A DNA stretch of 64,000 nt from Bradyrhizobium sp. Ash2021 (GTDB taxonomy: Bacteria; Pseudomonadota; Alphaproteobacteria; Rhizobiales; Xanthobacteraceae): contig NZ_CP100604.1 of the NCBI RefSeq assembly GCF_031202265.1, positions 9,096,501-9,160,500 of the forward strand. The letters are read 5' to 3'. This document shows, piece by piece, positions 1 to 64,000 of the stretch. The translations under genes were made by a program, and so were the position numbers. The notes under the pieces were generated by a model. That model saw only the letters and a program-made list of their open reading frames with translations. It did no database searches and was not told the origin of the DNA. The first letter of the stretch is position 1. Each line of letters starts with the position of its first letter.

Positions 1-100
1 TCCGCTGCCGAACGTTCGATTCAGCTGCTTCTCCCCGGTATTGAAGAGGTGATCCAGTCGTTTCTTGTTTGGTTCAAAATTAAACCACCTTGTAGCTGCC

Positions 101-313
101 ATGAAATCCAAACTCACGCAACCCATTTGCCGCCTCAGTCAAAGGTCGAGCCGCTGGCAAAATCAACCATCCCTGTCCTGTCCCAAATGCGGCAAGCAGC
201 CGAAGTTCGTCACGAGCATGGTGAACCCTCACTTAGTTCCAGAGCATGAGGCGGGCTCATTACATCGGCGACGGCTTCGCAGATACGGCTCGCAATTAAT
301 CTGCGCGGTGTGA
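101..313 (+). pseudogene. Possible decayed zinc-ribbon small protein
   Basis: A 70-residue reading frame contains one CPKCGKQPKFVTSM segment (Cys27 and Cys30). It resembles the first half of the short one-domain zinc-ribbon proteins common in rhizobia, which normally carry a second Cys pair after a short strand. Here the second pair is missing and the rest is Arg-rich and looks non-coding. I see no clear ribosome binding site. The likely reading is a remnant whose 3' half has been lost. The family comparison is from memory and the coding status is uncertain. Confidence 0.25.
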
Positions 314-519
314 TCAGGAGCCGCATTTCATGCGCGCAGATTCTATTCAAGTTCGCATTGGATGGGATCGAGTGTGAGGTCCATTCTGGGTCAAAAACGG
401 TCCTGACAGCCTTGAAGCGCCACTTCCGGTCTACCCCGAGGAACGGACATTACCAGACCGGCACGGTTGGTCTGTTTGGTGCCAACAACGGACCCATGCA
501 CCGCAGCAAAACAACAGAA

Positions 520-1509
520 CTATTCGATCACCTCGTCGGCGGTCGCGATCAACGTCGGCGGCACGGTCAACCCGAACGACTGCGCGGTCTTGAGATTAAC
601 GATGAGTTGGAACTTTGTCGGCTGTTGTATCGGAAGCTCGGCCGGGTTCGCGCCTTTAAGGATGCGGTCCACATAGGCGGCGGATCGACGGAAGATGTCC
701 GGCGCGTCCGGCCCATACGTCATGAGCCCGCCTTCGACGGCGAACGGCCGATAGACCGAGACAGCAGGCAACCGGGTTTGTACGGCGAACTGAGCGATCC
801 CCTTGATGTGAGCGACATTGAACGGGTCGGGCGGGATGATCAGACTGCTGCCCGGCTGTTTGCTCAGAACGTTGATAGTCGATTCTATCTCATCGGGCGT
901 GCCGACCGGCGTTGCGACGAGTTCGATTCCCGCCGGTTGGCGCGTGACTTCGATTTCACGGAGAAAATCATAAAAAAAAGGAGTGGTCTTTGGATTGAAC
1001 ATCAGCGCCGCTCGGGTGATGTGCGGCTTTACGTCCCTGAGAAGTCCAATCCACTTTCCGATCAGTTCCGGATTGACGAAAGTGAAGCCGGTAATGTTGC
1101 CCCCCGGATGCGACAGGCTTTTCACGAGGCCGAGGCCTACCGGATCCTGTACCAGCGCGCAGACGATCGGAATCGAACTGGTGATTTTTTTCAGTTCCGC
1201 GACTGCTGGCGTACCATTGGCGAGAATTACATCGGGCGCGAGCGATACCAGCTCCCTGGCATATTGCCGAATGAGTTCGCTGTTGCTGGCCGACCACCGG
1301 TATTCGACGCGGACATTTTCGCCCTGCTTCCAGCCGAGGCCCGCCAATCCCTGGCTAAACGCCATGATGCGTGCATGGCTCTCGGGGTCGCCTTCTGCGA
1401 CCGTCATCAACACACCAACACTCGGCATGCCCGTAGACCGCTGCGCGCGTGCCGCCAACGGCCATGCCGCCGCGCCGCCGACAAGCGTAATGAACTCTCG
1501 TCGCTTCAT
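520..1509 (-). CDS. ABC transporter substrate-binding protein (ABC_sub_bind family)
   Basis: A 329-residue periplasmic solute-binding protein. It begins MKRREFITLVGGAAAW and continues to an Ala-Arg-Ala-Gln cleavage region, a Tat-like leader very common in this family in Bradyrhizobium. The mature part has the family hallmarks: an N-terminal PSVGVLM strand, the segment LAPDVILANGTPAVAEL, and a closing region with ADEVIE typical of these proteins. I chose the ATG at 1509 over an in-frame start 14 codons upstream because the KRREF leader sits directly behind it. No permease or ATPase gene lies next to it, so it is an orphan and the ligand cannot be inferred. The family often annotates as an aromatic or branched amino-acid-like binding protein. 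Confidence 0.85.
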   Translation of the reverse strand: MKRREFITLVGGAAAWPLAARAQRSTGMPSVGVLMTVAEGDPESHARIMAFSQGLAGLGWKQGENVRVEYRWSASNSELIRQYARELVSLAPDVILANGTPAVAELKKITSSIPIVCALVQDPVGLGLVKSLSHPGGNITGFTFVNPELIGKWIGLLRDVKPHITRAALMFNPKTTPFFYDFLREIEVTRQPAGIELVATPVGTPDEIESTINVLSKQPGSSLIIPPDPFNVAHIKGIAQFAVQTRLPAVSVYRPFAVEGGLMTYGPDAPDIFRRSAAYVDRILKGANPAELPIQQPTKFQLIVNLKTAQSFGLTVPPTLIATADEVIE

Positions 1510-1904
1510 TGCCAATCCTGCTCCCAGTGCTCTCAAGCCAACCGTAAGCAATTTTTCGGCATAGGTCCAAGTGTCGGATGTCTGAAATGGGTCACTCTCG
1601 TCGTTCTGACCGCGCCGCGAGGACTTCCGGTCTTCGCCGAAAAGCAGACAATTTCGAAAGCCCGTCGGCGGGTCCCAAAGGTGCGATAGCTGACGTCGCC
1701 CCTCTCATTCGATCACGTCGCCGGCACGGGCGAGCAGCACGCTGCAGACCTGCCCTGCCCGGCGCCGCCATCGTCACTCAATCGGTACTTGCATCGACAA
1801 GTCAACTGCTACAATCCGTAGCACGACAGTAGGTAACAACTTACGAGGCTCTGCGCGGCAGCGTGTGCCCGGCGCCGTAGCCTCGCATCCTTCAGGGCGT
1901 TGCC
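1510..1904. other. Intergenic stretch with no supported gene
   Basis: No convincing coding frame. Short open frames exist on both strands but lack ribosome binding sites and recognisable protein sequence. The segment around 1575-1700 is GC-rich, of a composition often seen in repeat-derived spacers of these genomes. I see no clear terminator or promoter. Confidence 0.4.
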
Positions 1905-2102
1905 ATGAGCAGTTACGCAAAGGCCGAGGCAGTGCTGGCCCTCCACCGGTTCGGGATGGGGCCGCGCCCGGGTTCGATTGCGGCGATCGGGGCTCGTCCA
2001 TCCGCGGGACTCAGATTGGCGGAAAGATCGACACGTTTACGCGATCCCGCGCAGTTTCAGAAACCAGATCTGGCCCTGACTGCAGGAGGCCGTCGAGCCT
2101 AA
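1905..2102 (+). pseudogene. DUF1800 N-terminal fragment
   Basis: The frame opens with MSSYAKAEAVLALHRFGMGPRPGS. This matches the start of DUF1800 proteins (large secreted proteins of about 450-500 residues, usually paired with a DUF1501 gene), in which an ALxRFGxGxRPG motif is followed by Asp-Pro and a helix. Only about 65 residues remain before a stop at 2100-2102, and no further DUF1800 sequence or DUF1501 partner follows. I read it as a truncated remnant. The downstream boundary, near 2090, abuts an opposite-strand gene fragment, suggesting a deletion or rearrangement joint. Confidence 0.5.
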
Positions 2103-2217
2103 TGGCGACGTCAAAAACGGGAGACGTTGCCGCGCGCTCGAAAAGCAGCCGTAGTTTCGGGTGGAGCCCGTCGCCACGTGCCGCCGCGAACGCGTGAAAA
2201 TCCAAAAACGTCGTCAT
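2011..2217 (-). pseudogene. Truncated unknown gene downstream of the 2248-2733 gene
   Basis: A 68-residue frame starts MTTFLDFHAFAAARG with a good ribosome binding site (GGAG eight bases before the ATG) and lies 30 bases after the stop of the upstream gene, so it was probably the second gene of an operon. The first 43 residues look like protein. The last 25 run antisense to the DUF1800 fragment and are likely junk read across a junction near 2090. I do not recognise the family. Confidence 0.35.
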
Positions 2218-2247
2218 GATCCGGTCTCCGAAAACGCTGCACCACGA

Positions 2248-2733
2248 TCATGAACCCTGAAGCGGGAGAGATATCTCCACACTCCGTATCTTGTCCGGGA
2301 ATGGAATTACTGAAGTCACCTGCGTATCAGCAGATGACGGAACCCCAAATTGCCGCTCCATCGCCTCGCGCCCCGTCGGGTCTTGCGCGACTTCGCTCGA
2401 CTCCACGATGTCAAGGCTGACAATGCCTCCTGGATTCCTCAAAAGCAGCACCGGGCTGACTTCGTCAGCACGGCAAATGACCAGATGCGGTCGGTCGGGA
2501 TTCGCTAACGCCAACGATGCCAGTCGTCGCAACCCAACTCGCGCCTGCTCCCAGTGCGCGATCAACGGAGCCCAGCTTCCTTTGTCTTTCAGGATGCCGT
2601 TGAGAATGCCTTGCGAAATAGGATCGTCCGGCGAGAGCACACCCAGACTCCCGATGACGTCGATGACGTGTGGACCTGCGGCGAGTTGGACCATCAGGCC
2701 CGTTTTTCCGCTGTCGAATCTCACGAGCTTCAT
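2248..2733 (-). CDS. Conserved hypothetical protein, N-terminus MKLVRFDSGKTGL
   Basis: A 161-residue soluble protein with no signal peptide or membrane segment. The start at 2733 is preferred over an in-frame codon 13 residues upstream because CGGAGA lies five bases before it. The opening MKLVRFDSGKTGLMV and GPHVIDVI resemble the small N-terminal domain of fumarylacetoacetate-hydrolase-family proteins, but the metal-binding catalytic domain (normally 200 residues more) is absent, so enzymatic activity of that type is not supported. The middle, GSWAPLIAHWEQARVGLRRL, is helical. It may be transcribed together with the fragment at 2011-2217. Confidence 0.55.
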   Translation of the reverse strand: MKLVRFDSGKTGLMVQLAAGPHVIDVIGSLGVLSPDDPISQGILNGILKDKGSWAPLIAHWEQARVGLRRLASLALANPDRPHLVICRADEVSPVLLLRNPGGIVSLDIVESSEVAQDPTGREAMERQFGVPSSADTQVTSVIPFPDKIRSVEISLPLQGS

Positions 2734-2960
2734 GATGTTCTCCGCAATCGCGTGTGCTTTCGCAGCGACCATAATGATCGACCGAACAGCAGAACTTCGA
2801 TTCTTACCCTCGAATCTAAAGAAACCGGGTCCGGACGATGTCTTCGGAAATCGGGTGGGCCGAGAGCCTCGCCATCGGCAATGTGAAGACAGGACCCGGA
2901 GTAGAGCAGGCCGCCAACGGCTTGATGATGATCTCCCTCACCCACGCGATGAGAGCGAAC

Positions 2961-4052
2961 ATGACCATGATCCACGAGGAGCACCAAAGGCAGAACCAAG
3001 CTGTCGTGGTCAATGATCCGCGGTGGGCGCGCATTGTCGCCCGCGACCGGACGGCTGATGGTCATCTTTGGTACTCTGTTTTGACAACTGGCGTTTACTG
3101 TCGGCCATCCTGCCCGTCCCGGATCGCCAATCCCAAGAACGTCCTGCTTCATGACACCTTCGAGGAGGCCAAGGCGACGGGCTTTCGGCCGTGCAAGCGG
3201 TGCAATCCGGACGGACTTTCGGTTGAGGCGGAGAACGTCGCCATCGTCGCGCGTGCCTGCCGGCTGATCGAGAAAAGTGAGGAGGAGCCGTCTTTGACCG
3301 ATCTGGCAACGGCGGTTGGCCTCAGTCCGAGCTATTTCCATCGCCGCTTCAAAGCGGTCACTGGTTTGACGCCGAAGGATTATGCTGCGGCCAATCGCGC
3401 ATCGAAGGTCCGTGAAAGCTTGGCAAGTGGCAATAGCGTTACGGAGGCGATCTACGACGCCGGCTTCAACTCCAGCGGTCGCTTTTACGAGAAATCCACC
3501 GGCATGCTCGGCATGACGCCGTCCCAATATCGCGCCGGTGGCGCCAACGAGGAAATTCGTTTTGCTGTCGGTGAGACATCGCTCGGCACCATCCTGGTCG
3601 CGTCGAGCAAGAAGGGAGTAGCCTCCATTCTTCTCGGCGACGACCCGAGTGAATTGGTGTGCCAACTGCAGGATCGCTTTCCCAAGGCCCGCCTGATCGG
3701 CGCCGACAGGAACTACGAAGCCCTTGTGGCCCATGTTATCGGCTTCATTGAAGCCCCTCGGATAGGTCTCGATCTGCCGCTTGACGTTCGCGGCACCGCG
3801 TTCCAGCGGCGGGTGTGGCAGGCGCTCCAGGGAGTCCCGATCGGTCAGACCGTCTCCTACACGGAAATCGCGCGGCGGATCGGCTCTCCCCACGCAGTGC
3901 GCGCGGTCGCCGGCGCCTGCGCCGCGAACGACCTCGCGGTCGCCATCCCGTGTCACCGGGTGGTGCGGAACGACGGGTCGCTCTCGGGCTACGCGTGGGG
4001 TGTCGAGCGCAAGCAGGCCTTGCTTACGCGCGAGGCGGCGCGCAGCCTTTAG
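2961..4052 (+). CDS. ada: Bifunctional DNA alkylation repair protein / transcriptional activator Ada
   Basis: A 363-residue Ada with all three domains. The N-terminal zinc domain (about residues 15-90) has the four zinc cysteines C47, C51, C78 and C81, spaced 4-27-3 exactly as in E. coli Ada, where the first Cys accepts methyl groups from phosphotriesters and switches on the activator. An AraC-type helix-turn-helix follows (about residues 95-190, LTDLATAVGLSPSYFHRRFK). The C-terminal O6-methylguanine transferase domain has AIPCHRV with acceptor Cys331. The frame stays open 41 codons upstream, but the ATG at 2961 has GAGAG in front of it and fits the family length; 2967 is an alternative. A second methyltransferase gene follows, consistent with an adaptive-response locus. 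Confidence 0.93.
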   Translation: MTMIHEEHQRQNQAVVVNDPRWARIVARDRTADGHLWYSVLTTGVYCRPSCPSRIANPKNVLLHDTFEEAKATGFRPCKRCNPDGLSVEAENVAIVARACRLIEKSEEEPSLTDLATAVGLSPSYFHRRFKAVTGLTPKDYAAANRASKVRESLASGNSVTEAIYDAGFNSSGRFYEKSTGMLGMTPSQYRAGGANEEIRFAVGETSLGTILVASSKKGVASILLGDDPSELVCQLQDRFPKARLIGADRNYEALVAHVIGFIEAPRIGLDLPLDVRGTAFQRRVWQALQGVPIGQTVSYTEIARRIGSPHAVRAVAGACAANDLAVAIPCHRVVRNDGSLSGYAWGVERKQALLTREAARSL

Positions 4053-4197
4053 TCCTGCGGACACCGTTTGGCGCGTTCGCAATCCGCCTTCTGCGCAACG
4101 TAACCGACATCTTCAATATGAAAGCGAAAACCGGGGTGAGCTGACACGGCCGCGTTCGTAGGGTCATCGGCGGAACAAAACCACCGGAGTTAGACCT

Positions 4198-4770
4198 ATG
4201 AATCTGATCGTCACCGATCTCGCGTCCCGAGAGACCGCATCATTCAAGAGCGTCGCCGCGCACGAAATCGAGTTCGCAGTCGGCGACTGCGCCCTTGGGA
4301 AAGTTCCTGGGAAGGTTCTTGTCGCGCGCAGCCCAACCGGCGTTTGCGCAATCCTGTTTGGCTCGACGGCCGAAGAGGTGGAGCAGGATCTGGCTGCAAG
4401 CTTCCCGGGCAGCCGGATTGTCTCGAACGACCGCCGGCTTCGCGCTGACCTGACCAAGATTCTGCAATTCATCGCTGTCCCCCGCAATCCGCTCGAACTT
4501 GACCTCGATATTCGCGGCACGCCATTCCAGCGTCGTGTTTGGGATGCGCTTCGCACGATTGCCATCGGAAAGCCCCTCACCTACGCACAACTCGCCCGCC
4601 GTGTGAGCGGACCCAAATCGCTGCGAGCGATCGCTCAGGCCTGCGCTGAGAACCCGATCGCCCTGGCAATCCCCTGTCATCGCGTCATGGGCAGCAGTGG
4701 ATCGATGGCGGGCTATCGCTGGGGCATCGAACGCAAGCAGGCGCTAATCAACAAGGAAGTTGCGACCTGA
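4198..4770 (+). CDS. ogt: Methylated-DNA--[protein]-cysteine S-methyltransferase
   Basis: A 190-residue suicide repair protein that moves the methyl group of O6-methylguanine to its own cysteine. The C-terminal half has the complete signature: GTPFQRRVWDALRTI, the recognition-helix region LARRVSGPKSLRAIAQACAENP, and the active site IALAIPCHRV with Cys160. It is closely similar to the C-terminal half of the Ada protein immediately upstream (same FAVG..LG start, RGT.FQRRVW, GYxWGxERKQAL), so it is probably a domain duplicate. GGAG precedes the ATG by nine bases. The 145-base gap after ada shows no clear terminator, so co-transcription is possible. Confidence 0.9.
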   Translation: MNLIVTDLASRETASFKSVAAHEIEFAVGDCALGKVPGKVLVARSPTGVCAILFGSTAEEVEQDLAASFPGSRIVSNDRRLRADLTKILQFIAVPRNPLELDLDIRGTPFQRRVWDALRTIAIGKPLTYAQLARRVSGPKSLRAIAQACAENPIALAIPCHRVMGSSGSMAGYRWGIERKQALINKEVAT

Positions 4771-4922
4771 TTTAGATGTCCGTTGACCGAAGCCTGCCGA
4801 GCGTCCGCCGGCGAGTTTCGATTTACCGACAACAACCGGAGTTCAACAACCATCATCCAGATCTACCCTGAAAACGTCCACTCATGGCGGACAGCAACCA
4901 AGCACACAAAAGGAGAGTGATC

Positions 4923-5372
4923 GTGTCGAAGGAAGAAGATAACAAGGCCATTGTTGGCCGGTGGTTCACGGATTTCTGGGGCAAGACTTGCGACCTCGGA
5001 ATTGTCGATGAACTCGCTGCGCCCGACATGCTCCTGCAGTATTCGCTCCACGAACCGCGCCGAGGCCGGGAAGACATCAAGGCGTTCATGACGGACTTCC
5101 GAAAGGCGTTCCCTGATCTGAACTTCTGGGGTGCTGCGGATCTTATCGCGGAAGGTGACTACGTCGTCGGCCGCTGGGAAGGCGGCGGAACGCATACGGG
5201 ACCCGCATTCAGCGACTTCCTGGTGGGATCCTTGCCGGCCAATACCGGCCGCAAGATGAAATTCACTGGCACCACCGTGCTGAAGCTCAAGGACAGAAAA
5301 ATCATCGAGGAAATCGGCCTCGACGATGGTGTCACCGCCTTGCAGCAACTCGGTCTCATCCGCGCCGCGTAA
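4923..5372 (+). CDS. SnoaL-like / ester cyclase family protein (NTF2-like fold)
   Basis: A 149-residue polyketide-cyclase-like protein. Features typical of SnoaL-like proteins are IVGRWFTDFWGK near the N-terminus, LLQYSLHEPRRGREDIKAFM, FPDLNFWGAADLIAEGDYVVGRW, and a final strand with KIIEEIGLDDGVTALQQLGLI. The substrate is unknown; many of these proteins are general NTF2-fold enzymes. I chose the GTG at 4923 because AGGAG lies seven bases before it. An ATG at 4884 gives 13 extra residues with no good ribosome binding site. It follows the alkylation repair genes on the same strand, but a functional link is not shown. Confidence 0.75.
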   Translation: MSKEEDNKAIVGRWFTDFWGKTCDLGIVDELAAPDMLLQYSLHEPRRGREDIKAFMTDFRKAFPDLNFWGAADLIAEGDYVVGRWEGGGTHTGPAFSDFLVGSLPANTGRKMKFTGTTVLKLKDRKIIEEIGLDDGVTALQQLGLIRAA

Positions 5373-5408
5373 CCGTTCCCGGTCCGCGCCGACCGGAGAA
5401 CCATAGAA

Positions 5409-5444
5409 GGGAGATCCGGCGACCTCTCGGTCGCCGGATCTCCC
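5409..5444. terminator. Strong 16-bp hairpin between convergent genes
   Basis: Perfect inverted repeat: arm 5409-5424 (GGGAGATCCGGCGACC), loop TCTC, arm 5429-5444. It lies 37 bases after the SnoaL-like stop and before the leftward RND operon. There is no U-tract on either side, so it may be a stalling or 3'-end-protecting hairpin rather than a classical intrinsic terminator. Confidence 0.6.
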
Positions 5445-5530
5445 CGAGATGCAATCGATGAACGGTTGTTAGTCGCGCCAGCCGAACACCTCGCCCGAAG
5501 CTCGCATCTCATCTGGGGTCGCGATCATTC

Positions 5531-5698
5531 CTATTCGAGGCTATCGGCAATCCTCGTCGCGCCTGTCACGAGCCACGTCCCCGCCCCGTGCGCCGGAGGC
5601 GGGTCAGGAGAGAATTGCGCAAACGCCGCGGTTGGCACCATCGAGATAGTTGTGATTGTCACACTCACGGACAGCGTCAAGAGTGTCTTCCGGGCCAT
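5531..5698 (-). CDS. Small secreted peptide at the end of the RND operon
   Basis: A 55-residue frame too short for usual gene calling. It starts MARKTLLTLSVSVTITTISM and continues to a VPTAAFAQF signal-peptidase-like site, then a Pro-rich, Gly-rich mature part of about 27 residues ending in a stop at 5531. It starts 15 bases after the stop of the RND permease on the same strand, with a purine-rich GGAAACGGAAAA upstream. The clean Sec signal peptide is the main argument that it is or was real. It could also be the N-terminal remnant of a longer periplasmic protein. Confidence 0.4.
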   Translation of the reverse strand: MARKTLLTLSVSVTITTISMVPTAAFAQFSPDPPPAHGAGTWLVTGATRIADSLE

Positions 5699-5713
5699 CG
5701 TGTTTTCCGTTTC

Positions 5714-8700
5714 CTAGAATTGCGTCTCAAGAACCGGCGCCGGCTCGTTCTGCGCGGATACGCGCTCCGACGGCGGGGGATGTTGCGTCAAGTCCACAGC
5801 CTCAGGGGTTGGCCAGCAATCGTCGTGGACAGGGTGGATCCGGAACCACGCCACATAGAGCGCCGGCAGGAACAGGAGCGTCAGCAGCGTGCCGACGATG
5901 ATGCCGCCCATCATCGCGTAGGCCATCGGGCCCCAGAAAATCTCGCGCGCGATCGGAATCAGCGCGAGACTTGCAGCGGCCGCCGTCAGCAGGATCGGCC
6001 GCATGCGATGCTCGGTCGCTTCCACAACGGCATCCCAGGCCGGGCGCCCCTCCTTCCTCAGATCCTCGATCTGCACGATCAGGATCACGGAGTTTCGGAC
6101 CAGAATACCGATCAGTGCCAGGACGCCGAGGATGCCAACGAACCCAAGCGGCGAGCCGCTCGGCAGCATGGCCATGACGACGCCGATCACGGCGAGCGGC
6201 GCGACCGCAAACACCAGAAACAGCCGATGGAAGCTTTGCAGCTGAACCATCAGGACCGTGGCCATGACAAAAAGCATGAGCGGAACGACCGCCACGATCG
6301 GCGCCTGGCTCTTGGCGCTCTCCTCGACGGAGCCACTGATCGCCACAGAATAACCTGACGGCAATTCTTTGGCGAACTCCGCCACCCTCGGCGCCAACTG
6401 GTCCATGATTGTCTTCGGCTGGACGTTGGTGACGACGCCAGCCTTCAGCGTGACCGTAGGAATCCGCGCGCGGCGCCAGATCGTCGGCTGCTCGATTTCG
6501 TAGCGCAGATTGGCCACGGCCCCGAGCGGCACCGACTGCCCGCTGAGCCCGGTTAACTGCAGATCGCGCAGCGTGTCGATCGAGGCGCGCTCCGCCGTCG
6601 TAGCGCGTCCGGTGACATTGACGAGATAGATGCTGTCGCGAACCTGTGTGATCGGGGTGCCCTCGAGCACCGAGTTCACGGCCGTGGCGATGTCTTCCGA
6701 CGTCACGCCGAGCTGGCGCGCCTTGTCCTGGAGAACGTCGACCTTGACGACGCGCGCAGGCTCCATCCAGTCGAACACGACATTGCCGAGACCGGGGTTG
6801 CTCCGGACGATGCCAGCGAGTGCCTGCGAAAGATCTCTGACCTTCGCGATATCTGGTCCGCTCACGCGGTATTGCACGGGACGTCCCACGGGTGGGCCGA
6901 CCTCAAGCAATTTGACGTAGGTGTCGGTGCCTGGAAACGTCTTCCTCAGATATTCCTCGAATTGCGCCTTGACGAGATCGCGCGCCTTTATGCCGCCCCT
7001 GGTCACAACTACTTGCTGGCCAAACCATGCATTGGCCGTCTGCACGTCGAACGACAGCACAAACCGCGGCGCGCCGGTGCCGACATAGGTCGACCAATGC
7101 TCCACAGAGCCATTGCCCTGCAGCTGTTCGCGCTCGAAGCGCGCCATCTGCGCATTGGTGTCTGCAATCGAGGCGTTTTGCGGCAGATTCCAGTCGATCA
7201 CCAGCTCGTCACGATCCGACGAGGGAAAGAACTGCTGCTGCACGAAAGTCATGCCGAACAACGCGACGAAGAAGGCCGCAACCGTCACGCCGACGGTGAT
7301 CCAACGGTGATGCATGCAGAAGAGCAGCAGGCGGGCGAACATCTGCGCCAGCCGGCCCTTCTCCTCATGGTGGCCCTTCATCTTTGCGGGCAGAATGGTG
7401 ACGCCGAGCAGCGGCGTGAACAGCACCGCGACGATCCACGACACGATCAGAGAGACCGCAATCACCACGAACAGGGTGAAGGTAAATTCGCCGGCATTAC
7501 TGCTGTTCAGCCCAATCGGGATGAAGCCTGCGACGGTGACCAGCGTGCCCGTCAGCATGGGAAATGCGGTCGACGTATAGACGTGGGTCGCCGCCTTTTC
7601 GAGGGGATCTCCGACCTCCAGTCGGGCCACCATCATTTCGACGGCAATCATGGCGTCATCGACCAGAAGGCCGAGCGCGATGATCAATGCGCCCAGCGAA
7701 ATTCTCTGCAATGAAATGCCGGCATAGTTCATCACCACGAAGGTAATGGCGAGAACCAGCGGGATCGCAATTGCGACGACAAGCCCGGCGCGCATGCCCA
7801 AGCTGAGAAAGCTGATGGCGAGAACAATAACCACGGCCTCAAACAGCGCTTCGGTGAAGCCCGACACCGCATGCTCGACGACGACCGGCTGATCGGCGAC
7901 CAGGTGAACGCCGACGCCGATCGGGAGGTCGGCAATGACCTTCGTCATTTGCTCTTTCAGCGCCTCGCCGAAGTGAAGCAGGTTTGCGCCGGACTTCATG
8001 CCGATGGCAAGCCCGATTGCAGGCTGGCCGTTGTACCTGAACAAGGTCTTGGCCGGATCGGCATAACCGCGCGTGATGGTCGCGACGTCAGTGAGCGGAA
8101 AGAAGCGGTCGTTGATCCGGAGATTGACCGCGTTCAGGCTTGCCTCCGACGTGAACCGGCCGTTCACCCGCACACTGATTCGCTCGGGCCCGTCCTGGAA
8201 CACCCCGGACGGGGCGACCGCGTTTTGTCCCTGCAGGGAGGCCATGATCGAGTGGACGTCGAGGCCAAGGGCCGCGATCTTCCGGGTGGAGAATTCGAGG
8301 TAAATCACCTCGTCCTGCGTACCCAGAATGTCGACCTTACCCACATCCGGCACGGTCAAGACCTTGGCACGGACGTCCTCGACCTCGTCGCGCAGCTGAC
8401 GCTGGGTCAAGCCGTCGCTGGTGAAGGCGTAGATGTTACCGAACACGTCGCCGAAGCGATCGTTGAAGCCCGGCCCGATGACGCCTTGCGGGAATTCGCC
8501 CTTGATATCCGCGATCATGTTGCGGACGCGGACCCAGGTCGGCTTGACGTCAGCCGCCTTCGTCGCATCCCGCAGATAGACGAATACGGTGGTCTGGCCC
8601 GCGACCGTCACGCTCTTGGTGTAGTCGAGCGATTCCAGCTCCTCGAGCTTCTTTTCGATCCTGTCGGTGACCTGGCGCGTCATTTCTTCGGGCGATGCGC

Positions 8701-8866
8701 CCGGCCACTGCGCCTGGATCACCATGGTCTTGATGGTGAAGTCGGGATCCTCCTGACGACCAAGCTGAAGGTAGGCAAAGAGGCCCGCCGCCATGAAGGC
8801 GATCATGAAATACCAGACGAGCGAACGATGGCGGAGCGCCCAGTCGGAAAGGTTGAATGACTTCAT
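5714..8866 (-). CDS. RND efflux transporter permease (AcrB/HAE1-like superfamily)
   Basis: A 1050-residue inner-membrane proton antiporter, normal length for the family. The first membrane helix is at about residues 15-35, followed by a large periplasmic loop with PGASPEEM and ELESLDYTKS. Membrane helices 2-6 span about residues 335-490, with the proton-relay pair Asp403-Asp404 in GLLVDDAMIAVEMM. A second periplasmic loop and the last six helices end near IIVGTLLTLLFLPALYVAWF. The short acidic/Pro tail is cytoplasmic. The ATG overlaps the stop of the upstream adaptor by four bases (ATGA), so the two are translationally coupled. Sequence features fit drug or biocide export rather than the heavy-metal subgroup, but the substrate is not determinable. 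No outer-membrane channel gene is nearby, so a TolC-type protein must be supplied elsewhere. Confidence 0.93.
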   Translation of the reverse strand: MKSFNLSDWALRHRSLVWYFMIAFMAAGLFAYLQLGRQEDPDFTIKTMVIQAQWPGASPEEMTRQVTDRIEKKLEELESLDYTKSVTVAGQTTVFVYLRDATKAADVKPTWVRVRNMIADIKGEFPQGVIGPGFNDRFGDVFGNIYAFTSDGLTQRQLRDEVEDVRAKVLTVPDVGKVDILGTQDEVIYLEFSTRKIAALGLDVHSIMASLQGQNAVAPSGVFQDGPERISVRVNGRFTSEASLNAVNLRINDRFFPLTDVATITRGYADPAKTLFRYNGQPAIGLAIGMKSGANLLHFGEALKEQMTKVIADLPIGVGVHLVADQPVVVEHAVSGFTEALFEAVVIVLAISFLSLGMRAGLVVAIAIPLVLAITFVVMNYAGISLQRISLGALIIALGLLVDDAMIAVEMMVARLEVGDPLEKAATHVYTSTAFPMLTGTLVTVAGFIPIGLNSSNAGEFTFTLFVVIAVSLIVSWIVAVLFTPLLGVTILPAKMKGHHEEKGRLAQMFARLLLFCMHHRWITVGVTVAAFFVALFGMTFVQQQFFPSSDRDELVIDWNLPQNASIADTNAQMARFEREQLQGNGSVEHWSTYVGTGAPRFVLSFDVQTANAWFGQQVVVTRGGIKARDLVKAQFEEYLRKTFPGTDTYVKLLEVGPPVGRPVQYRVSGPDIAKVRDLSQALAGIVRSNPGLGNVVFDWMEPARVVKVDVLQDKARQLGVTSEDIATAVNSVLEGTPITQVRDSIYLVNVTGRATTAERASIDTLRDLQLTGLSGQSVPLGAVANLRYEIEQPTIWRRARIPTVTLKAGVVTNVQPKTIMDQLAPRVAEFAKELPSGYSVAISGSVEESAKSQAPIVAVVPLMLFVMATVLMVQLQSFHRLFLVFAVAPLAVIGVVMAMLPSGSPLGFVGILGVLALIGILVRNSVILIVQIEDLRKEGRPAWDAVVEATEHRMRPILLTAAAASLALIPIAREIFWGPMAYAMMGGIIVGTLLTLLFLPALYVAWFRIHPVHDDCWPTPEAVDLTQHPPPSERVSAQNEPAPVLETQF

Positions 8867-9939
8867 GGCGTCTGATCCTGTTCGATACGGACTTGCTGTC
8901 CTGGCTTGAGGCTGTGGATTCCGGCGGTCACGATGCGCACGCCGGGATAAAGCCCATCGGAGACGCGGGCACCTGCCGGGTCACCGGCGAGAGCGACCTT
9001 GTGCAGCGATACGGTGCTCGTAGGCTGATCCACGACCCAGACGAAATTTGCGCCATCCTTGGCGAGCACCGCTGAGGCGGGAACGCGCAATCTCGGACTT
9101 TGCGCTATTCCGAGCTTCGCCGTAACGGTCGTGCCCAAGCGGAAGCTTTCAGGGGGATTGTTCAGGGCGATGCGGACTCGCCGTAGGCGCGTCATGGGAT
9201 CTGCCTGCGGGGCGATCTCGCGAATCTTGCCTTCGACCTGAATCGCAGGGAGCAGCTGTAGGCCGACCCTGAATGGCAGGTCAATTTCAAGCGGCACCGG
9301 GAAATCCTCCCCGATATCGACTACCGCCTCCCTGATATCGGGCCTTGCAACTGTCACGACATTTTGGCCGGGAGAGACCACCTGTCCGACTTCTGCGCCC
9401 ACCGAAGTGACGACGCCGGCGAAATCGACCTTGATCTGGGCATAGCCCCGTTGCTCGATGGCCTTGATCAAGTTCGCCTGTGCATGCGCCACCGACGCGG
9501 CGGCGCCGGCCCGCGCCTGCTCGGCACTGTCCAGTGTCTGCTTTGTGGTAGCGTCAGTTGTGATAAGAGTTCGCTGCCGCTCCTCCGTCGCCGTTGCGGT
9601 CGCCAACTGCGCTTCGGCCTTCGTCAGCTCAGCCCTGGCAGAGCGTACCGCAAGCTCCAGAGCCGTGGGATCGATGACACCGACAGTTTGTCCTTCGCTG
9701 ACGAGGTCACCAACGGAGACCGGACGGCCGGTCAGACGTCCCAAGACGCGGAACGCGAGATCGGTCTTGTATTGCGGCTCAACGACGCCGACGGCGACGA
9801 TGCCGTCCGTGCGGCTCGGCTCAAGGACCATCGACAGTACGGGTCGTACAGGCTCGGGTGCTTTCGCGTCCTGCTGACATCCAGCCAGCACCAGCGCGGA
9901 TACAAACGTGCCGGTCGCAATCATCGTGCGCCTCTTCAT
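8863..9939 (-). CDS. RND efflux periplasmic adaptor subunit (second of two)
   Basis: A 358-residue membrane-fusion lipoprotein that bridges the RND permease and the outer-membrane channel. The lipobox LVLAGC gives acylated Cys21. The biotinyl-lipoyl-like half-motifs (GRLTGRPVSVGDLVSEGQTVGVIDP and GVVTSVGAEVGQVVSPG) flank an Ala-rich coiled-coil hairpin at about residues 90-170, then come beta-barrel and membrane-proximal domains. It overlaps its neighbours by four bases at both ends. A second adaptor is encoded immediately upstream. Two different adaptors with one permease suggests a hetero-adaptor complex or recent duplication. Confidence 0.92.
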   Translation of the reverse strand: MKRRTMIATGTFVSALVLAGCQQDAKAPEPVRPVLSMVLEPSRTDGIVAVGVVEPQYKTDLAFRVLGRLTGRPVSVGDLVSEGQTVGVIDPTALELAVRSARAELTKAEAQLATATATEERQRTLITTDATTKQTLDSAEQARAGAAASVAHAQANLIKAIEQRGYAQIKVDFAGVVTSVGAEVGQVVSPGQNVVTVARPDIREAVVDIGEDFPVPLEIDLPFRVGLQLLPAIQVEGKIREIAPQADPMTRLRRVRIALNNPPESFRLGTTVTAKLGIAQSPRLRVPASAVLAKDGANFVWVVDQPTSTVSLHKVALAGDPAGARVSDGLYPGVRIVTAGIHSLKPGQQVRIEQDQTP

Positions 9940-11069
9940 GACGGGTCTTCCTCATATGTCACGGCCTGCCCAACGCTCAGCAGCTTGCCGCCATCGATCA
10001 CGACGCGCTCGCCCGGCTTGAGGCCCGCCTTGATCAGCACTTCACGGGCTTCATAACCGCCGATCGTCACCGGCTTGAGCGCAGCCGTTTTAGTCGCCGG
10101 ATCGACGGTCCAAACCGCGGGCTTCGATCCTGCCGCCGCCAATGCACTCCAGGGCAATGCGATCTGCTGCTGGGCTTTCGATTTGACGGTTCCTGCAATG
10201 GCGCTTCCAAGCGTCATCGCTGCCGATGGATCCTGGATGGCAACCTTGACGCGGATGGTCGCGCGCTTCGCGTCAATCGCGGGCGAGACTTCCCTGACAT
10301 GCCCGCTCGCCGTCGCGCCTGCGTCGGAGACAAGCACCAGCGATACGCGGCTATCGTCGAGATCGCCAAACAAGAGGGATTCGTAGATGTCGAACACGGC
10401 ATCCCGCTCCCCGTCCTGCGCCAGGGAGAAAACCGGCTGCGCGGCCTGTACGACCTGGCCGACTTCCAAATTGCGCGCGGTGACCACGCCTGCCGCTTCG
10501 GCGCGCAGCGCGGTATAACCAAGCGCGTCTTTCGACGTTCCGAGCTCCGCTTTTGCTGCTTCAAGGGCACCTTCTGCGGTTCGCAATCCCTCCTGCGCCT
10601 GATCGTAGACCGTCCGCGTGGTGAAACCGCTGGCGATCAGCGCCTTTTGCCGTTCGAAGGTCGCCCTGGCCACGCGTAGCTGAGATTCTCCGGCCAGCAC
10701 CGCCGCAGTTGCGGCATCGACGTCGGCCTGCTGCTCGGCGGGATCAAGCAAAGCCAGGACTTCGCCAGCCTGGACGCGGGCGCCAACATCGATATAGCGC
10801 GCGACCACACGTCCGCTGACGCGGAACGAGAGGTCGGCGCGAAACCGGGCCTGGATTTCGCCAGTGAGGGTGACGGAGGCTTGTCGGTCGCGCGGCTGCA
10901 CGATCTCCGTGCGCACGATAGCGGCGTGTGTGATGGGAGCAGCGGCATGATCATTGCAGCCACTCAGCGCAAGTGCGACAAGCGCCACCACGAGGCTACC
11001 GGGCCGCCTCAGCTTGCATTTGCGAGCAGTTTTATCGATTTCGGTCTGGTTCGCAGCATGATGGTTCAT
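9936..11069 (-). CDS. RND efflux periplasmic adaptor subunit (first of two)
   Basis: A 377-residue membrane-fusion protein. A long N-terminal tail leads to the hydrophobic stretch SLVVALVALALSGC, giving a lipobox with Cys38. Lipoyl half-motifs are GRVVARYIDVGARVQAGEVLALLDP and GVVTARNLEVGQVVQAAQP, with an Ala/Glu/Gln-rich hairpin between them. I chose the ATG at 11069 because it overlaps the stop of the kinase-like gene by ATGA, like the other junctions of this operon. A frame extension upstream lies antisense-free but within the kinase gene and lacks support. It shares only moderate similarity with the adaptor at 8863-9939, so it is not a very recent copy. Confidence 0.9.
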   Translation of the reverse strand: MNHHAANQTEIDKTARKCKLRRPGSLVVALVALALSGCNDHAAAPITHAAIVRTEIVQPRDRQASVTLTGEIQARFRADLSFRVSGRVVARYIDVGARVQAGEVLALLDPAEQQADVDAATAAVLAGESQLRVARATFERQKALIASGFTTRTVYDQAQEGLRTAEGALEAAKAELGTSKDALGYTALRAEAAGVVTARNLEVGQVVQAAQPVFSLAQDGERDAVFDIYESLLFGDLDDSRVSLVLVSDAGATASGHVREVSPAIDAKRATIRVKVAIQDPSAAMTLGSAIAGTVKSKAQQQIALPWSALAAAGSKPAVWTVDPATKTAALKPVTIGGYEAREVLIKAGLKPGERVVIDGGKLLSVGQAVTYEEDPS

Positions 11070-11977
11070 AGCAGGTCCATGCGGTGGCGGGGTGACAACA
11101 ACTCGCCCAGCACATCCGCCGCTGGACGCACAGAAACCGGTTGGGCTTCGCGAGCCGGATTTTGATCCGGTCGTGTTGCAACGGGGCGGCTGTTCCAATC
11201 AGGAGAGCTTGCTCCTGTGTAAAGCGTCGCGGCGTTGGACGGGCGGACGCTTAGCCGGCGAGGCGACCGTATGATGCGACGCTTCGCGGTCGCACAGTTC
11301 GCCTGCCGCTCACGCTCTGACAGCGGAAACGAGAGAACGACGGACGTGAATTCATTGCCGGAGCCGTGCTCGACCCGGCCGCGCAGATCCTTGGCAAGGT
11401 CGTTGCTGAGCCGAAGTCCGCGCCCAGCGGCGCCCCGTGCCGACCGCGACCCATTGTCCAGGACGACGCAATTCACCAGCCCGCCGGTCCGTGTCAATTT
11501 GACCCTGATCTCTCCGGACCGCGCCTCGAAGCACGCATACTTCGCGGCATTGGTTACGAGCCCGTGAACGATCAATCCGAGCCGTCGGCATCGCTCTGAT
11601 TCGAGCGGAAGAGATTCGGTCGCGAGGACCAGCCGGATATTCATTCGATCCAGCAACGAACGGCGCATGGCGCACCCCATCATGCGGATGGATGTCGCGG
11701 CGTCGATCAGCGCCTTGCCCTTGGGCATTGCGAGCGCCTGTTGCACATCGGCATAACCATGCAACAGGTCGACCACGTCGCTTAAGGCACGCTTGGCCTC
11801 ACGCCCCTCGACCCGGACGGCCGCGGCCGAGACCAGGTTGATCGCGGAGGCGAGCCCACTATTGATCCGGTGATTCAATTCGCGCAGCAGAATGCCCTGC
11901 TCCACAATTGGCGAATCCGGCCTGCACACAGTCACGACGATCTCCTCAGGTTGTGCCGGCGAGCGGCGGCCGTTCAT
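11066..11977 (-). CDS. Sensor-histidine-kinase-like protein without an input domain
   Basis: A 303-residue protein of the HisKA_2/HWE type. The phosphoacceptor box is LLRELNHRINSGLASAI with His36, the N-box is GLIVHGLVTNAAKYA with Asn143, and G-box-like motifs are VVLDNGS and GRGLRLSNDLAKDLRG. There is no PAS, GAF or membrane segment, and no response-regulator gene is adjacent. About 75 C-terminal residues after LSFPLSERERQ are Arg/Pro-rich and look non-conserved, as if an original stop had been lost. It is the first gene of the RND operon and overlaps the adaptor gene by ATGA. A TTG at 12004 is an alternative start. Role inferred: signal input for pump expression, or a kinase captured by the operon. 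Confidence 0.8.
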   Translation of the reverse strand: MNGRRSPAQPEEIVVTVCRPDSPIVEQGILLRELNHRINSGLASAINLVSAAAVRVEGREAKRALSDVVDLLHGYADVQQALAMPKGKALIDAATSIRMMGCAMRRSLLDRMNIRLVLATESLPLESERCRRLGLIVHGLVTNAAKYACFEARSGEIRVKLTRTGGLVNCVVLDNGSRSARGAAGRGLRLSNDLAKDLRGRVEHGSGNEFTSVVLSFPLSERERQANCATAKRRIIRSPRRLSVRPSNAATLYTGASSPDWNSRPVATRPDQNPAREAQPVSVRPAADVLGELLSPRHRMDLL

Positions 11978-12021
11978 CCGGATGAGCTGTCGCAGGCCCT
12001 GCAATCCAAGCCAGTCTGCGA

Positions 12022-12049
12022 CCTCATAAATACACTATACGGTATATTT
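12022..12049. promoter_or_regulatory. Probable TetR operator, copy 1
   Basis: Inverted repeat with arms AAATACAC and GTATATTT around a six-base centre, between the leftward RND operon and the rightward tetR gene. The 28-base block recurs in reverse orientation at 13831-13858 with 26 of 28 bases identical. Size, symmetry and position fit the operator of the adjacent TetR regulator; that assignment is inference. Confidence 0.65.
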
Positions 12050-12124
12050 TCTTTTTATTGCATTTTCTTTCTGAGCATGTCAAGCGGGATCTATGCGCGC
12101 ACAAACTTGAGCTTGGAGACGATG

Positions 12125-12787
12125 ATGGCGAAGGACAAAAGCCCGAAACGTGGCAGGCCGCCAAAGGACCTTGCCAGCGACGCCCAGGCGCGGATTCTCG
12201 ATGCAGCCCAGCAGCTCTTTCTCGAGAAAGGATTTCGGAGTGCCAGCATCGACGATATCTCCGAGTTGGCCCCTGCGAGCAAACCGACCATCTATGCCTA
12301 TTTCCCCGGCAAGGAAGCGCTGTTCGTAGCTGTTGTGGCCCGGACCATCAACGGATTGACAGATTTCGCGGGGTTCACGCCGGCAGGCCGCACCATCCAG
12401 GAAAAGCTCACCAATCTCGGCATCGAGATCGTGGAGAGATTCGTCGAGGACACGTTGGACCTCACGCGCGCGACGATCGCCGAGTCGCGGCGATTTCCCG
12501 AGTTAAGCCGAAATGTTCACGACGCGGCGCGCGACCGCGCGGCTGGGGCAGTTTCTCAACTCTTGAACGAGGCAACGCAGAGGATCGCGCGCTCATCAAA
12601 AGGGCCATTCAGCGCAAAGCGGAGCGTTGCGACCGCGCAGATGTTCATGGATCTCATTCTGCTTCCGATGCTTATGAGATCTCTGATGGGCGAGGAACTG
12701 AAAGATCTCAGAAAAGAGCTGCCGACGTTCTTGCACGAACGGGTCAATTTCTTTCTCGCGGCTTGCGAGGCAGACTGGAGGCCCTGA
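12125..12787 (+). CDS. TetR/AcrR family transcriptional regulator
   Basis: A 220-residue repressor. The N-terminal Lys/Arg-rich arm (KSPKRGRPPK) leads to the helix-turn-helix at about residues 22-68: ILDAAQQLFLEKGFRSASID then SKPTIYAYFPGKEALF. The C-terminal ligand-binding domain is all helical. The start is set by GGAG six bases before the ATG at 12125; an ATG one codon upstream is too close. The frame is open for a further 85 codons upstream across the promoter region, which is not credible protein. It is divergent from the RND operon with an AT-rich palindrome between them, the usual layout for a repressor of an efflux pump that responds to the pump's substrate. Confidence 0.9.
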   Translation: MAKDKSPKRGRPPKDLASDAQARILDAAQQLFLEKGFRSASIDDISELAPASKPTIYAYFPGKEALFVAVVARTINGLTDFAGFTPAGRTIQEKLTNLGIEIVERFVEDTLDLTRATIAESRRFPELSRNVHDAARDRAAGAVSQLLNEATQRIARSSKGPFSAKRSVATAQMFMDLILLPMLMRSLMGEELKDLRKELPTFLHERVNFFLAACEADWRP

Positions 12788-12957
12788 ATCAGCCCACCCA
12801 GACCCCGCTCGCTATCCTTGCGCCCCGGCTTTGGCACATAACTCGGCGGCCAGGTCGATCGACTGACCCCACGGCAGATGATGCAGCGCGCTTGCGCAGA
12901 AATCCATCATCTCGTCAAAAGTGGGCCTAACGGTAGCCGCCTTGATCCGCAACGACC

Positions 12958-13395
12958 TCAGCGAGATGGGGTCGAATGCAATTCACGTCGGCAGGCTTCG
13001 CCGAAGTGACGCAAGGGATCCATTTCCTCCATGAACTCAGGTAAATCGACGAGTTCGCGGTTCGGCGACAGGAAGGTTTCGATGATCACGCGCCCTGCCC
13101 GCTCCGCCGCTTGAACCACTTGATCGCTGGACAGAATCCTCATCCGCCCGATGAGCGCATACAGATTGACCAGTTGCGGAATCTCGGATTTGTCGCTGAC
13201 GAGCGCGTCGGCGTAGAGTCGGGAGGCTTCCTCGATGAAGCTTCGATAGAGCCGCTCGCGCTTGGAGATCGACCGGGCATAGTGGCGCTCGCGAAGCCTG
13301 CGGCGCCGACTCACCCATCCTGTTACGATCGTAGAGATCGCTCCGAAGGCCGAGCCTCCGAACGCGGCGAAAGCGGGAGCATACATCGTGTTCAT
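12958..13395 (-). CDS. Hypothetical membrane-anchored protein
   Basis: A 145-residue protein with one N-terminal membrane segment (about residues 3-30, rich in Ala, Gly, Phe and Ile), followed by a strongly basic stretch VSRRRRLRERHYARSISKRE and a helical cytoplasmic part. By the positive-inside rule the C-terminal part is cytoplasmic. The start at 13395 has AGGA eight bases upstream; a start five codons earlier would place that AGGA inside the coding region. It lies four bases after the stop of the Cys-rich secreted protein gene, so the two form an operon. I do not recognise a named family. Confidence 0.65.
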   Translation of the reverse strand: MNTMYAPAFAAFGGSAFGAISTIVTGWVSRRRRLRERHYARSISKRERLYRSFIEEASRLYADALVSDKSEIPQLVNLYALIGRMRILSSDQVVQAAERAGRVIIETFLSPNRELVDLPEFMEEMDPLRHFGEACRRELHSTPSR

Positions 13396-13399
13396 GCGA

Positions 13400-13687
13400 T
13401 CATTCCTCATCTCTTGCGCCGCGGTACCGGAGCGATCCTATGGTCTTGACCGAAGCAGTTCCCGCAGCGTGATCGAAGACGGCTCTGCAAGCATCGCTGA
13501 GGTCTGACTTTCTTTGCCTGAGACAAGCCTCCACATTCTCGGCGTCAGGGATGTAGCTGGCGCATAGCCGGAAGGCATCAGGCGCACATGCGGCCCTCTG
13601 CTCGGGAGTGCCGCGGTTCTCCTGCGCTAAGACAGTGCCGTTGGCGAACAAAGCTGCCAGCATGACGACCAATGTGTACTTGAACAT
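13400..13687 (-). CDS. Secreted cysteine-rich-repeat protein
   Basis: A 95-residue exported protein. The signal peptide MFKYTLVVMLAALFANG ends at VLA-QE. The mature part has four cysteines (C34, C42, C55, C67) in the pattern ACAPDAFRLC then ACLRQRKSDLSDACRAVF, as in the bacterial proteins related to the Cys-rich GLG1 repeat. These are periplasmic and of unknown function. The start is supported by AAGGGA six bases before the ATG; an in-frame start 25 codons upstream is rejected because it would bury the signal peptide. It is the first gene of a two-gene leftward unit and is divergent from the small membrane-protein genes at 13865. Confidence 0.75.
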   Translation of the reverse strand: MFKYTLVVMLAALFANGTVLAQENRGTPEQRAACAPDAFRLCASYIPDAENVEACLRQRKSDLSDACRAVFDHAAGTASVKTIGSLRYRGARDEE

Positions 13688-13799
13688 ATCGAATCCCTTC
13701 TGCAGTTGAGGCACCCGCGTTCGCCAGGGGAGCGCAGCCTTACGCTCCAAAGTCCCCGCCATTTGAACAGCCCGAACACGCGCTTGTGAGTCTTCGCTC

Positions 13800-13828
13800 T
13801 TGACACACCCCGGGGATCGGGATGTATA
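13800..13828 (+). promoter_or_regulatory. Sigma-70-type promoter for the small membrane-protein genes
   Basis: A perfect -35 box TTGACA at 13800-13805 is followed after 17 bases by TGTATA at 13823-13828. The predicted start site would fall inside the operator copy at 13831-13858, a placement suited to repression. Confidence 0.55.
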
Positions 13829-13830
13829 TG

Positions 13831-13858
13831 AAATATACGGTATAGTATATTTATGAGG
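13831..13858. promoter_or_regulatory. Probable TetR operator, copy 2
   Basis: Arms AAATATAC and GTATATTT (a perfect 8-base inverted repeat on the reverse strand) around a six-base centre. It is the inverted copy of the block at 12022-12049, with two differences in 28 bases. It sits just downstream of a TTGACA/TGTATA promoter and immediately before the ribosome binding site of the 13865 gene. Confidence 0.65.
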
Positions 13859-13864
13859 TGAAAA

Positions 13865-14074
13865 ATGTCAACACTTTTGTGGTCGGTTGCAAAAGAAAAT
13901 CCGGGGCCGGGGCTTGCACTCGCATTCCTGAACCTGGTCGTGGCTCTGTTCCTCGTGGGCCTGAGCTTGCTGCTGGGCGTTACGATATCCTTGCTTGCCG
14001 GGCTGCACGCGTTCGTCGATCGAGAGGCGGTGCCGATCACGCAACAAGCCCAGCGCCGGAGGGTCACTCCATGA
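13865..14074 (+). CDS. Small membrane protein, first of a coupled pair
   Basis: A 69-residue protein dominated by one or two hydrophobic helices (about residues 15-50: GLALAFLNLVVALFLVGL and onward), with a basic tail ending QRRRVTP. AGGTG sits seven bases before the ATG. A competing frame from 13858 overlaps it, but that frame has a poor composition for its first 70 codons. Its stop overlaps the start of the next small gene (ATGA). Transcription would start from the promoter at 13800-13828 and be blocked by the likely TetR site. It may be a pump-associated small protein; function unknown. Confidence 0.6.
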   Translation: MSTLLWSVAKENPGPGLALAFLNLVVALFLVGLSLLLGVTISLLAGLHAFVDREAVPITQQAQRRRVTP

Positions 14075-14208
14075 CGTCAGCCCTTCTCCTAGCTCGCGAT
14101 TGCATCATCTATTCGGTCAGGATCTGGCTCGTGCCCGTTGAATGCGCATTCAACGTAGTTGAGTCGGAGCTCGTGCGCAGAGGCGTCCAGCTTTACCCGG
14201 TCGAATAG
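14071..14208 (+). CDS. Small membrane-associated protein, second of a coupled pair
   Basis: A 45-residue frame starting MTSALLLARDCIIYSVRIWL and ending RRGVQLYPVE. It overlaps the upstream stop codon by four bases (ATGA), and GGAGG lies nine bases before its ATG inside the upstream gene, the standard arrangement for translational coupling. The N-terminal 30 residues are amphipathic to hydrophobic. No family recognised. The good ribosome binding site and the overlap are the evidence that it is real. Confidence 0.45.
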   Translation: MTSALLLARDCIIYSVRIWLVPVECAFNVVESELVRRGVQLYPVE

Positions 14209-14423
14209 CGCACAGTGCGCGCCACCTGATGGCTCATTCGCGATTGACCCGAAAACCATGAACTACATTCCATGCGACTGGCGGGACAAGCGCCGCCAAC
14301 TCGACGCCAAGGTCCATCTGGAATCAAAACGGAAGCAATGCATGCCGTCCACATCGGGCCGAAGAGCCGGTGACCAATAAGCCACCTGTCAGTTTTCACA
14401 GACAGCCACACTGGATTTACCTC

Positions 14424-15026
14424 ATGTCGAAGAAGCGATTGCTAGCAATTGTCGTTTTGTCCGCCACGCTTGCCGCTACGGGCGCGAAAGCCGATGTCAC
14501 CCACTCACCTTTGGACGCTGCAAATAGAGGCGTAGCCGCGCGAGGCGATGCCGAGGAGGTCGTGCTTCGTCGCTTGCTCGAGCAATTTCGCGCAATAAAA
14601 ATGTCGCTCAGTCAGGCGGTAGCGATCGCCGAGCATTTACATAGCGGTTCAAGGACCGCGGACGTTAGCTTTGAGATATCCGGTCCGGCCATTTATCGGG
14701 TGCGGACGGTAAGAAATGAGCGAATTTGGGAGAATGTCATTGATGCGAACACCGGAAGCGTTACAGAAAAAGAAATTTCGTCATCGCTGAGGGAACTAGA
14801 CCGACAGGATCTGGGTAACGTCATTGCTCTGAAGTCAGTTGAGCAAGAGCTGTCGGACGCCGTACGCATCGCCGAGAAAGCTGCCGGGGGAAGCGCCCTT
14901 GCCGGAGGTCTGATGAAGCAGGATGGCAAACTCAACTTCGTGGTCGTCATCGCCAGTGGTGATCACTTGAAGGAGGTCATGCTCGAACCGCCCAGGGTCG
15001 GCAGGGAAAAGTCAGCTCGCCAATAG
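14424..15026 (+). CDS. PepSY-domain periplasmic protein
   Basis: A 200-residue exported protein. The signal peptide MSKKRLLAIVVLSATLAATG is followed by AKA-D. Two PepSY-like units are visible: SLSQAVAIAEHL through VDANTG-like IDANTGSVTEKE (about residues 60-125), and ELSDAVRIAEKAAGGSA through VVVIASGDHLKEVMLEP (about 145-190). PepSY domains occur in protease propeptides and in redox or metal-linked envelope proteins. The ATG at 14424 is chosen because the signal peptide begins there. It is separated from the tiny membrane-protein genes by about 215 bases with no coding signal, so it may be the last gene of that unit. Confidence 0.75.
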   Translation: MSKKRLLAIVVLSATLAATGAKADVTHSPLDAANRGVAARGDAEEVVLRRLLEQFRAIKMSLSQAVAIAEHLHSGSRTADVSFEISGPAIYRVRTVRNERIWENVIDANTGSVTEKEISSSLRELDRQDLGNVIALKSVEQELSDAVRIAEKAAGGSALAGGLMKQDGKLNFVVVIASGDHLKEVMLEPPRVGREKSARQ

Positions 15027-15063
15027 CCACAGCGGGGCCTAACAACAACCATTTGTGGTTGTG

Positions 15064-15108
15064 GGTCCCGGCTCCCGTGCGCAATTGCGCACCAGGCGGG
15101 GACGACGC
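15064..15108. repeat. Dispersed palindromic repeat, copy 1
   Basis: The core GTGCGCAATTGCGCAC (15077-15092) is a perfect 16-base palindrome, flanked by TCCCG and GGGGACGACG. A near-identical element in inverted orientation lies at 41490-41535 with core GTGCGCAGTTGCGCAC (41506-41521). It is a short dispersed intergenic repeat of this genome type. Confidence 0.6.
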
Positions 15109-15140
15109 GTTGATAGATTTCGCTCGTTCGCAAAAAACAA

Positions 15141-15166
15141 AAAGCCCGGTCTCTCGACCGGGCTTT
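15141..15166 (-). terminator. Intrinsic terminator of carD
   Basis: Perfect 10-bp stem AAAGCCCGGT / ACCGGGCTTT with loop CTCTCG. On the reverse strand it is followed by a T-rich run (complement of the A-rich 15131-15144), 23 bases after the carD stop. A shorter T-run on the forward strand could also serve the PepSY gene, making it bidirectional. Confidence 0.85.
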
Positions 15167-15188
15167 TCAATTCCAATTCGTGAAAACC

Positions 15189-16007
15189 TTACGCGGCTTC
15201 GTCCGCCACGGCGGCGTCGTCACCGTCGGCTTCCGTGTCTGCCTCGTCGGCTTCACCGTCGGCGCTACCTTCGGTTTCGGTCTTGGCGCCGCGCCGCGGG
15301 CTCTTGGCGAGCTGGCTTTCGATTTCCTTGACCGCTTCGGTCTCGGTCGAATGCTGCACGACGGCGATTTCGCGCGACAGCCGGTCGAGCGCCGCTTCGT
15401 ACAACTGGCGTTCGCTGTAGGACTGCTCGGGCTGCGATTCGGAGCGATAGAGATCGCGCACCACTTCGGCGATCGCAACGATATCGCCGGAATTGATCTT
15501 GGCTTCGTATTCCTGCGCCCGGCGCGACCACATCGTGCGCTTGACGCGGGCACGGCCCTTGAGGGTCTCCAGCGCCTTCTTGACCAGCGACGGATCCGAC
15601 AGCTTGCGCATGCCGACATTGGCGACCTTGGCGGTCGGCACCCGCAGCGTCATCTTGTCCTTCATGAAATTGATCACGAACAGCTCAAGCTTGGCGCCCG
15701 CGATCTCCTGCTCCTCGATCGCCAGGATCTGGCCGACACCGTGAGCGGGATAGACCACGAATTCATTGGTCTTGAAGCCCTGACGCTGGGTCAGAACCTT
15801 CTTCGGCTCTTCGACCCGGGGTGCTGCAGCCACCGGCTTGGCGGCAGGCTTCGCAGCGACGACGGCAGCCTTCGGCGCAGGCGCCGCGGCTTTATGGGCG
15901 ATCGCCTTAGGGGCAGCGGCTTTAGGGGCGATCTTGGGGGCGACCTTCGAAGCAGTGGTCTTCGAACCCGTCGCTTTCGCGGCAGTTTTGGCAGTCTTGT
16001 CTGGCAT
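15189..16007 (-). CDS. carD: CarD family transcriptional regulator
   Basis: A 272-residue RNA-polymerase-binding regulator. CarD binds the beta subunit and stabilises the open promoter complex, mainly at rRNA and housekeeping promoters. Residues 1-70 are a low-complexity Lys/Ala/Pro tail resembling histone H1. The CarD_TRCF RNAP-interaction domain starts at about residue 73 (QGFKTNEFVVYPAHGVGQI) and is followed by the helical DNA-binding domain (RAQEYEAKINSGDIVAIAEV and onward). The C-terminus is Glu/Asp/Ala-rich. The frame remains coding-like upstream, and a GTG at 16160 would add about 51 Lys/Ser/Ala-rich residues; the true start is unsettled. A terminator follows the gene. Confidence 0.9.
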   Translation of the reverse strand: MPDKTAKTAAKATGSKTTASKVAPKIAPKAAAPKAIAHKAAAPAPKAAVVAAKPAAKPVAAAPRVEEPKKVLTQRQGFKTNEFVVYPAHGVGQILAIEEQEIAGAKLELFVINFMKDKMTLRVPTAKVANVGMRKLSDPSLVKKALETLKGRARVKRTMWSRRAQEYEAKINSGDIVAIAEVVRDLYRSESQPEQSYSERQLYEAALDRLSREIAVVQHSTETEAVKEIESQLAKSPRRGAKTETEGSADGEADEADTEADGDDAAVADEAA

Positions 16008-16410
16008 TGCGCTTCTTTTGTTTTTCGAGGACTTTGTGGCCGCTGCCCTCTTGGCTTCCTTCACGGGCGCCTTGGCACGGCCTTTGGTTGCGCTGCGGCT
16101 GACCGCAGCGACTTTCTTCGAACTCTTGGAAACACTCTTTTTACGCGTTTTCTGTGACACAGCCTGCGCGCGGAAACTGCCACGCCCCTGTTCGAGTTTT
16201 ACGGGAACCCAAGGGGACCACAGGTACGCATGGCCGGGTTCGGCTTGTAATGTGCCCAATATAGCACATTTTCCGCAAAAATCAATGATTTACGCCCGAT
16301 TCCGGGCGCATACAGGGAGCTTTCCGTCATAAGACCGCCAACAGGGTTAAATCGGCGGGCCTTAATAGGTCCGAAACGGTCTCAACTCGCCGTTGCAGGC
16401 CGTCACCGAA

Positions 16411-16749
16411 TCAGTCGCCGGTGCCGGGTTCCTTGGAAAAATATTTCTCGAACTTGCCTTCCATGCCCTCGAAATCCTTCGCGTCGGGCGGGGATTCCTT
16501 CTTCTGGGTGATGTTCGGCCAGGCCTTGGCGTACTCGGTATTGACCTCGAGCCACTTCTCCAGCCCCGGTTCGGTATCCGGCTTGATGGCATCCGCCGGG
16601 CATTCAGGTTCGCAGACGCCGCAGTCGATGCATTCGTCGGGGTGGATGACCAGCATGTTCTCGCCCTCGTAGAAGCAGTCGACGGGGCAGACTTCAACGC
16701 AGTCGGTATATTTGCATTTGATGCAGGCTTCAGTGACGACGTAAGTCAT
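16411..16749 (-). CDS. fdxA: 7Fe ferredoxin FdxA
   Basis: A 112-residue ferredoxin with one 3Fe-4S and one 4Fe-4S cluster, of the Azotobacter FdI type. Cysteines at 9, 12, 17, 21 and 25 ([17 protein letters not shown]) and 40, 43, 46 and 50 ([11 protein letters not shown]) show the canonical pattern including the non-ligand Cys12. The C-terminal extension with [16 protein letters not shown] is typical of the family. It is a cytoplasmic electron carrier. The order S4 protein, fdxA, carD on the same strand is conserved in related alphaproteobacteria, from general knowledge. Confidence 0.95.
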
Positions 16750-16856
16750 CCAGGACTCCGAACGGGATCAATTTCTCGGGGTTTGCGTAGCGCAGCTAGT
16801 GCGCTGCCGCAAGGGAAGCCGAACGCGGATAAGCGCGTTTCATCGCCCCCAGATAG

Positions 16857-17126
16857 TCATTCCCGGCGGCCCTGCAAATCCTCGTAGAGCACGCGCGCGG
16901 CGGTCGCATCGCCGCGCCGCTCGGAAAATCCGGCGACCTTCAGGATGCGTACGCTGTTGTCGAGCCCGATCGTCAGCACGTCGCCGATTTTCACCGCATG
17001 GCCGGGGGCTGTTTCGCGCACGCCGTTGATGCGGACATGACCGGCCTCGACCAGCGCGGCGGCGCTGGAGCGGGCCCTCACCACCCGCGCATGCCACAAC
17101 CACTTATCGAGACGCTGGCGCTCCAA
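16857..17126 (-). CDS. S4 domain RNA-binding protein (Hsp15-like)
   Basis: An 89-residue protein that is mostly one S4 domain: QRLDKWLWHARVVRARSSAA, VEAGHVRINGVRE, and VKIGDVLTIGLDN. This matches Hsp15 (HslR), which binds 50S subunits carrying stalled peptidyl-tRNA, although the C-terminal extension here is shorter than in E. coli. It lies between the helicase gene and fdxA on the same strand with 85 and 107 base gaps, and may share transcription with the helicase. Confidence 0.88.
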   Translation of the reverse strand: MERQRLDKWLWHARVVRARSSAAALVEAGHVRINGVRETAPGHAVKIGDVLTIGLDNSVRILKVAGFSERRGDATAARVLYEDLQGRRE

Positions 17127-17211
17127 ATAGACCTACTTCGAAACAGATTAGTCCTTATTTATTTTGACGCGTTTTCTTCACGCGAACCGGTACCCACTTC
17201 GCTCGAAAACG

Positions 17212-20200
17212 CTACTCCTTGCGATTCCCCGCGAGCTGCTCTTTCAATGCCGCCAGTTTTGCAAACGGCGAATTCGGATCGATCGGCCGGTCGCGCTCGC
17301 GAGGTGCGGCGCTGGTGGCGTATTGGCGATGCGACGGGCCGCTGTCGCGGCCGCCCTTGCCGCCCTTGTCGCGGCCACCGAAATCGCGGCCCTTGTCGCG
17401 GCCGCCGCGGTCGCGGTCCTTGTTGCGATCGCCGCCGAACTTGCCCTTGTTGCGGTCGTTGTCGCGATTGTTGTCGCGGTCCCTGCCCTTGCCTTCAAAA
17501 CGCTCGCGCGGCGGACGCGCCTGATCCGGACGCGGCTCGACGGCCGGTGCGCCCTCGGTTGCCGGCGTCGCGGCAACGGCCTCGGCCGGCGCGCCTTCGC
17601 GGGGCTTTCGGAAATCGCGGTGGCGGTCGCGCCGTCCGTGGCGGTGACGTTCCGGCTTTGCGCCCTCGCCGCCTTCGGCCGCAGCGGCTGCGGGCTGCGC
17701 GCCTTCCGGCGCCCGTTCCTGACGGCCCTGATGCCGCGGGCGGTTGCGATCGTGACGCGGCGGACGGCGTTCTTCGGAACGGCCGCCGGGACGCCAGACT
17801 TCGATCAGTTCGGGCGCCACGGGCGGTTCCGGCGCAGCCTCGGCAGCAGCGGCTTCGGCCGGTGCGGTCTCGGCGACCGGCTCGGTTGTTTCAGATCCGG
17901 TTATCGGCTCGGCAGCGGCCGCTTCCTGCGGCGCTTCAGCCACTGGTGCTTCTACCGGAGCGACAGGTTCGGCGGCAGCTTCAACGGGCTCCGGCGCTGC
18001 TTCAACGGCGGGCGCCTCTTCGCTCGCGGCGGGCAGGAGCGTGATTTCGGGCAGCAGCGCCGCCGACGGCGTGGGATCGCCGGAGACCGGCAGCTCGGCG
18101 GCGGCTTGTTCGACTGGCGTTTCGGACGTGGCGTCAACTGGCGCCTCGGCGACGGCTTCAGCCGGTGCCGTCTCCGCGGCAGGCGCTTCTTCCACCACGA
18201 CCGGCTTCGGCGGCAGCGGCGGGCGCTTGTCCATGCGATAGCCGAGCGCGCGCAAGATCGAGGCGAAATCTTCGCCGGCCGATCCGGTCAGCGAGGTCAT
18301 CGCTTGCGTGACGACAAAACCGCGGCCGTCGAACGCGCCGGTGGGCTTTTCGCCCGGCGAACTCTCGCGCCAGGCCAGCGCCGGCCGAATGAGATCGGCG
18401 AGCCGCTCCAGAATATCGACGCGCACCGCGCGTTCGCCGCACTGGCGATAGCCGAGCACGCGATAGGCGTCGCGCGGCAAAGCCTTGTCGACCGGGAACG
18501 AGGTCCGGCCGCTGGAGGCCAGATGCTGCGCATTCGACAGCAGCGACATGTCGACATTGTCCTGCTTCTCGGCCCACAGCAGCGAGGCCAGCGAACGCGC
18601 CGCGGGCTTCAACAGCCCGGGGAAATAGATGTGATAGGCTCCGAACCGCACGCCGTATTTGCGTAACGTCGCGCGCGAGGCCTGATCGAGATCCTTCATC
18701 TCGGCCGAGATTTTGGTGCGCTCCAAAACGCCGAGCGCCTCGATCAATTGGAACGCGATGCCGCGCGCGATCCCCGTGATGTCCTCGGCCTTGGCGAGAC
18801 CGAACAGCGGCCCCAAGAGCTTTTCGATATGCGTCTTCAGCCACAGATCGAGCCGCGTCTGCACCGCTTCGCGCGGCGCGCCGTTCAGGCGCTCGTCGGA
18901 AATGATGCGCAGCCGCGGATGCAGCGCGTCGTCGGCGGCGACAAGCTTGGCCACCGCATCGCCGGTCCAGCGGATGGTGCCGTCCGAGGTCAGCACGAAC
19001 TGATCGTCGGGGGCCGCGCTAAGCTTTTCGGCGCGCGCATCGATCTCGCCGGCGAGCGCTTTCAGCGCCGTGGCCTGCAACGCTTTCGCATCCGAGCCGG
19101 CTTCGGCTGCATCAGGTGCAAAGGTGAATCCATCGAGCCGGCCAATCACGTGGCCCTCAACGGTCACTTCGCCGGTCTTGCCAATTTCCGTATTCAAAAC
19201 GCTGTTCTCCCGCAGGCGGCGCATCAATACACTGGTACGGCGGTCAACGAAACGCTCCGTGAGCCGTTCGTGCAGTGCATCGGACAATTTATTTTCGACC
19301 TCGCGCGCGATCCCCTGCCAGTGATCGGGATCGGACAGCCAGTCCGGCCGGTTGGCGACGAAGGTCCAGGTGCGGATTTGCGCGATCCGGCCCGACAGCG
19401 TGTCGATATCGCCGTCAATCCGGTCGGCCTGCTCGACCTGGGCGGCAAACCATGCATCCGGAATCCGGCCCTTTTTCATCAAAAACCCGTACAAATTGGT
19501 CACGAGTTCGGCATGGGCCGCGGGCGCGATCTTGCGGTAGTCCGGGATCTGGCAGGCGTCCCACAGCCGTTCCACGGCGGCGGCGCCATGGGCCATGTCG
19601 CGGACGTCGCCGTCGCGGGCCGCGTGATCGAGCACGCGCAAATCTTCGGCGATCGGCGCCCGCGTCAGCACCTCATGGTTGGGCGTCAGCGCCAGCGACA
19701 CCTGCAGTGCGCCCAGCGAGGAGAAGTCCAGTTTCGAGTTGCGCCATTGCAGCATTTTGACGCTGTCGAACGTGTGGTTCTGCAGCGCGTTGACCAGTTC
19801 CGGCTCGAACGGCGCGCAGCGCCCGGTGGTGCCGAAGGTGCCGTTGCGCGTCGCGCGGCCGGCGCGGCCGGCGATCTGCGCGAATTCGGACGGATTGAGG
19901 CGGCGGAACTGGTAGCCGTCATATTTGCGGTCGGAAGCAAACGCGACGTGATCGACGTCGAGGTTCAGCCCCATGCCGACGGCGTCGGTGGCGACGAGAT
20001 AATCGACGTCGCCGTTCTGGAACATCGACACCTGCGCGTTCCGCGTGCGCGGGCTCAGCGAGCCCAGCACCACCGCGGCACCGCCATGCTGGCGGCGGAT
20101 CAACTCGGCGATCGCGTAGACTTCATCGGCGGAGAACGCGACGATCGCGGTTCTTCGCGGCTGGCGCGTGATCTTGCGGTCGCCGGCGAACTCGAGCTGC

Positions 20201-20694
20201 GACAGCCGCGGACGCGTGACGATGGACGCGCCCGGCAGCAGCCGCTCGATGATCGGGCGCATGGTCGCAGCCCCCAGCAGCAGCGTCTCGTCGCGCCCGC
20301 GGCGATGCAGGATGCGGTCGGTGAAGACATGCCCGCGCTCGAGATCGGCGGCGATCTGGACTTCGTCGACGGCGAGGAACGAGACGTCGATATCCCGCGG
20401 CATCGCTTCCACGGTGGAAACCCAGTAGCGCGGATTCTTCGGCTTGATCTTCTCCTCGCCGGTGATCAGCGCCACGGATTCCGCGCCGGCGCGCGCGGCG
20501 ATCTTGTTATAGACCTCGCGCGCGAGCAGGCGCAGCGGCAGGCCGATGACGCCCGAGGAATGCGCCAGCATCCGCTCGATCGCGAGATGGGTCTTGCCGG
20601 TATTGGTTGGTCCCAGCACAGCGGTAACGCCGGCGCCGGGGGCCCGTTCATTTGACCGTTCGTGGCCGAACGTAGACGAGTAAGAGAAAGCCAT
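17212..20694 (-). CDS. SUV3-like superfamily 2 RNA/DNA helicase with a long charged tail
   Basis: An 1160-residue ATP-dependent helicase related to mitochondrial SUV3. Motif I is GPTNTGKTH (residues 28-36), motif II is DEVQ (110-113) in AVDEVQIAADLERGHVF, and motif VI is QIAGRAGRATRNG. The middle region matches the SUV3 C-terminal domain. From about residue 820 the protein turns into a Pro/Ala/Glu-rich linker, then an Arg/Asp/Gly/Asn-rich tail (RDKGRD, GGDRNKDRD repeats), ending in a conserved-looking SPFAKLAALKEQLAGNRKE. I start at 20694; the 23 extra codons upstream fall inside a palindromic repeat element. Probably an RNA helicase in RNA turnover or ribosome work. Confidence 0.9.
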   Translation of the reverse strand: MAFSYSSTFGHERSNERAPGAGVTAVLGPTNTGKTHLAIERMLAHSSGVIGLPLRLLAREVYNKIAARAGAESVALITGEEKIKPKNPRYWVSTVEAMPRDIDVSFLAVDEVQIAADLERGHVFTDRILHRRGRDETLLLGAATMRPIIERLLPGASIVTRPRLSQLEFAGDRKITRQPRRTAIVAFSADEVYAIAELIRRQHGGAAVVLGSLSPRTRNAQVSMFQNGDVDYLVATDAVGMGLNLDVDHVAFASDRKYDGYQFRRLNPSEFAQIAGRAGRATRNGTFGTTGRCAPFEPELVNALQNHTFDSVKMLQWRNSKLDFSSLGALQVSLALTPNHEVLTRAPIAEDLRVLDHAARDGDVRDMAHGAAAVERLWDACQIPDYRKIAPAAHAELVTNLYGFLMKKGRIPDAWFAAQVEQADRIDGDIDTLSGRIAQIRTWTFVANRPDWLSDPDHWQGIAREVENKLSDALHERLTERFVDRRTSVLMRRLRENSVLNTEIGKTGEVTVEGHVIGRLDGFTFAPDAAEAGSDAKALQATALKALAGEIDARAEKLSAAPDDQFVLTSDGTIRWTGDAVAKLVAADDALHPRLRIISDERLNGAPREAVQTRLDLWLKTHIEKLLGPLFGLAKAEDITGIARGIAFQLIEALGVLERTKISAEMKDLDQASRATLRKYGVRFGAYHIYFPGLLKPAARSLASLLWAEKQDNVDMSLLSNAQHLASSGRTSFPVDKALPRDAYRVLGYRQCGERAVRVDILERLADLIRPALAWRESSPGEKPTGAFDGRGFVVTQAMTSLTGSAGEDFASILRALGYRMDKRPPLPPKPVVVEEAPAAETAPAEAVAEAPVDATSETPVEQAAAELPVSGDPTPSAALLPEITLLPAASEEAPAVEAAPEPVEAAAEPVAPVEAPVAEAPQEAAAAEPITGSETTEPVAETAPAEAAAAEAAPEPPVAPELIEVWRPGGRSEERRPPRHDRNRPRHQGRQERAPEGAQPAAAAAEGGEGAKPERHRHGRRDRHRDFRKPREGAPAEAVAATPATEGAPAVEPRPDQARPPRERFEGKGRDRDNNRDNDRNKGKFGGDRNKDRDRGGRDKGRDFGGRDKGGKGGRDSGPSHRQYATSAAPRERDRPIDPNSPFAKLAALKEQLAGNRKE

Positions 20695-20728
20695 ATTTTT
20701 CAGGTGTTTCTTGTAGCGGAGGTCAATC

Positions 20729-20809
20729 GTCATTGCGAGGAGCGAAGCGACGAAGCAATCCATTCTTTCTTTGTGGAACTATGGATTGCTTCGCTGCGCT
20801 CGCAATGAC
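20729..20809. repeat. REP-like palindromic element (GTCATTGCGAG family)
   Basis: Outer arms GTCATTGCGAG and CTCGCAATGAC, inner arms GAAGCAATCCA and TGGATTGCTTC, about 80 bases in all. It sits just upstream of the helicase start. Other copies lie at 27935-28017, 29657-29739, 29837-29955 and 53073-53191. Confidence 0.85.
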
Positions 20810-21140
20810 GGGAAAAACCTGAGCTCTTTTTTCGGTTGGCACCAATTGCGCCGATTTTGTCTCACTTTGCGACGCATCTGGGTCGCGGCTTAAGCTCTGG
20901 AACGAGTCCGGAACGAATCGCGCCCGAATCGCTGACTCTTCCCGGAACCGGCTTCGTTCACCGCAACATCTCGCGTTGGCGCTAATGGTGCGGCACTAGA
21001 TCAAGTTTCCTGGCGCTTCACAAGCGGCGGTTTTCCGGCGGAATCCTTAAAGTCCAGGAGGCGTCGGAGTCGAATCAGAAGGCGACAAGAGTCAAGCGCG
21101 GAGTCGGGGCCTACTTCACTCTCTCTCGGTCGGCGTCACT
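20810..21140. other. Intergenic stretch with no supported gene
   Basis: No coding frame, RNA gene or clear promoter is recognised between the REP-like element and the hairpin cluster. It is less GC-rich than the surrounding genes. Confidence 0.4.
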
Positions 21141-21332
21141 TCCCCTCTCCCACCCAACTCGGGTTTACCCGAGTTGGGCATTTTAACTATCGAAGTCGGA
21201 TAGATCCGACTTCGATTGGGAGAGGGCGGCACGGACGCGCGGAGCGCGTTCGTGACGGGTGAGGGGTCTGTCTCCGCGGACACCGAATGCGCGGTGAGAG
21301 ACCCCTCATCCGGCAGCCTTCGGCTTCTGCAA
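21141..21332. repeat. Composite hairpin repeat interrupted by the insertion sequence
   Basis: Two perfect hairpins in tandem: arms CCCAACTCGGG / CCCGAGTTGGG (21153-21178, four-base loop) and CGAAGTCGGA / TCCGACTTCG (21191-21214, loop TAGA). Both are enclosed by an outer pair CCTCTCCCA / TGGGAGAGG. Then come GTGAGGGG/CCCCTCAT-type arms. The right part of the same element seems to continue at about 22687-22725 (CCACCTTCTCCCACAAGG), so the IS481-type element inserted into it. Confidence 0.65.
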
Positions 21333-22686
21333 CCGACGACATAGGTAACAGTTCAGCCCGACGACATAGGTAACACAATTCTCGTTTCGTTCAGGTCTGC
21401 TGTTTTTGTGGCTGTGGACCCTGTGGGCGATGCTCTTGCATCGTCCACAAGTCCACAGGCCTGTTTGGGTTTTCGCAGGCGGTCGTCGCGGTGGGCGATC
21501 GTGCCGAGCACGATCGGGCCGTAGCAGACCGTCCATCCAGCGGCATCGTGTTCGCAGAGGCCGACCGGCTCGCCGATCAAGGCCCCGCTGATGTAGATCG
21601 TTTGGCCCTGCCATTTGATCTCGCCGTTATGACGCACCCGCCGCACTTCGCAGTCACCGTATTCCGGCTCGCGCAAGACGCCGTCGAAGCGGCGCGGCGA
21701 GGAGGTATAGTGATCGGCCGGCGTGTCATCGTCGAGCGACTCGTGCGGACGCTGTTCGTTGTAGATGCGCTGGAAGTTCCGCAAGCGCTTGAGCTGCTCG
21801 CGCAGGCTGTGCGCCGGTGGACTGGCGGTGTCCTGCAACAGCGTCAGATGCATCCGCTCGTGGCGGCCATTCTGCTGCGGTTTGCCGGGCGCAATCCGCT
21901 CCGGCAGCACGCCCGCCTTGATCACCTTGACCGACAGTTGCGAAAGCCCGCCGGCACCGCGCGACGCAAAGGGCGGACCGTTGTCGGAACGCAGCCGATG
22001 CGGCAGGCCGAACTCGCGGAAGGCGGCCTCCACGACCGGCCAGACGTGCGCGGTATCGGTACGCGTCATCGCCTGGCAGCGCAGCAGATACCGGCTATGG
22101 GCATCGGTCAGCGTCAGCGGTTCGCAGCATTTGCCGTCCCCCGTCATGAACCAGCCCTTGAAGTCGATGCACCACACCTCGTTGGCTGCCGTGCATTCCG
22201 CAAACGGTGCGCTCGAGGGCGGGCTGCGGCGGCGCAGCTTCCGCTTTACCGTCAATCCCTGGCGGTCGAACAAGGCTCCGATCGTGCTCGCCGCAGGCCA
22301 TTCGAGCGCCGGCGCCCGACGTTCCAGAAAAGCCAGAACCTTCCGGGGTCCCCAACTCGGATGCGCCCGCCGCACCGCAAGGCAGCGTTCGGCGATCTCC
22401 TCGCCAATCGCCTGGGGATGATGCAGCGGCGCACGTGGGCGGTCCCACAGACCCTCAACACCGGCTTCCTGATAACGCTCAAGCCACTTGTATCCGACCC
22501 TTCGGCTCACGCCGAACCGCCGGCATACCGCCGCAAACGACTCCTCGTGCTCCTCCGCCGCAATCACAAAGCGCATCCGCTCGTCCACCGCACAGGTCTC
22601 CATCCAAACCATCGGCAAGGCCCTCCCTGCCGATCACTTGACCTGTTACCCATGTCGCCGGTCTATTGTGTTACCTATGTAGCCGG
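21333..22686 (-). mobile_element. IS481-family insertion sequence
   Basis: An approximately 1.35-kb element. Each end carries two copies, 25 bases apart, of an 18-base unit: CCGACGACATAGGTAACA at 21333-21350 and 21358-21375 on the left, and inverted variants at 22644-22661 and 22669-22686 on the right. A single transposase gene fills the inside. I could not identify a target-site duplication. The transposase looks intact, so the element may be active. Confidence 0.85.
21353..22612 (-). CDS. IS481 family transposase
   Basis: A 419-residue DDE transposase. The N-terminal helix-turn-helix region has FAAVCRRFGVSRRVGYKWLERY and a GLWDRPRAP linker. The catalytic core has the first Asp in EVWCIDFKGWF, the second in LRSDNGPPF, and the Glu in QQNGRHERMH. 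The C-terminal part carries YNEQRPHESLDDDTPADHY. The ATG at 22612 has GGGAGGG eight bases upstream. The coding frame runs through the inner left-end repeat and stops at 21353 between the two end repeats. Confidence 0.93.
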   Translation of the reverse strand: MVWMETCAVDERMRFVIAAEEHEESFAAVCRRFGVSRRVGYKWLERYQEAGVEGLWDRPRAPLHHPQAIGEEIAERCLAVRRAHPSWGPRKVLAFLERRAPALEWPAASTIGALFDRQGLTVKRKLRRRSPPSSAPFAECTAANEVWCIDFKGWFMTGDGKCCEPLTLTDAHSRYLLRCQAMTRTDTAHVWPVVEAAFREFGLPHRLRSDNGPPFASRGAGGLSQLSVKVIKAGVLPERIAPGKPQQNGRHERMHLTLLQDTASPPAHSLREQLKRLRNFQRIYNEQRPHESLDDDTPADHYTSSPRRFDGVLREPEYGDCEVRRVRHNGEIKWQGQTIYISGALIGEPVGLCEHDAAGWTVCYGPIVLGTIAHRDDRLRKPKQACGLVDDARASPTGSTATKTADLNETRIVLPMSSG

Positions 22687-22734
22687 TTTGGACCGGCTGC
22701 CACCTTCTCCCACAAGGGGAGAAGGGAAGAGACC

Positions 22735-23577
22735 CTACTGCGTCTTCGCCACCCGCGGCGGGGCGGCGGTGGTCACGAAACTTGTGGCTTCCAGCATCGC
22801 GGGGCCGAACGGGGTCGGGATCGTCAGCCGGAACGGGACCAGCACGCGGGTGCCGGCGATCGGCACGAAGGCGATCTCGATATTGCGCTGGCTGGCGAGA
22901 TATTTGATCACCGGGCGGTCGGGGATATAGCCCGCGACCGGCGTGAAATAGATCGAGCAGACGATCGCCGGGCCATGATAGCCGCGCTCGGCCTTGACCA
23001 TTTCCATGCGCTTGAAATCGAGTTTCAAATCGTAGCGCAGCCGGCCGTCAAAGATGCCGGCGGCGGTGCGGCAGGTGTCCGGGCTCATCAGATCCGCGGT
23101 GCCGGGCACCCGCAGCATCGAGCCCGTCATCGGATCGTAGACGTTTTTGCGATGTGCGTCGGTGACGACGATGCGGTCGGGATCGACCGGCGGCTCCGGC
23201 TCGATCGAAAATTCCTTGATATTGCCGTTCACCAGCGCCAGGCGGATGGTTTCGGACTTTTTCGAGGTCGTGGTGGTGGCGGTATAGGCGGAGGAGACCA
23301 GCGCGCCGTTGACGATTCTGCCCTGGGAGGCGCCTGAGCCGCTGCCGCCGGAAAACGCCTTCAAGAGCCCCGCGGTGGCGCCCTGGGCGGCCGCGGAAAA
23401 ACTGTCGTCGCCGATTTCGATGGTCCAGGAGCCCTTGCCGACCGGGATTCCCGACAGCGACGCCTCGTACTGGGCATCCAGCCGCCCCTGCGCCGACGCA
23501 GGCGCGGCCTGCGACAGGAATGCGCCGGCGCACAGGCAGAAAAACACCCATCGGGGCGAAATGGCGCGGCGTGTCAC
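22735..23577 (-). CDS. DUF3108 domain periplasmic protein
   Basis: A 280-residue exported protein. The GTG at 23577 gives a twin-Arg-like start then the hydrophobic core WVFFCLCAGAFLSQAAPASA-Q. AGGA lies nine bases upstream. The mature region shows the DUF3108 pattern: YEASLSGIPVGKGSWTIEI, VDPDRIVVTDAHRKNVYDPMTGSM, and the closing strands with RNIEIAFVPIAGTRVLVPFRL. These proteins adopt a lipocalin-like fold and occur in the cell envelope; the function is not established. A TTG at 23640 would place 21 residues before the signal peptide and is less likely. It is divergent from rpmB. Confidence 0.82.
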   Translation of the reverse strand: MTRRAISPRWVFFCLCAGAFLSQAAPASAQGRLDAQYEASLSGIPVGKGSWTIEIGDDSFSAAAQGATAGLLKAFSGGSGSGASQGRIVNGALVSSAYTATTTTSKKSETIRLALVNGNIKEFSIEPEPPVDPDRIVVTDAHRKNVYDPMTGSMLRVPGTADLMSPDTCRTAAGIFDGRLRYDLKLDFKRMEMVKAERGYHGPAIVCSIYFTPVAGYIPDRPVIKYLASQRNIEIAFVPIAGTRVLVPFRLTIPTPFGPAMLEATSFVTTAAPPRVAKTQ

Positions 23578-23954
23578 TGACTTGCGGTCCTGGTATTGGC
23601 GCGATCGGGCTTCATTTAAGCAAAAATATCCGGCAAACAACGCGCATTGGGCGAAAAGCGTAACTTCAAAAGCCTGTGCGGCCGGCGTGACCCGGCCAGA
23701 ACAAGGGTCGAAACGCGAAGCCCAAGATGTCGGCGGCGAATGCGCCCTTTATATGATGGCTTAAGTCGCTGGAACCGCTTGTGAACCCGCCCGTCCCGGC
23801 CCCCGGGCGCTAGCGAAAACCGGCCTTAAAACCTTGACGGTCCGGGCATCTCCCCCTATACGTCCGCGGTTCCTGGAAATGGACATGATTTTGGACCCCC
23901 GCGTGGCCGCCTTGAGCGTTGCCTGTAGCCGGGGATGGCAGAGGATTTGTTGAG
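23578..23954. other. Divergent intergenic region upstream of rpmB
   Basis: A 377-base region between the DUF3108 gene and rpmB. It must hold the promoters for both. I see no protein-coding frame, RNA gene or convincing conserved leader structure. Confidence 0.4.
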
Positions 23955-24266
23955 ATGTCACGGCGCTGCGAACTGACGGCCAGGGGCCCGCAGGTGGGTC
24001 ACAAGGTGAGCCACTCGAACATCAAGACCAAGCGCCGGTTCCTGCCGAACCTGTGCAACGTCACCTTCATATCGGACGTGCTCGGCCGCAACGTGCGCCT
24101 GCGCGTCTCGACCAACGCGATCAAAACCGTCGACCACAATGGCGGCCTCGACACCTTCCTCCTGAAAGCCAAGGCGGAAAACCTGTCGCCCCGCGCGCTG
24201 GACCTGAAGCGCGCGATCCAGAAGAAGAAGGCCGCAACTGCCGCGCCGGTGGCGCAGGCGAGCTGA
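23955..24266 (+). CDS. rpmB: 50S ribosomal protein L28
   Basis: A 103-residue large-subunit ribosomal protein. It begins [22 protein letters not shown], followed by [22 protein letters not shown] and [20 protein letters not shown], the alphaproteobacterial L28 signature, and has the normal length for the group. The ATG at 23955 follows TTGAG; an in-frame start 12 codons upstream is not supported. A strong terminator follows, so it is probably a single-gene unit. Confidence 0.97.
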
Positions 24267-24306
24267 GCTTCTCGTTAACCTGATTTAGCGGCTAGAGAGT
24301 TTTGAG

Positions 24307-24340
24307 CGGCTGGGTCGAAAGACCCGGCCGTTTTTGTTTT
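24307..24340 (+). terminator. Intrinsic terminator of rpmB
   Basis: Ten-bp stem CGGCTGGGTC / GACCCGGCCG with a GAAA tetraloop and one G-T pair, followed by TTTTTGTTTT. It lies 40 bases after the rpmB stop. Confidence 0.9.
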
Positions 24341-24374
24341 GGGAGATACACGCACGATCGAACTGCGGTGCCAT

Positions 24375-24611
24375 TCAGCCCGCAACCGATCCCGCTTCGC
24401 GCAGCGCGGTGATCTGCAAGAACAGCGATTCCGGGGCAACATCCGGATGATTGTCCGGCAACAAATCGAGCGCCATCGCGGAAATCTCTTCCAGCAATCC
24501 GTCGAGGGTCGGCGCGTCGGCGGCGGCCGGTATGTCGTCACAATGCCCGCTCCAGACCGACGCTTCCTCGTCCCAGGCGGCGGAAATCGTGAAAATGACG
24601 GGTCTGGACAT
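24375..24611 (-). CDS. DUF1902 domain small protein
   Basis: A 78-residue protein. MSRPVIFTISAAWDEEASVW then SGHCDDIPAAADAPTLDGLLEEI is the DUF1902 signature, a small fold close to HicB-type antitoxins. GGAG lies five bases before the ATG at 24611, and a start 20 codons upstream is rejected. No HicA-like toxin gene is adjacent, so a toxin-antitoxin role is not supported here. Confidence 0.75.
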   Translation of the reverse strand: MSRPVIFTISAAWDEEASVWSGHCDDIPAAADAPTLDGLLEEISAMALDLLPDNHPDVAPESLFLQITALREAGSVAG

Positions 24612-24795
24612 CGCCGCTCCGTTGCTTGCCGCGACGCATCTCAAAGCCGGGCGGCTGATAGATGATATCACAAAACCGGTGGAGCGTCCCCCCGCTTCGA
24701 ACCGGGAATGGCACCCTCACGACCCAGAAGGCTCTTGCTCGCACCGCGGGAAGTGAGCATCCTAGAGTTGAAGGCGTTTCGAGTATCAGGCAGGG

Positions 24796-24972
24796 ATGGA
24801 CGCAACCTCGGAATTCAAGACAAAGATATTGAGCCGCAAGAGAGAGCCGGAGGAATACCGGCTTTATCGAGCAGGCCTCGAATGGGATTTGACCGATCCC
24901 ATCGTTATTGAGCGCGCGGAAGACTTTAAGTCGACGTATCGGTGGCGTGATCGCCTCACGCCTTATCTTTGA
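24796..24972 (+). pseudogene. N-terminal fragment cut by the IS3-type element, possibly from a SNF2-like helicase
   Basis: A 58-residue frame starts MDATSEFKTKILSRKREPEE and ends DFKSTYRWRDRLTPY before running into the first bases of the insertion sequence, where TGA (24970-24972) stops it. The RWRDRLTPY segment resembles the stretch just before the Q-motif of SNF2-type helicases, where LTPYxxQ precedes the ATP site. That resemblance is from memory and weak. What is certain is that a coding frame with a Lys/Glu/Arg-rich start is interrupted at the left end of the element. Confidence 0.4.
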
Positions 24973-25029
24973 GCTGCACCCGGTTCCGAGGACACCGAGT
25001 TAGGTGTTTTATGGAGCAGGAGGTGTGTC

Positions 25030-25320
25030 ATGGAGAGACGGCAGTTTACGCGAGAGTTCAAGCTTGAGGCTGTACGCCTGATCAAGGAGCGCGGCGTGTC
25101 GTATGCGCAGGCGTCAGCAGACCTTGGCGTTCATCCAACGCAGTTGCGCAATTGGGTGAAGCAGCTGGCGGACGATCCGCAGCATGCATTCCCCGGCCAG
25201 GGCCAGATGAAGCCGGAGCAGTTGGAGATCGCGCAGCTCAAGCGCGAGGTCGCCAAGCTGAGAGCCGAACGGGACATCCTAAAAAAAGCCGCGGCCTACT
25301 TCGCGAAGGAATCAACATGA
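25030..25320 (+). CDS. IS3 family transposase OrfA
   Basis: A 96-residue helix-turn-helix plus leucine-zipper protein: MERRQFTREFKLEAVRLIKE, YAQASADLGVHPTQLRNWVK, then a coiled coil with QLKREVAKLRAERDILKKAA. A run of seven A at 25281-25287 lies near the 3' end, in the right place and frame for a programmed -1 frameshift that fuses OrfA to OrfB. Its stop codon overlaps the OrfB ATG. Confidence 0.93.
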   Translation: MERRQFTREFKLEAVRLIKERGVSYAQASADLGVHPTQLRNWVKQLADDPQHAFPGQGQMKPEQLEIAQLKREVAKLRAERDILKKAAAYFAKEST

Positions 25321-26183
25321 AGTTCGCCTTCATCGCGAAGCACCGGGGGATCTGGCCGGCGGAATGGTTGTGCGGGGCGCTCGGTGTCTCGCGGGGTGGG
25401 TTCTATGCCTGGCTGACACGGCCGCGCAGCCAACGCAGCCGGAGCGATGAGGAGTTGGGCGCGAAGGTTCGCGCCAGTTTCCTCGCCAGCGATCGAACCT
25501 ATGGCGCGAGGCGAGTGTGGCACGACATGTTGGCGGAAGGCGGGTTGTGTGGACTGCATCGGATCGAGCGTTTGATGCGGCTACAGGCTCTCAAAGCCCG
25601 TCCACGACGGCGGCGACTGCCGCCCGATCTGGGTGAGCGGCAGGTCGCCGCCGTCGCTCCCAACGTGCTCGACCGCAGCTTCGATGCGTCCGCTCCCAAC
25701 CGCAAATGGATCGCTGACTTCACGTACGTGTGGACAGCGGAGGGTTGGCTCTATGTTGCCGCTGTCGTCGATCTCTTCTCCCGCCGTGTGGTTGGTTGGT
25801 CGATGAACGCAGCGATGACGGCCCAGCTCGTCACTGACGCCCTGGTGATGGCGATCTGGCGACGGGGCAAACCGGACGCGCTCTTGCATCATTCCGATCG
25901 CGGCAGCCAATACACCAGCGAACAGTTCCAGCGGCTGATGGCCGATCACGGCGTCGTCTGCTCGATGAGCCGGTCAGGCAACGTCTGGGATAACGCGGCG
26001 ATGGAGAGCTTCTTCTCGTCATTGAAGACCGAGCGGACTACGCGCAGAGTGTACCGAACGAGGGATGACGCCAAGGCTGACGTCTTCGATTATATTGAGC
26101 GCTTCTACAATCCGAAACGCCGGCACTCGACGATCGGATATTTGAGCCCTATGGAGTTCGAGCAGCAGGCTGGATTAGCTTAA
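25317..26183 (+). CDS. IS3 family transposase OrfB
   Basis: A 288-residue DDE integrase domain. The catalytic triad is visible: Asp in NRKWIADFTYV, Asp in LLHHSDRGSQYTS, and Glu in GNVWDNAAMESFFSSLK. The closing YNPKRRHSTIGYLSPMEFE is standard. The ATG overlaps the OrfA stop; the frame is also open upstream to 25152, consistent with production as an OrfAB fusion by -1 frameshift at the A7 run. It appears intact. Confidence 0.93.
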   Translation: MKFAFIAKHRGIWPAEWLCGALGVSRGGFYAWLTRPRSQRSRSDEELGAKVRASFLASDRTYGARRVWHDMLAEGGLCGLHRIERLMRLQALKARPRRRRLPPDLGERQVAAVAPNVLDRSFDASAPNRKWIADFTYVWTAEGWLYVAAVVDLFSRRVVGWSMNAAMTAQLVTDALVMAIWRRGKPDALLHHSDRGSQYTSEQFQRLMADHGVVCSMSRSGNVWDNAAMESFFSSLKTERTTRRVYRTRDDAKADVFDYIERFYNPKRRHSTIGYLSPMEFEQQAGLA

Positions 26184-26213
26184 GCAGGTGTCAACAGAAC
26201 CGGGTGCAGCTCA

Positions 26214-27198
26214 CAGGCTCGAAACGATCAGAAACGACAATGCTGCCAAGCTCGAACAAATGCGTGCGACGGTCGAAGAGAAACTCCACGATACGTTGGA
26301 GCAGCGTTTGGCTAATAGTTTCAAGGTCGTGAGCGATCAGCTCGAACAGGTCTTCCGCGGCTTGGGCGAGATGCAAACCTTAGCCACTGGGGTGGGCGAC
26401 CTAAAACGCATGATGACCAACGTTCGAGCACGCGGAACGTGGGGCGAAGTTACACTCGCTAATATTCTTGAGCACGCAATGGCGCCGGACCAATATGAAA
26501 AGAACGTTGAGGTTAGACCCGGCAGCAATCAAAGAGTTGAGTTTGCGATCAAGCTACCTGGGGGTGAAGGTGGGCCGCTCTGGCTCCCAATTGACGCGAA
26601 ATTTCCTACTGAAGATTACGAGAGACTCGTGGATGCGTCTGACCGGGGAGACTTGGAGGCTGTGGAGGTCGCGGCAAAGGCCGTTGAGGCTCGCATTCGC
26701 CATTCTGCTGACGAGATCTGCACTAAATATGTTCATCCGCCCTACAGTACAGACTTTGCTATTTTGTTTTTGCCTACCGAAGGACTCTATGCCGAAATAA
26801 TTCGACGGCCTGGAGTGGTAGACTCCCTCCAGCGCGACTTTCGTATCATCATTACAGGTCCCACAACCTTGCTCGCGCTTCTAAACAGCTTGCGGATGGG
26901 CTTTCGCACGCTCGCAATTCAAAAGAGATCGAGTGAGGTTTGGCAAATCCTTGGAGCAGTTAAAAGCGAGTTTGGGAAATATGGTGCCATACTTGATAAG
27001 GTTCAAAAGAAACTCCAAGAGGCCTCTAGTACCATCGACGACGTGGCCAAGCGGCGAAGAGCTATAGACCGAAAGCTTAGAACGGTAGAGGTTCTTCCAG
27101 AGATGGAAGCGGACGAGCTGCTTGGCGTCACCACCGATGTGGAGACTTCGACGGAAGCCACCGCCAGCGATCCCAGTCCTGAGTTAAGTGCTTCCTGA
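26214..27198 (+). pseudogene. rmuC: rmuC lacking its N-terminus
   Basis: About 327 residues of a DNA recombination protein RmuC. The remaining part has the end of the coiled coil (KLEQMRATVEEKLHDTLEQR), then the PD-(D/E)XK-like nuclease core with RGTWGEVTLANILE, VEFAIKLPG and LPIDAKFPTEDYERL, then TDFAILFLPTEGLYAEI and TGPTTLLALLNSL. Full-length RmuC has a membrane anchor and a longer coiled coil, about 100 more residues; these are absent. The frame opens inside the right end of the IS3-type element from a GTG at 26188. RmuC limits genome rearrangements; loss of the anchor probably inactivates it. Confidence 0.85.
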
Positions 27199-27344
27199 TC
27201 TAGGCCGATTATCCATCGAACAACTCGGATGATAAGCTCCGTGAGCGGCACAACAAAACCCTAGACGAACGGCGCTGAAGCGGACGGCGACATAATGATT
27301 TTGCCCGACGGGCAAATCACTTGCCGCGTTCCGCGATGTCCGAG

Positions 27345-27834
27345 TCCAGCCCCTTCCGCAAAAATATTCCTCTTCGCGCCGACCCCAAATCACCGGTAGA
27401 ACTCCCGCCGTCCCGTCCCCCAGAGGGGCGCTCGCGATCGTCACGGACGTGGGGCGGGATGCGGTGGACGCTTGCAGCGTCAGGCGCGGAATTGGGCGGC
27501 AGGGCGGGTCAACTCCGTGAGCAGTCCCAATGAAACGCTGACGAACGGCGCTGAGGCGGACGGCGAAGGCGTGTGGTCCTGGCACCCGTTGCTGGTGTCA
27601 AGTCCGCGGAGGTTTTGCGGGCCCGACCGGGCTTTGCGCAAGCCTTTAATCCGCGGATGACGGTGGCAAAAGGAATTCGTCGCCGGGGAGAGCGCGTTAT
27701 AAGCCGTAAAACCATTGCGCAGGGAATGCCGGGGTGCCTCCGCTGAACCTGTATGCTCGTGTGCGTTTCTTTGCACAATCTTGCACACGAGACCGCGGGT
27801 GCAGCGCGCCCCCGGCATTTCCCTGCGCCCTCTG
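27345..27834 (-). repeat. Composite dispersed repeat, copy 1 (inverted)
   Basis: The 152-base segment 27683-27834 is an inverted near-copy of 53298-53449, sharing AGCCGTAAAACCATTGCGCA, AACCTGTATGCTCGTGTGCG and GACCGCGGGTGCAGCGCGC. The left part, 27345-27600, matches the inverse of 53520-53700 less closely, sharing CGCGATCGTCACG and GGGATGCGGTGGACG. Third copy at 60361-60785. The 912-base interval 27199-28110 holds no supported gene. Confidence 0.7.
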
Positions 27835-27934
27835 ATTTTCAGATGGTGCGATGTTTTTGGAAAACTCGCGCGGATTGGGCGGCGGGATCGCGGAGGTGTG
27901 CCGGAAGAATTCATAGCCGATCATCCGCACATCC

Positions 27935-28017
27935 GTCATTGCGAGCGAAGCGAAGCAATCCATGCCGCCACGCGAAGAAAGAATGGATTGCTTCGTCGCT
28001 ACGCTCCTCGCAATGAC
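27935..28017. repeat. REP-like palindromic element (GTCATTGCGAG family)
   Basis: Arms GTCATTGCGAG / CTCGCAATGAC, with inner GAAGCAATCCA / TGGATTGCTTC. It lies about 90 bases upstream of the DUF2235 gene. Confidence 0.85.
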
Positions 28018-28110
28018 GATGTTGGGCGAGCGCCGAATTCCCCCTTGCCCGCTCACCCGGAACCTAGCATCCTGTGGTTGAGAGCGACGCAAAAGCGCGG
28101 GAGCTGCGGC

Positions 28111-29433
28111 ATGACGGAAACGACTGAAACGGCGAAGCGGAACATCATCATTTGCTGCGACGGCACGGGCAACGAAATCAACGAGAACATTTCCAATGTG
28201 CTCAAGCTCTATCGCTGCCTGCGCAAGACCGCCAAGACCGAGCCGCGCCAGCTCGTGTTCTACGATCCCGGCGTCGGCACGCTGGCGCGGCCGGACCCGT
28301 GGCACAAGCTGCGGCAGGATTTCAGCGCCATCCTGGGGCTCGCCACCGGCTATGGCCTCGATGACAAGGTGCTGCAGTCCTATCACTTCCTGGTGCACAA
28401 TTACCGCGAAGGCGACCAGATCTACCTGTTCGGCTTTTCCCGCGGCGCCTACACCGTGCGCGTGCTGGCGGGCCTGATCCACAAGGTCGGGCTGATTTCG
28501 CCGGAGCAGGCCAACCTCGCAGGATCCGGGCTCACCTCCTACAAGCAGTTTTCCAGCGACGGCCAGCATGGCGCCGACCTGACGGCGCTGACCGATACCG
28601 CCGTTGACGCCGACGGGCCGCTGCCCGCGAACAAGGACGACCAGGCGGCACAGTTCGCGCGCATCCTGTCGACGCGATGGCCGACCATCCGCTTCGTCGG
28701 CGTCTGGGACACGGTGGCGAGCGTGATCGTGCCGCGGCCCGACCGGTTCTACGTGCCGAGCTTCGAAGAGCTGGCGTTCACGCTGCAGAATCCGAGCGTG
28801 CAGACGTTCCGGCAGGCGATCTCGATCGACGAGCGCCGCTGCATGTTCCGCCTGAAGAAATGGGACCAGCCGCAGACCTTCATGCACAACCGCTTCAGCC
28901 TGACCCACAATGCCGAGCCGCAGGATATCCTGCAGTGCTGGTTCGCCGGCGTGCATTCCGACATCGGCGGCGGCTACCCCGAGAAGCAGAGCGGGCTGTC
29001 GAAATATCCGCTGATCTGGATGATCGACGAGGCCGTCAAATGCGGGCTCAAGGTCGACCAGCGCACCGTCAACACGCTGGCCTGGGGCAAGGACAGGAAA
29101 GGTAGCCCGTTCCACTACGTCAAGCCCGACTTCAGGGACCAGTTGCACAATTCGCTGCACGGCGCCTGGTGGCTGCTCGAATTCATCCCGAAACTGGCGA
29201 AATACAGGGAATGGCCGGCGCGCAAGGTGTATTTCGGGTTCTACATTCCGGACGCCGAGCCGCGCCCGATTCCGGACGGCGCGTTCATCCACGAGTCCGT
29301 GATCCAGCGGATGAACGATCCGGCGCTGAAGTACAAGCCGGTGAATTTTCCGGCGACGCACCAGGTGATCCCGATGCCGGCGGGCCCGACGGAGGGGGTG
29401 GCGGCGGTCGAACCAGCGAAGGATGAGGTTTGA
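28111..29433 (+). CDS. DUF2235 (Tle1-like) alpha/beta hydrolase
   Basis: A 440-residue protein of the DUF2235 family, which includes type VI secretion phospholipase effectors of the Tle1 class and housekeeping homologues. It opens with KRNIIICCDGTGNEIN (residues 10-25), has the nucleophile elbow LFGFSRGAYTVR with Ser110, then RFVGVWDTVASV, and GVHSDIGGGYPEK carrying the likely acid and base residues. No signal peptide. The ATG at 28111 is preceded by GGGAG; the frame is open far upstream through repeat DNA, which is not coding. No type VI genes (vgrG, hcp, PAAR) are nearby, so a secreted-effector role is unsupported. Confidence 0.85.
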   Translation: MTETTETAKRNIIICCDGTGNEINENISNVLKLYRCLRKTAKTEPRQLVFYDPGVGTLARPDPWHKLRQDFSAILGLATGYGLDDKVLQSYHFLVHNYREGDQIYLFGFSRGAYTVRVLAGLIHKVGLISPEQANLAGSGLTSYKQFSSDGQHGADLTALTDTAVDADGPLPANKDDQAAQFARILSTRWPTIRFVGVWDTVASVIVPRPDRFYVPSFEELAFTLQNPSVQTFRQAISIDERRCMFRLKKWDQPQTFMHNRFSLTHNAEPQDILQCWFAGVHSDIGGGYPEKQSGLSKYPLIWMIDEAVKCGLKVDQRTVNTLAWGKDRKGSPFHYVKPDFRDQLHNSLHGAWWLLEFIPKLAKYREWPARKVYFGFYIPDAEPRPIPDGAFIHESVIQRMNDPALKYKPVNFPATHQVIPMPAGPTEGVAAVEPAKDEV

Positions 29434-29436
29434 GGA

Positions 29437-30066
29437 TTGAATTCGAGATCGCGCCGCACGGACGGTCGGCTCCCTCGCCCCGCTCTTCGCGGGGAGAGGG
29501 TTGGGGTGAGGGGCTCTATCCACGAAGTTGGACTCGCGGAGAGTCCCCCTCACCCGGCGCTACGCGCCGACCTCTCCCCGCAAGCAGGGCGAGGTGAACG
29601 GCGGCAAACCAACGAAGGATGGTGTTTGAGGATTGAATATTGCCGCCAACACACCCGTCATTGCGAGCGAAGCGAAGCAATCCATCGCGCGGCGCAAAGA
29701 AAGAATGGATTGCTTCGTCGCTTCGCTCCTCGCAATGACGAGAGAACAGCGTGCCGCGCGGTCAGTCGGCCCCCTCGCCCCGCTTTCGCGGGGTACGACA
29801 ACCTGGGTTGGAGAACGCGGCACCGCCACCACACCCGTCATTGCGAGCCACCGGGTCGCGCGAATGCGCGCCCGATGACAGGCTCCGCGAAGCAATCCAT
29901 GCCTCAACGCAGGGAAAGAATGGATTGCTTCGTCGCAAGTGCTCCTCGCAATGACGGGAGAACGGTCGGGGTGAGGGGCTCGATCCACGCATTCGGACTC
30001 GCGGAGAGTCCCCCTCGCTCAGCGCAAAGAAAGAATGCATTTACCGAACGTTCAGCTATTTCCAAG
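29437..30066. repeat. Mosaic of palindromic repeats
   Basis: At least two repeat types alternate. REP-like GTCATTGCGAG elements occupy 29657-29739 and 29837-29955. A second type with CTCGCCCCGC, GGTTGGGGTGAGGGGCTC and GTCCCCCTCACCCGG occupies about 29470-29610, with partial copies near 29770-29800 and 29967-30020. There is no credible gene in this interval. Confidence 0.75.
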
Positions 30067-31239
30067 ATGATCGCGCGCCTGCCAGAATTGGCTTTAAAAC
30101 GCTCAGGACGAGCGATGTTGGACCGATCGATCGCCGACGAAGTTGAAGCCGCCATCAGGGCCGGCTCGGCGGAAAAGCACCTCGAAACCTTCAAGCGCGT
30201 GACGGACCTGTTTCTGTTGTCCGCCGACGGCTGCAATGGCGAACAGATCGAGCTGTTCGGCGACGTGCTCGAACGCCTGATCCGGACCATCGAGATCCGC
30301 GCGCTCACCGACGTCAGCGCGCGCATTGCGCTCGCCGAAATGAGCACGCAGCTGGCTTCGGTGCCGAAGGCGCCGCCGGAGGTGATCCGCCATCTGGCGC
30401 GGCATCACGAGATTTCCGTCGCCGGCCCGGTGCTGACCGAATCGGCGCGGCTTAGCGACGACGATCTGGTCGAACTCGCAGGCTCCAAAGGCGAGCAGCA
30501 TCTGCTGGCGATTTCCGGCCGCTGGTGGCTGAAGGAAGTGGTCACCGACGCGCTGCTGGCGCGGCACTATCCGAGCGTCAGCCGCAGACTCGTCAACAAT
30601 CCCGGCGCGCGGGTTTCGGCAAGCGGATTTGCCATCGTGCTGGCGCAGGCCGAAACCGATCCCGAGCTTGCGGTCGACATGGGTATCCGGGTCGATCTGC
30701 CGTCGGAGCTCCGGCAGCAATTATTGCGCAGCGCCACCGAGGCGGTGCGGTCGCGGCTGTTGTCGCGCGCGCCGCCGCATCTGTTCGAGGAAATCCGCAG
30801 CGCCATCGCCGCCGCATCGGCCGGCGCCGGCCGCGAGATGGCAAAAGTGCGCGACTTCCAGGCGGCGCGGCATCATGTCGAACTGCTCAACAGAAGCGGC
30901 CAGCTTCATGAAGCGGCGTTGCTCGGCTTCGCGCGGCAGCGGAAATACGAGGAGACGGTGGCGGCCCTCGCGGTGCTGTCGCAATCGACCGTCGACGTCA
31001 TCCGTCCGCTGATGCAGAGCCTGCGCGACGACGGCATCCTGATTCCGTGCCGGGTGGCGGGCCTCGGCTGGGACACGGTCGCAGCCGTTTTGGAAAGCCG
31101 GTTTGCGTCCGGCGCGATGGGGCCGCATGAACTCGCCAGGGCCAAAAGCGCGTTCGCGAAACTGACACTCGAGAACGCGCGCCGGCTGCTGCGATTCTGG
31201 CAGGTTCGCTCGACGCCGTCGGCGCCGGGGATTAATTGA
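30067..31239 (+). CDS. DUF2336 domain-containing protein
   Basis: A 390-residue all-helical cytoplasmic protein typical of DUF2336 in alphaproteobacteria. It contains repeated helix pairs of HEAT-like character, for example FKRVTDLFLLSADGCNGEQI, FGDVLERLIRTIEIRALTDV, and LARHHEISVAGPVLTESARL. The C-terminal part (QRKYEETVAALAVLSQ, LTLENARRLLRFWQVR) is characteristic. Function unknown. The ATG at 30067 is the first credible start after the repeat DNA; no strong ribosome binding site is visible, so the start is uncertain. Confidence 0.8.
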   Translation: MIARLPELALKRSGRAMLDRSIADEVEAAIRAGSAEKHLETFKRVTDLFLLSADGCNGEQIELFGDVLERLIRTIEIRALTDVSARIALAEMSTQLASVPKAPPEVIRHLARHHEISVAGPVLTESARLSDDDLVELAGSKGEQHLLAISGRWWLKEVVTDALLARHYPSVSRRLVNNPGARVSASGFAIVLAQAETDPELAVDMGIRVDLPSELRQQLLRSATEAVRSRLLSRAPPHLFEEIRSAIAAASAGAGREMAKVRDFQAARHHVELLNRSGQLHEAALLGFARQRKYEETVAALAVLSQSTVDVIRPLMQSLRDDGILIPCRVAGLGWDTVAAVLESRFASGAMGPHELARAKSAFAKLTLENARRLLRFWQVRSTPSAPGIN

Positions 31240-31262
31240 GGCGCGCCCCTGTGCCGGACCCC

Positions 31263-32423
31263 TCACCGCGTCCCGAACGTGGTGGCGCCGAACAGCGCCT
31301 TTTGCGTCGCGGGTTGCGAGCGCCAATATTGCGGCGGCGCCTCGACCTGGCCGCCGAGTTCGGCGGCGGCGTGCCAGCCCCAGCGCGGGTCGTAGAGCAT
31401 GCCGCGGGCGAGCGCGACCATGTCGGCCTTGCCGGAAGCGACGATGTCCTCGGACTGCTTCGCCTCGGTGACCAGGCCGACCGCGATGGTGGTGACGCCG
31501 GTGGCCTGCTTGATCGCTTGCGCGAACGGCACCTGATAGCCGGGGCCGAGCGGGATTTTCTGCAGCGGCGAGACGCCGCCGGACGACGCGTCGATCCAGT
31601 CGATGCCGCGCTTCTTCAGTTCCGTGACGAATTCGATGGTCTGCGCGAGATCCCAGCCGCCTTCGACCCAATCGGTCGAGGAGACCCGCATGCCGACCGG
31701 TTTCGTCGCCGGAAACACCGCGCGCACCGCGTCGAACACTTCCAGCGGAAAGCGCATGCGGTTTTCGAGCGATCCGCCATATTGATCGCTGCGCTTGTTG
31801 GAGATCGGCGACAGGAACTGGTGCAGCAGATAACCATGGGCGCCGTGCAGCTCCAGCGCGTCGATGCCGAGCCGCTCGGCGCGTTTTGCGGCAGCAACGA
31901 AGGCGTCGCGGATTCGCGCAAGGCCCGCCGCATCGAGTTCCAGCGGCGCGGCCTCGCCTGCCTTGTGCGCAATCGCCGACGGCGCCACCGCCTGCCAGCC
32001 GCCCTCGGCGACCGGGATCTGCTGCCCGCCGTCCCACGGCGTATGGCTCGAGCCCTTGCGCCCGGCATGTGCAAGCTGCATCGCAACCGCGGTTTTGGAG
32101 CGCTTGCGCACCGAGGCCAGGATCGGCTTCAGCGCGGCTTCGGTGGCGTCGTTGTACAGCCCGAGACAGCCCGGCGTGATGCGGCCGATCGCTTCCACAT
32201 GGGTGGCCTCGATGCAGAACATCGCGGCCCCCGACAGCGCCAGCGAGTTGATGTGCGTAAAATGCCAGTCATTGGCCTCGCCATCGACGGCCGAGTACTG
32301 GCACATCGGCGATACCATGATGCGATTGGGCAGGTTCAAACCGCGCAGCTTGATCGGGGAAAACAATACGCTCATGGGGGGATGTCCGGATGCGAGGGAA
32401 GGTGTCGCTTCCTGTGTAGTCAT
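31263..32423 (-). CDS. NADH:flavin oxidoreductase, YqjM-like old yellow enzyme
   Basis: A 386-residue FMN-dependent ene-reductase. It has the YqjM-class features: IMVSPMCQYSAVDGEANDWH with redox-tuning Cys41, the Tyr/Trp that follow, AMQLAHAGRK, the substrate-binding His pair in ALELHGAHGYLLHQFLSP, and SDQYGGSLENRMRF. Cytoplasmic, reducing activated C=C bonds of enones. The ATG at 32423 has a G-rich GGGGGG ribosome site; an ATG at 32375 (MSVLFSPIKL) also fits the family start. The downstream DUF2336 gene converges on it. Confidence 0.92.
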   Translation of the reverse strand: MTTQEATPSLASGHPPMSVLFSPIKLRGLNLPNRIMVSPMCQYSAVDGEANDWHFTHINSLALSGAAMFCIEATHVEAIGRITPGCLGLYNDATEAALKPILASVRKRSKTAVAMQLAHAGRKGSSHTPWDGGQQIPVAEGGWQAVAPSAIAHKAGEAAPLELDAAGLARIRDAFVAAAKRAERLGIDALELHGAHGYLLHQFLSPISNKRSDQYGGSLENRMRFPLEVFDAVRAVFPATKPVGMRVSSTDWVEGGWDLAQTIEFVTELKKRGIDWIDASSGGVSPLQKIPLGPGYQVPFAQAIKQATGVTTIAVGLVTEAKQSEDIVASGKADMVALARGMLYDPRWGWHAAAELGGQVEAPPQYWRSQPATQKALFGATTFGTR

Positions 32424-32465
32424 GCACCCCCCGCTCCTCAACCCGCGCCTTGTGCAACCCTCCCC

Positions 32466-33428
32466 CTACTGCTTGATGCCCGTGGCCTTGATCAGCGCGA
32501 AGTTAGCCGCCGTCTCGCGCTTGACGAAATCATCCATCGCGGCCGGCGTCATCGGCAGCGGCTCGATGCCGAGTTTCTTCAGGTTCTCCTGCGTCGCCGG
32601 ATCGGCCAGCACCTTTTCACCTGCGATATGGAGTTTCTCGACGATGTCGCGCGGCGTCTTCGCCGGCACGAACACGCCGAACCAGATCACGCTGTCGGCA
32701 TCCTTCAAGCCGATCTCGACCGTACCGGGCACATCGGGCAGATCGGGAACGCGTTTGGGCGTCGATACCAGCAGCGCGCGGACCTGGCCCTCGCGGATCA
32801 ACGGCAGCGCGGTCGCGAGCGGACAGAAATACAGGTCGATCCGGCCGCCCAGAATATCGGCGATGACTTCCGACCCGCCGCGATAGGGCACGTGCGTGGC
32901 CTCGAAGCCGGCGGCGAGGCGGAATTTCTCGGTGCTGATATGCACGGCGCTGCCGATGCCGACCGAGCCGAACGAAATCGAGCCAGGCTTGGCCTTGGCG
33001 TCGGCGATGAAATCCTGGATGGTTTTCCAGGGCCGCGAATTCGGCACGATCATCACGTTGGCGCTGGAGCCGATCATCAGTACCGAGGCGAGGTCGTGAG
33101 TGGCGTCGAACGCAAGGTTTGGGAAGATGGCCGGGGCAATCGTCAGCGCGTTGGAATTGGAGAGGATGCTGTAGCCGTCGGGATCGGCCTTCGCCACCTG
33201 ACCCGAGCCGAGCGTTCCGCCGGCGCCGGCGCGGTTCTCGATCACGATCGGCTGGCCGAGTTCGATCGCGAGACGATCGAACAGCAGCCGCGGCACCACA
33301 TCGGCCGCACTGCCGGCGCCGAACGGGATGGTCGCCTTGATCAGCCGGGACGGCCAGGTTTCCGCATGCCCCGTGGTGACGGCGAAGAGACCCGCCAGCA
33401 CGCAGACGATTCGAATGGATGTGTTCAT
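32466..33428 (-). CDS. Tripartite tricarboxylate transporter substrate-binding protein (Bug family)
   Basis: A 320-residue periplasmic binding protein. The signal peptide MNTSIRIVCVLAGLFAVTTG ends at HA-ET. Typical Bug motifs are WPSRLIKATIPFGAGSAADV, QPIVIENRAGAGGTLGSG and VPYRGGSEVIADILGGRIDL. GGAG lies six bases before the ATG at 33428. No TctA or TctB membrane genes are nearby; such orphan binding proteins are common in Bradyrhizobium. Ligand unknown, probably a carboxylate. Confidence 0.9.
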   Translation of the reverse strand: MNTSIRIVCVLAGLFAVTTGHAETWPSRLIKATIPFGAGSAADVVPRLLFDRLAIELGQPIVIENRAGAGGTLGSGQVAKADPDGYSILSNSNALTIAPAIFPNLAFDATHDLASVLMIGSSANVMIVPNSRPWKTIQDFIADAKAKPGSISFGSVGIGSAVHISTEKFRLAAGFEATHVPYRGGSEVIADILGGRIDLYFCPLATALPLIREGQVRALLVSTPKRVPDLPDVPGTVEIGLKDADSVIWFGVFVPAKTPRDIVEKLHIAGEKVLADPATQENLKKLGIEPLPMTPAAMDDFVKRETAANFALIKATGIKQ

Positions 33429-33485
33429 CAAACGCTCCGATTTCACTGGCCAGAGCGATGCAAGAACCATTCCGCTGGCGGCACT

Positions 33486-33624
33486 ATTCGCCGAATTTGC
33501 CGACCCGCAGATCAACGATACGATAGCGGTTGCCCGGCATCAGCATGCAATCGGCCTCGGCGGAGAATTCGACGAACCACCTGCCATCGTCCGATTTGTC
33601 GGTCACTTTTCCGTAAGCGCCCAT
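33486..33624 (-). pseudogene. Unrecognised C-terminal gene fragment
   Basis: A short frame reads MGAYGKVTDKSDDGRWFVEF then CMLMPGNRYRIVDLRVGKFG and stops at 33486. The same frame continues upstream as WSDIRTCSGFAP into the 3' end of the phytase-like gene, which uses a different frame. The sequence looks like genuine protein but has no ribosome binding site and no recognised family. It is either a small protein or a remnant of a gene lost between the Bug-type gene and the phytase-like gene. Confidence 0.3.
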
Positions 33625-33679
33625 GCTGCGCGCAAAGCCGGGATCGTTGGTCGGCGCAAAGCCCGAACAAGTTCGAATA

Positions 33680-34750
33680 TCACTCCACCAGCGTGAACTG
33701 CAGCAGCAGATTGCGCTGGATCGGCGAGAAATTGTCGTCGGAGACCAGGGTCAGCACGGTGTCGCCTTCCGGCGTCACATGGGCGTCGATGCCCTCCATG
33801 TTGTCGATCTCGTCGCCGAGATCGGCGTTGAAGATCGCGGGGCCATCGATCAGGGCGCCGGGGGCCACGGACGCGAGCGCGACGCGACGGATCCGGATGC
33901 CGATGCCGCCGAGCCAGGAAAATTTCCGCTCCAGCAGCAACAGATCGCTTGGCGGCAGCAGCACCGCGTCGCTGACGTCGAAATTGTCGGTGCGGCGGAC
34001 GCTGAACTGGCCCGGCGTCTTGCCGCCGACCAGGAACGCGATGATGTTGCCGTTGGCATCGAGGCCGCGCTCGGAGATCGCGATCAGCGTCCCCGCCAGC
34101 GGCAGCCCCTTCGGCACCCAAACCAGCGCCTCGAGTCCCTTGTTGTTCGGCAGCTTGCGCACCGCCGGCGGCATCGGCACGACCTCGCCGGATGCGCGCG
34201 TAAAGCCCTTGGAGAAATCGAACCGCAGCACCTGATTGGCGCGCTCGAGGCCGATATAGACGAACGAGCCGTCCAGCGCGATCGATTCGGAATCATACCA
34301 GCGACGGCTGGTGATCGGCTTGCCGTCGGGGCCGAGCATCGGCGACGCCTCGACATCTTCAAGACCCGTCATCTCCCGGCCCGTGTAGACGATGCGGCCG
34401 GTGAACCAGCTCCCTTTGTCGCTGATGGCGATGAAGCGCTCGCCCTTGGCGTCGAGCCTTATTCCCGACAGTCCGCCAAAACCATGAAACGCCGAGGTCA
34501 GAATTAACCCGCTGCGGTATTCCAGCGAACCGAACCGCACATGCGAGCGATCGCGGGTATCGAACGCGGGCAACGGCCGGGCGTTGACCTCGATCGAAAC
34601 TGGCGCGGTGACCGAATATTCGTCGGGCTTGAATGGTTTCGACGGCGGCTGGACGGCGGTTTGCGCCCGCGCGACGGCAGGCATCGTCATCGCCGAAAGC
34701 CCCGCCGCCGTGAAGTTCAGGAAGCGGCGGCGGCTAAGACGCGAGCGCAT
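33680..34750 (-). CDS. Phytase-like esterase domain protein
   Basis: A 356-residue exported protein of the esterase-like activity of phytase family, a six-bladed propeller. The Tat leader MRSRLSRRRFLNFTAAGLSA has the twin-Arg motif and ends at ARA-Q. Core motifs are GGLSGIRLDAKGERFIAISD, GKPITSRRWYDSESIALDG and NNKGLEALVWVPKG, and it closes with NLLLQFTLVE. Probably periplasmic; the substrate is unproven. It starts four bases before the cobT stop on the same strand, so it may be the last gene of the cobS-GNAT-cobT transcript. Confidence 0.88.
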   Translation of the reverse strand: MRSRLSRRRFLNFTAAGLSAMTMPAVARAQTAVQPPSKPFKPDEYSVTAPVSIEVNARPLPAFDTRDRSHVRFGSLEYRSGLILTSAFHGFGGLSGIRLDAKGERFIAISDKGSWFTGRIVYTGREMTGLEDVEASPMLGPDGKPITSRRWYDSESIALDGSFVYIGLERANQVLRFDFSKGFTRASGEVVPMPPAVRKLPNNKGLEALVWVPKGLPLAGTLIAISERGLDANGNIIAFLVGGKTPGQFSVRRTDNFDVSDAVLLPPSDLLLLERKFSWLGGIGIRIRRVALASVAPGALIDGPAIFNADLGDEIDNMEGIDAHVTPEGDTVLTLVSDDNFSPIQRNLLLQFTLVE

Positions 34751-34753
34751 CTC

Positions 34754-36655
34754 TCAGGAATGCAAGCGGCGCGGCCGGCCATGTGTCGCGGGCGCCGCGC
34801 CGTGGGTCTCGCTGAACAGTTCGGCGAGCTTTTCGGTGATGGCGCCGCCAAGTTCTTCGGCGTCGACGATGGTGACCGCGCGCCGATAATAGCGGGTGAC
34901 GTCGTGACCGATGCCGATCGCGATCAATTCGACCGGCGAGCGGGTCTCGATCTCCTCGATGATGTGGCGCAGATGCCGCTCGAGGTAATTGCCGGGGTTG
35001 ACCGACAGAGTGGAGTCGTCGACCGGCGCGCCGTCGGAAATCATCATCAGGATCTTGCGCTGCTCGGAGCGGCCGAGCAGACGCTTGTGCGCCCAGTCCA
35101 GCGCCTCGCCGTCGATGTTTTCCTTGAGCAGACCTTCGCGCATCATCAAGCCGAGATTCTTGCGCGCGCGACGCCACGGGGCATCGGCGGATTTGTAGAT
35201 GATGTGGCGCAGATCGTTCAGGCGACCCGGATTGGCCGGCTTGCCGGCGGCGAGCCACGCTTCGCGCGATTGCCCGCCCTTCCAGGCACGCGTGGTGAAG
35301 CCAAGAATCTCGACCTTGACGCCGCAGCGCTCCAGCGTGCGCGCCAGAATATCCGCGCAGGTCGCGGCGACCGTGATCGGGCGGCCGCGCATCGAGCCGG
35401 AATTGTCCAAGAGCAGCGTCACCACGGTATCGCGGAAGGTCGCTTCCTTCTCGTGCATGAAGGACAGCGGATGATAGGGATCGGTGACCACGCGCGACAG
35501 CCGGGCGGGGTCGAGAATGCCCTCTTCGAGATCGAACTCCCAGGCGCGGTTCTGCTGCGCCATCAGGCGGCGCTGCAGCCGGTTGGCGAGGCGGGCGACG
35601 ATACCCTGCAGATGCGCGAGCTGCTTGTCGAGATAGGAGCGCAGCCGCTCCAGTTCGTCGTGGTCGCAGAGGTCTTCGGCCGCGATCACCTCGTCGAATT
35701 TCGGCGCAAAGGCATGATATTCCGGCCCGCGCGGCTCGTTGGCGCCGCGTGAATTCGGCCGCGTCGCTTCGCCCGGCGTCTCGTCGTCGCCGAGTTCACC
35801 GTCGTCGAAGGTGTCGCTGGTCGAGGCCTGAGCGCTCTCCATCGCGCTCTCCGACATCTCGTCGGTGGTCGCCTGCGCCTGATCGGCGCTCATCTCCTGC
35901 GCGGCGTCGCTATCGGGCGAGCCTTCGGCACCGGACTGATCGTTCTCGCCGTCCTGATTCTCGTCCTGGTTCTCGTCGTCGTCGGCATCGGCGTTGCGGT
36001 CATCGCCGAGGTCGAGCGCAGATAACAGGTCATGCACGAGGTCACCGAACCTGGCCTGATCTTCGGTGACGCGGCTCAACTTGTCGAGGCGCGCGCCGAT
36101 CTTGTCTTCCAGTACCGGGCGCCAGAGATCGACCATTTTTTTCGCAGCTGCAGGCGGCGCCAGGCCAGTCAGGCGTTCGCGCACCAGCATCGCCAAGGCA
36201 TCCGACAGCGGCGCATCGGCGCGATCGGTGATCTCGTCGAACTTGCCGCGATGGAAATGATCGTCGAGCATCGCGGTGAGGTTTTTCGCCACGCCGGCCA
36301 TCCGGCGCGAGCCGATCGCTTCGACGCGGGCCTGCTCGACCGCCTCGAACACGCCGCGCGCCTGCGGATTTCCCGGCATCAGCTTGCGGTGAACCTTGGG
36401 ATCGTGGCAGGCGAGTTTCAGCGCGATCGAATCGGCGTGGCCGCGCACGATCGCCGCATCCCGCCGGGTCATCTTGCGCGCCGGCTCCGGCAGCCGCGCC
36501 TTGCCCGGCGCCAGACCCGGCCGTTCGGCGGCGAACGTCACTTCGAGCTCCGGCTTTTTCGCGATCGCGCGCAGGCACGACGTCACCGCGCGCTTGAACG
36601 GTTCGGTCGGCGCTTCCTTCGACCCGGTGCGGAATTTGGGGTTGGATGTGCTCAT
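34754..36655 (-). CDS. cobT: Aerobic cobaltochelatase subunit CobT
   Basis: A 633-residue subunit of the cobaltochelatase CobN-CobS-CobT, which inserts Co(II) into hydrogenobyrinic acid a,c-diamide in aerobic cobalamin synthesis. The N-terminal region has [21 protein letters not shown]; the middle is a long acidic linker ([17 protein letters not shown]); the C-terminal von Willebrand A domain has the MIDAS motif [13 protein letters not shown]. The start at 36655 overlaps the GNAT stop by ATGA. CobS is two genes upstream; CobN is not in this window. Confidence 0.95.
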
Positions 36656-37062
36656 AGCGTTTTTGTGAACCAATGGCGCGTCACGCCGCCCGGATAGCCT
36701 TCGATCGAACCGAATTCCTCATAGCCGCATGCGCGGTAGAAGCCCGGCGCCTGAAAACTCATCGTGTCGAGATAAGACTTCGTCGCCCCAAAGCGTCTCG
36801 CTTCGTCTTCAATCGCCCTTATCAGCTTTGTTCCATAGTCCTTGCCGCGAAGCTTCTGCTCGATCCAGAACAACTGTATGAACAGCACCGTGGTCCAGAC
36901 CTCCCCGACAATCCCACCGACGATCTTGTTGCCTTCGGTCAGTGAGACGGCGAGGCGTTTGTATTTTTGCTTCCCCATCTTCTCGGTGTTGTAGCCGATA
37001 AGTCCGCCGAGCACCGCTTTCTTGGTCTTTCCAATGGTGCGCTCGACGGAAATGGACGGCAT
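36652..37062 (-). CDS. GNAT family N-acetyltransferase
   Basis: A 136-residue acetyl-CoA-dependent acyltransferase. The acetyl-CoA-binding motif A is [20 protein letters not shown] (canonical Q/RxxGxG/A is changed to RGKDYGT), followed by [27 protein letters not shown]. Target unknown. It is placed between cobS (three bases upstream) and cobT (four-base overlap), so the three are co-translated. A link to cobalamin synthesis is inferred from position only. Confidence 0.88.
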
Positions 37063-37065
37063 GGA

Positions 37066-38064
37066 CTAGCTGAGCGCCACGTTCACTGAACTCTCGGCCA
37101 GCTCTGCGTTAAAGCAGCGCTGATAGAATTCAGCCACCAGCGGCCGTTCCAGTTCGTCGCATTTGTTGAGGAAGGTGACGCGGAACGCAAAGCCGATGTC
37201 GGTGAAGATATCGGCGTTCTCGGCCCAGGTGATCACCGTGCGCGGGCTCATCACCGTCGAGAGATCGCCATTGGCGAATGCGTTGCGGGTCAGGTCCGCG
37301 AGCCGCACCATCTTGTTGACGATGTCGCGGCCTTCCTGGGTGCGGTAGTGATGCGCTTTCGCCAGCACGATTTCTACTTCCTCGTCATGCGCCAGATAAT
37401 TCAGCGTGGTGACGATCGACCAGCGGTCCATCTGGCCCTGGTTGATCTGCTGGGTGCCGTGATAGAGGCCGGAGGTATCGCCGAGACCCACCGTGTTGGC
37501 GGTCGAGAACAGGCGAAACGCCGGATGCGGCTTGATCACCTTGTTCTGGTCGAGCAGGGTCAGACGGCCGGAGACTTCCAGCACGCGCTGAATCACGAAC
37601 ATCACGTCGGGACGGCCGGCGTCATATTCGTCGAACACCAGCGCGATATTGTGCTGCAGCGCCCAGGGCAGAATGCCGTCACGGAATTCCGTAACCTGCT
37701 TGCCGTCCTTGACGACGATGGAGTCCTTGCCGACCAGATCGATACGGCTGATGTGGCTGTCGAGATTGACGCGCACGCAGGGCCAGTTCAGCCGCGCGGC
37801 GACCTGTTCGATATGGGTCGATTTACCGGTGCCGTGATAGCCGGTCACCATCACCCGGCGGTTCTTGGCAAAGCCGGCGAGGATCGCGAGCGTGGTGGCG
37901 CGATCGAAACGGTAATCCGAATCGACGTCGGGTACGTGCGGATCGACTTCGGAATAAGCCGGCACCTCAAGGTCGCTGTCGATACCGAACACCTGCCGGA
38001 CCGACACCTTCATGTCAGGCAAACCGACGGGCTCGATAGTTTTGGTCATGGCGGCGGTCGTCAT
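37066..38064 (-). CDS. cobS: Aerobic cobaltochelatase subunit CobS
   Basis: A 332-residue AAA+ ATPase of the cobaltochelatase complex, partner of CobT and CobN. Walker A is GYHGTGKST (residues 75-83), Walker B is [16 protein letters not shown], and sensor region is [13 protein letters not shown]. The N-terminal [20 protein letters not shown] is diagnostic for CobS. The ATG at 38064 has GGAGG four bases upstream; the TTG just before it is not used. It is the first gene of cobS-GNAT-cobT. Confidence 0.96.
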
Positions 38065-38382
38065 CAATCCTCCGAGGTCCCGGGCGTTCCCGAAACCAGA
38101 TTTGCGGCATGGCTGCGGATGGGTGCAGGCACAAACCTAGCAGAGAGCAACGGCCGGCAGAAGCCCGCGGCACAATCAAAGTTCCGTTGCCTTATCATTG
38201 AGATAGGTGCTGAACTCGATTTTTGGAGGGCTGCCCTGCGAATCACGCCGCACTTTTACCGGCGGCCGGGCCGCCCCCACCCGGAACCGGTGGGGCTGGA
38301 TGGCACTTTCTACCTCCGCCTCGAGTTGTTACCTCTGAACATCAAGCATCTCGCCCTTATCCCTTATTGAGACAGGAACCTT
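38065..38382. other. Divergent intergenic region between cobS and dedA
   Basis: A 318-base region with no supported gene. A GC-rich segment near 38260-38300 has short inverted repeats (CACCCGGAACCGGTGGG type). No B12 riboswitch-like conserved box is recognised upstream of cobS. Confidence 0.4.
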
Positions 38383-39045
38383 GTGACTTCATTCCTTGAT
38401 CCCCTGATTGCGTTCGTCTCGGCCCATGCGTGGTTGGCCTACCTCACGCTGTTCCTTGCCGCCCTGCTGGAAGCCGTCCCGGTGGTCGGCTCGCTGGTTC
38501 CGGGCTCGACCATCATCCTCGCCCTGAGCGCGTTGGTGCCCGGCGGCGAGTTGCAGTTCGGGCCGGTATTGGCGGCGGCTGCCGCCGGCGCTTTGCTCGG
38601 CGACGGAACCGCATTCTGGGTCGGCCATCGCTCGCAACGCGAGATCCTCAGCGCCTGGCCGATGACGAATTATCCGGGCATGGTGGCGCAAAGCGAGGCG
38701 TTCTTCAATCGCTGGGGCGCATTGGCGGTGTTCTTTGCGCGATTCGTGCCGCCGATCCGCGCTTTCGTGCCGATCACAGCCGGTGCGCTCGGGATGCCGC
38801 CGTTGCGATTCTACGGTGTCAACGTTCCCGCGATTCTGGCCTGGGCGCCGGCGCATGTGCTGCCGGGCGTGCTCGCGGTCTCGGCGCTGCACGAATATGC
38901 CGGCCTGCCGCATCATGAGCATGTCGGCAAGCATCTCTGGATGTTTGCGGTGCTCGGCGGCGCGTTGATTGTCGCGCTCGCGATCTGGACCATCCGCCGC
39001 CGTCACGGCGGCGGCGTGATCGAGCCGGCCAAGCCCGCCGAGTAG
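38383..39045 (+). CDS. DedA family membrane protein
   Basis: A 220-residue inner-membrane protein of the DedA/VTT family, linked to lipid scrambling and envelope homeostasis. Motifs include LEAVPVVGSLVPGSTIILAL, the re-entrant region GALLGDGTAFWVGHRSQREI, and FFARFVPPIRAFVPITAGAL with the conserved Arg and Pro residues. A final membrane helix lies near residues 185-208. The GTG at 38383 has AGGA six bases upstream. Convergent with the gene on its right. Confidence 0.9.
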   Translation: MTSFLDPLIAFVSAHAWLAYLTLFLAALLEAVPVVGSLVPGSTIILALSALVPGGELQFGPVLAAAAAGALLGDGTAFWVGHRSQREILSAWPMTNYPGMVAQSEAFFNRWGALAVFFARFVPPIRAFVPITAGALGMPPLRFYGVNVPAILAWAPAHVLPGVLAVSALHEYAGLPHHEHVGKHLWMFAVLGGALIVALAIWTIRRRHGGGVIEPAKPAE

Positions 39046-39047
39046 CC

Positions 39048-40271
39048 TCACCTGTCGTTCGATGCCATCCCTCGCCCCGGCGCCGGGCCGACATAGCGTG
39101 CGCGCGGGCGGATCAGCCCGCCGTGCTGCAGCTGTTCGCTTGCATGCGCGATCCAGCCGACCGTGCGCGCCATGGCAAATAACGCCAATTCGCTGCCTGC
39201 GGGCAGCCGCAAACTGTGCACCAGCACCGCCAGCGCATAATCGATGTTGACGAACTCGCCGGTGGCTTCCGCGATCCGCTCCGGGATTTCCCTTGTGAAT
39301 TTTCGCGCGGCGCCGGCGCGCGCCAGCGCTTCCAGCATTGAAATGGCGCGCGGATCGCCACGCTTGTAAACGCCGTGACCGAAGCCCGCGAAGCGTTCAC
39401 CGAGCGCAACCCGTTCGCGGATGACGGGCGCGACGTCGTTATCGACCAGCGTCCTGACCAGCCGCGAGGCCAGCACGCCGGCGCCGCCATGCTTCGGGCC
39501 TTTCAAGGCGACGAGACCCGCGATCACGGCGTCATACAGGTTCAGTCCGGTCGAAGCCGCGCACCGCACGGTGAAGGTCGAGGCGTTCAATTCGTGATCG
39601 GCCAGCAGCACCAGCGCGCGGCGAATCAGATCGGCGGCATGTTTGTTGTCAGGCGCCCAGGCCTGCGCAATCTGCAGATGGAGCGGCTGCGACGACGGCG
39701 CGGTGTTGAGCATGGTCGCGACCACCAGCCGCAGAATGCGCGCACCGACCATGGCGCGCCCGTCAGCGGCGCGGGTAAACGCCCGCGGATCGGCGCTGGC
39801 CGCGAGCGCCAGCACGGCGATGGCGCGATCGATCGGCGCGGCGCGGCGCGCGGCGTCGGCGATCGCGCGCATCTCCTCGGAAATCTGCGGATCGTTATCG
39901 GCCGCGAACGGATCGACGCCGGCGACATCCCACAGCAGCGTCGCGGCATGCTCCAGCGTGTCTTTTTCCGCGAGATCGACGCAGTTGACGCCGCGGTAGA
40001 TCGGGCCGTCCTCGGTGATGGTCGCAATCGCCGAATCCATCACCGGCAAATCAGCATCGAAGCTTCTGAGGCCGCGCGGTTCCGGCGACGGCACGCGCCG
40101 CTCCTTCAGCGTGCGGATGTCCTCGGTCCGGTAACGGTGGCTGCGCGAATCCGACAACGGCTCCGAGCGGATCAGCCCGCGGCTGACATAGGCGTAGAGC
40201 GTCGCCGGGGAGACCGCGAGTTCGGCCGAGGCCTCGCGGGCGGAGAGGTAAAGCCCTGCGGATTTTTTCAT
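39048..40271 (-). CDS. Citrate-synthase-like protein with an N-terminal MerR-type DNA-binding domain
   Basis: A 407-residue protein joining two modules. Residues 8-60 are a MerR-like winged helix: YLSAREASAELAVSPATLYA then YVSRGLIRSE and HRYRTEDIRTLKERR. Residues 75-400 are a citrate synthase fold with DHELNASTFTVR (His226), GPKHGGAG (His261), GFGHGVYKRGDPRA (His299) and NIDYALA (Asp344), so the three catalytic positions (His261, His299, Asp344) are kept. It is divergent from a second citrate synthase gene 75 bases away with palindromes between. Likely a metabolite-responsive regulator, an enzyme, or both. Such fusions exist in related genomes, but their role is not established to my knowledge. 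Confidence 0.9.
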   Translation of the reverse strand: MKKSAGLYLSAREASAELAVSPATLYAYVSRGLIRSEPLSDSRSHRYRTEDIRTLKERRVPSPEPRGLRSFDADLPVMDSAIATITEDGPIYRGVNCVDLAEKDTLEHAATLLWDVAGVDPFAADNDPQISEEMRAIADAARRAAPIDRAIAVLALAASADPRAFTRAADGRAMVGARILRLVVATMLNTAPSSQPLHLQIAQAWAPDNKHAADLIRRALVLLADHELNASTFTVRCAASTGLNLYDAVIAGLVALKGPKHGGAGVLASRLVRTLVDNDVAPVIRERVALGERFAGFGHGVYKRGDPRAISMLEALARAGAARKFTREIPERIAEATGEFVNIDYALAVLVHSLRLPAGSELALFAMARTVGWIAHASEQLQHGGLIRPRARYVGPAPGRGMASNDR

Positions 40272-40272
40272 A

Positions 40273-40302
40273 TTGATTTACATAATCAAGATTGATCAAT
40301 CT
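40273..40302. promoter_or_regulatory. Nested palindromes, probable operator of the citrate-synthase-fused regulator
   Basis: TTGATT (40273-40278) and AATCAA (40284-40289) form an inverted repeat around TACAT. Overlapping it is the perfect 14-base palindrome AGATTGATCAATCT (40289-40302). The half-site TTGAT/ATCAA therefore occurs four times in 30 bases, directly before the start of the fused gene and 44 bases before the other citrate synthase. Confidence 0.6.
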
Positions 40303-40346
40303 GTCGAGAGGGCCGATTTTTTGCGGGACAACAAAGGAGACCCGTC

Positions 40347-41450
40347 ATGAACATCCAGCTTTCCAAAACCCCGATCGGCCTCGACGGCGTACCGGCCGCC
40401 GAAACCGTGCTGAGCCATGTCGATGGCGAGCGCGGCGAACTGATCATTGCCGGCGAGCGCGTCGGCGACCTCGCCCGCAAGACCGGCTTCGAAGGTGTCA
40501 CAGCAAGGTTATGGAGCGGCGGAACCGGCCAGCCGGTCGGCGAGGCCGCGGTCCGCGCCGCACTGGGGGCCGCCCGCGAACGCGCCTTTGCCCGGTTGCC
40601 GGACCTGCTCGGAATTACCCGTGGGCTGTCGGTCGTCGATGGTTTCCGGGCCGCGATCGCAGGGCTGCGCGCCGAAAATGGACTGCCGCATGAGGCCACC
40701 ATCGTCGGCGCGTTTCCGGTCATCGCCGGCGCGCTGGTCCAGCGCGCCCGCGGCAACGACCCCATCGCACCGGATGCGACGCTCAGCCATGCCGCCGATA
40801 CGCTGTCGATGATGCTGGGCCGCAAACCCGGTGCACGCGAGGTCGCGGCGCTCGACGCCTATTTCGTCACCGTGTGCGATCACGGCATGAACGCATCGAC
40901 CTTTACGACGCGCGTCATCGCCTCGACCCAGGCCGATTTGTTCGCAGCCGTCACCGGTGGATATTGTGCGCTGACCGGACCGCTGCATGGCGGCGCGCCG
41001 GAGCCGGTGCTGGAAATGCTCGACGCGATCGGCTCACGCGAGCGCATCAGGCCATGGGTCGACAGCGCGCTTAAACGCGGCGAACGGCTGATGGGCTTTG
41101 GCCACCGTGTCTATCGCGGGCGCGATCCGCGCGCCGATGTGCTCAAGGAGGCCATCGAGCGGCTTGCGGTCGATGGCACCGACCTGCCGTTCGCCGGCGA
41201 AGTCGAAGCCTATATCCGCGCGGCGTTGCGGCAGAAAAACCCGGACCGTCCGCTCGACACCAATGTGGAATTCTTCACCGCGATCCTGCTCGATGCGCTG
41301 AAAATCCCGCGGCAGGCGTTCACGCCGATCTTCGCGGTCGCGCGTGCGGCCGGCTGGACCGCACACGCCCGCGAGCAGCAGCGCGGCGGCCGGCTGATCC
41401 GGCCGAGTTCGGCCTATATCGGAGCGATGCCGGATTCGTCGCGCGGCTAA
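40347..41450 (+). CDS. Citrate synthase / methylcitrate synthase-like protein
   Basis: A 367-residue type II-like short citrate synthase that condenses oxaloacetate with an acyl-CoA. It has VCDHGMNASTFTTRV (His179), GPLHGGAPEP (His214), GFGHRVYRGRDPRADV (His253) and DTNVEFFTAILLDAL. At the position of the catalytic Asp (NVDF in most enzymes) it has Glu308, a conservative change that could alter rate or specificity. AAAGGAG lies eight bases before the ATG. It is divergent from the DNA-binding-domain citrate synthase and probably controlled by it. The housekeeping citrate synthase (about 430 residues) is likely elsewhere. Confidence 0.9.
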   Translation: MNIQLSKTPIGLDGVPAAETVLSHVDGERGELIIAGERVGDLARKTGFEGVTARLWSGGTGQPVGEAAVRAALGAARERAFARLPDLLGITRGLSVVDGFRAAIAGLRAENGLPHEATIVGAFPVIAGALVQRARGNDPIAPDATLSHAADTLSMMLGRKPGAREVAALDAYFVTVCDHGMNASTFTTRVIASTQADLFAAVTGGYCALTGPLHGGAPEPVLEMLDAIGSRERIRPWVDSALKRGERLMGFGHRVYRGRDPRADVLKEAIERLAVDGTDLPFAGEVEAYIRAALRQKNPDRPLDTNVEFFTAILLDALKIPRQAFTPIFAVARAAGWTAHAREQQRGGRLIRPSSAYIGAMPDSSRG

Positions 41451-41489
41451 GGCATTTTTGAAGTGAGCGACAGCAGACTGCAGTTCCCA

Positions 41490-41535
41490 CCGTCGTCCCT
41501 GCCTCGTGCGCAGTTGCGCACGGGAGCAGCGACCC
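41490..41535. repeat. Dispersed palindromic repeat, copy 2
   Basis: Inverted near-copy of the element at 15064-15108. Core GTGCGCAGTTGCGCAC at 41506-41521, flanked by CGTCGTCCCTGCC and GGGAGCAGCGACCC. A separate hairpin GCCCCTGC / GCAGGGGC lies at 41609-41628. Confidence 0.6.
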
Positions 41536-41637
41536 ATACGCCGCGGCCCATCGATTGGATGGTCTGGTAGACGCCTTGTGTAAACAATTAGCGCCGGTGG
41601 CTATGGGCGCCCCTGCTTTCGCAGGGGCGACGAGAGA

Positions 41638-42297
41638 CTAGCTCGCGCCGCGCACCACGGTCTTGAGATAATTATACGCCTTGATGATCTCGATCAGGCG
41701 ATCCTCGGTGGAGCGGTCGCCGCCATTGGCGTCGGGGTGGTGCTGCTTCACCAGCGCCTTGTATTTTGCCTTGACGATTTCCAGCGTCGCGTCGGGGCCG
41801 AGCCCCATCACCTGCAGCGCCTTGCGCTCGGCGTTCATCACCTTCCGGGTCTCAGGCTTGGCCTCGCCGGCCGCGCCGCCCGGGCCCGGCCGCCAGCGGC
41901 CACGGCCGTTGAGTTCGCTGAACATGCTGAATGGATCGGCGGCCGCGTCCAGATCGGCCTCGGCGCCTGCCTTGCCTTTCTTGCCGCCGTTGGCGCCCAT
42001 CTTCCAGGTCGGACGATGGCCGGTCAGCGCATCCTTCTGGTAGCGCGCGACGGCGTCGGCATTCATGCCCTGGAAAAAATTGTAGGACTGGTTGTATTCG
42101 CGGACGTGGTTGAGACAAAAGTGCCAGTACTCTTTCGAGTTCTCACGGCCCTTCGGCGCCCGGTGCGGCCCCTTGTTCGGGCAACCCGCCCACTCGCACA
42201 TCGCGGATTCTTCCCGCGCCTGCGCCTGCTGCTTCGCGCTCAGCTTGTTGGGCTTGATGCGAATGGAGTCGAAGAATTTGGATGAATCAATCGCCAT
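41638..42297 (-). CDS. J-domain (DnaJ-type) co-chaperone with a C-terminal J domain
   Basis: A 219-residue protein. Unusually for DnaJ-type proteins, the J domain is at the C-terminus: ALQVMGLGPDATLEIVKAKY through LVKQHHPDANGGD, with the HPD signature at 187-189. The N-terminal half has a Cys/His-containing segment MCEWAGCPNKGPHRAPKGR and YWHFCLNHVREYNQSYNFF, which could bind a metal. A Lys/Gly linker joins the parts. It should stimulate the ATPase of DnaK through HPD. This arrangement is conserved in alphaproteobacteria, from memory. It is divergent from bolA. Confidence 0.9.
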   Translation of the reverse strand: MAIDSSKFFDSIRIKPNKLSAKQQAQAREESAMCEWAGCPNKGPHRAPKGRENSKEYWHFCLNHVREYNQSYNFFQGMNADAVARYQKDALTGHRPTWKMGANGGKKGKAGAEADLDAAADPFSMFSELNGRGRWRPGPGGAAGEAKPETRKVMNAERKALQVMGLGPDATLEIVKAKYKALVKQHHPDANGGDRSTEDRLIEIIKAYNYLKTVVRGAS

Positions 42298-42407
42298 AGC
42301 TAACTTTGACTACGCAATGCCCAAGGCTTCAAGTCTTGACATTGACAATACCTCAACTGTGGATGCGCCATTGACGAAAAGCGGCTTTGGAGCGTATTGC
42401 CGCCGCC

Positions 42408-42683
42408 ATGAGCACCAGGGACGCTATCATAAACAAGTTGCGTGAAGCTTTCACGCCGGAAAGCCTCGACGTCGCGGACGAATCACATCTGCATGAGGGC
42501 CATGCCGGCCACCGGCCGGGCGGCGAGACGCATTTCAGGGTCTATATTGTGTCGCCCGCCTTCGAAGGGAAGAGCCGGATCGAACGCCACCGCATGATTA
42601 ACGCGACGCTTTCGGCGGAACTTGAGGGCTCGGTGCACGCGCTGGCGATCAAGGCGGAGGCGTCGGGGGAAAACGCCGGCTGA
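42408..42683 (+). CDS. bolA: BolA family protein
   Basis: A 91-residue BolA-type protein: INKLREAFTPESLDVADESH, a GETHFRVYIVSPAFEGKSRI strand-helix region, then RHRMINATLSAELEGSVHAL, the full family pattern with the conserved His residues used for shared 2Fe-2S binding with monothiol glutaredoxins. The ATG at 42408 is chosen over one seven codons upstream because MSTRDAI is the usual start. No glutaredoxin gene is adjacent. Confidence 0.93.
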   Translation: MSTRDAIINKLREAFTPESLDVADESHLHEGHAGHRPGGETHFRVYIVSPAFEGKSRIERHRMINATLSAELEGSVHALAIKAEASGENAG

Positions 42684-42837
42684 ATTCGGCGAGGCTCGCC
42701 CGCGCTGATCCAGATCGCGGCAGACGCCACCGCCGTTTTCCATTATTTTGGATAATCGCGCAGGCGATGAACCGGTTCCTTTGGAACGGGGATCAGGCTT
42801 ACCCCGGGGCGTCGCCGACAATCGAAGGGGCAGTCCG

Positions 42838-43275
42838 ATGGTTCATTGGGCACATCTGCGATTTGCAGCTGCCGTCGTTGCCGTATGCGGCGCGGACAAG
42901 GCCTCGGCGCAGGACATGCCGAGCCCGTTCGTACAGGAGGTTCTGGTCAAGAGCATCCTGGTGTCGCTCAACGACGCGGTGGCGGCGGACAATTTCACGG
43001 TATTCCACGCCAAAATATCAAAGCCGTTCCGCGACCAGTTTCCGCCGGAAAAGCTGCGGACGGTCTTCAAGGATTTGATCGAGAAGCACGCCGTATTCGA
43101 CGCCGTGGTCGCAAAGCCGATCGTTTCCGACGAAGACGCCAAAATCGACGAGAAGGGCGTGTTGCGGCTGAAAGGCCATTTCGAGACGACGCCCAAGCAG
43201 GTGAAGTACCAGTTTGGGTTCATTCCGGCCGACGGCACCTGGAAGCTCAGCGGCGTCAGCATCGATATCGAATAA
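42838..43275 (+). CDS. Periplasmic protein of unknown function
   Basis: A 145-residue exported protein. MVHWAHLRFAAAVVAVCG to ASA-Q looks like a signal peptide. The mature part has KSILVSLNDAVAADNFTVFH, KPFRDQFPPEKLRTVFKDLI and the closing YQFGFIPADGTWKLSGVSID, a cystatin/NTF2-like alpha-beta pattern seen in DUF3887/DUF4019-type proteins. AAGGGG lies eight bases before the ATG. Thirty in-frame codons upstream are rejected because they would bury the signal peptide. Function unknown. Confidence 0.7.
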   Translation: MVHWAHLRFAAAVVAVCGADKASAQDMPSPFVQEVLVKSILVSLNDAVAADNFTVFHAKISKPFRDQFPPEKLRTVFKDLIEKHAVFDAVVAKPIVSDEDAKIDEKGVLRLKGHFETTPKQVKYQFGFIPADGTWKLSGVSIDIE

Positions 43276-43484
43276 TCTCTCCGAAATCCGTCACCTGTGC
43301 CCTTCGAGACGGCCGCACCGCGGCCTCAACGGGTGACGGGGTTGAGCGCAGTGACACTTATTCGGCCTTTATGACGTGACCGCGCCGTTCGTCTGGAATT
43401 CCTACGCCGGCCTTTTCATATTGGCCGCAGGAAACGGCGCGCGATGCGCGGGCTTGGGCGATTTCCTGTTATTTTGGTGCGGTC

Positions 43485-43640
43485 ATGGACAATCATTCGC
43501 AACGGAGCGGCGAGAGCCCGTATTCCACGCTGGGCTGCATCCTGCTGCTTTTGGGAACCGGGATAGCCGTCAAGACCGGCGCGGCAATCCACCTGTGCCA
43601 ACTGGCTCAGGGTTCCTGCCACCTGCCTCTGAATTGGTGA
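43485..43640 (+). CDS. Small membrane protein with paired cysteines
   Basis: A 51-residue frame: MDNHSQRSGESPYSTLGCIL, a hydrophobic run to GIAVKTGAAIH, then LCQLAQGSCHLPLNW and a stop at 43638-43640. One membrane helix and three cysteines, two of which (C38, C45) lie in the short tail. The upstream sequence GGTGCGGTC gives only a weak ribosome binding site. It is convergent with the CorC-like gene. The protein-like composition supports it, but it is unproven. Confidence 0.4.
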   Translation: MDNHSQRSGESPYSTLGCILLLLGTGIAVKTGAAIHLCQLAQGSCHLPLNW

Positions 43641-43653
43641 CGAGGACCCGCGC

Positions 43654-44970
43654 TCAGAACGCCGTCCCCGCCCGCTTCGGCTTTTTCTCTTCGGTTTCGG
43701 CCTCGCGCGGCACCGCCACGATCCGCAGCGCGGTGATGCGGTTGCGCTCGCGGCGAAGCACGCGGAAGCGGAAACCATGGAAGGTGAAACTCTGGCCGCG
43801 CTCAGGGATCGAACGCGCCTCGTGAATCACCAGCCCCGCGATGGTGGTCGCTTCCTCGTCGGGCAGATGCCAATCCATCGCGCGGTTGAGATCGCGGATC
43901 GGCACCGAACCATCGACCACGACCGAGCCGTCGGGCTGGGCGCGGACGCCGGCCACCACCACGTCGTGCTCGTCGGAGATATCGCCGACGATCTCTTCCA
44001 GAATATCCTCCAGCGTCACCATGCCTTCGACCTCGCCATACTCGTCGACGACGAGCGCGAAGTGGGTCTTGCGGCGGCGGAACGCCTTCAGCTGTTCGGA
44101 CACCGACCGCATCTCCGGCACGAACCATGGCGGCAGCGCGATGGTCGAGACGTCGATCTTGGCGGTGTCGCCTTCGGAGGCCCGGATCGCCCGCAACAGG
44201 TCCTTGGCGTGCAGCACGCCGATGATGTTTTCCGGCTTGTCGCGCCACAAGGGAATGCGGGTATATTCGGTCGCCAGCACCTCGCGCACCAGGTCTTCCG
44301 GCGGCAGGTCGGCATTGATCATCACCATCTCGGTGCGATGGACCATCACGTCGGACACCTGCAGCTCGCGCAGGTCCAACAGGCCGCCGAACATGTCGCG
44401 GTCCTGCTTTTCGACGTTGCCTTCGTGATGCAGAAGATCGACCGCACCGCGCAGCCGCTCGGTCGGCGACAGCAGCGGCTGATTGTGGCCGATCTTGACG
44501 CCGAGCATCCGCATCAGCAGTCGGACGATCGCTTCGACAACGGCAAGCAGCGGGCCCAGCAGATACAACATCAGCCGCATCGGGCGGGCGACCAGAAGCG
44601 ACACCCGGTCCGGCGCATTGATGGCGATGGTCTTCGGCAGCACCTCAGCAAAGATCACGACCAGCGCCGTCATGAGGCCGGTGGCATAGAGCACGCCAAC
44701 CTCGCCGAACCAGGCGGTGAATATGCCGGTCGCGAGCGCCGAGGCGCCGATATTGGCGATGTTGTTGCCGAGCAAGAGCGCTCCGATCAAGCGCTCGCGC
44801 ATGGCGATGAGGCTGGAAACCACGCCGGCCTCGCGGTTGCCCTGCTTCGACAGCCGCAGCATGCTGGCGCGCGAGGCGCCGGTCAGCGCGGTCTCGCTCG
44901 CCGCGAAGAACGCGGAGACGAAGAGACAGGCGACGACGATGGAGAGCGCGATCCAATCCAAGTTATTCAT
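43654..44970 (-). CDS. HlyC/CorC family transporter (CNNM domain, CBS pair, CorC-HlyC domain)
   Basis: A 438-residue membrane protein. The N-terminal CNNM/DUF21 domain has four hydrophobic segments (ALSIVVACLFVSAFFAASET, LLLGNNIANIGASALATGIF and others). A CBS pair follows (VMVHRTEMVMINADLPPEDL through DEYGEVEGMVTLEDILEEIV), then a C-terminal CorC_HlyC domain (GVRAQPDGSVVVDGSVPIRD). The family is associated with Mg2+/Co2+ export. The ATG at 44970 comes 11 bases after the aroB stop, so it is translated with aroK-aroB. A frame open further upstream lies inside aroB and is not real. Confidence 0.92.
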   Translation of the reverse strand: MNNLDWIALSIVVACLFVSAFFAASETALTGASRASMLRLSKQGNREAGVVSSLIAMRERLIGALLLGNNIANIGASALATGIFTAWFGEVGVLYATGLMTALVVIFAEVLPKTIAINAPDRVSLLVARPMRLMLYLLGPLLAVVEAIVRLLMRMLGVKIGHNQPLLSPTERLRGAVDLLHHEGNVEKQDRDMFGGLLDLRELQVSDVMVHRTEMVMINADLPPEDLVREVLATEYTRIPLWRDKPENIIGVLHAKDLLRAIRASEGDTAKIDVSTIALPPWFVPEMRSVSEQLKAFRRRKTHFALVVDEYGEVEGMVTLEDILEEIVGDISDEHDVVVAGVRAQPDGSVVVDGSVPIRDLNRAMDWHLPDEEATTIAGLVIHEARSIPERGQSFTFHGFRFRVLRRERNRITALRIVAVPREAETEEKKPKRAGTAF

Positions 44971-44981
44971 CCGGACAGAGT

Positions 44982-46127
44982 TCAGGTCTTCGCCAGCTTG
45001 CGTTGAAGAAAATCGCGGACCAGCGCGGGCTCGACGTCGTTGGCAATCACCGCGCGGCCCACGGCCTCCAGCAGGATGAAGGTCAGCTTGCCGCGCTTGA
45101 CCTTCTTGTCCTGCGCCATCAGCGTCATCAGCGCGTCGGCATCGGCGAGACCCTCCTGGGCAAAGCCGGCGATATCCTGCAGATGGGTCGGCAGGCCCAC
45201 CGAAGCAAGGTGGCGTTCGACCCGGGCGGCGTCGGCCAGCGAGATCATGCCGAGCTGCGCGGAAAATTCCGCCGCCAGCACCATGCCGACCGACACGCCT
45301 TCGCCGTGGAACAGCCGATCGGAAAAACCGGTCGCCGCCTCCAGCGCGTGGCCGAAGGTATGACCGAGATTGAGCAGCGCCCGCTCGCCGGTCTCGCGCT
45401 CGTCGCGCGATACGATCGCGGCCTTGGCGCGGCAGGAGGTTGCGATCGCGTGCTCGCGCGCGGCACTTCCCGAAAAGATCTCGGCGGCATTGGCTTCCAG
45501 CCAGGTGAAGAACGCCTCGTCGCCGAGCACGCCATATTTGGCGACTTCGGCGTAGCCGGCGCGGAACTGGCGCGGCGACAGGGTGTCGAGCACCGAAGTG
45601 TCGGCGATCACGAGAACCGGCTGATGAAACGCGCCGAGCAGGTTTTTTCCCTGCGGCGAATTGATCCCGGTCTTGCCGCCGACGGACGAATCGACCTGCG
45701 CCAGCAATGAGGTCGGCACCTGCACGAAATCGACGCCGCGGCGCAGGATCGCCGCGGCAAAGCCTGCGAGATCGCCGACCACGCCGCCGCCGAGCGCGAT
45801 CACCAGATCGTTGCGCTCGATCCTGGCCGCGATCAGCGCTTCCGAGACCTTCTCCAGTCCGGCATAGGTCTTCGAGCCCTCGCCTTCCTCGACGATGACA
45901 TGCGAGGTGGCGATGCCGGCCGCCGCCAGCGAGCTTTCGGTTTGCTCCAGCCAATGCTTTGCGACGGTGCGGTCGGTCACAACAGCGGTCCGCACCCCCG
46001 GCCGCAACGCCGCGACGCGTCCGCCCAGCGTCTGCAGCACATCACGGCCGATGATGATGTCATAGGCGCGGTCGCCGAGCGCGACGTCGACGGTGATCGG
46101 TTTCGAATGCTTCAGTGGCGCAGTCAT
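44982..46127 (-). CDS. aroB: 3-dehydroquinate synthase
   Basis: A 381-residue NAD+- and Zn2+-dependent enzyme, second step of the shikimate pathway. It contains VDVALGDRAYDIIIG near the start, EEGEGSKTY, ALGGGVVGDLAGFAAAILRRG, VPTSLLAQVDSSVGGKTGIN and NLGHTFGHALEA, with zinc ligands in the Glu of AGYAEVAKYG and the two His of the GHTFGH and FHGEGVSVGM regions. The ATG at 46127 overlaps the aroK stop by one base (TGATG). Confidence 0.97.
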   Translation of the reverse strand: MTAPLKHSKPITVDVALGDRAYDIIIGRDVLQTLGGRVAALRPGVRTAVVTDRTVAKHWLEQTESSLAAAGIATSHVIVEEGEGSKTYAGLEKVSEALIAARIERNDLVIALGGGVVGDLAGFAAAILRRGVDFVQVPTSLLAQVDSSVGGKTGINSPQGKNLLGAFHQPVLVIADTSVLDTLSPRQFRAGYAEVAKYGVLGDEAFFTWLEANAAEIFSGSAAREHAIATSCRAKAAIVSRDERETGERALLNLGHTFGHALEAATGFSDRLFHGEGVSVGMVLAAEFSAQLGMISLADAARVERHLASVGLPTHLQDIAGFAQEGLADADALMTLMAQDKKVKRGKLTFILLEAVGRAVIANDVEPALVRDFLQRKLAKT

Positions 46128-46759
46128 CACGTGACGCTCATTCCGTCGGTTGTTTGCTGGGTCGGCGGCGTCGCGTCGCCGCACAGCCGGGCGCGCAGGG
46201 CCTCGATACATTCATCAACAATTCGTTCGTGCGGCACATCGCGCGACCAGATCGTCAGATCGGCGTTCTGATAGACCGGCTCGCGCTGTTCGAGCAGACG
46301 GCTAACGGTCGCAGCCGGATCCTCGGTCTGCAACAGCGGCCGGTCGGCGCGACGCTTGACCCGGCGCATGATGATGTCGGCATCGGCCTTGAGCCAGATC
46401 GAGACCGCCTTGTCGCGGATGCGGTTGCGGGTTTCCTCGCGCATGAAGGCGCCGCCGCCGGTGGCCAGCACGGCCGGGCCGTTGTCGAGCAGTCGCGCGA
46501 TCACCCGCGCCTCGCCGTCCCGGAAATGCGGCTCGCCATGGGTTTCGAAAATATCGGGGATCGACATCCCGGCCGCCGCCTCGATCTCGATATCGGCATC
46601 GAGGAACGGCAGCCGCAGCCGTCCGGCAAGCCGGCGTCCGATGGTGGATTTGCCGGCGCCCATCATGCCGACCAGCACGATCGAACGCCTTCCGAGGGCC
46701 GCCGTGATTGCGGCGTCCTGGGGTGCGTTGGCGGGTGCCGGTGTGGCTGTCTCGGGCAT
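46127..46759 (-). CDS. aroK: Shikimate kinase
   Basis: A 210-residue kinase for shikimate 3-phosphorylation. The P-loop is VGMMGAGKSTIGRRLAGRL, the shikimate-binding region is LDADIEIEAAAGMSIPDIFE, and GEPHFRDGE followed by LATGGGAFMREETR complete the pattern. The ATG at 46759 has AAGG five bases upstream; a GTG at 46795 is an alternative and would add 12 residues. The N-terminal tail of about 20 residues is Ala/Pro-rich. Coupled to aroB. Confidence 0.96.
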   Translation of the reverse strand: MPETATPAPANAPQDAAITAALGRRSIVLVGMMGAGKSTIGRRLAGRLRLPFLDADIEIEAAAGMSIPDIFETHGEPHFRDGEARVIARLLDNGPAVLATGGGAFMREETRNRIRDKAVSIWLKADADIIMRRVKRRADRPLLQTEDPAATVSRLLEQREPVYQNADLTIWSRDVPHERIVDECIEALRARLCGDATPPTQQTTDGMSVT

Positions 46760-46921
46760 CAAAACCTTGTCATCGGTGGATTTTCCGCGGTTCACGCCAC
46801 CTATACTACCCCCGCCGATACCGTTGCCAGAGACTCTTGCAACGCCGGGAGGAACATGTAGGTAGTCGGGCCCTGCTTCCCCGATGATTTCAATGGTTAA
46901 TTTGCCACCTGAGGCTTCCCG

Positions 46922-47068
46922 ATGCCCAGCCTGTTCCGCTTCCTGACGGTCGTGGCCGTGATCGCCGGAATCATCTACGGCATCATTTTCGCGCTGGCGA
47001 ATTTTGTGAACCCGAAGCCCCGGGAAATCACCGTCACCATCCCCGCAGATAAGTTCCTCAAGAAATAG
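46922..47068 (+). CDS. Short conserved membrane protein upstream of xerD
   Basis: A 48-residue protein: MPSLFRFLTVVAVIAGIIYG, then IIFALANFVNPKPREITVTI and PADKFLKK. One membrane helix (about residues 5-28) and a short conserved tail. This type of ORF lies directly upstream of xerD in related alphaproteobacteria (from memory; sometimes mislabelled histidine kinase). It ends 16 bases before the xerD ATG and is probably co-transcribed with it. Function unknown. Confidence 0.8.
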   Translation: MPSLFRFLTVVAVIAGIIYGIIFALANFVNPKPREITVTIPADKFLKK

Positions 47069-47084
47069 GGGCTATCATCCTGGA

Positions 47085-48038
47085 ATGCGTTCCAAGCCCC
47101 CAGATGCCGAACTGACCAGCCTGTTCCTCGACATGCTCGCGGCCGAACAGGGCGCGGGCGCCAATACGCTCGACGCCTACCGCCGCGACCTCACCGATTT
47201 CTCCGAGTTCCTCATGCACGCCGGCCAAAGCTTTGCCGGCGCAGAGACCCAAACGCTGCGGGACTACCTCGCCGATCTCGATTCGCGCGGCTTCAAATCC
47301 TCCAGCGTGGCCCGCCGGCTGTCGGCGATGCGGCATTTGTTCCGCTTCCTGCTGAACGAACGGATTCGCAGCGACGATCCGGCGGCGATCCTGTCGGGTC
47401 CGAAACGCGGTCGCGGCCTGCCAAAGGTGCTGTCGATCTCGGACGTCGACCGCATGCTGACGCGCGCCCAGGAATTGACGCGCACGGACGTTTCGCCTGC
47501 GCAGCGGCTGCGCGCGCTGCGGCTGTATTGCCTGCTGGAAGTGCTCTACGCCACCGGCCTGCGGGTCTCCGAGCTGGTCTCGCTGCCGCTATCGGCCGCG
47601 CGCCGCGACGCCCGCATGATCGTGGTGCGCGGCAAGGGAAACAAGGAACGGCTGGTGCCGCTCAATGAAGCCTCGCGCCAGGCGATGGCCGACTATCTGG
47701 CCGCAATGGAAGTGATGAAGCCGGAGAAGAAGAAAAACGCCGCCGCATCGAAATGGCTGTTCCCCTCGTTCGGCGAGAGCGGGCATTTGACGCGGCAGCA
47801 TTTTGCGCGCGACCTCAAGGAGCTCGCCGCCGCCTCCGGCCTGGCGCCGCGGCTGGTCAGCCCGCATGTGCTGCGGCACGCCTTTGCCAGCCACCTCCTG
47901 CATAACGGCGCCGACCTGCGCATCGTGCAGACGCTGCTCGGCCACACCGATATCTCGACCACGCAGATCTACACCCATGTGGTCGAGGAGCGGCTGAAAA
48001 GCCTGGTGCGCGACCTGCATCCGCTGGCGGAGAAGTAG
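47085..48038 (+). CDS. xerD: Site-specific tyrosine recombinase XerD
   Basis: A 317-residue recombinase that, with XerC, resolves chromosome dimers at dif. The N-terminal SAM-like core-binding domain spans about residues 8-100. The catalytic residues are in place: Arg160 (ATGLRVSELV), Lys184 (VRGKGNKERLVPL), His261 and Arg264 (SPHVLRHAFASHLL), His287 (LLGHTDISTTQIYTH) and nucleophile Tyr296. Start ATG at 47085. Length and motifs are normal for chromosomal XerD, and the housekeeping context argues against a mobile-element integrase. Confidence 0.95.
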   Translation: MRSKPPDAELTSLFLDMLAAEQGAGANTLDAYRRDLTDFSEFLMHAGQSFAGAETQTLRDYLADLDSRGFKSSSVARRLSAMRHLFRFLLNERIRSDDPAAILSGPKRGRGLPKVLSISDVDRMLTRAQELTRTDVSPAQRLRALRLYCLLEVLYATGLRVSELVSLPLSAARRDARMIVVRGKGNKERLVPLNEASRQAMADYLAAMEVMKPEKKKNAAASKWLFPSFGESGHLTRQHFARDLKELAAASGLAPRLVSPHVLRHAFASHLLHNGADLRIVQTLLGHTDISTTQIYTHVVEERLKSLVRDLHPLAEK

Positions 48039-48219
48039 GTTCGAAAACGCAGCGGCGCCTTGACTTCGGCGGCTTCTCCCCCGAAAGAGCCGTCACCCGC
48101 CCGCAACCAGCCGCGCGCATTCTCCCCGAATGCACGCTAAATCGTTGAAGATACGAACGTTCTCTGCCCCCTACCGAAACCGCTTCGCCCGCAAGCATGT
48201 TCCTCTCTATATTGATTTG

Positions 48220-49182
48220 ATGCCGGATCAGATGCGCAGCTACCTCGACTTCGAAAAACCCGTCGCCGAACTCGAGGCCAAGGTCGACGAGTTGCGCGCG
48301 CTTGCCGCGACCGGCAGCGACATCGGCGATGAGATTTCGCGGATCGAGGACAAGGCGTCGCAAGCGCTGAGCGACCTCTACGCCAACCTCACGCCGTGGC
48401 AGAAGACGCTGGTGGCGCGCCATCCGCAGCGTCCGCACTTCACCGATTTCGTCACCGCGCTGATCCCGGAATTCACACCGATGGCGGGCGACCGCAAGTA
48501 CGGCGAGGACGAGGCGCTGATGGGCGGCTTCGGCCGCTTCCGCGGCGAGAGCATCTGCGTGATCGGCCAGGAAAAGGGCGCCACCACCGAAAGCCGGATC
48601 AAGCACAATTTCGGCATGGCCCGCCCCGAAGGCTACCGCAAGGCGGTCCGGCTGATGGAGATGGCGGACCGTTTCGGTATCCCCGTGCTGTCGATTGTCG
48701 ATTCGGCCGGCGCCTATCCCGGCATCGGCGCCGAGGAACGCGGCCAGGCGGAAGCGATTGCCCGCTCCACCGACGCCTGCCTGTCGCTGGGCGTGCCCAA
48801 TATCGCAATCATCACTGGCGAGGGCATGTCGGGCGGAGCGATCGCGATCACCACGGCAAACCGCGTGCTGATGTTCGAGCACGCGATCTACAGCGTGATC
48901 TCGCCGGAGGCGGCATCCTCGATCCTGTGGCGGGACGGCACCAAGGCCCAGGAAGCCGCCACCAGCATGAAGATCACCGCGCAGGACATGCTGCGCTTCG
49001 GAGTGATCGACCAGATCCTGAAAGAGCCCGCCGGCGGCGCCCATCGCGACTCCAAGGCCATGATCGCGGCTACCGGCGACGCCATTGCGCAAGCGCTCAA
49101 CGATTTACGCAATCTCGATGGCGATGGCATCCGACGGCAGCGGCGGCAGAAATTCCTCGATATCGGCCGGAAGCTCGGCTGA
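48220..49182 (+). CDS. accA: Acetyl-CoA carboxylase carboxyltransferase subunit alpha
   Basis: A 320-residue subunit of the carboxyltransferase half of acetyl-CoA carboxylase, the first committed step of fatty-acid synthesis. It has MRSYLDFEKPVAELEAKVDE, the HPQRPHF region, DEALMGGFGRFRG, IVDSAGAYPGIGAEERGQAE, ITGEGMSGGAIAI and SPEAASSILWRD. The ATG at 48220 (MPDQMRSYL) is the usual start in Bradyrhizobium-type AccA; 30 codons upstream are open but not conserved-looking. The order xerD-accA is on one strand. Confidence 0.96.
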   Translation: MPDQMRSYLDFEKPVAELEAKVDELRALAATGSDIGDEISRIEDKASQALSDLYANLTPWQKTLVARHPQRPHFTDFVTALIPEFTPMAGDRKYGEDEALMGGFGRFRGESICVIGQEKGATTESRIKHNFGMARPEGYRKAVRLMEMADRFGIPVLSIVDSAGAYPGIGAEERGQAEAIARSTDACLSLGVPNIAIITGEGMSGGAIAITTANRVLMFEHAIYSVISPEAASSILWRDGTKAQEAATSMKITAQDMLRFGVIDQILKEPAGGAHRDSKAMIAATGDAIAQALNDLRNLDGDGIRRQRRQKFLDIGRKLG

Positions 49183-49184
49183 TT

Positions 49185-51236
49185 TCAGTCGGCTTTTTTC
49201 CCGGCGTCAGGTCCAGCGCGGAGGGCTGACCTGAACGCGGCGTCAAACACGCCCCGGAACTGCATCGCATTGAGGTTGGAAATGTGGGCGGTATCGCGAA
49301 AATTGGCCTGCCCGTTCCTGACCAGATAGCAGTACCCTTGCTCGCAGACCACGGACGACGGATCCACCGTAACCAGCCGCGGATCGTCCCTGTGCTTTTG
49401 CACAATTTGCACCATCGCGTCCCTGAGCGAACTCATCGTCAGGACGGGATCGGCCTTGACCCTCCATTCATCGATCGTCCTGCCGGCCCGGACCTGATTT
49501 TCAATCCACCGCTGCGGAAGGTCGAAGCCGAAGTGCAGCAGCGGCATGATCAGGATGACGGTCTTGCCCGAGGCAAGCAGTTTTTCAACCAGGGCCGAGA
49601 CCTCGAGCCCATCGGCCCAGTTACTTGCCAGCACGACGATGCTCGGCCCGGTCCGGCCCAGCGCGAAATCCAGCGTGCTGCGGTTGAATTTCCGGCACGA
49701 GGGCTGATCCCCCGAATTCCCTGCAGGATCGTCCAGGAAAGCCCTGCATCCGTTCTGCGTCGCGATCAGTCCATGGATTCCGCTGGCGAGCGCTGCTGCA
49801 GAAATCGGCTCGAGGTACTGGTTGGCATATGAATCCCCCCACAGGATTGCGGAAGGCCTCCCCGCGACCTCCGCGCTGCCGAAACTGCAATAGGTCTCGG
49901 TCGCCTTTTTGGTGGAATTCGAATCCCTGAAACACTCGTCCCGTGGCGTGCTGGTCCGTCGCGCCAGTTCGGCCGACAACATGTACTCCGGCAGCCTGTT
50001 TGGGAAACCGCGGTTCAGGAACGCCAACGCCACGAACCCGATGGACAGCGCGAACGCAGCGCCGGAACTCGCCAGCAGCCTGCGCGGCGTCCAGAAATCC
50101 CGCCGCAATCGGACCGGTTGCTCGACGAAGCGATAGGAGATTGCGCCGAGCCCAAGCGACGCCAGCACCATCAATGTCTTTTGCGTGGCGCCGACGCCAT
50201 AACCGCGCAGGGACAGCCAGCTCAGCGCGAAGACCCAGATCGGCCAGTGCCATAGGTAGATCGAGTAGGACCAGTCGCCGATGCGCTGGATCGATGAGAT
50301 CGCCAGCAAGCTGCCCGCGCCGGCACCCTGTCGCGCCGCGACGATCATTGCCGCGCCCAGGATCGGCGGGATGGTGAGCACGCCCGGCCATCGCGATTCC
50401 GGGAAAGGGGAGAGGATGCAGCCCGCGACCAGCGTCCAGCCCAGGACAGCGATCATCACAGCGATCATCGGCGTTTCCAACCACGAGGCTTTGGCAAGAT
50501 TCTTGGCAAATTTCTTGGCAGGACTTTCGGATCGGCGCTGCAACTCTGCGATGGCGACCAATCCGCCGGCCAACGGTTCCCAGGCTCTGGCCGGCAAGGC
50601 GAAAAAGGACGAGCCCGTGGCGTCGTTCTGGCTCTCCCACAAACACCACGCCAGCGACAGGGCCGCTGCGACCTGAAACGTTGTCATCACCGCGCTGACC
50701 TTGGACCTGGAAGCCAGGCGCCAGACCAGCGGTACGACCACAGGCATCCAGAAATAGAACTGCCCCTCCAGCGAAAGCGACCAGGTATGCAACAGCGGCT
50801 TGGTCTGGGCCGCCATCGCGAAATAGCCGTTGTCGCTGTTGAAGGCGAAATTCGACTGGAATATCAGCGCCGACAACGCCTGCAGCAGGTGCTTCAAATA
50901 TTCGTTCGGCAAGGTCACGAACCAGCCGACGACGATGGTCGAAGCGATCATCACCGCCAGCGCCGGATAGATCCGGCGCAGCCGCATCAGAAGGAACGTA
51001 ATGAACGAAAACCGGCCCAGCGCCAGGTCGTTCAGCACCTTGCCCGTCATCAGGTAGCCGGTGATCACCAGGAAGATATCGACGCCGACAAAGCCCCCGG
51101 CGAACCCCGGTATCTGGCAGTGGTAGCCAACGACCGCAGCCACCGAAACCGCGCGCAGCGCGTTGATGTCGAGACGGAAGGCGTCTCGATTCGCGGGCTT
51201 GTCTGTCGCCTTCAACACAGTTGCGGCTCTCTCCAT
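49185..51236 (-). CDS. OafA/YrhL-type O-acyltransferase with SGNH domain
   Basis: A 683-residue membrane enzyme that transfers acyl (commonly acetyl) groups to surface polysaccharide. The N-terminal acyltransferase-3 domain has FRLDINALRAVSVAAVVGYH, GGFVGVDIFLVITGYLMTGK, RLRRIYPALAV and LLHTWSLSLEGQFYFWMPV, with about ten membrane segments to residue 390. The C-terminal periplasmic SGNH hydrolase-like domain starts near SAILWGDSYANQYLEPI and has the closing DTAHISNLNAMQFRG. The family modifies O-antigen or other glycans; the target here is unknown. Converges on accA with a two-base gap. Confidence 0.92.
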   Translation of the reverse strand: MERAATVLKATDKPANRDAFRLDINALRAVSVAAVVGYHCQIPGFAGGFVGVDIFLVITGYLMTGKVLNDLALGRFSFITFLLMRLRRIYPALAVMIASTIVVGWFVTLPNEYLKHLLQALSALIFQSNFAFNSDNGYFAMAAQTKPLLHTWSLSLEGQFYFWMPVVVPLVWRLASRSKVSAVMTTFQVAAALSLAWCLWESQNDATGSSFFALPARAWEPLAGGLVAIAELQRRSESPAKKFAKNLAKASWLETPMIAVMIAVLGWTLVAGCILSPFPESRWPGVLTIPPILGAAMIVAARQGAGAGSLLAISSIQRIGDWSYSIYLWHWPIWVFALSWLSLRGYGVGATQKTLMVLASLGLGAISYRFVEQPVRLRRDFWTPRRLLASSGAAFALSIGFVALAFLNRGFPNRLPEYMLSAELARRTSTPRDECFRDSNSTKKATETYCSFGSAEVAGRPSAILWGDSYANQYLEPISAAALASGIHGLIATQNGCRAFLDDPAGNSGDQPSCRKFNRSTLDFALGRTGPSIVVLASNWADGLEVSALVEKLLASGKTVILIMPLLHFGFDLPQRWIENQVRAGRTIDEWRVKADPVLTMSSLRDAMVQIVQKHRDDPRLVTVDPSSVVCEQGYCYLVRNGQANFRDTAHISNLNAMQFRGVFDAAFRSALRAGPDAGKKAD

Positions 51237-51547
51237 CGCCTTCTCATGCGCGATCTGCGCCCATATCCGCGGGGCCGGGGCGACGGAGGTTCGTCAATCC
51301 GGGTGGCAAGTTGGGCCTATTTCCTCGAAAATCGCCGATTTTTGGTCGAATCAGCCGATTCGGCCGCAATTAGGCCCAGACCCCGGTCTTTAACCTCTGT
51401 TGACTATGCTTGTCATGTGACCGGCCCGCCGCCCCCCGTTCGGGTTGCGAGCCGAGTGGCCAAAGGGTAGTATTTTAAACAATGGCTTCAGGGCATGAAC
51501 GCTATGTTGGGGTGCGTAAAATGCCCGGTGGGTGTGGAGCTTAGCCT
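51237..51547. other. Divergent intergenic region
   Basis: A 311-base region between the O-acyltransferase and the L,D-transpeptidase genes. It holds no gene I can support. An AT-rich patch around 51470-51485 (GTAGTATTTTAAACAATG) is a plausible promoter area for the transpeptidase gene, and GGAG precedes its TTG start by nine bases. Confidence 0.4.
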
Positions 51548-53038
51548 TTGATATATCGCACGCTGGTTCGCGCGCTCGTTACGTCGGCCGCCCTTGCGGC
51601 CGGTGTGCTGCTGGCCGGCTGCAACAGCGACGAAGTCTCGCTCGCCACCAACGCCAAGGCCAACCAGCCGGTCCCGCCAAAACTCCTCGCCGCGATGGTC
51701 GAGAAGGACATGGATCTCAATTCACCGATCCTGGTCCGGCTGTTCAAGGAGGAAGCGGAGCTCGAGGTCTGGAAGCAGGATCGCTCCGGCCGCTTTGCGC
51801 TGCTCAAGACCTATCCGATCTGCCGCTGGTCGGGCGATCTCGGCCCGAAGGTGCGTGAAGGCGACCGCCAGGCGCCGGAAGGTTTCTATGCGATCTCGCC
51901 GGCGCAGATGAACCCGCAGTCGGCCTATTATCTGTCGTTCAATACCGGCTATCCGAACGCGTTCGATCGCGCGCTTGGGCGCACCGGTTCGCAGCTGATG
52001 GTACATGGCGATTGCTCGTCGCGCGGCTGCTACGCGATGACCGACGAACAGATCGCGGAAATCTATTCGCTCGGCCGCGAATCCTTCTTCGGCGGCCAGC
52101 GCGCGTTCCAGCTGCAGGCCTATCCGTTCAAGATGACGCCAATCAACATGGCGAAACATCGCAACAACCCGAACATGCCGTTCTGGAAGATGATCAAGGA
52201 AGGCTGGGATCATTTCGAGATCACGCGGCAGGAGCCGAAGGTCGATTTCTGCGAGAAGAAATACGTGTTCGATGCCATCAAGGCGCCGAACGCCACGCGC
52301 GATCCGGTATTCGACGCTTCGGCCAAGTGCCCGGCCTACGCCATTCCCGATGAGCTCGCCGACGCCACGCGCGAAAGGGAACAACAGGACGCCGCCGAGA
52401 CCGCCAAGCTGATCTCAAAGGGAACGCCGGTTGCCCGGCTGAACACCGGCATCGATGGCGGCATGAACAAGATATTTGCCGCCAAGGTGCCCGAAGGCAA
52501 CACCGGCTTGTCCGAAGGCGGCGACGGCCAGAGCCTGTCGCTGCTGTCGATGGCACGTGCGCCCGGCACCATTCCTGCGACCGTCAATCCGCCGCGCGCG
52601 CCGTCCGATAATCTCCTGCTCGGCGCGCCGCAGGAACCAAAGATCGCAGCAGCGGCTGCGGCCCCCGCCGCGGGACCGACGCGGGTGGCGAATGCAGCGC
52701 CGAACGCGCAATCCGACGGGTTCTTCAGCAACCTCGCCCGCAAGGTCGGCATCGGCGGCACGGCCGACGCTACGGCGAGCACAGCAAGCACCGCGCCACC
52801 CCCGCCCGCGAAGCCGAAAGTGATCGAAGCCAAGCGGACCGAAACGCCGCATCCGGCCGCCGTGCCAAAGGCCGAGACAAAACAGGCCGCCGCCAAGCCC
52901 GCGCTGAAGCCGTCGGCTTCCGACACCGCCTCCGCGGCACCTGCCCCTGCGCCCGCCGCGAAGGATAGCCTGGTTGCGGGATCGGCGCCGATCGTGTCGT
53001 CGAATTCGTTCGACAGCCGCTTCGGGGCGGTGAAGTAA
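51548..53038 (+). CDS. L,D-transpeptidase (YkuD) lipoprotein
   Basis: A 496-residue envelope protein. The leader MIYRTLVRALVTSAALAAGV leads to lipobox LLAGC with Cys25. The YkuD catalytic domain (about residues 60-200) has the motif LMVHGDCSSRGCYAMTDEQI with His153 and nucleophile Cys161, the signature of enzymes that make 3-3 peptidoglycan crosslinks or attach proteins. After residue 300 comes a long Ala/Pro/Lys-rich low-complexity tail to the C-terminus, probably spanning the wall. It starts with TTG, supported by the leader and GGAG. Single gene. Confidence 0.9.
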   Translation: MIYRTLVRALVTSAALAAGVLLAGCNSDEVSLATNAKANQPVPPKLLAAMVEKDMDLNSPILVRLFKEEAELEVWKQDRSGRFALLKTYPICRWSGDLGPKVREGDRQAPEGFYAISPAQMNPQSAYYLSFNTGYPNAFDRALGRTGSQLMVHGDCSSRGCYAMTDEQIAEIYSLGRESFFGGQRAFQLQAYPFKMTPINMAKHRNNPNMPFWKMIKEGWDHFEITRQEPKVDFCEKKYVFDAIKAPNATRDPVFDASAKCPAYAIPDELADATREREQQDAAETAKLISKGTPVARLNTGIDGGMNKIFAAKVPEGNTGLSEGGDGQSLSLLSMARAPGTIPATVNPPRAPSDNLLLGAPQEPKIAAAAAAPAAGPTRVANAAPNAQSDGFFSNLARKVGIGGTADATASTASTAPPPPAKPKVIEAKRTETPHPAAVPKAETKQAAAKPALKPSASDTASAAPAPAPAAKDSLVAGSAPIVSSNSFDSRFGAVK

Positions 53039-53072
53039 GCGCGGCTCGCGCTTCCAGCCCATAGCCTCAACC

Positions 53073-53191
53073 GTCATTGCGAGCCACCGGGTCGGCGCAA
53101 AGCGCCGCCCGATGACAGGCTCCGCGAAGCAATCCACGTTTCTACGCGGGGAGAGAATGGATTGCCGCGTCGCTTCGCTCCTCGCAATGAC
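53073..53191. repeat. REP-like palindromic element (GTCATTGCGAG family, long form)
   Basis: Arms GTCATTGCGAG / CTCGCAATGAC with inner GAAGCAATCCA / TGGATTGC and an inserted GATGACAGGCTCCGCG segment, as in the copy at 29837-29955. Lies just after the transpeptidase stop. Confidence 0.85.
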
Positions 53192-53297
53192 GGGATAAGA
53201 TTTCTGATCCGAATGTCAAACAGCTTCGGGATATGAGTCCGCATTCTCGCGGCGCGATCCGCCCGAGCTTTGCGTTGTTTTCCACCCTCGTAAAGCG

Positions 53298-53957
53298 CAG
53301 AGGGCGCAGGGAAAGCCGGGTGCGCGCTGCACCCGCGGTCTCGTGTGCAATGTGCACGAGAAAATGCGCACACGAGCATACAGGTTCAGCGGAGAGCATC
53401 CGGCCTTCCCTGCGCAATGGTTTTACGGCTTATAGCGCGCTCTCCCCGGTGACCGGCTTTCTTGTCACCGTCATCCCTGAGAAGCTTGCTTCTCAAAAAC
53501 TTGACGCCAGCATCGGGGCGTCAGGACCACACGACTTTGCCGTCCGCATCAGCCGCGCTCGTCAGTCGCAGCATCTACGTCCACCGCATCCCACCGCGCG
53601 TTTCGTGACGATCGCGAGCCGCCCCTCTTGTCGGGTGAGACGCGCGGAGAAACACCACTGATTTGCCCGACGCGACAAGCGGAATATTTTTTCGAGGGGG
53701 ACTGGACAACCCAAATCACGTTGATCGGCTTCAGGAATTTAGATTTTCGCGCGCCGCATTCGAGACCGTCTCTATTCGTTCGTTAGGCTGCGTCGCCAGT
53801 GTGACAGTGTTTCGCTTTTGTAAGGTCAACGGTCGCGGGTTGGTTCAGTTAGCCAAGCCGTGAACCGATAAATATGCTGGCTGACGATTTGACCAATGTC
53901 CGGTGTACCCCGATGGCCGAATAATCCCGCTGCGCAGCGAAATGTCGCGATGTGCCA
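53298..53957 (+). repeat. Composite dispersed repeat, copy 2, left boundary of the accessory island
   Basis: Two parts. 53298-53449 is the inverse of 27683-27834. 53509-53957 is a direct near-copy of 60361-60785, sharing long blocks such as CGTTTCGTGACGATCGCGAG and GGAATATTTTTTCGAGGGGG. The first 240 bases are nearly identical; the rest has substitutions and small indels. No gene is supported between 53039 and 54018. Confidence 0.85.
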
Positions 53958-54018
53958 ACAAGCGACATTGGCATGCTTTCCCCGGCTTAAAACGCAACGG
54001 GTGTGAAACGCTTCAAGG

Positions 54019-54517
54019 TCACCACCACCGGATGGGCCAGGTATCTCCTTCATTAACGCCTCGCGTGACGAGATTGTGCCAAGCAAAAGCAAACGTTGCG
54101 AGCAGCACGGCGCCGATGCCAACTGGCACAATCAGAAAGCTCCAGGACATGTTGTTGACGACAACAACCAGCGGATCGATGCCGGCAGGGGTGAAACGTG
54201 CCGGTCAGATGCATTGCGACCATTGCCAAACCAACAGCGACGGCGGCGGCCCACGGCGCTGGGCCGCACAATTTCACAACCAGCAGTCCAACGAGCGTGG
54301 AGACAAGATGACCGCCGACAAGGGCGCGAGGTTGCGCCGGTTCTGCCTTTGGTGAGCCCAATACTGTTACGATCGACGTCGCGAATGGAATCGCGAAGAG
54401 CGGAAATGCCCTCTCAATGGAGAACGCTTCCATGCTCCCGATGGCAATTGCGCCCCCGGCCGCTCCGGCGAGAATGGCAAGCAGCTGAGGTCGGTCGAGC
54501 ATCCAGGCCTGTGGCAT
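54019..54517 (-). pseudogene. HPP family membrane protein, frameshifted
   Basis: HPP proteins are four-helix inner-membrane proteins named for a His-Pro-Pro motif. The frame from 54517 reads well to AMHLTGTFHP, then changes into nonsense (CRHRSAGCC). The expected continuation, AGIDPLVVVVNNMSWSFLIV and PVGIGAVLLATFAFAWHNLV to a stop at 54019, is found in another frame beginning near 54187. The joint falls exactly inside the HPP motif: two bases seem to be missing. Either the gene is dead or the sequence has an error here. Confidence 0.8.
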
Positions 54518-54524
54518 GATCGAT

Positions 54525-54821
54525 TCAGTTGCGCGGGCGGGCGACGTTGTCGCCCCGCTCTAGCATTTCGCCAGGATCCAGGCCTCGGTCGATTCCGTGA
54601 AACTCGCCACCCGGGCATGATTTCACGAGGCCCACGCATTCGATGCCGCTGACGGGAGCCGCCTTGGCCCACTCACCCCGGCACATATGCATCTCGGCGT
54701 GATCGATGCCGAACGCCTTTACTTGGATGACGACATGTACGGCCCTCGGCTCAGGCTCGGGGATCTCTTTGATGACCAGGCTATCGGGGCCACCAAATTT
54801 TTCGAGAACGATTGCGCGCAT
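54525..54821 (-). pseudogene. Truncated zinc-type alcohol dehydrogenase / quinone oxidoreductase
   Basis: The frame starts MRAIVLEKFGGPDSLVIKEI behind an excellent GAGGAG ribosome binding site and keeps the GroES-like N-terminus of the family through VIQVKAFGIDHAEMHMCRGE and GIECVGLV. After about 72 residues the sequence departs (SCPGGEFHGIDRGLDPGEML) and stops at 54525. A complete enzyme needs about 320 residues with a nucleotide-binding fold, which is absent. A 3' deletion, probably the same event that brought it next to the HPP gene, is likely. Confidence 0.75.
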
Positions 54822-54867
54822 CGGGTCACTCCTCGGAAGGCTTACAATTTCGACTAAATGTCGAGCG

Positions 54868-55728
54868 TCACTTGGAGCGCGACAGGAAATTGCGGATTGC
54901 CACAGCGATCTCGTCACAGTGCGTCTCGAGGGCGAAGTGGCCGGTGTCGAAGAAGCGCACGTCAGCGTCTGGAATGTCACGCTTGAACGCCTCGGCGCCC
55001 GGCGGCAGAAAAAACGGGTCGTTCTTGCCCCAAGCTGCCAGAAACGGCGGCTTGTGCTTGCGAAAATAGGCCTGGAATTCGGGATACAGCGCGATGTTGC
55101 TCTTGTAGTCGCCGAAGAGGTCGAGCTGCACTTCATCAGCGCCAGATCGTGCGAGATAGAAGTTGTCGAGCGAATACCCGTCCGGAGAAACCGAGGACGT
55201 GTCGGCGACGCCGTGGGTGTATTGCCAGACCGTTGTCTCGGGCGAAAGAAAGCCGCGGAGGGCTCTGCGGTTTGCTTCGGACGGGTCCTGCCAGTATGCG
55301 CGGATCGGGTTCCAACCGTCGCTGAGGCCCTCGACATACGCATTGCCATTCTGCGAGATGATGGCGGTGATGCGCTCCGGGTGCCTCACCGCGAGGCGGA
55401 AACCAGTCGGCGCGCCATAGTCGAAGACATAGATGGCGAAGCGGTCAAGTCCGATTACTTCAGTGAAGCGGTCAATAGCCCCCGCGATGTTGTCGAAGGT
55501 GTAGCTGAACTTGGTCCGTTCCGGCATGTCCGATTGGCCAAACCCGGGCAGATCGGGCGCAATCACATGAAATCGGTCGGCGAGCTGCGGAATGAGATCG
55601 CGAAACATGTGGCTTGCTGTTGGAAAGCCGTGCAACAGGAGGATCGTTGGCGCGTCCTTCGGCCCGGCTTCGCGATAGAATACTCCTATGCCGTCGACAT
55701 CCACCTTCCGGTAAGTGACTGCGCGCAT
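54868..55728 (-). CDS. Alpha/beta hydrolase with Asp nucleophile (epoxide hydrolase / haloalkane dehalogenase class)
   Basis: A 286-residue hydrolase. The oxyanion-hole motif is LLLHGFPTASHMFRDLI, the nucleophile elbow is YVFDYGAPTGFRLA with Asp103 (Asp rather than Ser points to epoxide- or dehalogenase-like chemistry), and the catalytic His264 is in FDTGHFALETHCDEI. AAAGGAG lies five bases before the ATG. It precedes the truncated oxidoreductase gene on the same strand. Substrate unknown. Confidence 0.88.
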   Translation of the reverse strand: MRAVTYRKVDVDGIGVFYREAGPKDAPTILLLHGFPTASHMFRDLIPQLADRFHVIAPDLPGFGQSDMPERTKFSYTFDNIAGAIDRFTEVIGLDRFAIYVFDYGAPTGFRLAVRHPERITAIISQNGNAYVEGLSDGWNPIRAYWQDPSEANRRALRGFLSPETTVWQYTHGVADTSSVSPDGYSLDNFYLARSGADEVQLDLFGDYKSNIALYPEFQAYFRKHKPPFLAAWGKNDPFFLPPGAEAFKRDIPDADVRFFDTGHFALETHCDEIAVAIRNFLSRSK

Positions 55729-55874
55729 GGGAACTCCTTTCGTTCTCTAGTCAATGCTGCTGATGGAGGTTATCGATAGGGGGTTCGAGAATGAAAAACC
55801 CAGAAAAGGTATCCGTCCCGACCTCCTCCTGGGCTTGCCGCGCATGGTAGACGTTGCGAAGCTTCCACAATACC

Positions 55875-56330
55875 TTACACATTGCGGTAACCCCGTTCCT
55901 GCAGCACCCAGCTGTTGCCGTCCGGGTCCGAGAAGTCGGCGAAGCTGGCGTAGTCCCTGCGCGCGGGGTCGAGCCCGGGTGCGAAACTTCCGTCCCAAGC
56001 ATCGATGGGTACCTTGTGCCGGATCTCACCGACTTTCACCCCACGTTCGAGCAGGCGGCTCCGCGCAGCCTCAAGATCGGTGACAACGAGATAGACGTTG
56101 CGAAGTGACCCGACGGGCGCGTCGGTGAGTCCGCGACCGATCTGTATCGAGCAGCTGGAGCCTGGCGGAGTGAGCTGCACGACGCGGAACGCGTCGTTCG
56201 GCGAATAGTCGACATCGAGCGTGAAGCCGACCTGATCGACATAGAATCGCAGCACTCGCTCGACATCGCTCACCGGCAACGTGATCACCTCGACTGACAA
56301 CCTCACGACCGCCATGCTGGTTGTGTTCAT
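55875..56330 (-). CDS. VOC family (glyoxalase/bleomycin-resistance fold) protein
   Basis: A 151-residue metalloenzyme-fold protein with two beta-alpha-beta-beta-beta modules: VITLPVSDVERVLRFYVDQV and GFTLDVDYSPND, then NVYLVVTDLEAARSRLLERG and FADFSDPDGNSWVLQERGYR. Of the usual metal ligands only part is evident, so the activity is undetermined; relatives act in detoxification or antibiotic resistance. GAGG precedes the ATG by four bases. An overlapping 43-residue frame (55751-55881) begins at its stop but looks spurious. Confidence 0.88.
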   Translation of the reverse strand: MNTTSMAVVRLSVEVITLPVSDVERVLRFYVDQVGFTLDVDYSPNDAFRVVQLTPPGSSCSIQIGRGLTDAPVGSLRNVYLVVTDLEAARSRLLERGVKVGEIRHKVPIDAWDGSFAPGLDPARRDYASFADFSDPDGNSWVLQERGYRNV

Positions 56331-56357
56331 CGTACCTCGCCTCGTCAGTCGCAGGAT

Positions 56358-58121
56358 TCACAAGTCGATGACGACGTCACCAATCGGTTGCGAGCAGCAA
56401 ACAAGAAGGTTGCCGTCGGCGGGCTTATCAAGTGGCTGCGGCAAATAGGCGACCGCGCCCGAAACCAGACCGCTCTCACAGTTGTGACAAACACCGGTCC
56501 GGCACGACCATCGGACCGGGACGTCGCAAGCCTCGGCCAGCTCCAAAACGCTCTGGTAGGCTGACGGCTTCCAGTGTACGGCGATGCCACTTCGCGCGAA
56601 CGATACCAGCGGACCAGCGTTGGCGTCGTCCTTGGGCAGATGTGGAGCTCGCGTCGCTGCACCGACGACACCGGGAGTCATCGGCTCGCTGCCGTTGAAA
56701 ATTTCGACGTGAACCCGCTGCGGCGCCACGTCCAGGGCTGCGAACGCCTCCTTCATGTCTGCCATGAAGCGCGTCGGCCCGCAGAGGTAGACATGCGCCT
56801 CTCGCGGGATGCCGACAACGTCGAGGACCGATCGCGACAGGTGACCGGTAGCGTCGAAATCCTCGCCCATCTTGTCGCGAGATCCCGGCCTACTGTAACA
56901 AACATAGCTGCGGCCATTCGTGAGCGCGAGCATGACGCGGCGGACTTCAGCGGCAAAGGGATGATGCTGCCGGTCACGGGCCGCGTGCAGCCACAGCACC
57001 GGCCGTGTCGAGCGGGCGGCCGCCAGCGCGTACAGCATCGCCAGTACAGGCGTTGCCCCGATTCCCGCGCTGACCAACACCACGGGCCGCTCTCCGGACT
57101 GAAGAATGAAGCTTCCGCGCGGCGAGCTGACTTCGAGAACATCGCCCACCCGAACATGCTCCCGCAGGTAGGTCCCAGCCGCCCCATTCGGCTCGATTTT
57201 CACGCTGATCCGATAGCGCTCCGTCGAGAGCGGCCCAGAGAGCGAGTAGCTGCGAACGAGTGGCGGGCCGCCGCCGGTCCGTCGAAGACGCAAGACCACA
57301 TACTGGCCGGGCAGAGCCGGTGGCAGCGGCTGACCGTCCGGATGCCGCATCGACAAGGAAAGGACGTCCGCGGACTCCTGATCGATCGCCGCCACCGCGA
57401 GCGGTTGAAATCCTGGCGCAACTGGATGCGCAGCTGCTGCCGGCGCGAGCCCCGCGTTGCCACTCCCTGCGGCGGTCGTTTGGCTCTGCAGCAATGCCTC
57501 GAACGACGAGCGCCATCCAGGCGAAAGCGCCTCGATCCGCAAGGCGCGCTGCAATCGATCGCGCGCATGATTGGGCGAATAGAGAAGCGCGTTGATCTCG
57601 GCGACGGTCATTCGCTCGTTCGCCTCTCCCACCCTCACGATTTCGTCGCCGGCGCCCACCTCGCCTTCCCTGAGGACGCGGAAGTAGAACCCCGGCCTTC
57701 CGCTGGATGTCAGCAATGCCGGCATCCGCGGCTCGTTCATCCGAATGCCAACGCGATAGCAGGTAACGCGAGGTTGAGTGACCTCGAACAGCGCGTCGCC
57801 GATTTGATAACGGTCGCCGATGCAAACGGCATCGTCGGGCAATCCTTCGATGGTGAAGTTCTCGCCGAACTGTCCGTGGACGAAGTCGGTCCTCTTCAGC
57901 TGCTCCTGCCAGTAGCGATACGATTCGATCTGGTAGACGAAGGCGGCTCGCTGCTCACCCCCGTGGCCGGCCAGATCGCCCTGACCGTCTCCGTCCAGAT
58001 TCAACCGGCCGACCCGACAGCGGCCACGTACCGGATTCTTCCAGATCCCGGTGTGTACAGTGCGACCCTTCCACTCGATATCGCGCGGAAGTCCGACGTT
58101 CACCGACAGCAGTCGAGCCAT
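56358..58121 (-). CDS. MOSC domain fused to ferredoxin reductase and 2Fe-2S ferredoxin
   Basis: A 587-residue multidomain oxidoreductase. Residues 1-215 are YiiM-like MOSC (GDLAGHGGEQRAAFVYQIES, GQFGENFTIEGLPDDAVCIG, TCYRVGIRM), a domain that handles sulfur on molybdenum cofactor. Residues 245-345 bind flavin (VRSYSLSGPLSTERYRISVK), residues 350-465 bind NAD(P)H (VLVSAGIGATPVLAML, YLCGPTRFMADM), and the C-terminus is a plant-type 2Fe-2S domain with C540, C545, C548 and C575/576 (SCRTGVCHNCESG). Together this suggests NAD(P)H to molybdenum-centre electron transfer in reduction of N-hydroxylated or similar compounds. GGAG precedes the start. Confidence 0.9.
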   Translation of the reverse strand: MARLLSVNVGLPRDIEWKGRTVHTGIWKNPVRGRCRVGRLNLDGDGQGDLAGHGGEQRAAFVYQIESYRYWQEQLKRTDFVHGQFGENFTIEGLPDDAVCIGDRYQIGDALFEVTQPRVTCYRVGIRMNEPRMPALLTSSGRPGFYFRVLREGEVGAGDEIVRVGEANERMTVAEINALLYSPNHARDRLQRALRIEALSPGWRSSFEALLQSQTTAAGSGNAGLAPAAAAHPVAPGFQPLAVAAIDQESADVLSLSMRHPDGQPLPPALPGQYVVLRLRRTGGGPPLVRSYSLSGPLSTERYRISVKIEPNGAAGTYLREHVRVGDVLEVSSPRGSFILQSGERPVVLVSAGIGATPVLAMLYALAAARSTRPVLWLHAARDRQHHPFAAEVRRVMLALTNGRSYVCYSRPGSRDKMGEDFDATGHLSRSVLDVVGIPREAHVYLCGPTRFMADMKEAFAALDVAPQRVHVEIFNGSEPMTPGVVGAATRAPHLPKDDANAGPLVSFARSGIAVHWKPSAYQSVLELAEACDVPVRWSCRTGVCHNCESGLVSGAVAYLPQPLDKPADGNLLVCCSQPIGDVVIDL

Positions 58122-58157
58122 GTCCCGCTCCGATTTGATGGGGGACCGGAAGTCCTC

Positions 58158-59165
58158 CTAGCCGCTCGCAGCCCCTGCGGGCCCGCCACCGGGTGCTCGC
58201 TCGTGGACTATCTCGGCGACGTCGAGGTTGCGATCGGGGCCGTGCGGTACCACCGACTGGCCCGGCTCTAGATGGAGCTGCGTGCCATCGAGATGTACCG
58301 AGACGATGTCCGGTTCGAAGGATACCAGGTTGGAGATGCGGCGGACCTCGGGATAGGCGTCAGGATACGACCATGCCGCCAGACGTGCGTCATCGATGGA
58401 GTAATAGCTGCAGAGCCCCTTATACGGGCAGAAGGTCTGGAGTTTCACGGGAGTGAGGGCGGACTCATCGATGTCGGCGCGTGGAACGTACCAGCGCGGT
58501 GCGAAGCCGGACTCGTAGAGGATCACCGGCCGCTTTGTATCGGCGATGATCCGGTCACCATGGCGGACCACGAGGTTTCGAGAGGCCTGGCGAATGTCGA
58601 TGCGGTGGTAGGGGTCAGCGGCATGGCCCACGATTCGCTCGTCTTCTTCGTAGAAGGCATCCATGGCCCGCCAGGCGAACGCGACGCGTGCCTGCAGTTC
58701 GCTCGCGTGGGCGGGCAGGTTGGTGTGCTGCCACGCCCCTCTCGCCGCGATGTGTTGCTCGTCCGCCCGGACGCTGTACCAGGACGTGAGCCCGAGATCG
58801 GGGTGTTGGGTGGTATGCTCAGTGCGTTCCAGGACGTGTGGAGAAACGTCGCGCTCCGGAAAGTAGGCTACCGGGTAGCGGCCCGGTTCGAAGAGCAGGA
58901 GGACATGCTCGCTATCGGCGATCCAGCTTCCCCCGAAGCGCACGCGCATGCGCCGGCGCAGCCGCTCGACGTACAACAGTCTTTTGGGCAGCGGTTCAGG
59001 CACGAGAAACCGCCCGATTGCTCCCGTTGAGAGCGGACCTTGTTGCCAGGACAGTCCCACTGCTCTCTCCCATAGGTTTGATGATCGAGGCCGGTAGACG
59101 TCCACGTATTCCTTACCCCAGAACGCGGACCCGACGGATGCTCCATGAGTAAGCACCGCGCTCAC
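58158..59165 (-). CDS. Double DUF427 protein
   Basis: A 335-residue cytoplasmic protein with two DUF427 units: RRMRVRFGGSWIADSEHVLL to FEPGRYPVAYFPERDV (about residues 70-110), and IRQASRNLVVRHGDRIIADT to LYESGFAPRWYVPRADID (about 190-235), each followed by a CPYKGLCSYYSI-like or W-rich strand; the second carries TFCPYKGLCSYYSID. DUF427 has a beta-rich fold of unknown function. A GTG start at 59165 has AGGAGG and AAAGGA upstream. It is on the same strand as the dehalogenase gene (59218-60105), about 50 bases after it. Confidence 0.85.
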   Translation of the reverse strand: MSAVLTHGASVGSAFWGKEYVDVYRPRSSNLWERAVGLSWQQGPLSTGAIGRFLVPEPLPKRLLYVERLRRRMRVRFGGSWIADSEHVLLLFEPGRYPVAYFPERDVSPHVLERTEHTTQHPDLGLTSWYSVRADEQHIAARGAWQHTNLPAHASELQARVAFAWRAMDAFYEEDERIVGHAADPYHRIDIRQASRNLVVRHGDRIIADTKRPVILYESGFAPRWYVPRADIDESALTPVKLQTFCPYKGLCSYYSIDDARLAAWSYPDAYPEVRRISNLVSFEPDIVSVHLDGTQLHLEPGQSVVPHGPDRNLDVAEIVHERAPGGGPAGAASG

Positions 59166-59217
59166 ATCCTTTGTCGCCTCCTGTTGCTCCTGACATCGCA
59201 GCCCTGCATTGCCGCCG

Positions 59218-60105
59218 TCAGCCCAACGCCTTCATCCAGCCGGCGACGGCCCGCCCGATCTCGTCCGGCGAATCCTCCTGGACGAAATGGAGCCCCGAGA
59301 TCGTCACCTCGGTCTGTGCCGGGAAGCTGCGGGCCAAGTCGAGAACCGCGCCATGGGCGAGGATCCCACCGGGCTCTGCTCTCAGGAACAGCTTGGGTAT
59401 ATTGCTCGTCTTAAGCCAGTCAGCGTAGGCGGTTACGATCGCAGTCACGTCGGCGGGCTCGCCATCGATGGGAATCTGTCGGGGCCAGGTCAGCGTCGGC
59501 CGTCGCCCCTCGCCGGGCTCGGCGAACGGACGTCGGTACTCCGCCATATCCTCGTCGGACATCTTGCGCAGGATGGCTCCCGGCAGGATCTTCTCGATGA
59601 AGAAGTTGTTTTGCAGGACCATCTCCTCGCCCTTCTCGGAACGCAGTCCCTGCAAGGCGTGACGCATTTCGAACTTGTCCCAGTGGTCCCAGTATTGCGG
59701 CCCCATGATCGCCTCCATATACGCGATACCCTTCACGGCATCGCGGTGGCGGTTGGCCCAGTCGAAGCCGAGGGCCGAGCCCCAGTCATGGATGACCAAG
59801 GTGACCCGCTCGCGCACATCCAGGGCCTCGAGCAGGGCGTCGAGGTAGCGACGGTGCTCGACGAAGCGATACGAGTCGCGGCCACTGTCAGGCAGCTTCT
59901 CGGAGTCGCCCATGCCGATCAGGTCGGGGGCGATGCAGCGGCCTAGTGGCTGCAGGTACGGCAACACGTTGCGCCAGAGGTACGACGAGGTGGGATTGCC
60001 GTGCAGCAGCACGATGGGATCGCCCTGTCCCACCTCCACGTACGCCATCTCGCGGCCGAGGACCCGCTGCCGCCGCTTTTGATATGGAAATGCCGCAGAG
60101 ATCAT
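59218..60105 (-). CDS. dhaA: Haloalkane dehalogenase
   Basis: A 295-residue enzyme that hydrolyses carbon-halogen bonds of haloalkanes to alcohols. The triad is Asp107 (VIHDWGSALGFDWANRH), Glu131 (YMEAIMGP) and His273 (GLHFVQEDSPDE), matching the positions of Rhodococcus DhaA (106/130/272). Halide-binding residues are Asn37 (HGNPTSSYLWRN) and Trp108. The start at 60105 (MISAAFPYQKRR) is set by GGAGA upstream and the family N-terminus; GTG at 60135 adds ten residues. First gene of the leftward island cluster. Confidence 0.92.
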   Translation of the reverse strand: MISAAFPYQKRRQRVLGREMAYVEVGQGDPIVLLHGNPTSSYLWRNVLPYLQPLGRCIAPDLIGMGDSEKLPDSGRDSYRFVEHRRYLDALLEALDVRERVTLVIHDWGSALGFDWANRHRDAVKGIAYMEAIMGPQYWDHWDKFEMRHALQGLRSEKGEEMVLQNNFFIEKILPGAILRKMSDEDMAEYRRPFAEPGEGRRPTLTWPRQIPIDGEPADVTAIVTAYADWLKTSNIPKLFLRAEPGGILAHGAVLDLARSFPAQTEVTISGLHFVQEDSPDEIGRAVAGWMKALG

Positions 60106-60360
60106 GTTCGCTTCTCCCATAGTACAATCGGGCACAGCGACACCGTGAGTGACTAGGCCTCCGCAACCAGCGCCGTTGCGCTGAACATGACGATCTTACC
60201 CGGACCTTGCACCATTCGCTTGCCCGCGATCGATGCGGTTTAGCAAATCTTGCTTGACTCCTGAAGGGCCTTCGGCGCGGGTGTCCCATAAAGCGCGTAG
60301 ACGGGGGTTTGAGACTCATAGGAGTGTATCGGATTACCGGCGGCGCAGCAGGCGCTGCGC

Positions 60361-60785
60361 CAGCACCGGGGCGTCAGGACCACACGACTTCGCCGTCCGC
60401 ATCAGCCGCGCTCGTCAGTCGCAGCATCTACGTCCACCGCATCCCACCGCGCGTTTCGTGACGATCGCGAGCCGCCCCTCTTGTCGGGTGAGACGCGCGG
60501 AGAAAGGCCACTGATTTGCCCGACGCGACAAGCGGAATATTTTTTCGAGGGGGACTAGACAACCCAAATCACGTTGATCGGCTTCAGGAATTTAGATTTT
60601 CGCGCGCCGCATTCAGAGCTGCCTCTATTCCTTGGGCTGCGTCGCCGGCGCGACAGTGTTTCGTTTTTGTTGAGCAGGTTGGTTCAGTTAGGCCGTGAAC
60701 CGATAAATTTGCTGACTTGACCAATGTCCGCTGCGTCCCAATAGCCGACCAGTTCCGCGGCGCAGCGAAATGTCGCGATGTGCCA
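60361..60785 (+). repeat. Composite dispersed repeat, copy 3, right boundary of the accessory island
   Basis: Direct near-copy of 53509-53957. The first 240 bases differ at only a few positions; the later part has indels and substitutions. No gene is supported between 60106 and 60818. Confidence 0.85.
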
Positions 60786-60818
60786 TTAGCGGACCACCGT
60801 CCGTTAGATAAATACAAG

Positions 60819-63800
60819 TCAAGCGAGCTCATCGAGCAGCCCCTTGGCCTGTTTCAGGTCGAGCGTTTGGAGGCCCTCGCTAAACCAACCATAAACAGGT
60901 GCGAGCAGCTCGCCGGCCTTGTTGCGCTCGCCTCGATCGTACCAGAGCCGCGCGAGACTCGTCGCAGCCCGCAGTTCCCAAGACTTTGCTTGTTGCTCTC
61001 TTGCGGCCGCAAGCGCGCGTGAGAAATGCATTTCTGCTTTATTGACCTCCGGCTCGGGAGCCAACAATGCGATATCCCCAGCCGTGCGATGGATGTCGGA
61101 TTCACACCACGTCTCGCCGGTCGTTTCAATCGCCTTGAAAGCTTCGTTGACGTGCCGCCACGCATCGTCGAACTGGCCGAGTTCGGCGCATGCTCTCGCC
61201 ATATGGGAAACGTACCATGGAATAAACACGACCGAGCCGCTCGATTGCCAGGCAGCAATGCCTGCCGGGATCATGGTAATCGCATCGGACGGTTTGCCGG
61301 TCAGCGCCTGTATGCAGCCCCGGTGCATCATGCCGCCTCCTCTCCACTGGGCGGCATTCTTTTCTGTCGCCAGTGGAATAAGTTCATCGAGTTGTACGTT
61401 CGCGGCCTCGTACTCTCCGCAATGAATAAGGGCGTATGACGTGAAGTACAGAGAATACATCAACGGCACTCCCTGGCCCACGTCCCGGGCTTCCGCGACC
61501 GCGCTTTTTGCATCGGCCAGCGCGGCTTCTGGATATCCGAGCATCCATCGGATCCATGATCGATAGCAGAGCGCGGCAACGCGGATATCCTGCCCGAACC
61601 TCGCTGCGAGCTGCCGATGCTCCCTAGGATTGTAAGACGCGATCGCGCGATCGAAGTGCTCTAATGCTTCTGCAAGATTTCCAATCGTTGCCTGCGAAAC
61701 GCCAACGAGTCGGTGCCCAAGCATTTGCTGGGTGGCAGCTTTCTGTTCCTCGGCACGCCTCAGAAACTGCGCAGCAAGCTCGGTTACAGCGTCAGCGTGG
61801 AAACCGTTGAAGTTAGCAACCCAAAAGCTGTACAGCACGGAAAACAGTAGGAGCGGATCTTCGGGAGTTTCCCCGCACGCTTCTGCCTGTTCAATCAACG
61901 TCCGCGCCCGCAGCGCCGCTGCCTTGGTTTCGGCAGCGCCATACCCTCGAAAGTGCATGAGGGGGGTGATCAGCGCGACCTGCAGCTTGATTTCTTCGCG
62001 CCTGAGAGCCGGCGTCGACGGCAAGGAGGCGATCAAGGAGAGTGCGCGGCTCAGCTGCTCTGCAGCCTCAGGCAACGCCGCGCGCTCCAATGATCGGTCT
62101 CCGGCCTTTGCCCAGAGGCCCGCGGCCTTCTCGATCAGTCCGGCTTCAGTGCAGTGGCGCGCCAAAAGCTCCGGCTGAAGCTCAATTCTATCTGCGAAAC
62201 GAGTTTCGAGGATTTCCGCGATCCTGGCATGCAATGCGCGCCGGTGCTCGCGCAGCAGCGTGCTGTAGGCCGCATCCTGCACGAGGGCATGCTTAAACAG
62301 ATAATGCGCGTGCGGCGGGACACCCTGCTGGAACAGCAGGCCGGCGCTAATCAGCCGATGCAGCGCGATCTCCAGCTCTGCCTGCGATGTGCCTGCCACG
62401 GCCTCCATAAGCGCATGTGAGAATTCCCGGCCGATTGCAGAGCCGATCTGCGCGAGCTCCTTGGCAGGACCAAGCCGATCCAGACGTGCCATCAACGAGG
62501 CGTGCAGCGTTGCGGGGATTTCGAGCCTCGACGATGGAATCGCGGCCGTCGTTCTTCGCGCCTCCTCCTCACTCTCCGCCTCCAGCACCGCCTTTGTCAT
62601 TTCCTCGATGAACAAGGGAATGCCATCGGTCCGATCAATCATGTCCTCGCGGATACCGGTCGGCAGAAGCTTGTTGCCGACAATCCGGTCAATGATGGCG
62701 TCGATGTCCCGTCGGCCAAGCCGATTGAGGGTGACTGCGGTCACATGCGGAAGCCCGATCCACGGCGGCTCGAATTCCGGTCGGAACGTAATGATCAGCA
62801 ACACGCGAAGCGCCACGATACGCTCAAGAATGCGGCCAGTCAGCTCGAGACTGGTGGGATCGGTCCAGTGTGCATCCTCGAAAATCATCAGCACAGGGGC
62901 GAACCTCGAAAGCGACCCGATTTGGGTGACAAGCGCCTCCAGTGTTCTCTGCCGACGCTGCTGCGGGTCAAGCGTGAGTTGGGGATAGCGACCGTCGTTC
63001 GGAAGTGACAGCAGCTCGGCGAGCAGGGCTGAATCACCTGGCGACGTCGCGCTCTGCGCCAACAGGACATCGAGCTTATCGAGCTTCGCCTGCGCGCTAT
63101 CGTCGTGCTTCAATCCGGCTGCCCGTTCCATATGGCCGATAATCGGAGAGAGCGCACTGTTCGTACGCTGCGGCGAGCAAAAGCAGCGCAGCCGGGCATG
63201 CGGCTCCTCTTTGATCTGTTCCAGCAACACCGCGGTCAGTCGGGATTTGCCAATTCCGGCCTCACCGGAAATCAGCACGACCTGGCCTTCGCCATCCTTG
63301 GCCCTAGACCACCGCCGCCGCAGCAACTGCGATTCCTCCTCCCGTCCGACAAACGAAAAGAGGTCCCCACCGTGAAAGGCTTCAAACCGGCCTTCTACAG
63401 ACGCCGGTCGCAGTGCAGCCCAGACCTGCACCGCACCCGCGAGTCCCTTGAGCTCCTGGTGACCAAGATCACGCAACTCGAACAGATTGCCCAGAAGCCT
63501 TCTTGTGGAGTCCGCGATAACAACCATGTCCGGTTCGGCGAGCCCTTGCAGCCGGGCCGCGAGGTTGGGCGTCTCGCCGATAATGCCTCGCTCCTGGGCC
63601 TCGCCGGATCCGACGAGGTCGCCGACCACCACCATCCCCGTGCCAATTCCGACGCGGGTCTGCAACCGCGTGGTGGTCTTCAATTTCGCCACCGCCGCGA
63701 CAAGGTCCAAGGCCGACCTCACGGCCCTCTCGGCATCGTCCTCATGAGCCTGCGGGTAGCCGAAATAGACCAGTACGCCATCGCCCATGTATTTCGCGAC

Positions 63801-64000
63801 AAATCCTCCGTAGCGCTGCACTGTTTCAGTGACACATTTCTGATAAGCCGAGATGAGCTTGCGCAAGTCTTCGGGGTCCATGCGCGTAGACAGCGCCGTC
63901 GAGCCCACGAGATCACTGAACATCACGGTGACCTGACGACGCTCCGCAGCATCGCCGGGCGAACTGGAAACCGCCATTCCGGCCGGCGCGCCGATCGTCG
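60819..64000 (-). CDS. Class III adenylate/guanylate cyclase - AAA ATPase - TPR protein (5' end off window)
   Basis: At least 1052 residues from an ATG at 63977, and the frame stays open to the window edge, so the N-terminus (often a SAM or zinc-ribbon domain) may be missing. Order: cyclase catalytic domain (about residues 14-185; RRQVTVMFSDLVGSTALSTR with metal Asp22, then KYMGDGVLVYFGYPQAHEDD), AAA ATPase (about 215-500; ISGEAGIGKSRLTAVLLEQI Walker A, MIFEDAHWTD Walker B), then TPR-like helices to the C-terminus. These proteins are cytoplasmic signalling ATPases of unclear input. The 3' end is complete at 60819. Confidence 0.9.
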   Translation of the reverse strand, partial: TIGAPAGMAVSSSPGDAAERRQVTVMFSDLVGSTALSTRMDPEDLRKLISAYQKCVTETVQRYGGFVAKYMGDGVLVYFGYPQAHEDDAERAVRSALDLVAAVAKLKTTTRLQTRVGIGTGMVVVGDLVGSGEAQERGIIGETPNLAARLQGLAEPDMVVIADSTRRLLGNLFELRDLGHQELKGLAGAVQVWAALRPASVEGRFEAFHGGDLFSFVGREEESQLLRRRWSRAKDGEGQVVLISGEAGIGKSRLTAVLLEQIKEEPHARLRCFCSPQRTNSALSPIIGHMERAAGLKHDDSAQAKLDKLDVLLAQSATSPGDSALLAELLSLPNDGRYPQLTLDPQQRRQRTLEALVTQIGSLSRFAPVLMIFEDAHWTDPTSLELTGRILERIVALRVLLIITFRPEFEPPWIGLPHVTAVTLNRLGRRDIDAIIDRIVGNKLLPTGIREDMIDRTDGIPLFIEEMTKAVLEAESEEEARRTTAAIPSSRLEIPATLHASLMARLDRLGPAKELAQIGSAIGREFSHALMEAVAGTSQAELEIALHRLISAGLLFQQGVPPHAHYLFKHALVQDAAYSTLLREHRRALHARIAEILETRFADRIELQPELLARHCTEAGLIEKAAGLWAKAGDRSLERAALPEAAEQLSRALSLIASLPSTPALRREEIKLQVALITPLMHFRGYGAAETKAAALRARTLIEQAEACGETPEDPLLLFSVLYSFWVANFNGFHADAVTELAAQFLRRAEEQKAATQQMLGHRLVGVSQATIGNLAEALEHFDRAIASYNPREHRQLAARFGQDIRVAALCYRSWIRWMLGYPEAALADAKSAVAEARDVGQGVPLMYSLYFTSYALIHCGEYEAANVQLDELIPLATEKNAAQWRGGGMMHRGCIQALTGKPSDAITMIPAGIAAWQSSGSVVFIPWYVSHMARACAELGQFDDAWRHVNEAFKAIETTGETWCESDIHRTAGDIALLAPEPEVNKAEMHFSRALAAAREQQAKSWELRAATSLARLWYDRGERNKAGELLAPVYGWFSEGLQTLDLKQAKGLLDELA

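Follow-up and report, generated by a model that had tools for sequence, protein, structure and literature searches.

The 64,000-nucleotide stretch of the Bradyrhizobium sp. Ash2021 genome analysed here (the window) carries a tetR gene (12122–12787, forward strand) whose product, the proposed repressor, matches both TetR_N (PF00440, 56.2 bits against a cut-off of 24) and the AefR-like C-terminal domain TetR_C_7 (PF14246, 33.6 bits against a cut-off of 22). The pump operon lies to its left on the reverse strand. Its first gene encodes a sensorless histidine kinase of the HWE/HisKA_2 type (11066–11938; HATPase_c_2 scored above the Pfam cut-off and HisKA_2 below it), and it is followed by two RND periplasmic adaptors (9936–11069 and 8863–9939, both TIGR01730) and the RND permease (5714–8866, ACR_tran). 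The kinase gene is present at 54 of the 58 S1 loci described below. To the right of tetR, the reverse strand encodes U150 (12958–13410), a protein of 150 aa, and CYS (13400–13687), a small cysteine-containing putative exported protein with no Pfam family. The forward strand then carries S1 (13865–14074, 69 aa), S2 (14071–14208, 45 aa), which begins within the stop codon of S1, and a gene for a PepSY-domain protein (14424–15026). Between tetR and U150 (12788–12957), the second tetR gene present in most relatives has been cut down to a C-terminal remnant (12884–12949, reverse strand; bll7024 type), with about 515 nt missing as compared to L076, L113 and L124.

The initial annotation had drawn attention to two 28-base blocks (12022–12049 and 13831–13858) as near-identical inverted copies. 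These copies are real, and the match is in fact somewhat longer, as 27 of 29 nt are complementary between 12021–12049 and 13831–13859. The conserved element, however, comprises about 22 nt rather than 28, since the terminal ATGAGG of the block forms the Shine-Dalgarno region of S1 and was seen behind only one of 58 tetR-side sites, namely the window's own. We refer to the two predicted elements as operator A (12028–12049, reverse strand, directed toward the RND operon, AAATATACCGTATAGTGTATTT) and operator B (13831–13852, forward strand, directed toward S1, AAATATACGGTATAGTATATTT). The outer arms, AAATATAC-N6-GTATATTT, are perfect in operator B and contain one mismatch in operator A. The 8-6-8 repeat described earlier is present in both blocks, but it may not be the symmetry read by the protein: an inner 8-1-8 palindrome of the type AACTATAC-S-GTATAGTT also lies within the sites and scores similarly, the mean number of matching pairs out of 8 being 6.3 (inner) versus 5.95 (outer) on the S1 side and 6.0 versus 5.95 on the tetR side (20 distinct sites each). 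A perfect inner palindrome is seen at the site in L182.

The palindrome pattern had two matches in the window at up to three mismatches, as compared to 0.01 expected, and none of 100 shuffled sequences contained two. In the entire genome (9.70 Mb, two contigs), nine places were found at up to three mismatches versus four for the backwards pattern that served as control; the two window sites were the only ones with 0–1 mismatch, one place had two mismatches and six places had three. In eight relatives the core pattern was matched perfectly 30 times, and 29 of these matches were located in a copy of the locus or beside a copy of the tetR gene. These genome-wide searches of the own genome and of relatives argue strongly against the blocks being a common dispersed repeat, a reservation that accompanied the first description of the pair.

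Conservation was examined in 195 genomes of the genus, sampled from a larger group, with S1 matches taken at E ≤ 0.001 and TetR matches at E ≤ 1e-40 and at least 60% identity. There were 60 S1 matches in all, 58 of which, counting that of the window, align from their first residue, and 63 tetR copies with at least 60% identity, 60 examined first and three later. Operator B precedes every one of the 58 S1 copies that align from the start, and in 57 of them it ends 12 nt before the start codon. Operator A (at least 16 of 22 matches) is present at 57 of the 58 S1 loci and precedes 58 of the first 60 tetR copies; a good site was missing before the truncated tetR in L097 and before the second copy in L112. 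The three later copies have a site at the start in L182 and L183 and none in L184. Many operator positions are invariant among the relatives, and the orientation of the sites, toward S1 or toward the kinase-RND operon, is kept. It should be underlined that all these rows represent related sequences from a single genus, and the 58 rows therefore do not amount to 58 independent events. S1 was found in 54 of the 195 genomes and the TetR in 55; all 54 are among the 55, and no searched genome of the genus has S1 without this TetR. One genome, G025, has retained the TetR, the RND genes and the operators at A and at CYS while S1 is absent, which shows that S1 is not a constant member of the set. Beyond the genus, the TetR was found at E ≤ 1e-50 in four of 297 genomes of the order, all four of which belong to the same genus. 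A contig scan for S1 found 15 loci; the record titles name Bradyrhizobium for 14 of them and a Tardiphaga MAG for the remaining one (L201), in which the S1 relative has 66% identity.

Both operators are accompanied by promoter-like elements. On the RND side, a −35 TTGACA is located at 12078–12083 (reverse strand); its spacing from the site is identical in 54 of the 58 rows and altered in three, and one row lacks the box. The corresponding −10 is poor, with no clear hexamer. The TTGACA-N17-TGTATA promoter claimed for the small genes is as described, with the −35 at 13800–13805 and the −10 at 13823–13828 (forward strand), directly left of operator B. TTGAC is found at most 34 nt upstream of the site in all 58 rows (at the same distance in 48), and either TGTATATG or TTTATATG stands immediately left of operator B in 50 of them. 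Operator B had been correctly placed after the S1 promoter, but a predicted opposing promoter for CYS-U150, located in the same block and conserved among the relatives, had been missed. Its −35 TTGACA (13866–13871, reverse strand) lies over the start codon of S1 and covers S1 bases 2–7 in all 58 copies, whereas its −10 TATACT (13844–13849, reverse strand; spacer 16) lies inside operator B and conforms to TAxAxT in 57 of 58. A consensus scan returned two promoter-like sites in the region, versus 0.8 expected, with TTGACA-N16-TATACT among them. The opposing promoter thus has its −35 where S1 begins and its −10 within the operator, and the S1 −10 stands to the left of the operator, so that the two predicted promoters share part of their sequence and are oriented against each other. 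With regard to the coding sequence under the −35 box, all 58 S1 copies have TCA as their second codon, which encodes serine, while TCA accounts for 7 of the 253 other serine codons within the first 60 codons of S1 and for 15 of 163 in seven neighbouring genes of the window. The fixed TCA therefore suggests a constraint beyond the protein, although some of this bias may reflect a preference for A/T-rich sequence at translation starts. As judged by these positions, operator B is predicted to serve the opposing CYS-U150 promoter as well.

Both small genes had been taken to encode membrane proteins. This description fits S1, whose best 19-residue hydropathy is 2.7, but S2 is not clearly membrane-spanning (1.54). 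The predicted structure of S1 is one long helix (residues 14–67) with pLDDT values of 91–98 at residues 21–50 (overall mean 79.3, pTM 0.45), and hydropathy and model together predict that the protein spans the membrane once. S1 and S2 appear coding-like but moderately constrained, as judged by median pN/pS values of 0.55 and 0.45, respectively, compared to 0.21 for tetR, and conserved residues of S1 are found also beyond its start. S2 was not found at 10 of the 58 S1 loci. In the protein collection S1 has 229 relatives, with hypothetical or uncharacterized names among the 120 listed, and S2 has 57, for which the names shown are likewise hypothetical or uncharacterized. Comparison of S1 with proteins of solved structure and with phage proteins gave no convincing homologue; for S2 the homology search covered Pfam, NCBIfam and PHROGs only.

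The locus has a counterpart in B. diazoefficiens USDA110, which we take relative G187 to be, given that published qPCR primer sites fall in the expected genes. Fifteen of 17 primer pairs match the G187 stretch, 14 of them exactly and one with a single mismatch, while bll7017 and bll7018 lie outside the stretch. This mapping assigns bll7025 to U150, blr7026 to the PepSY gene and blr7027 to a patatin gene behind a third operator. The BjG30 locus, which extends over 7,729,680–7,748,456 in G187, has the same gene order as the window (bll7019–bll7021 for the RND genes, bll7022 for the kinase-like gene, blr7023 for tetR, bll7025 and blr7026) and the same operators. Based on sequence, the window TetR, which is 75% identical to blr7023, is probably its orthologue, and the kinase, U150 and PepSY genes similarly correspond to bll7022, bll7025 and blr7026. 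BdtR, reportedly the subject of work by Han et al. in 2020, is said to be a TetR-like regulator in genistein efflux, and we presume that it is blr7023, the orthologue of the window TetR. At up to one mismatch the core pattern occurs at three places only in G187 (7738378, 7740708 and 7742609), all within BjG30. One of these sites precedes the kinase-RND and tetR genes, one separates CYS-U150 from S1, and one is found ahead of the patatin-decarboxylase-dehydrogenase genes; the S1-S2 stretch of G187 begins at 7740739. The two loci differ in that BjG30 contains a patatin/acetoacetate decarboxylase/hydroxybutyrate dehydrogenase operon with the third operator, both of which are lacking at the window locus (no patatin match of at least 300 bits in the window), and a second tetR of the bll7024 type, in place of which the window has only the remnant. 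The third operator is a variable feature, with a site at most 500 nt upstream in 12 of the 34 S1 loci that have patatin. In L068 (11964–11990; G012), the patatin-decarboxylase-dehydrogenase genes flank the RND genes on the opposite side, still with an operator upstream.

According to PMC4070704, the BjG30 locus is induced by 5-hydroxyflavonoids in USDA110, and it has been named as a flavonoid-responsive pump in two further papers (PMC5029519, PMC5030252). The qPCR data in PMC4070704 give a 24.6- to 213.9-fold induction by genistein for bll7017–bll7033 with five exceptions, bll7017, blr7026, blr7031, bll7032 and bll7033, which were uninduced. Combining these data with the primer and site mapping places the induced genes of the G187 stretch in operator-headed units, whereas blr7026, which has no operator directly upstream, is not in such a unit. 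Since blr7026 is the only assayed gene downstream of S1-S2 on that strand before the next operator and was uninduced in USDA110, the S1 transcript presumably ends early or is not strongly induced, and the PepSY gene of the window is probably outside the regulon. The initial impression that the system is undescribed holds in part: the pump and its TetR are known from the genistein-induced BjG30 (PMC4070704), but S1, S2 and the overlapping promoters are seemingly unstudied. The two small genes have no gene number in the list of the BjG30 paper (PMC4070704), and in the literature on blr7023, BjG30 and BdtR we found neither an account of these nameless genes or the overlapping promoters nor a measurement of S1/S2 induction.

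Our preferred reading is that both blocks are operators of the TetR encoded at 12122–12787, which corresponds to blr7023 of the BjG30 locus inducible by genistein; to this reading we assign a probability of about 0.83. From the observed conservation, positions, promoter-like elements, co-occurrence and overlap with published induced genes, we infer for Ash2021 the binding of TetR, its ligand, the activity of the promoters, and the induction and role of S1 and S2, as follows. When no inducer is present, a TetR dimer (or two) would occupy each operator. Operator A, adjoining tetR, would act from a position immediately behind the TTGACA promoter region that precedes the kinase-MFP-MFP-RND operon, and operator B from within a block of about 70 bp common to the two opposed, overlapping promoters, the rightward one leading to S1-S2 and the leftward one to CYS-U150. 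A repressor bound at this single operator could close both promoters, and a polymerase on one of them would be expected to exclude a polymerase on the other. By extension from USDA110, genistein or a similar 5-hydroxyflavonoid of plant origin would then release the repressor and switch the units on. The earlier proposal of a pump and mini-proteins under one repressor keeps its core here, a conserved TetR-linked operator pair, but the predicted regulon includes CYS-U150 as well and only one of the mini-proteins, S1, is clearly a membrane protein.

An unlikely alternative, though the one that survives best, is that operator B belongs to the CYS-U150 promoter alone, with S1 and S2 as passengers or weakly expressed genes and the S1 start kept mainly as the overlap with the −35 box. 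Such a situation would agree with G025, where the TetR and operators occur with no S1, with the absence of S2 at 10 of 58 S1 loci, and with the strong induction of bll7025 (U150) in USDA110 as opposed to the uninduced downstream blr7026 (PMC4070704). It does not account for the conservation of the S1 promoter itself (TTGAC in 58 of 58, TGTATATG or TTTATATG in 50 of 58), nor for the conserved S1 residues outside the start and the median pN/pS below 1 of both small genes. Distinctly less probable is that the first tetR is incidental and the operators are bound by some other regulator, such as the second TetR (bll7024 type). A second tetR was indeed detected (at least 100 bits) at 49 of the 58 S1 loci, and the bll7024-type tetR is induced in USDA110 (PMC4070704). 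However, no match of at least 100 bits was obtained at the other nine loci, which include the window with its remnant and two (L089 and L117) that hold fragments, and at these nine operator B is kept in all and operator A in eight. The persistence of the operators at loci without an intact second tetR favours the first tetR as the regulator, and S1 and the first tetR are found together in 54 of 55 genomes. It is highly improbable that the blocks are a small dispersed repeat or nothing more than promoter elements rich in A+T: operator B does hold the −10 of the opposing promoter and directly follows that of S1, but two unrelated promoters carry the same block in fixed orientation with near-invariant letters, and close copies are restricted to the two window sites in the own genome (0–1 mismatch) and to BjG30 in USDA110 (G187).

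The locus is the orthologue of a known flavonoid-induced pump locus, and its operator pair is well supported; what is new are the small genes and the promoters that overlap and share an operator. A finding on gene expression in a soybean symbiont, the switching-on of a locus by genistein within minutes, is thereby turned into a defined, testable operator set, and overlooked small genes join the candidate flavonoid response. The block at S1 also appears to be a clear case of one operator common to two opposed promoters, with a −35 box lying across a start codon. A TetR gene beside a genistein-responsive RND pump occurs in the same genus also as FrrA-FreCAB (blr4322, bll4319–4321), which is mentioned in PMC4070704. 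That system is a different locus; the copy at G187:4774806, assumed to be FrrA, is 30% identical to the window TetR.

What S1 might do is a more tentative matter. It is possible, though on balance doubtful, that S1 and S2 together form a small-protein module which flavonoids induce and which tunes the running RND pump, or the envelope, being co-made with the pump through the same repressor, and that CYS-U150 and S1-S2 transcription compete each time the repressor leaves operator B. A known small protein of an RND pump is AcrZ, which is co-regulated with its pump. S1 resembles it in being a small protein with a single predicted transmembrane helix, as judged by hydropathy and the structure model, but without a detected sequence relation: a profile search against solved structures, a library that presumably includes AcrZ chains, gave five weak matches with E values of 0.16 or worse, none of them named AcrZ. 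In Escherichia coli AcrZ is a small membrane protein associated with the RND pump (PMC7267776), and if S1 modulates the pump, it would represent a rhizobial parallel to AcrZ without homology.

A PWM trained on the sites of this locus did not reveal a larger regulon in the own genome, in which one other strong site was found. This site (G000:C1:8167469–8167490, AACTATACTGTATAGTT, PWM score 34.5; the same as L008 1501–1522 and L179 9470–9491) adjoins a tetR-like ORF, for which the alignment covers the N-terminal part only; nearby are a small ORF that contains cysteines and a patatin gene, which is 66% identical to blr7027. A weaker site at 3057475 has no recognised gene behind it. In 13 stretches examined later, which contain TetR paralogues of less than 60% identity or lack the locus, the sites were weaker or absent except in L179 and L193. 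The site in L193 (position 8132; G107:C61:13132–13153), a strong operator copy with a score of 41.7 and none of the known locus genes nearby, is the one exception (G107:C61:13134) among the 30 perfect core-pattern matches of the eight relatives. Finally, L104 and L105 (G003 and G077) contain operator-like palindromes in which the outer arms are kept and the 6-base centre is free; the TetR encoded in their vicinity is a different one, with about 50% identity in the helix-turn-helix, which may point to a sister regulon.
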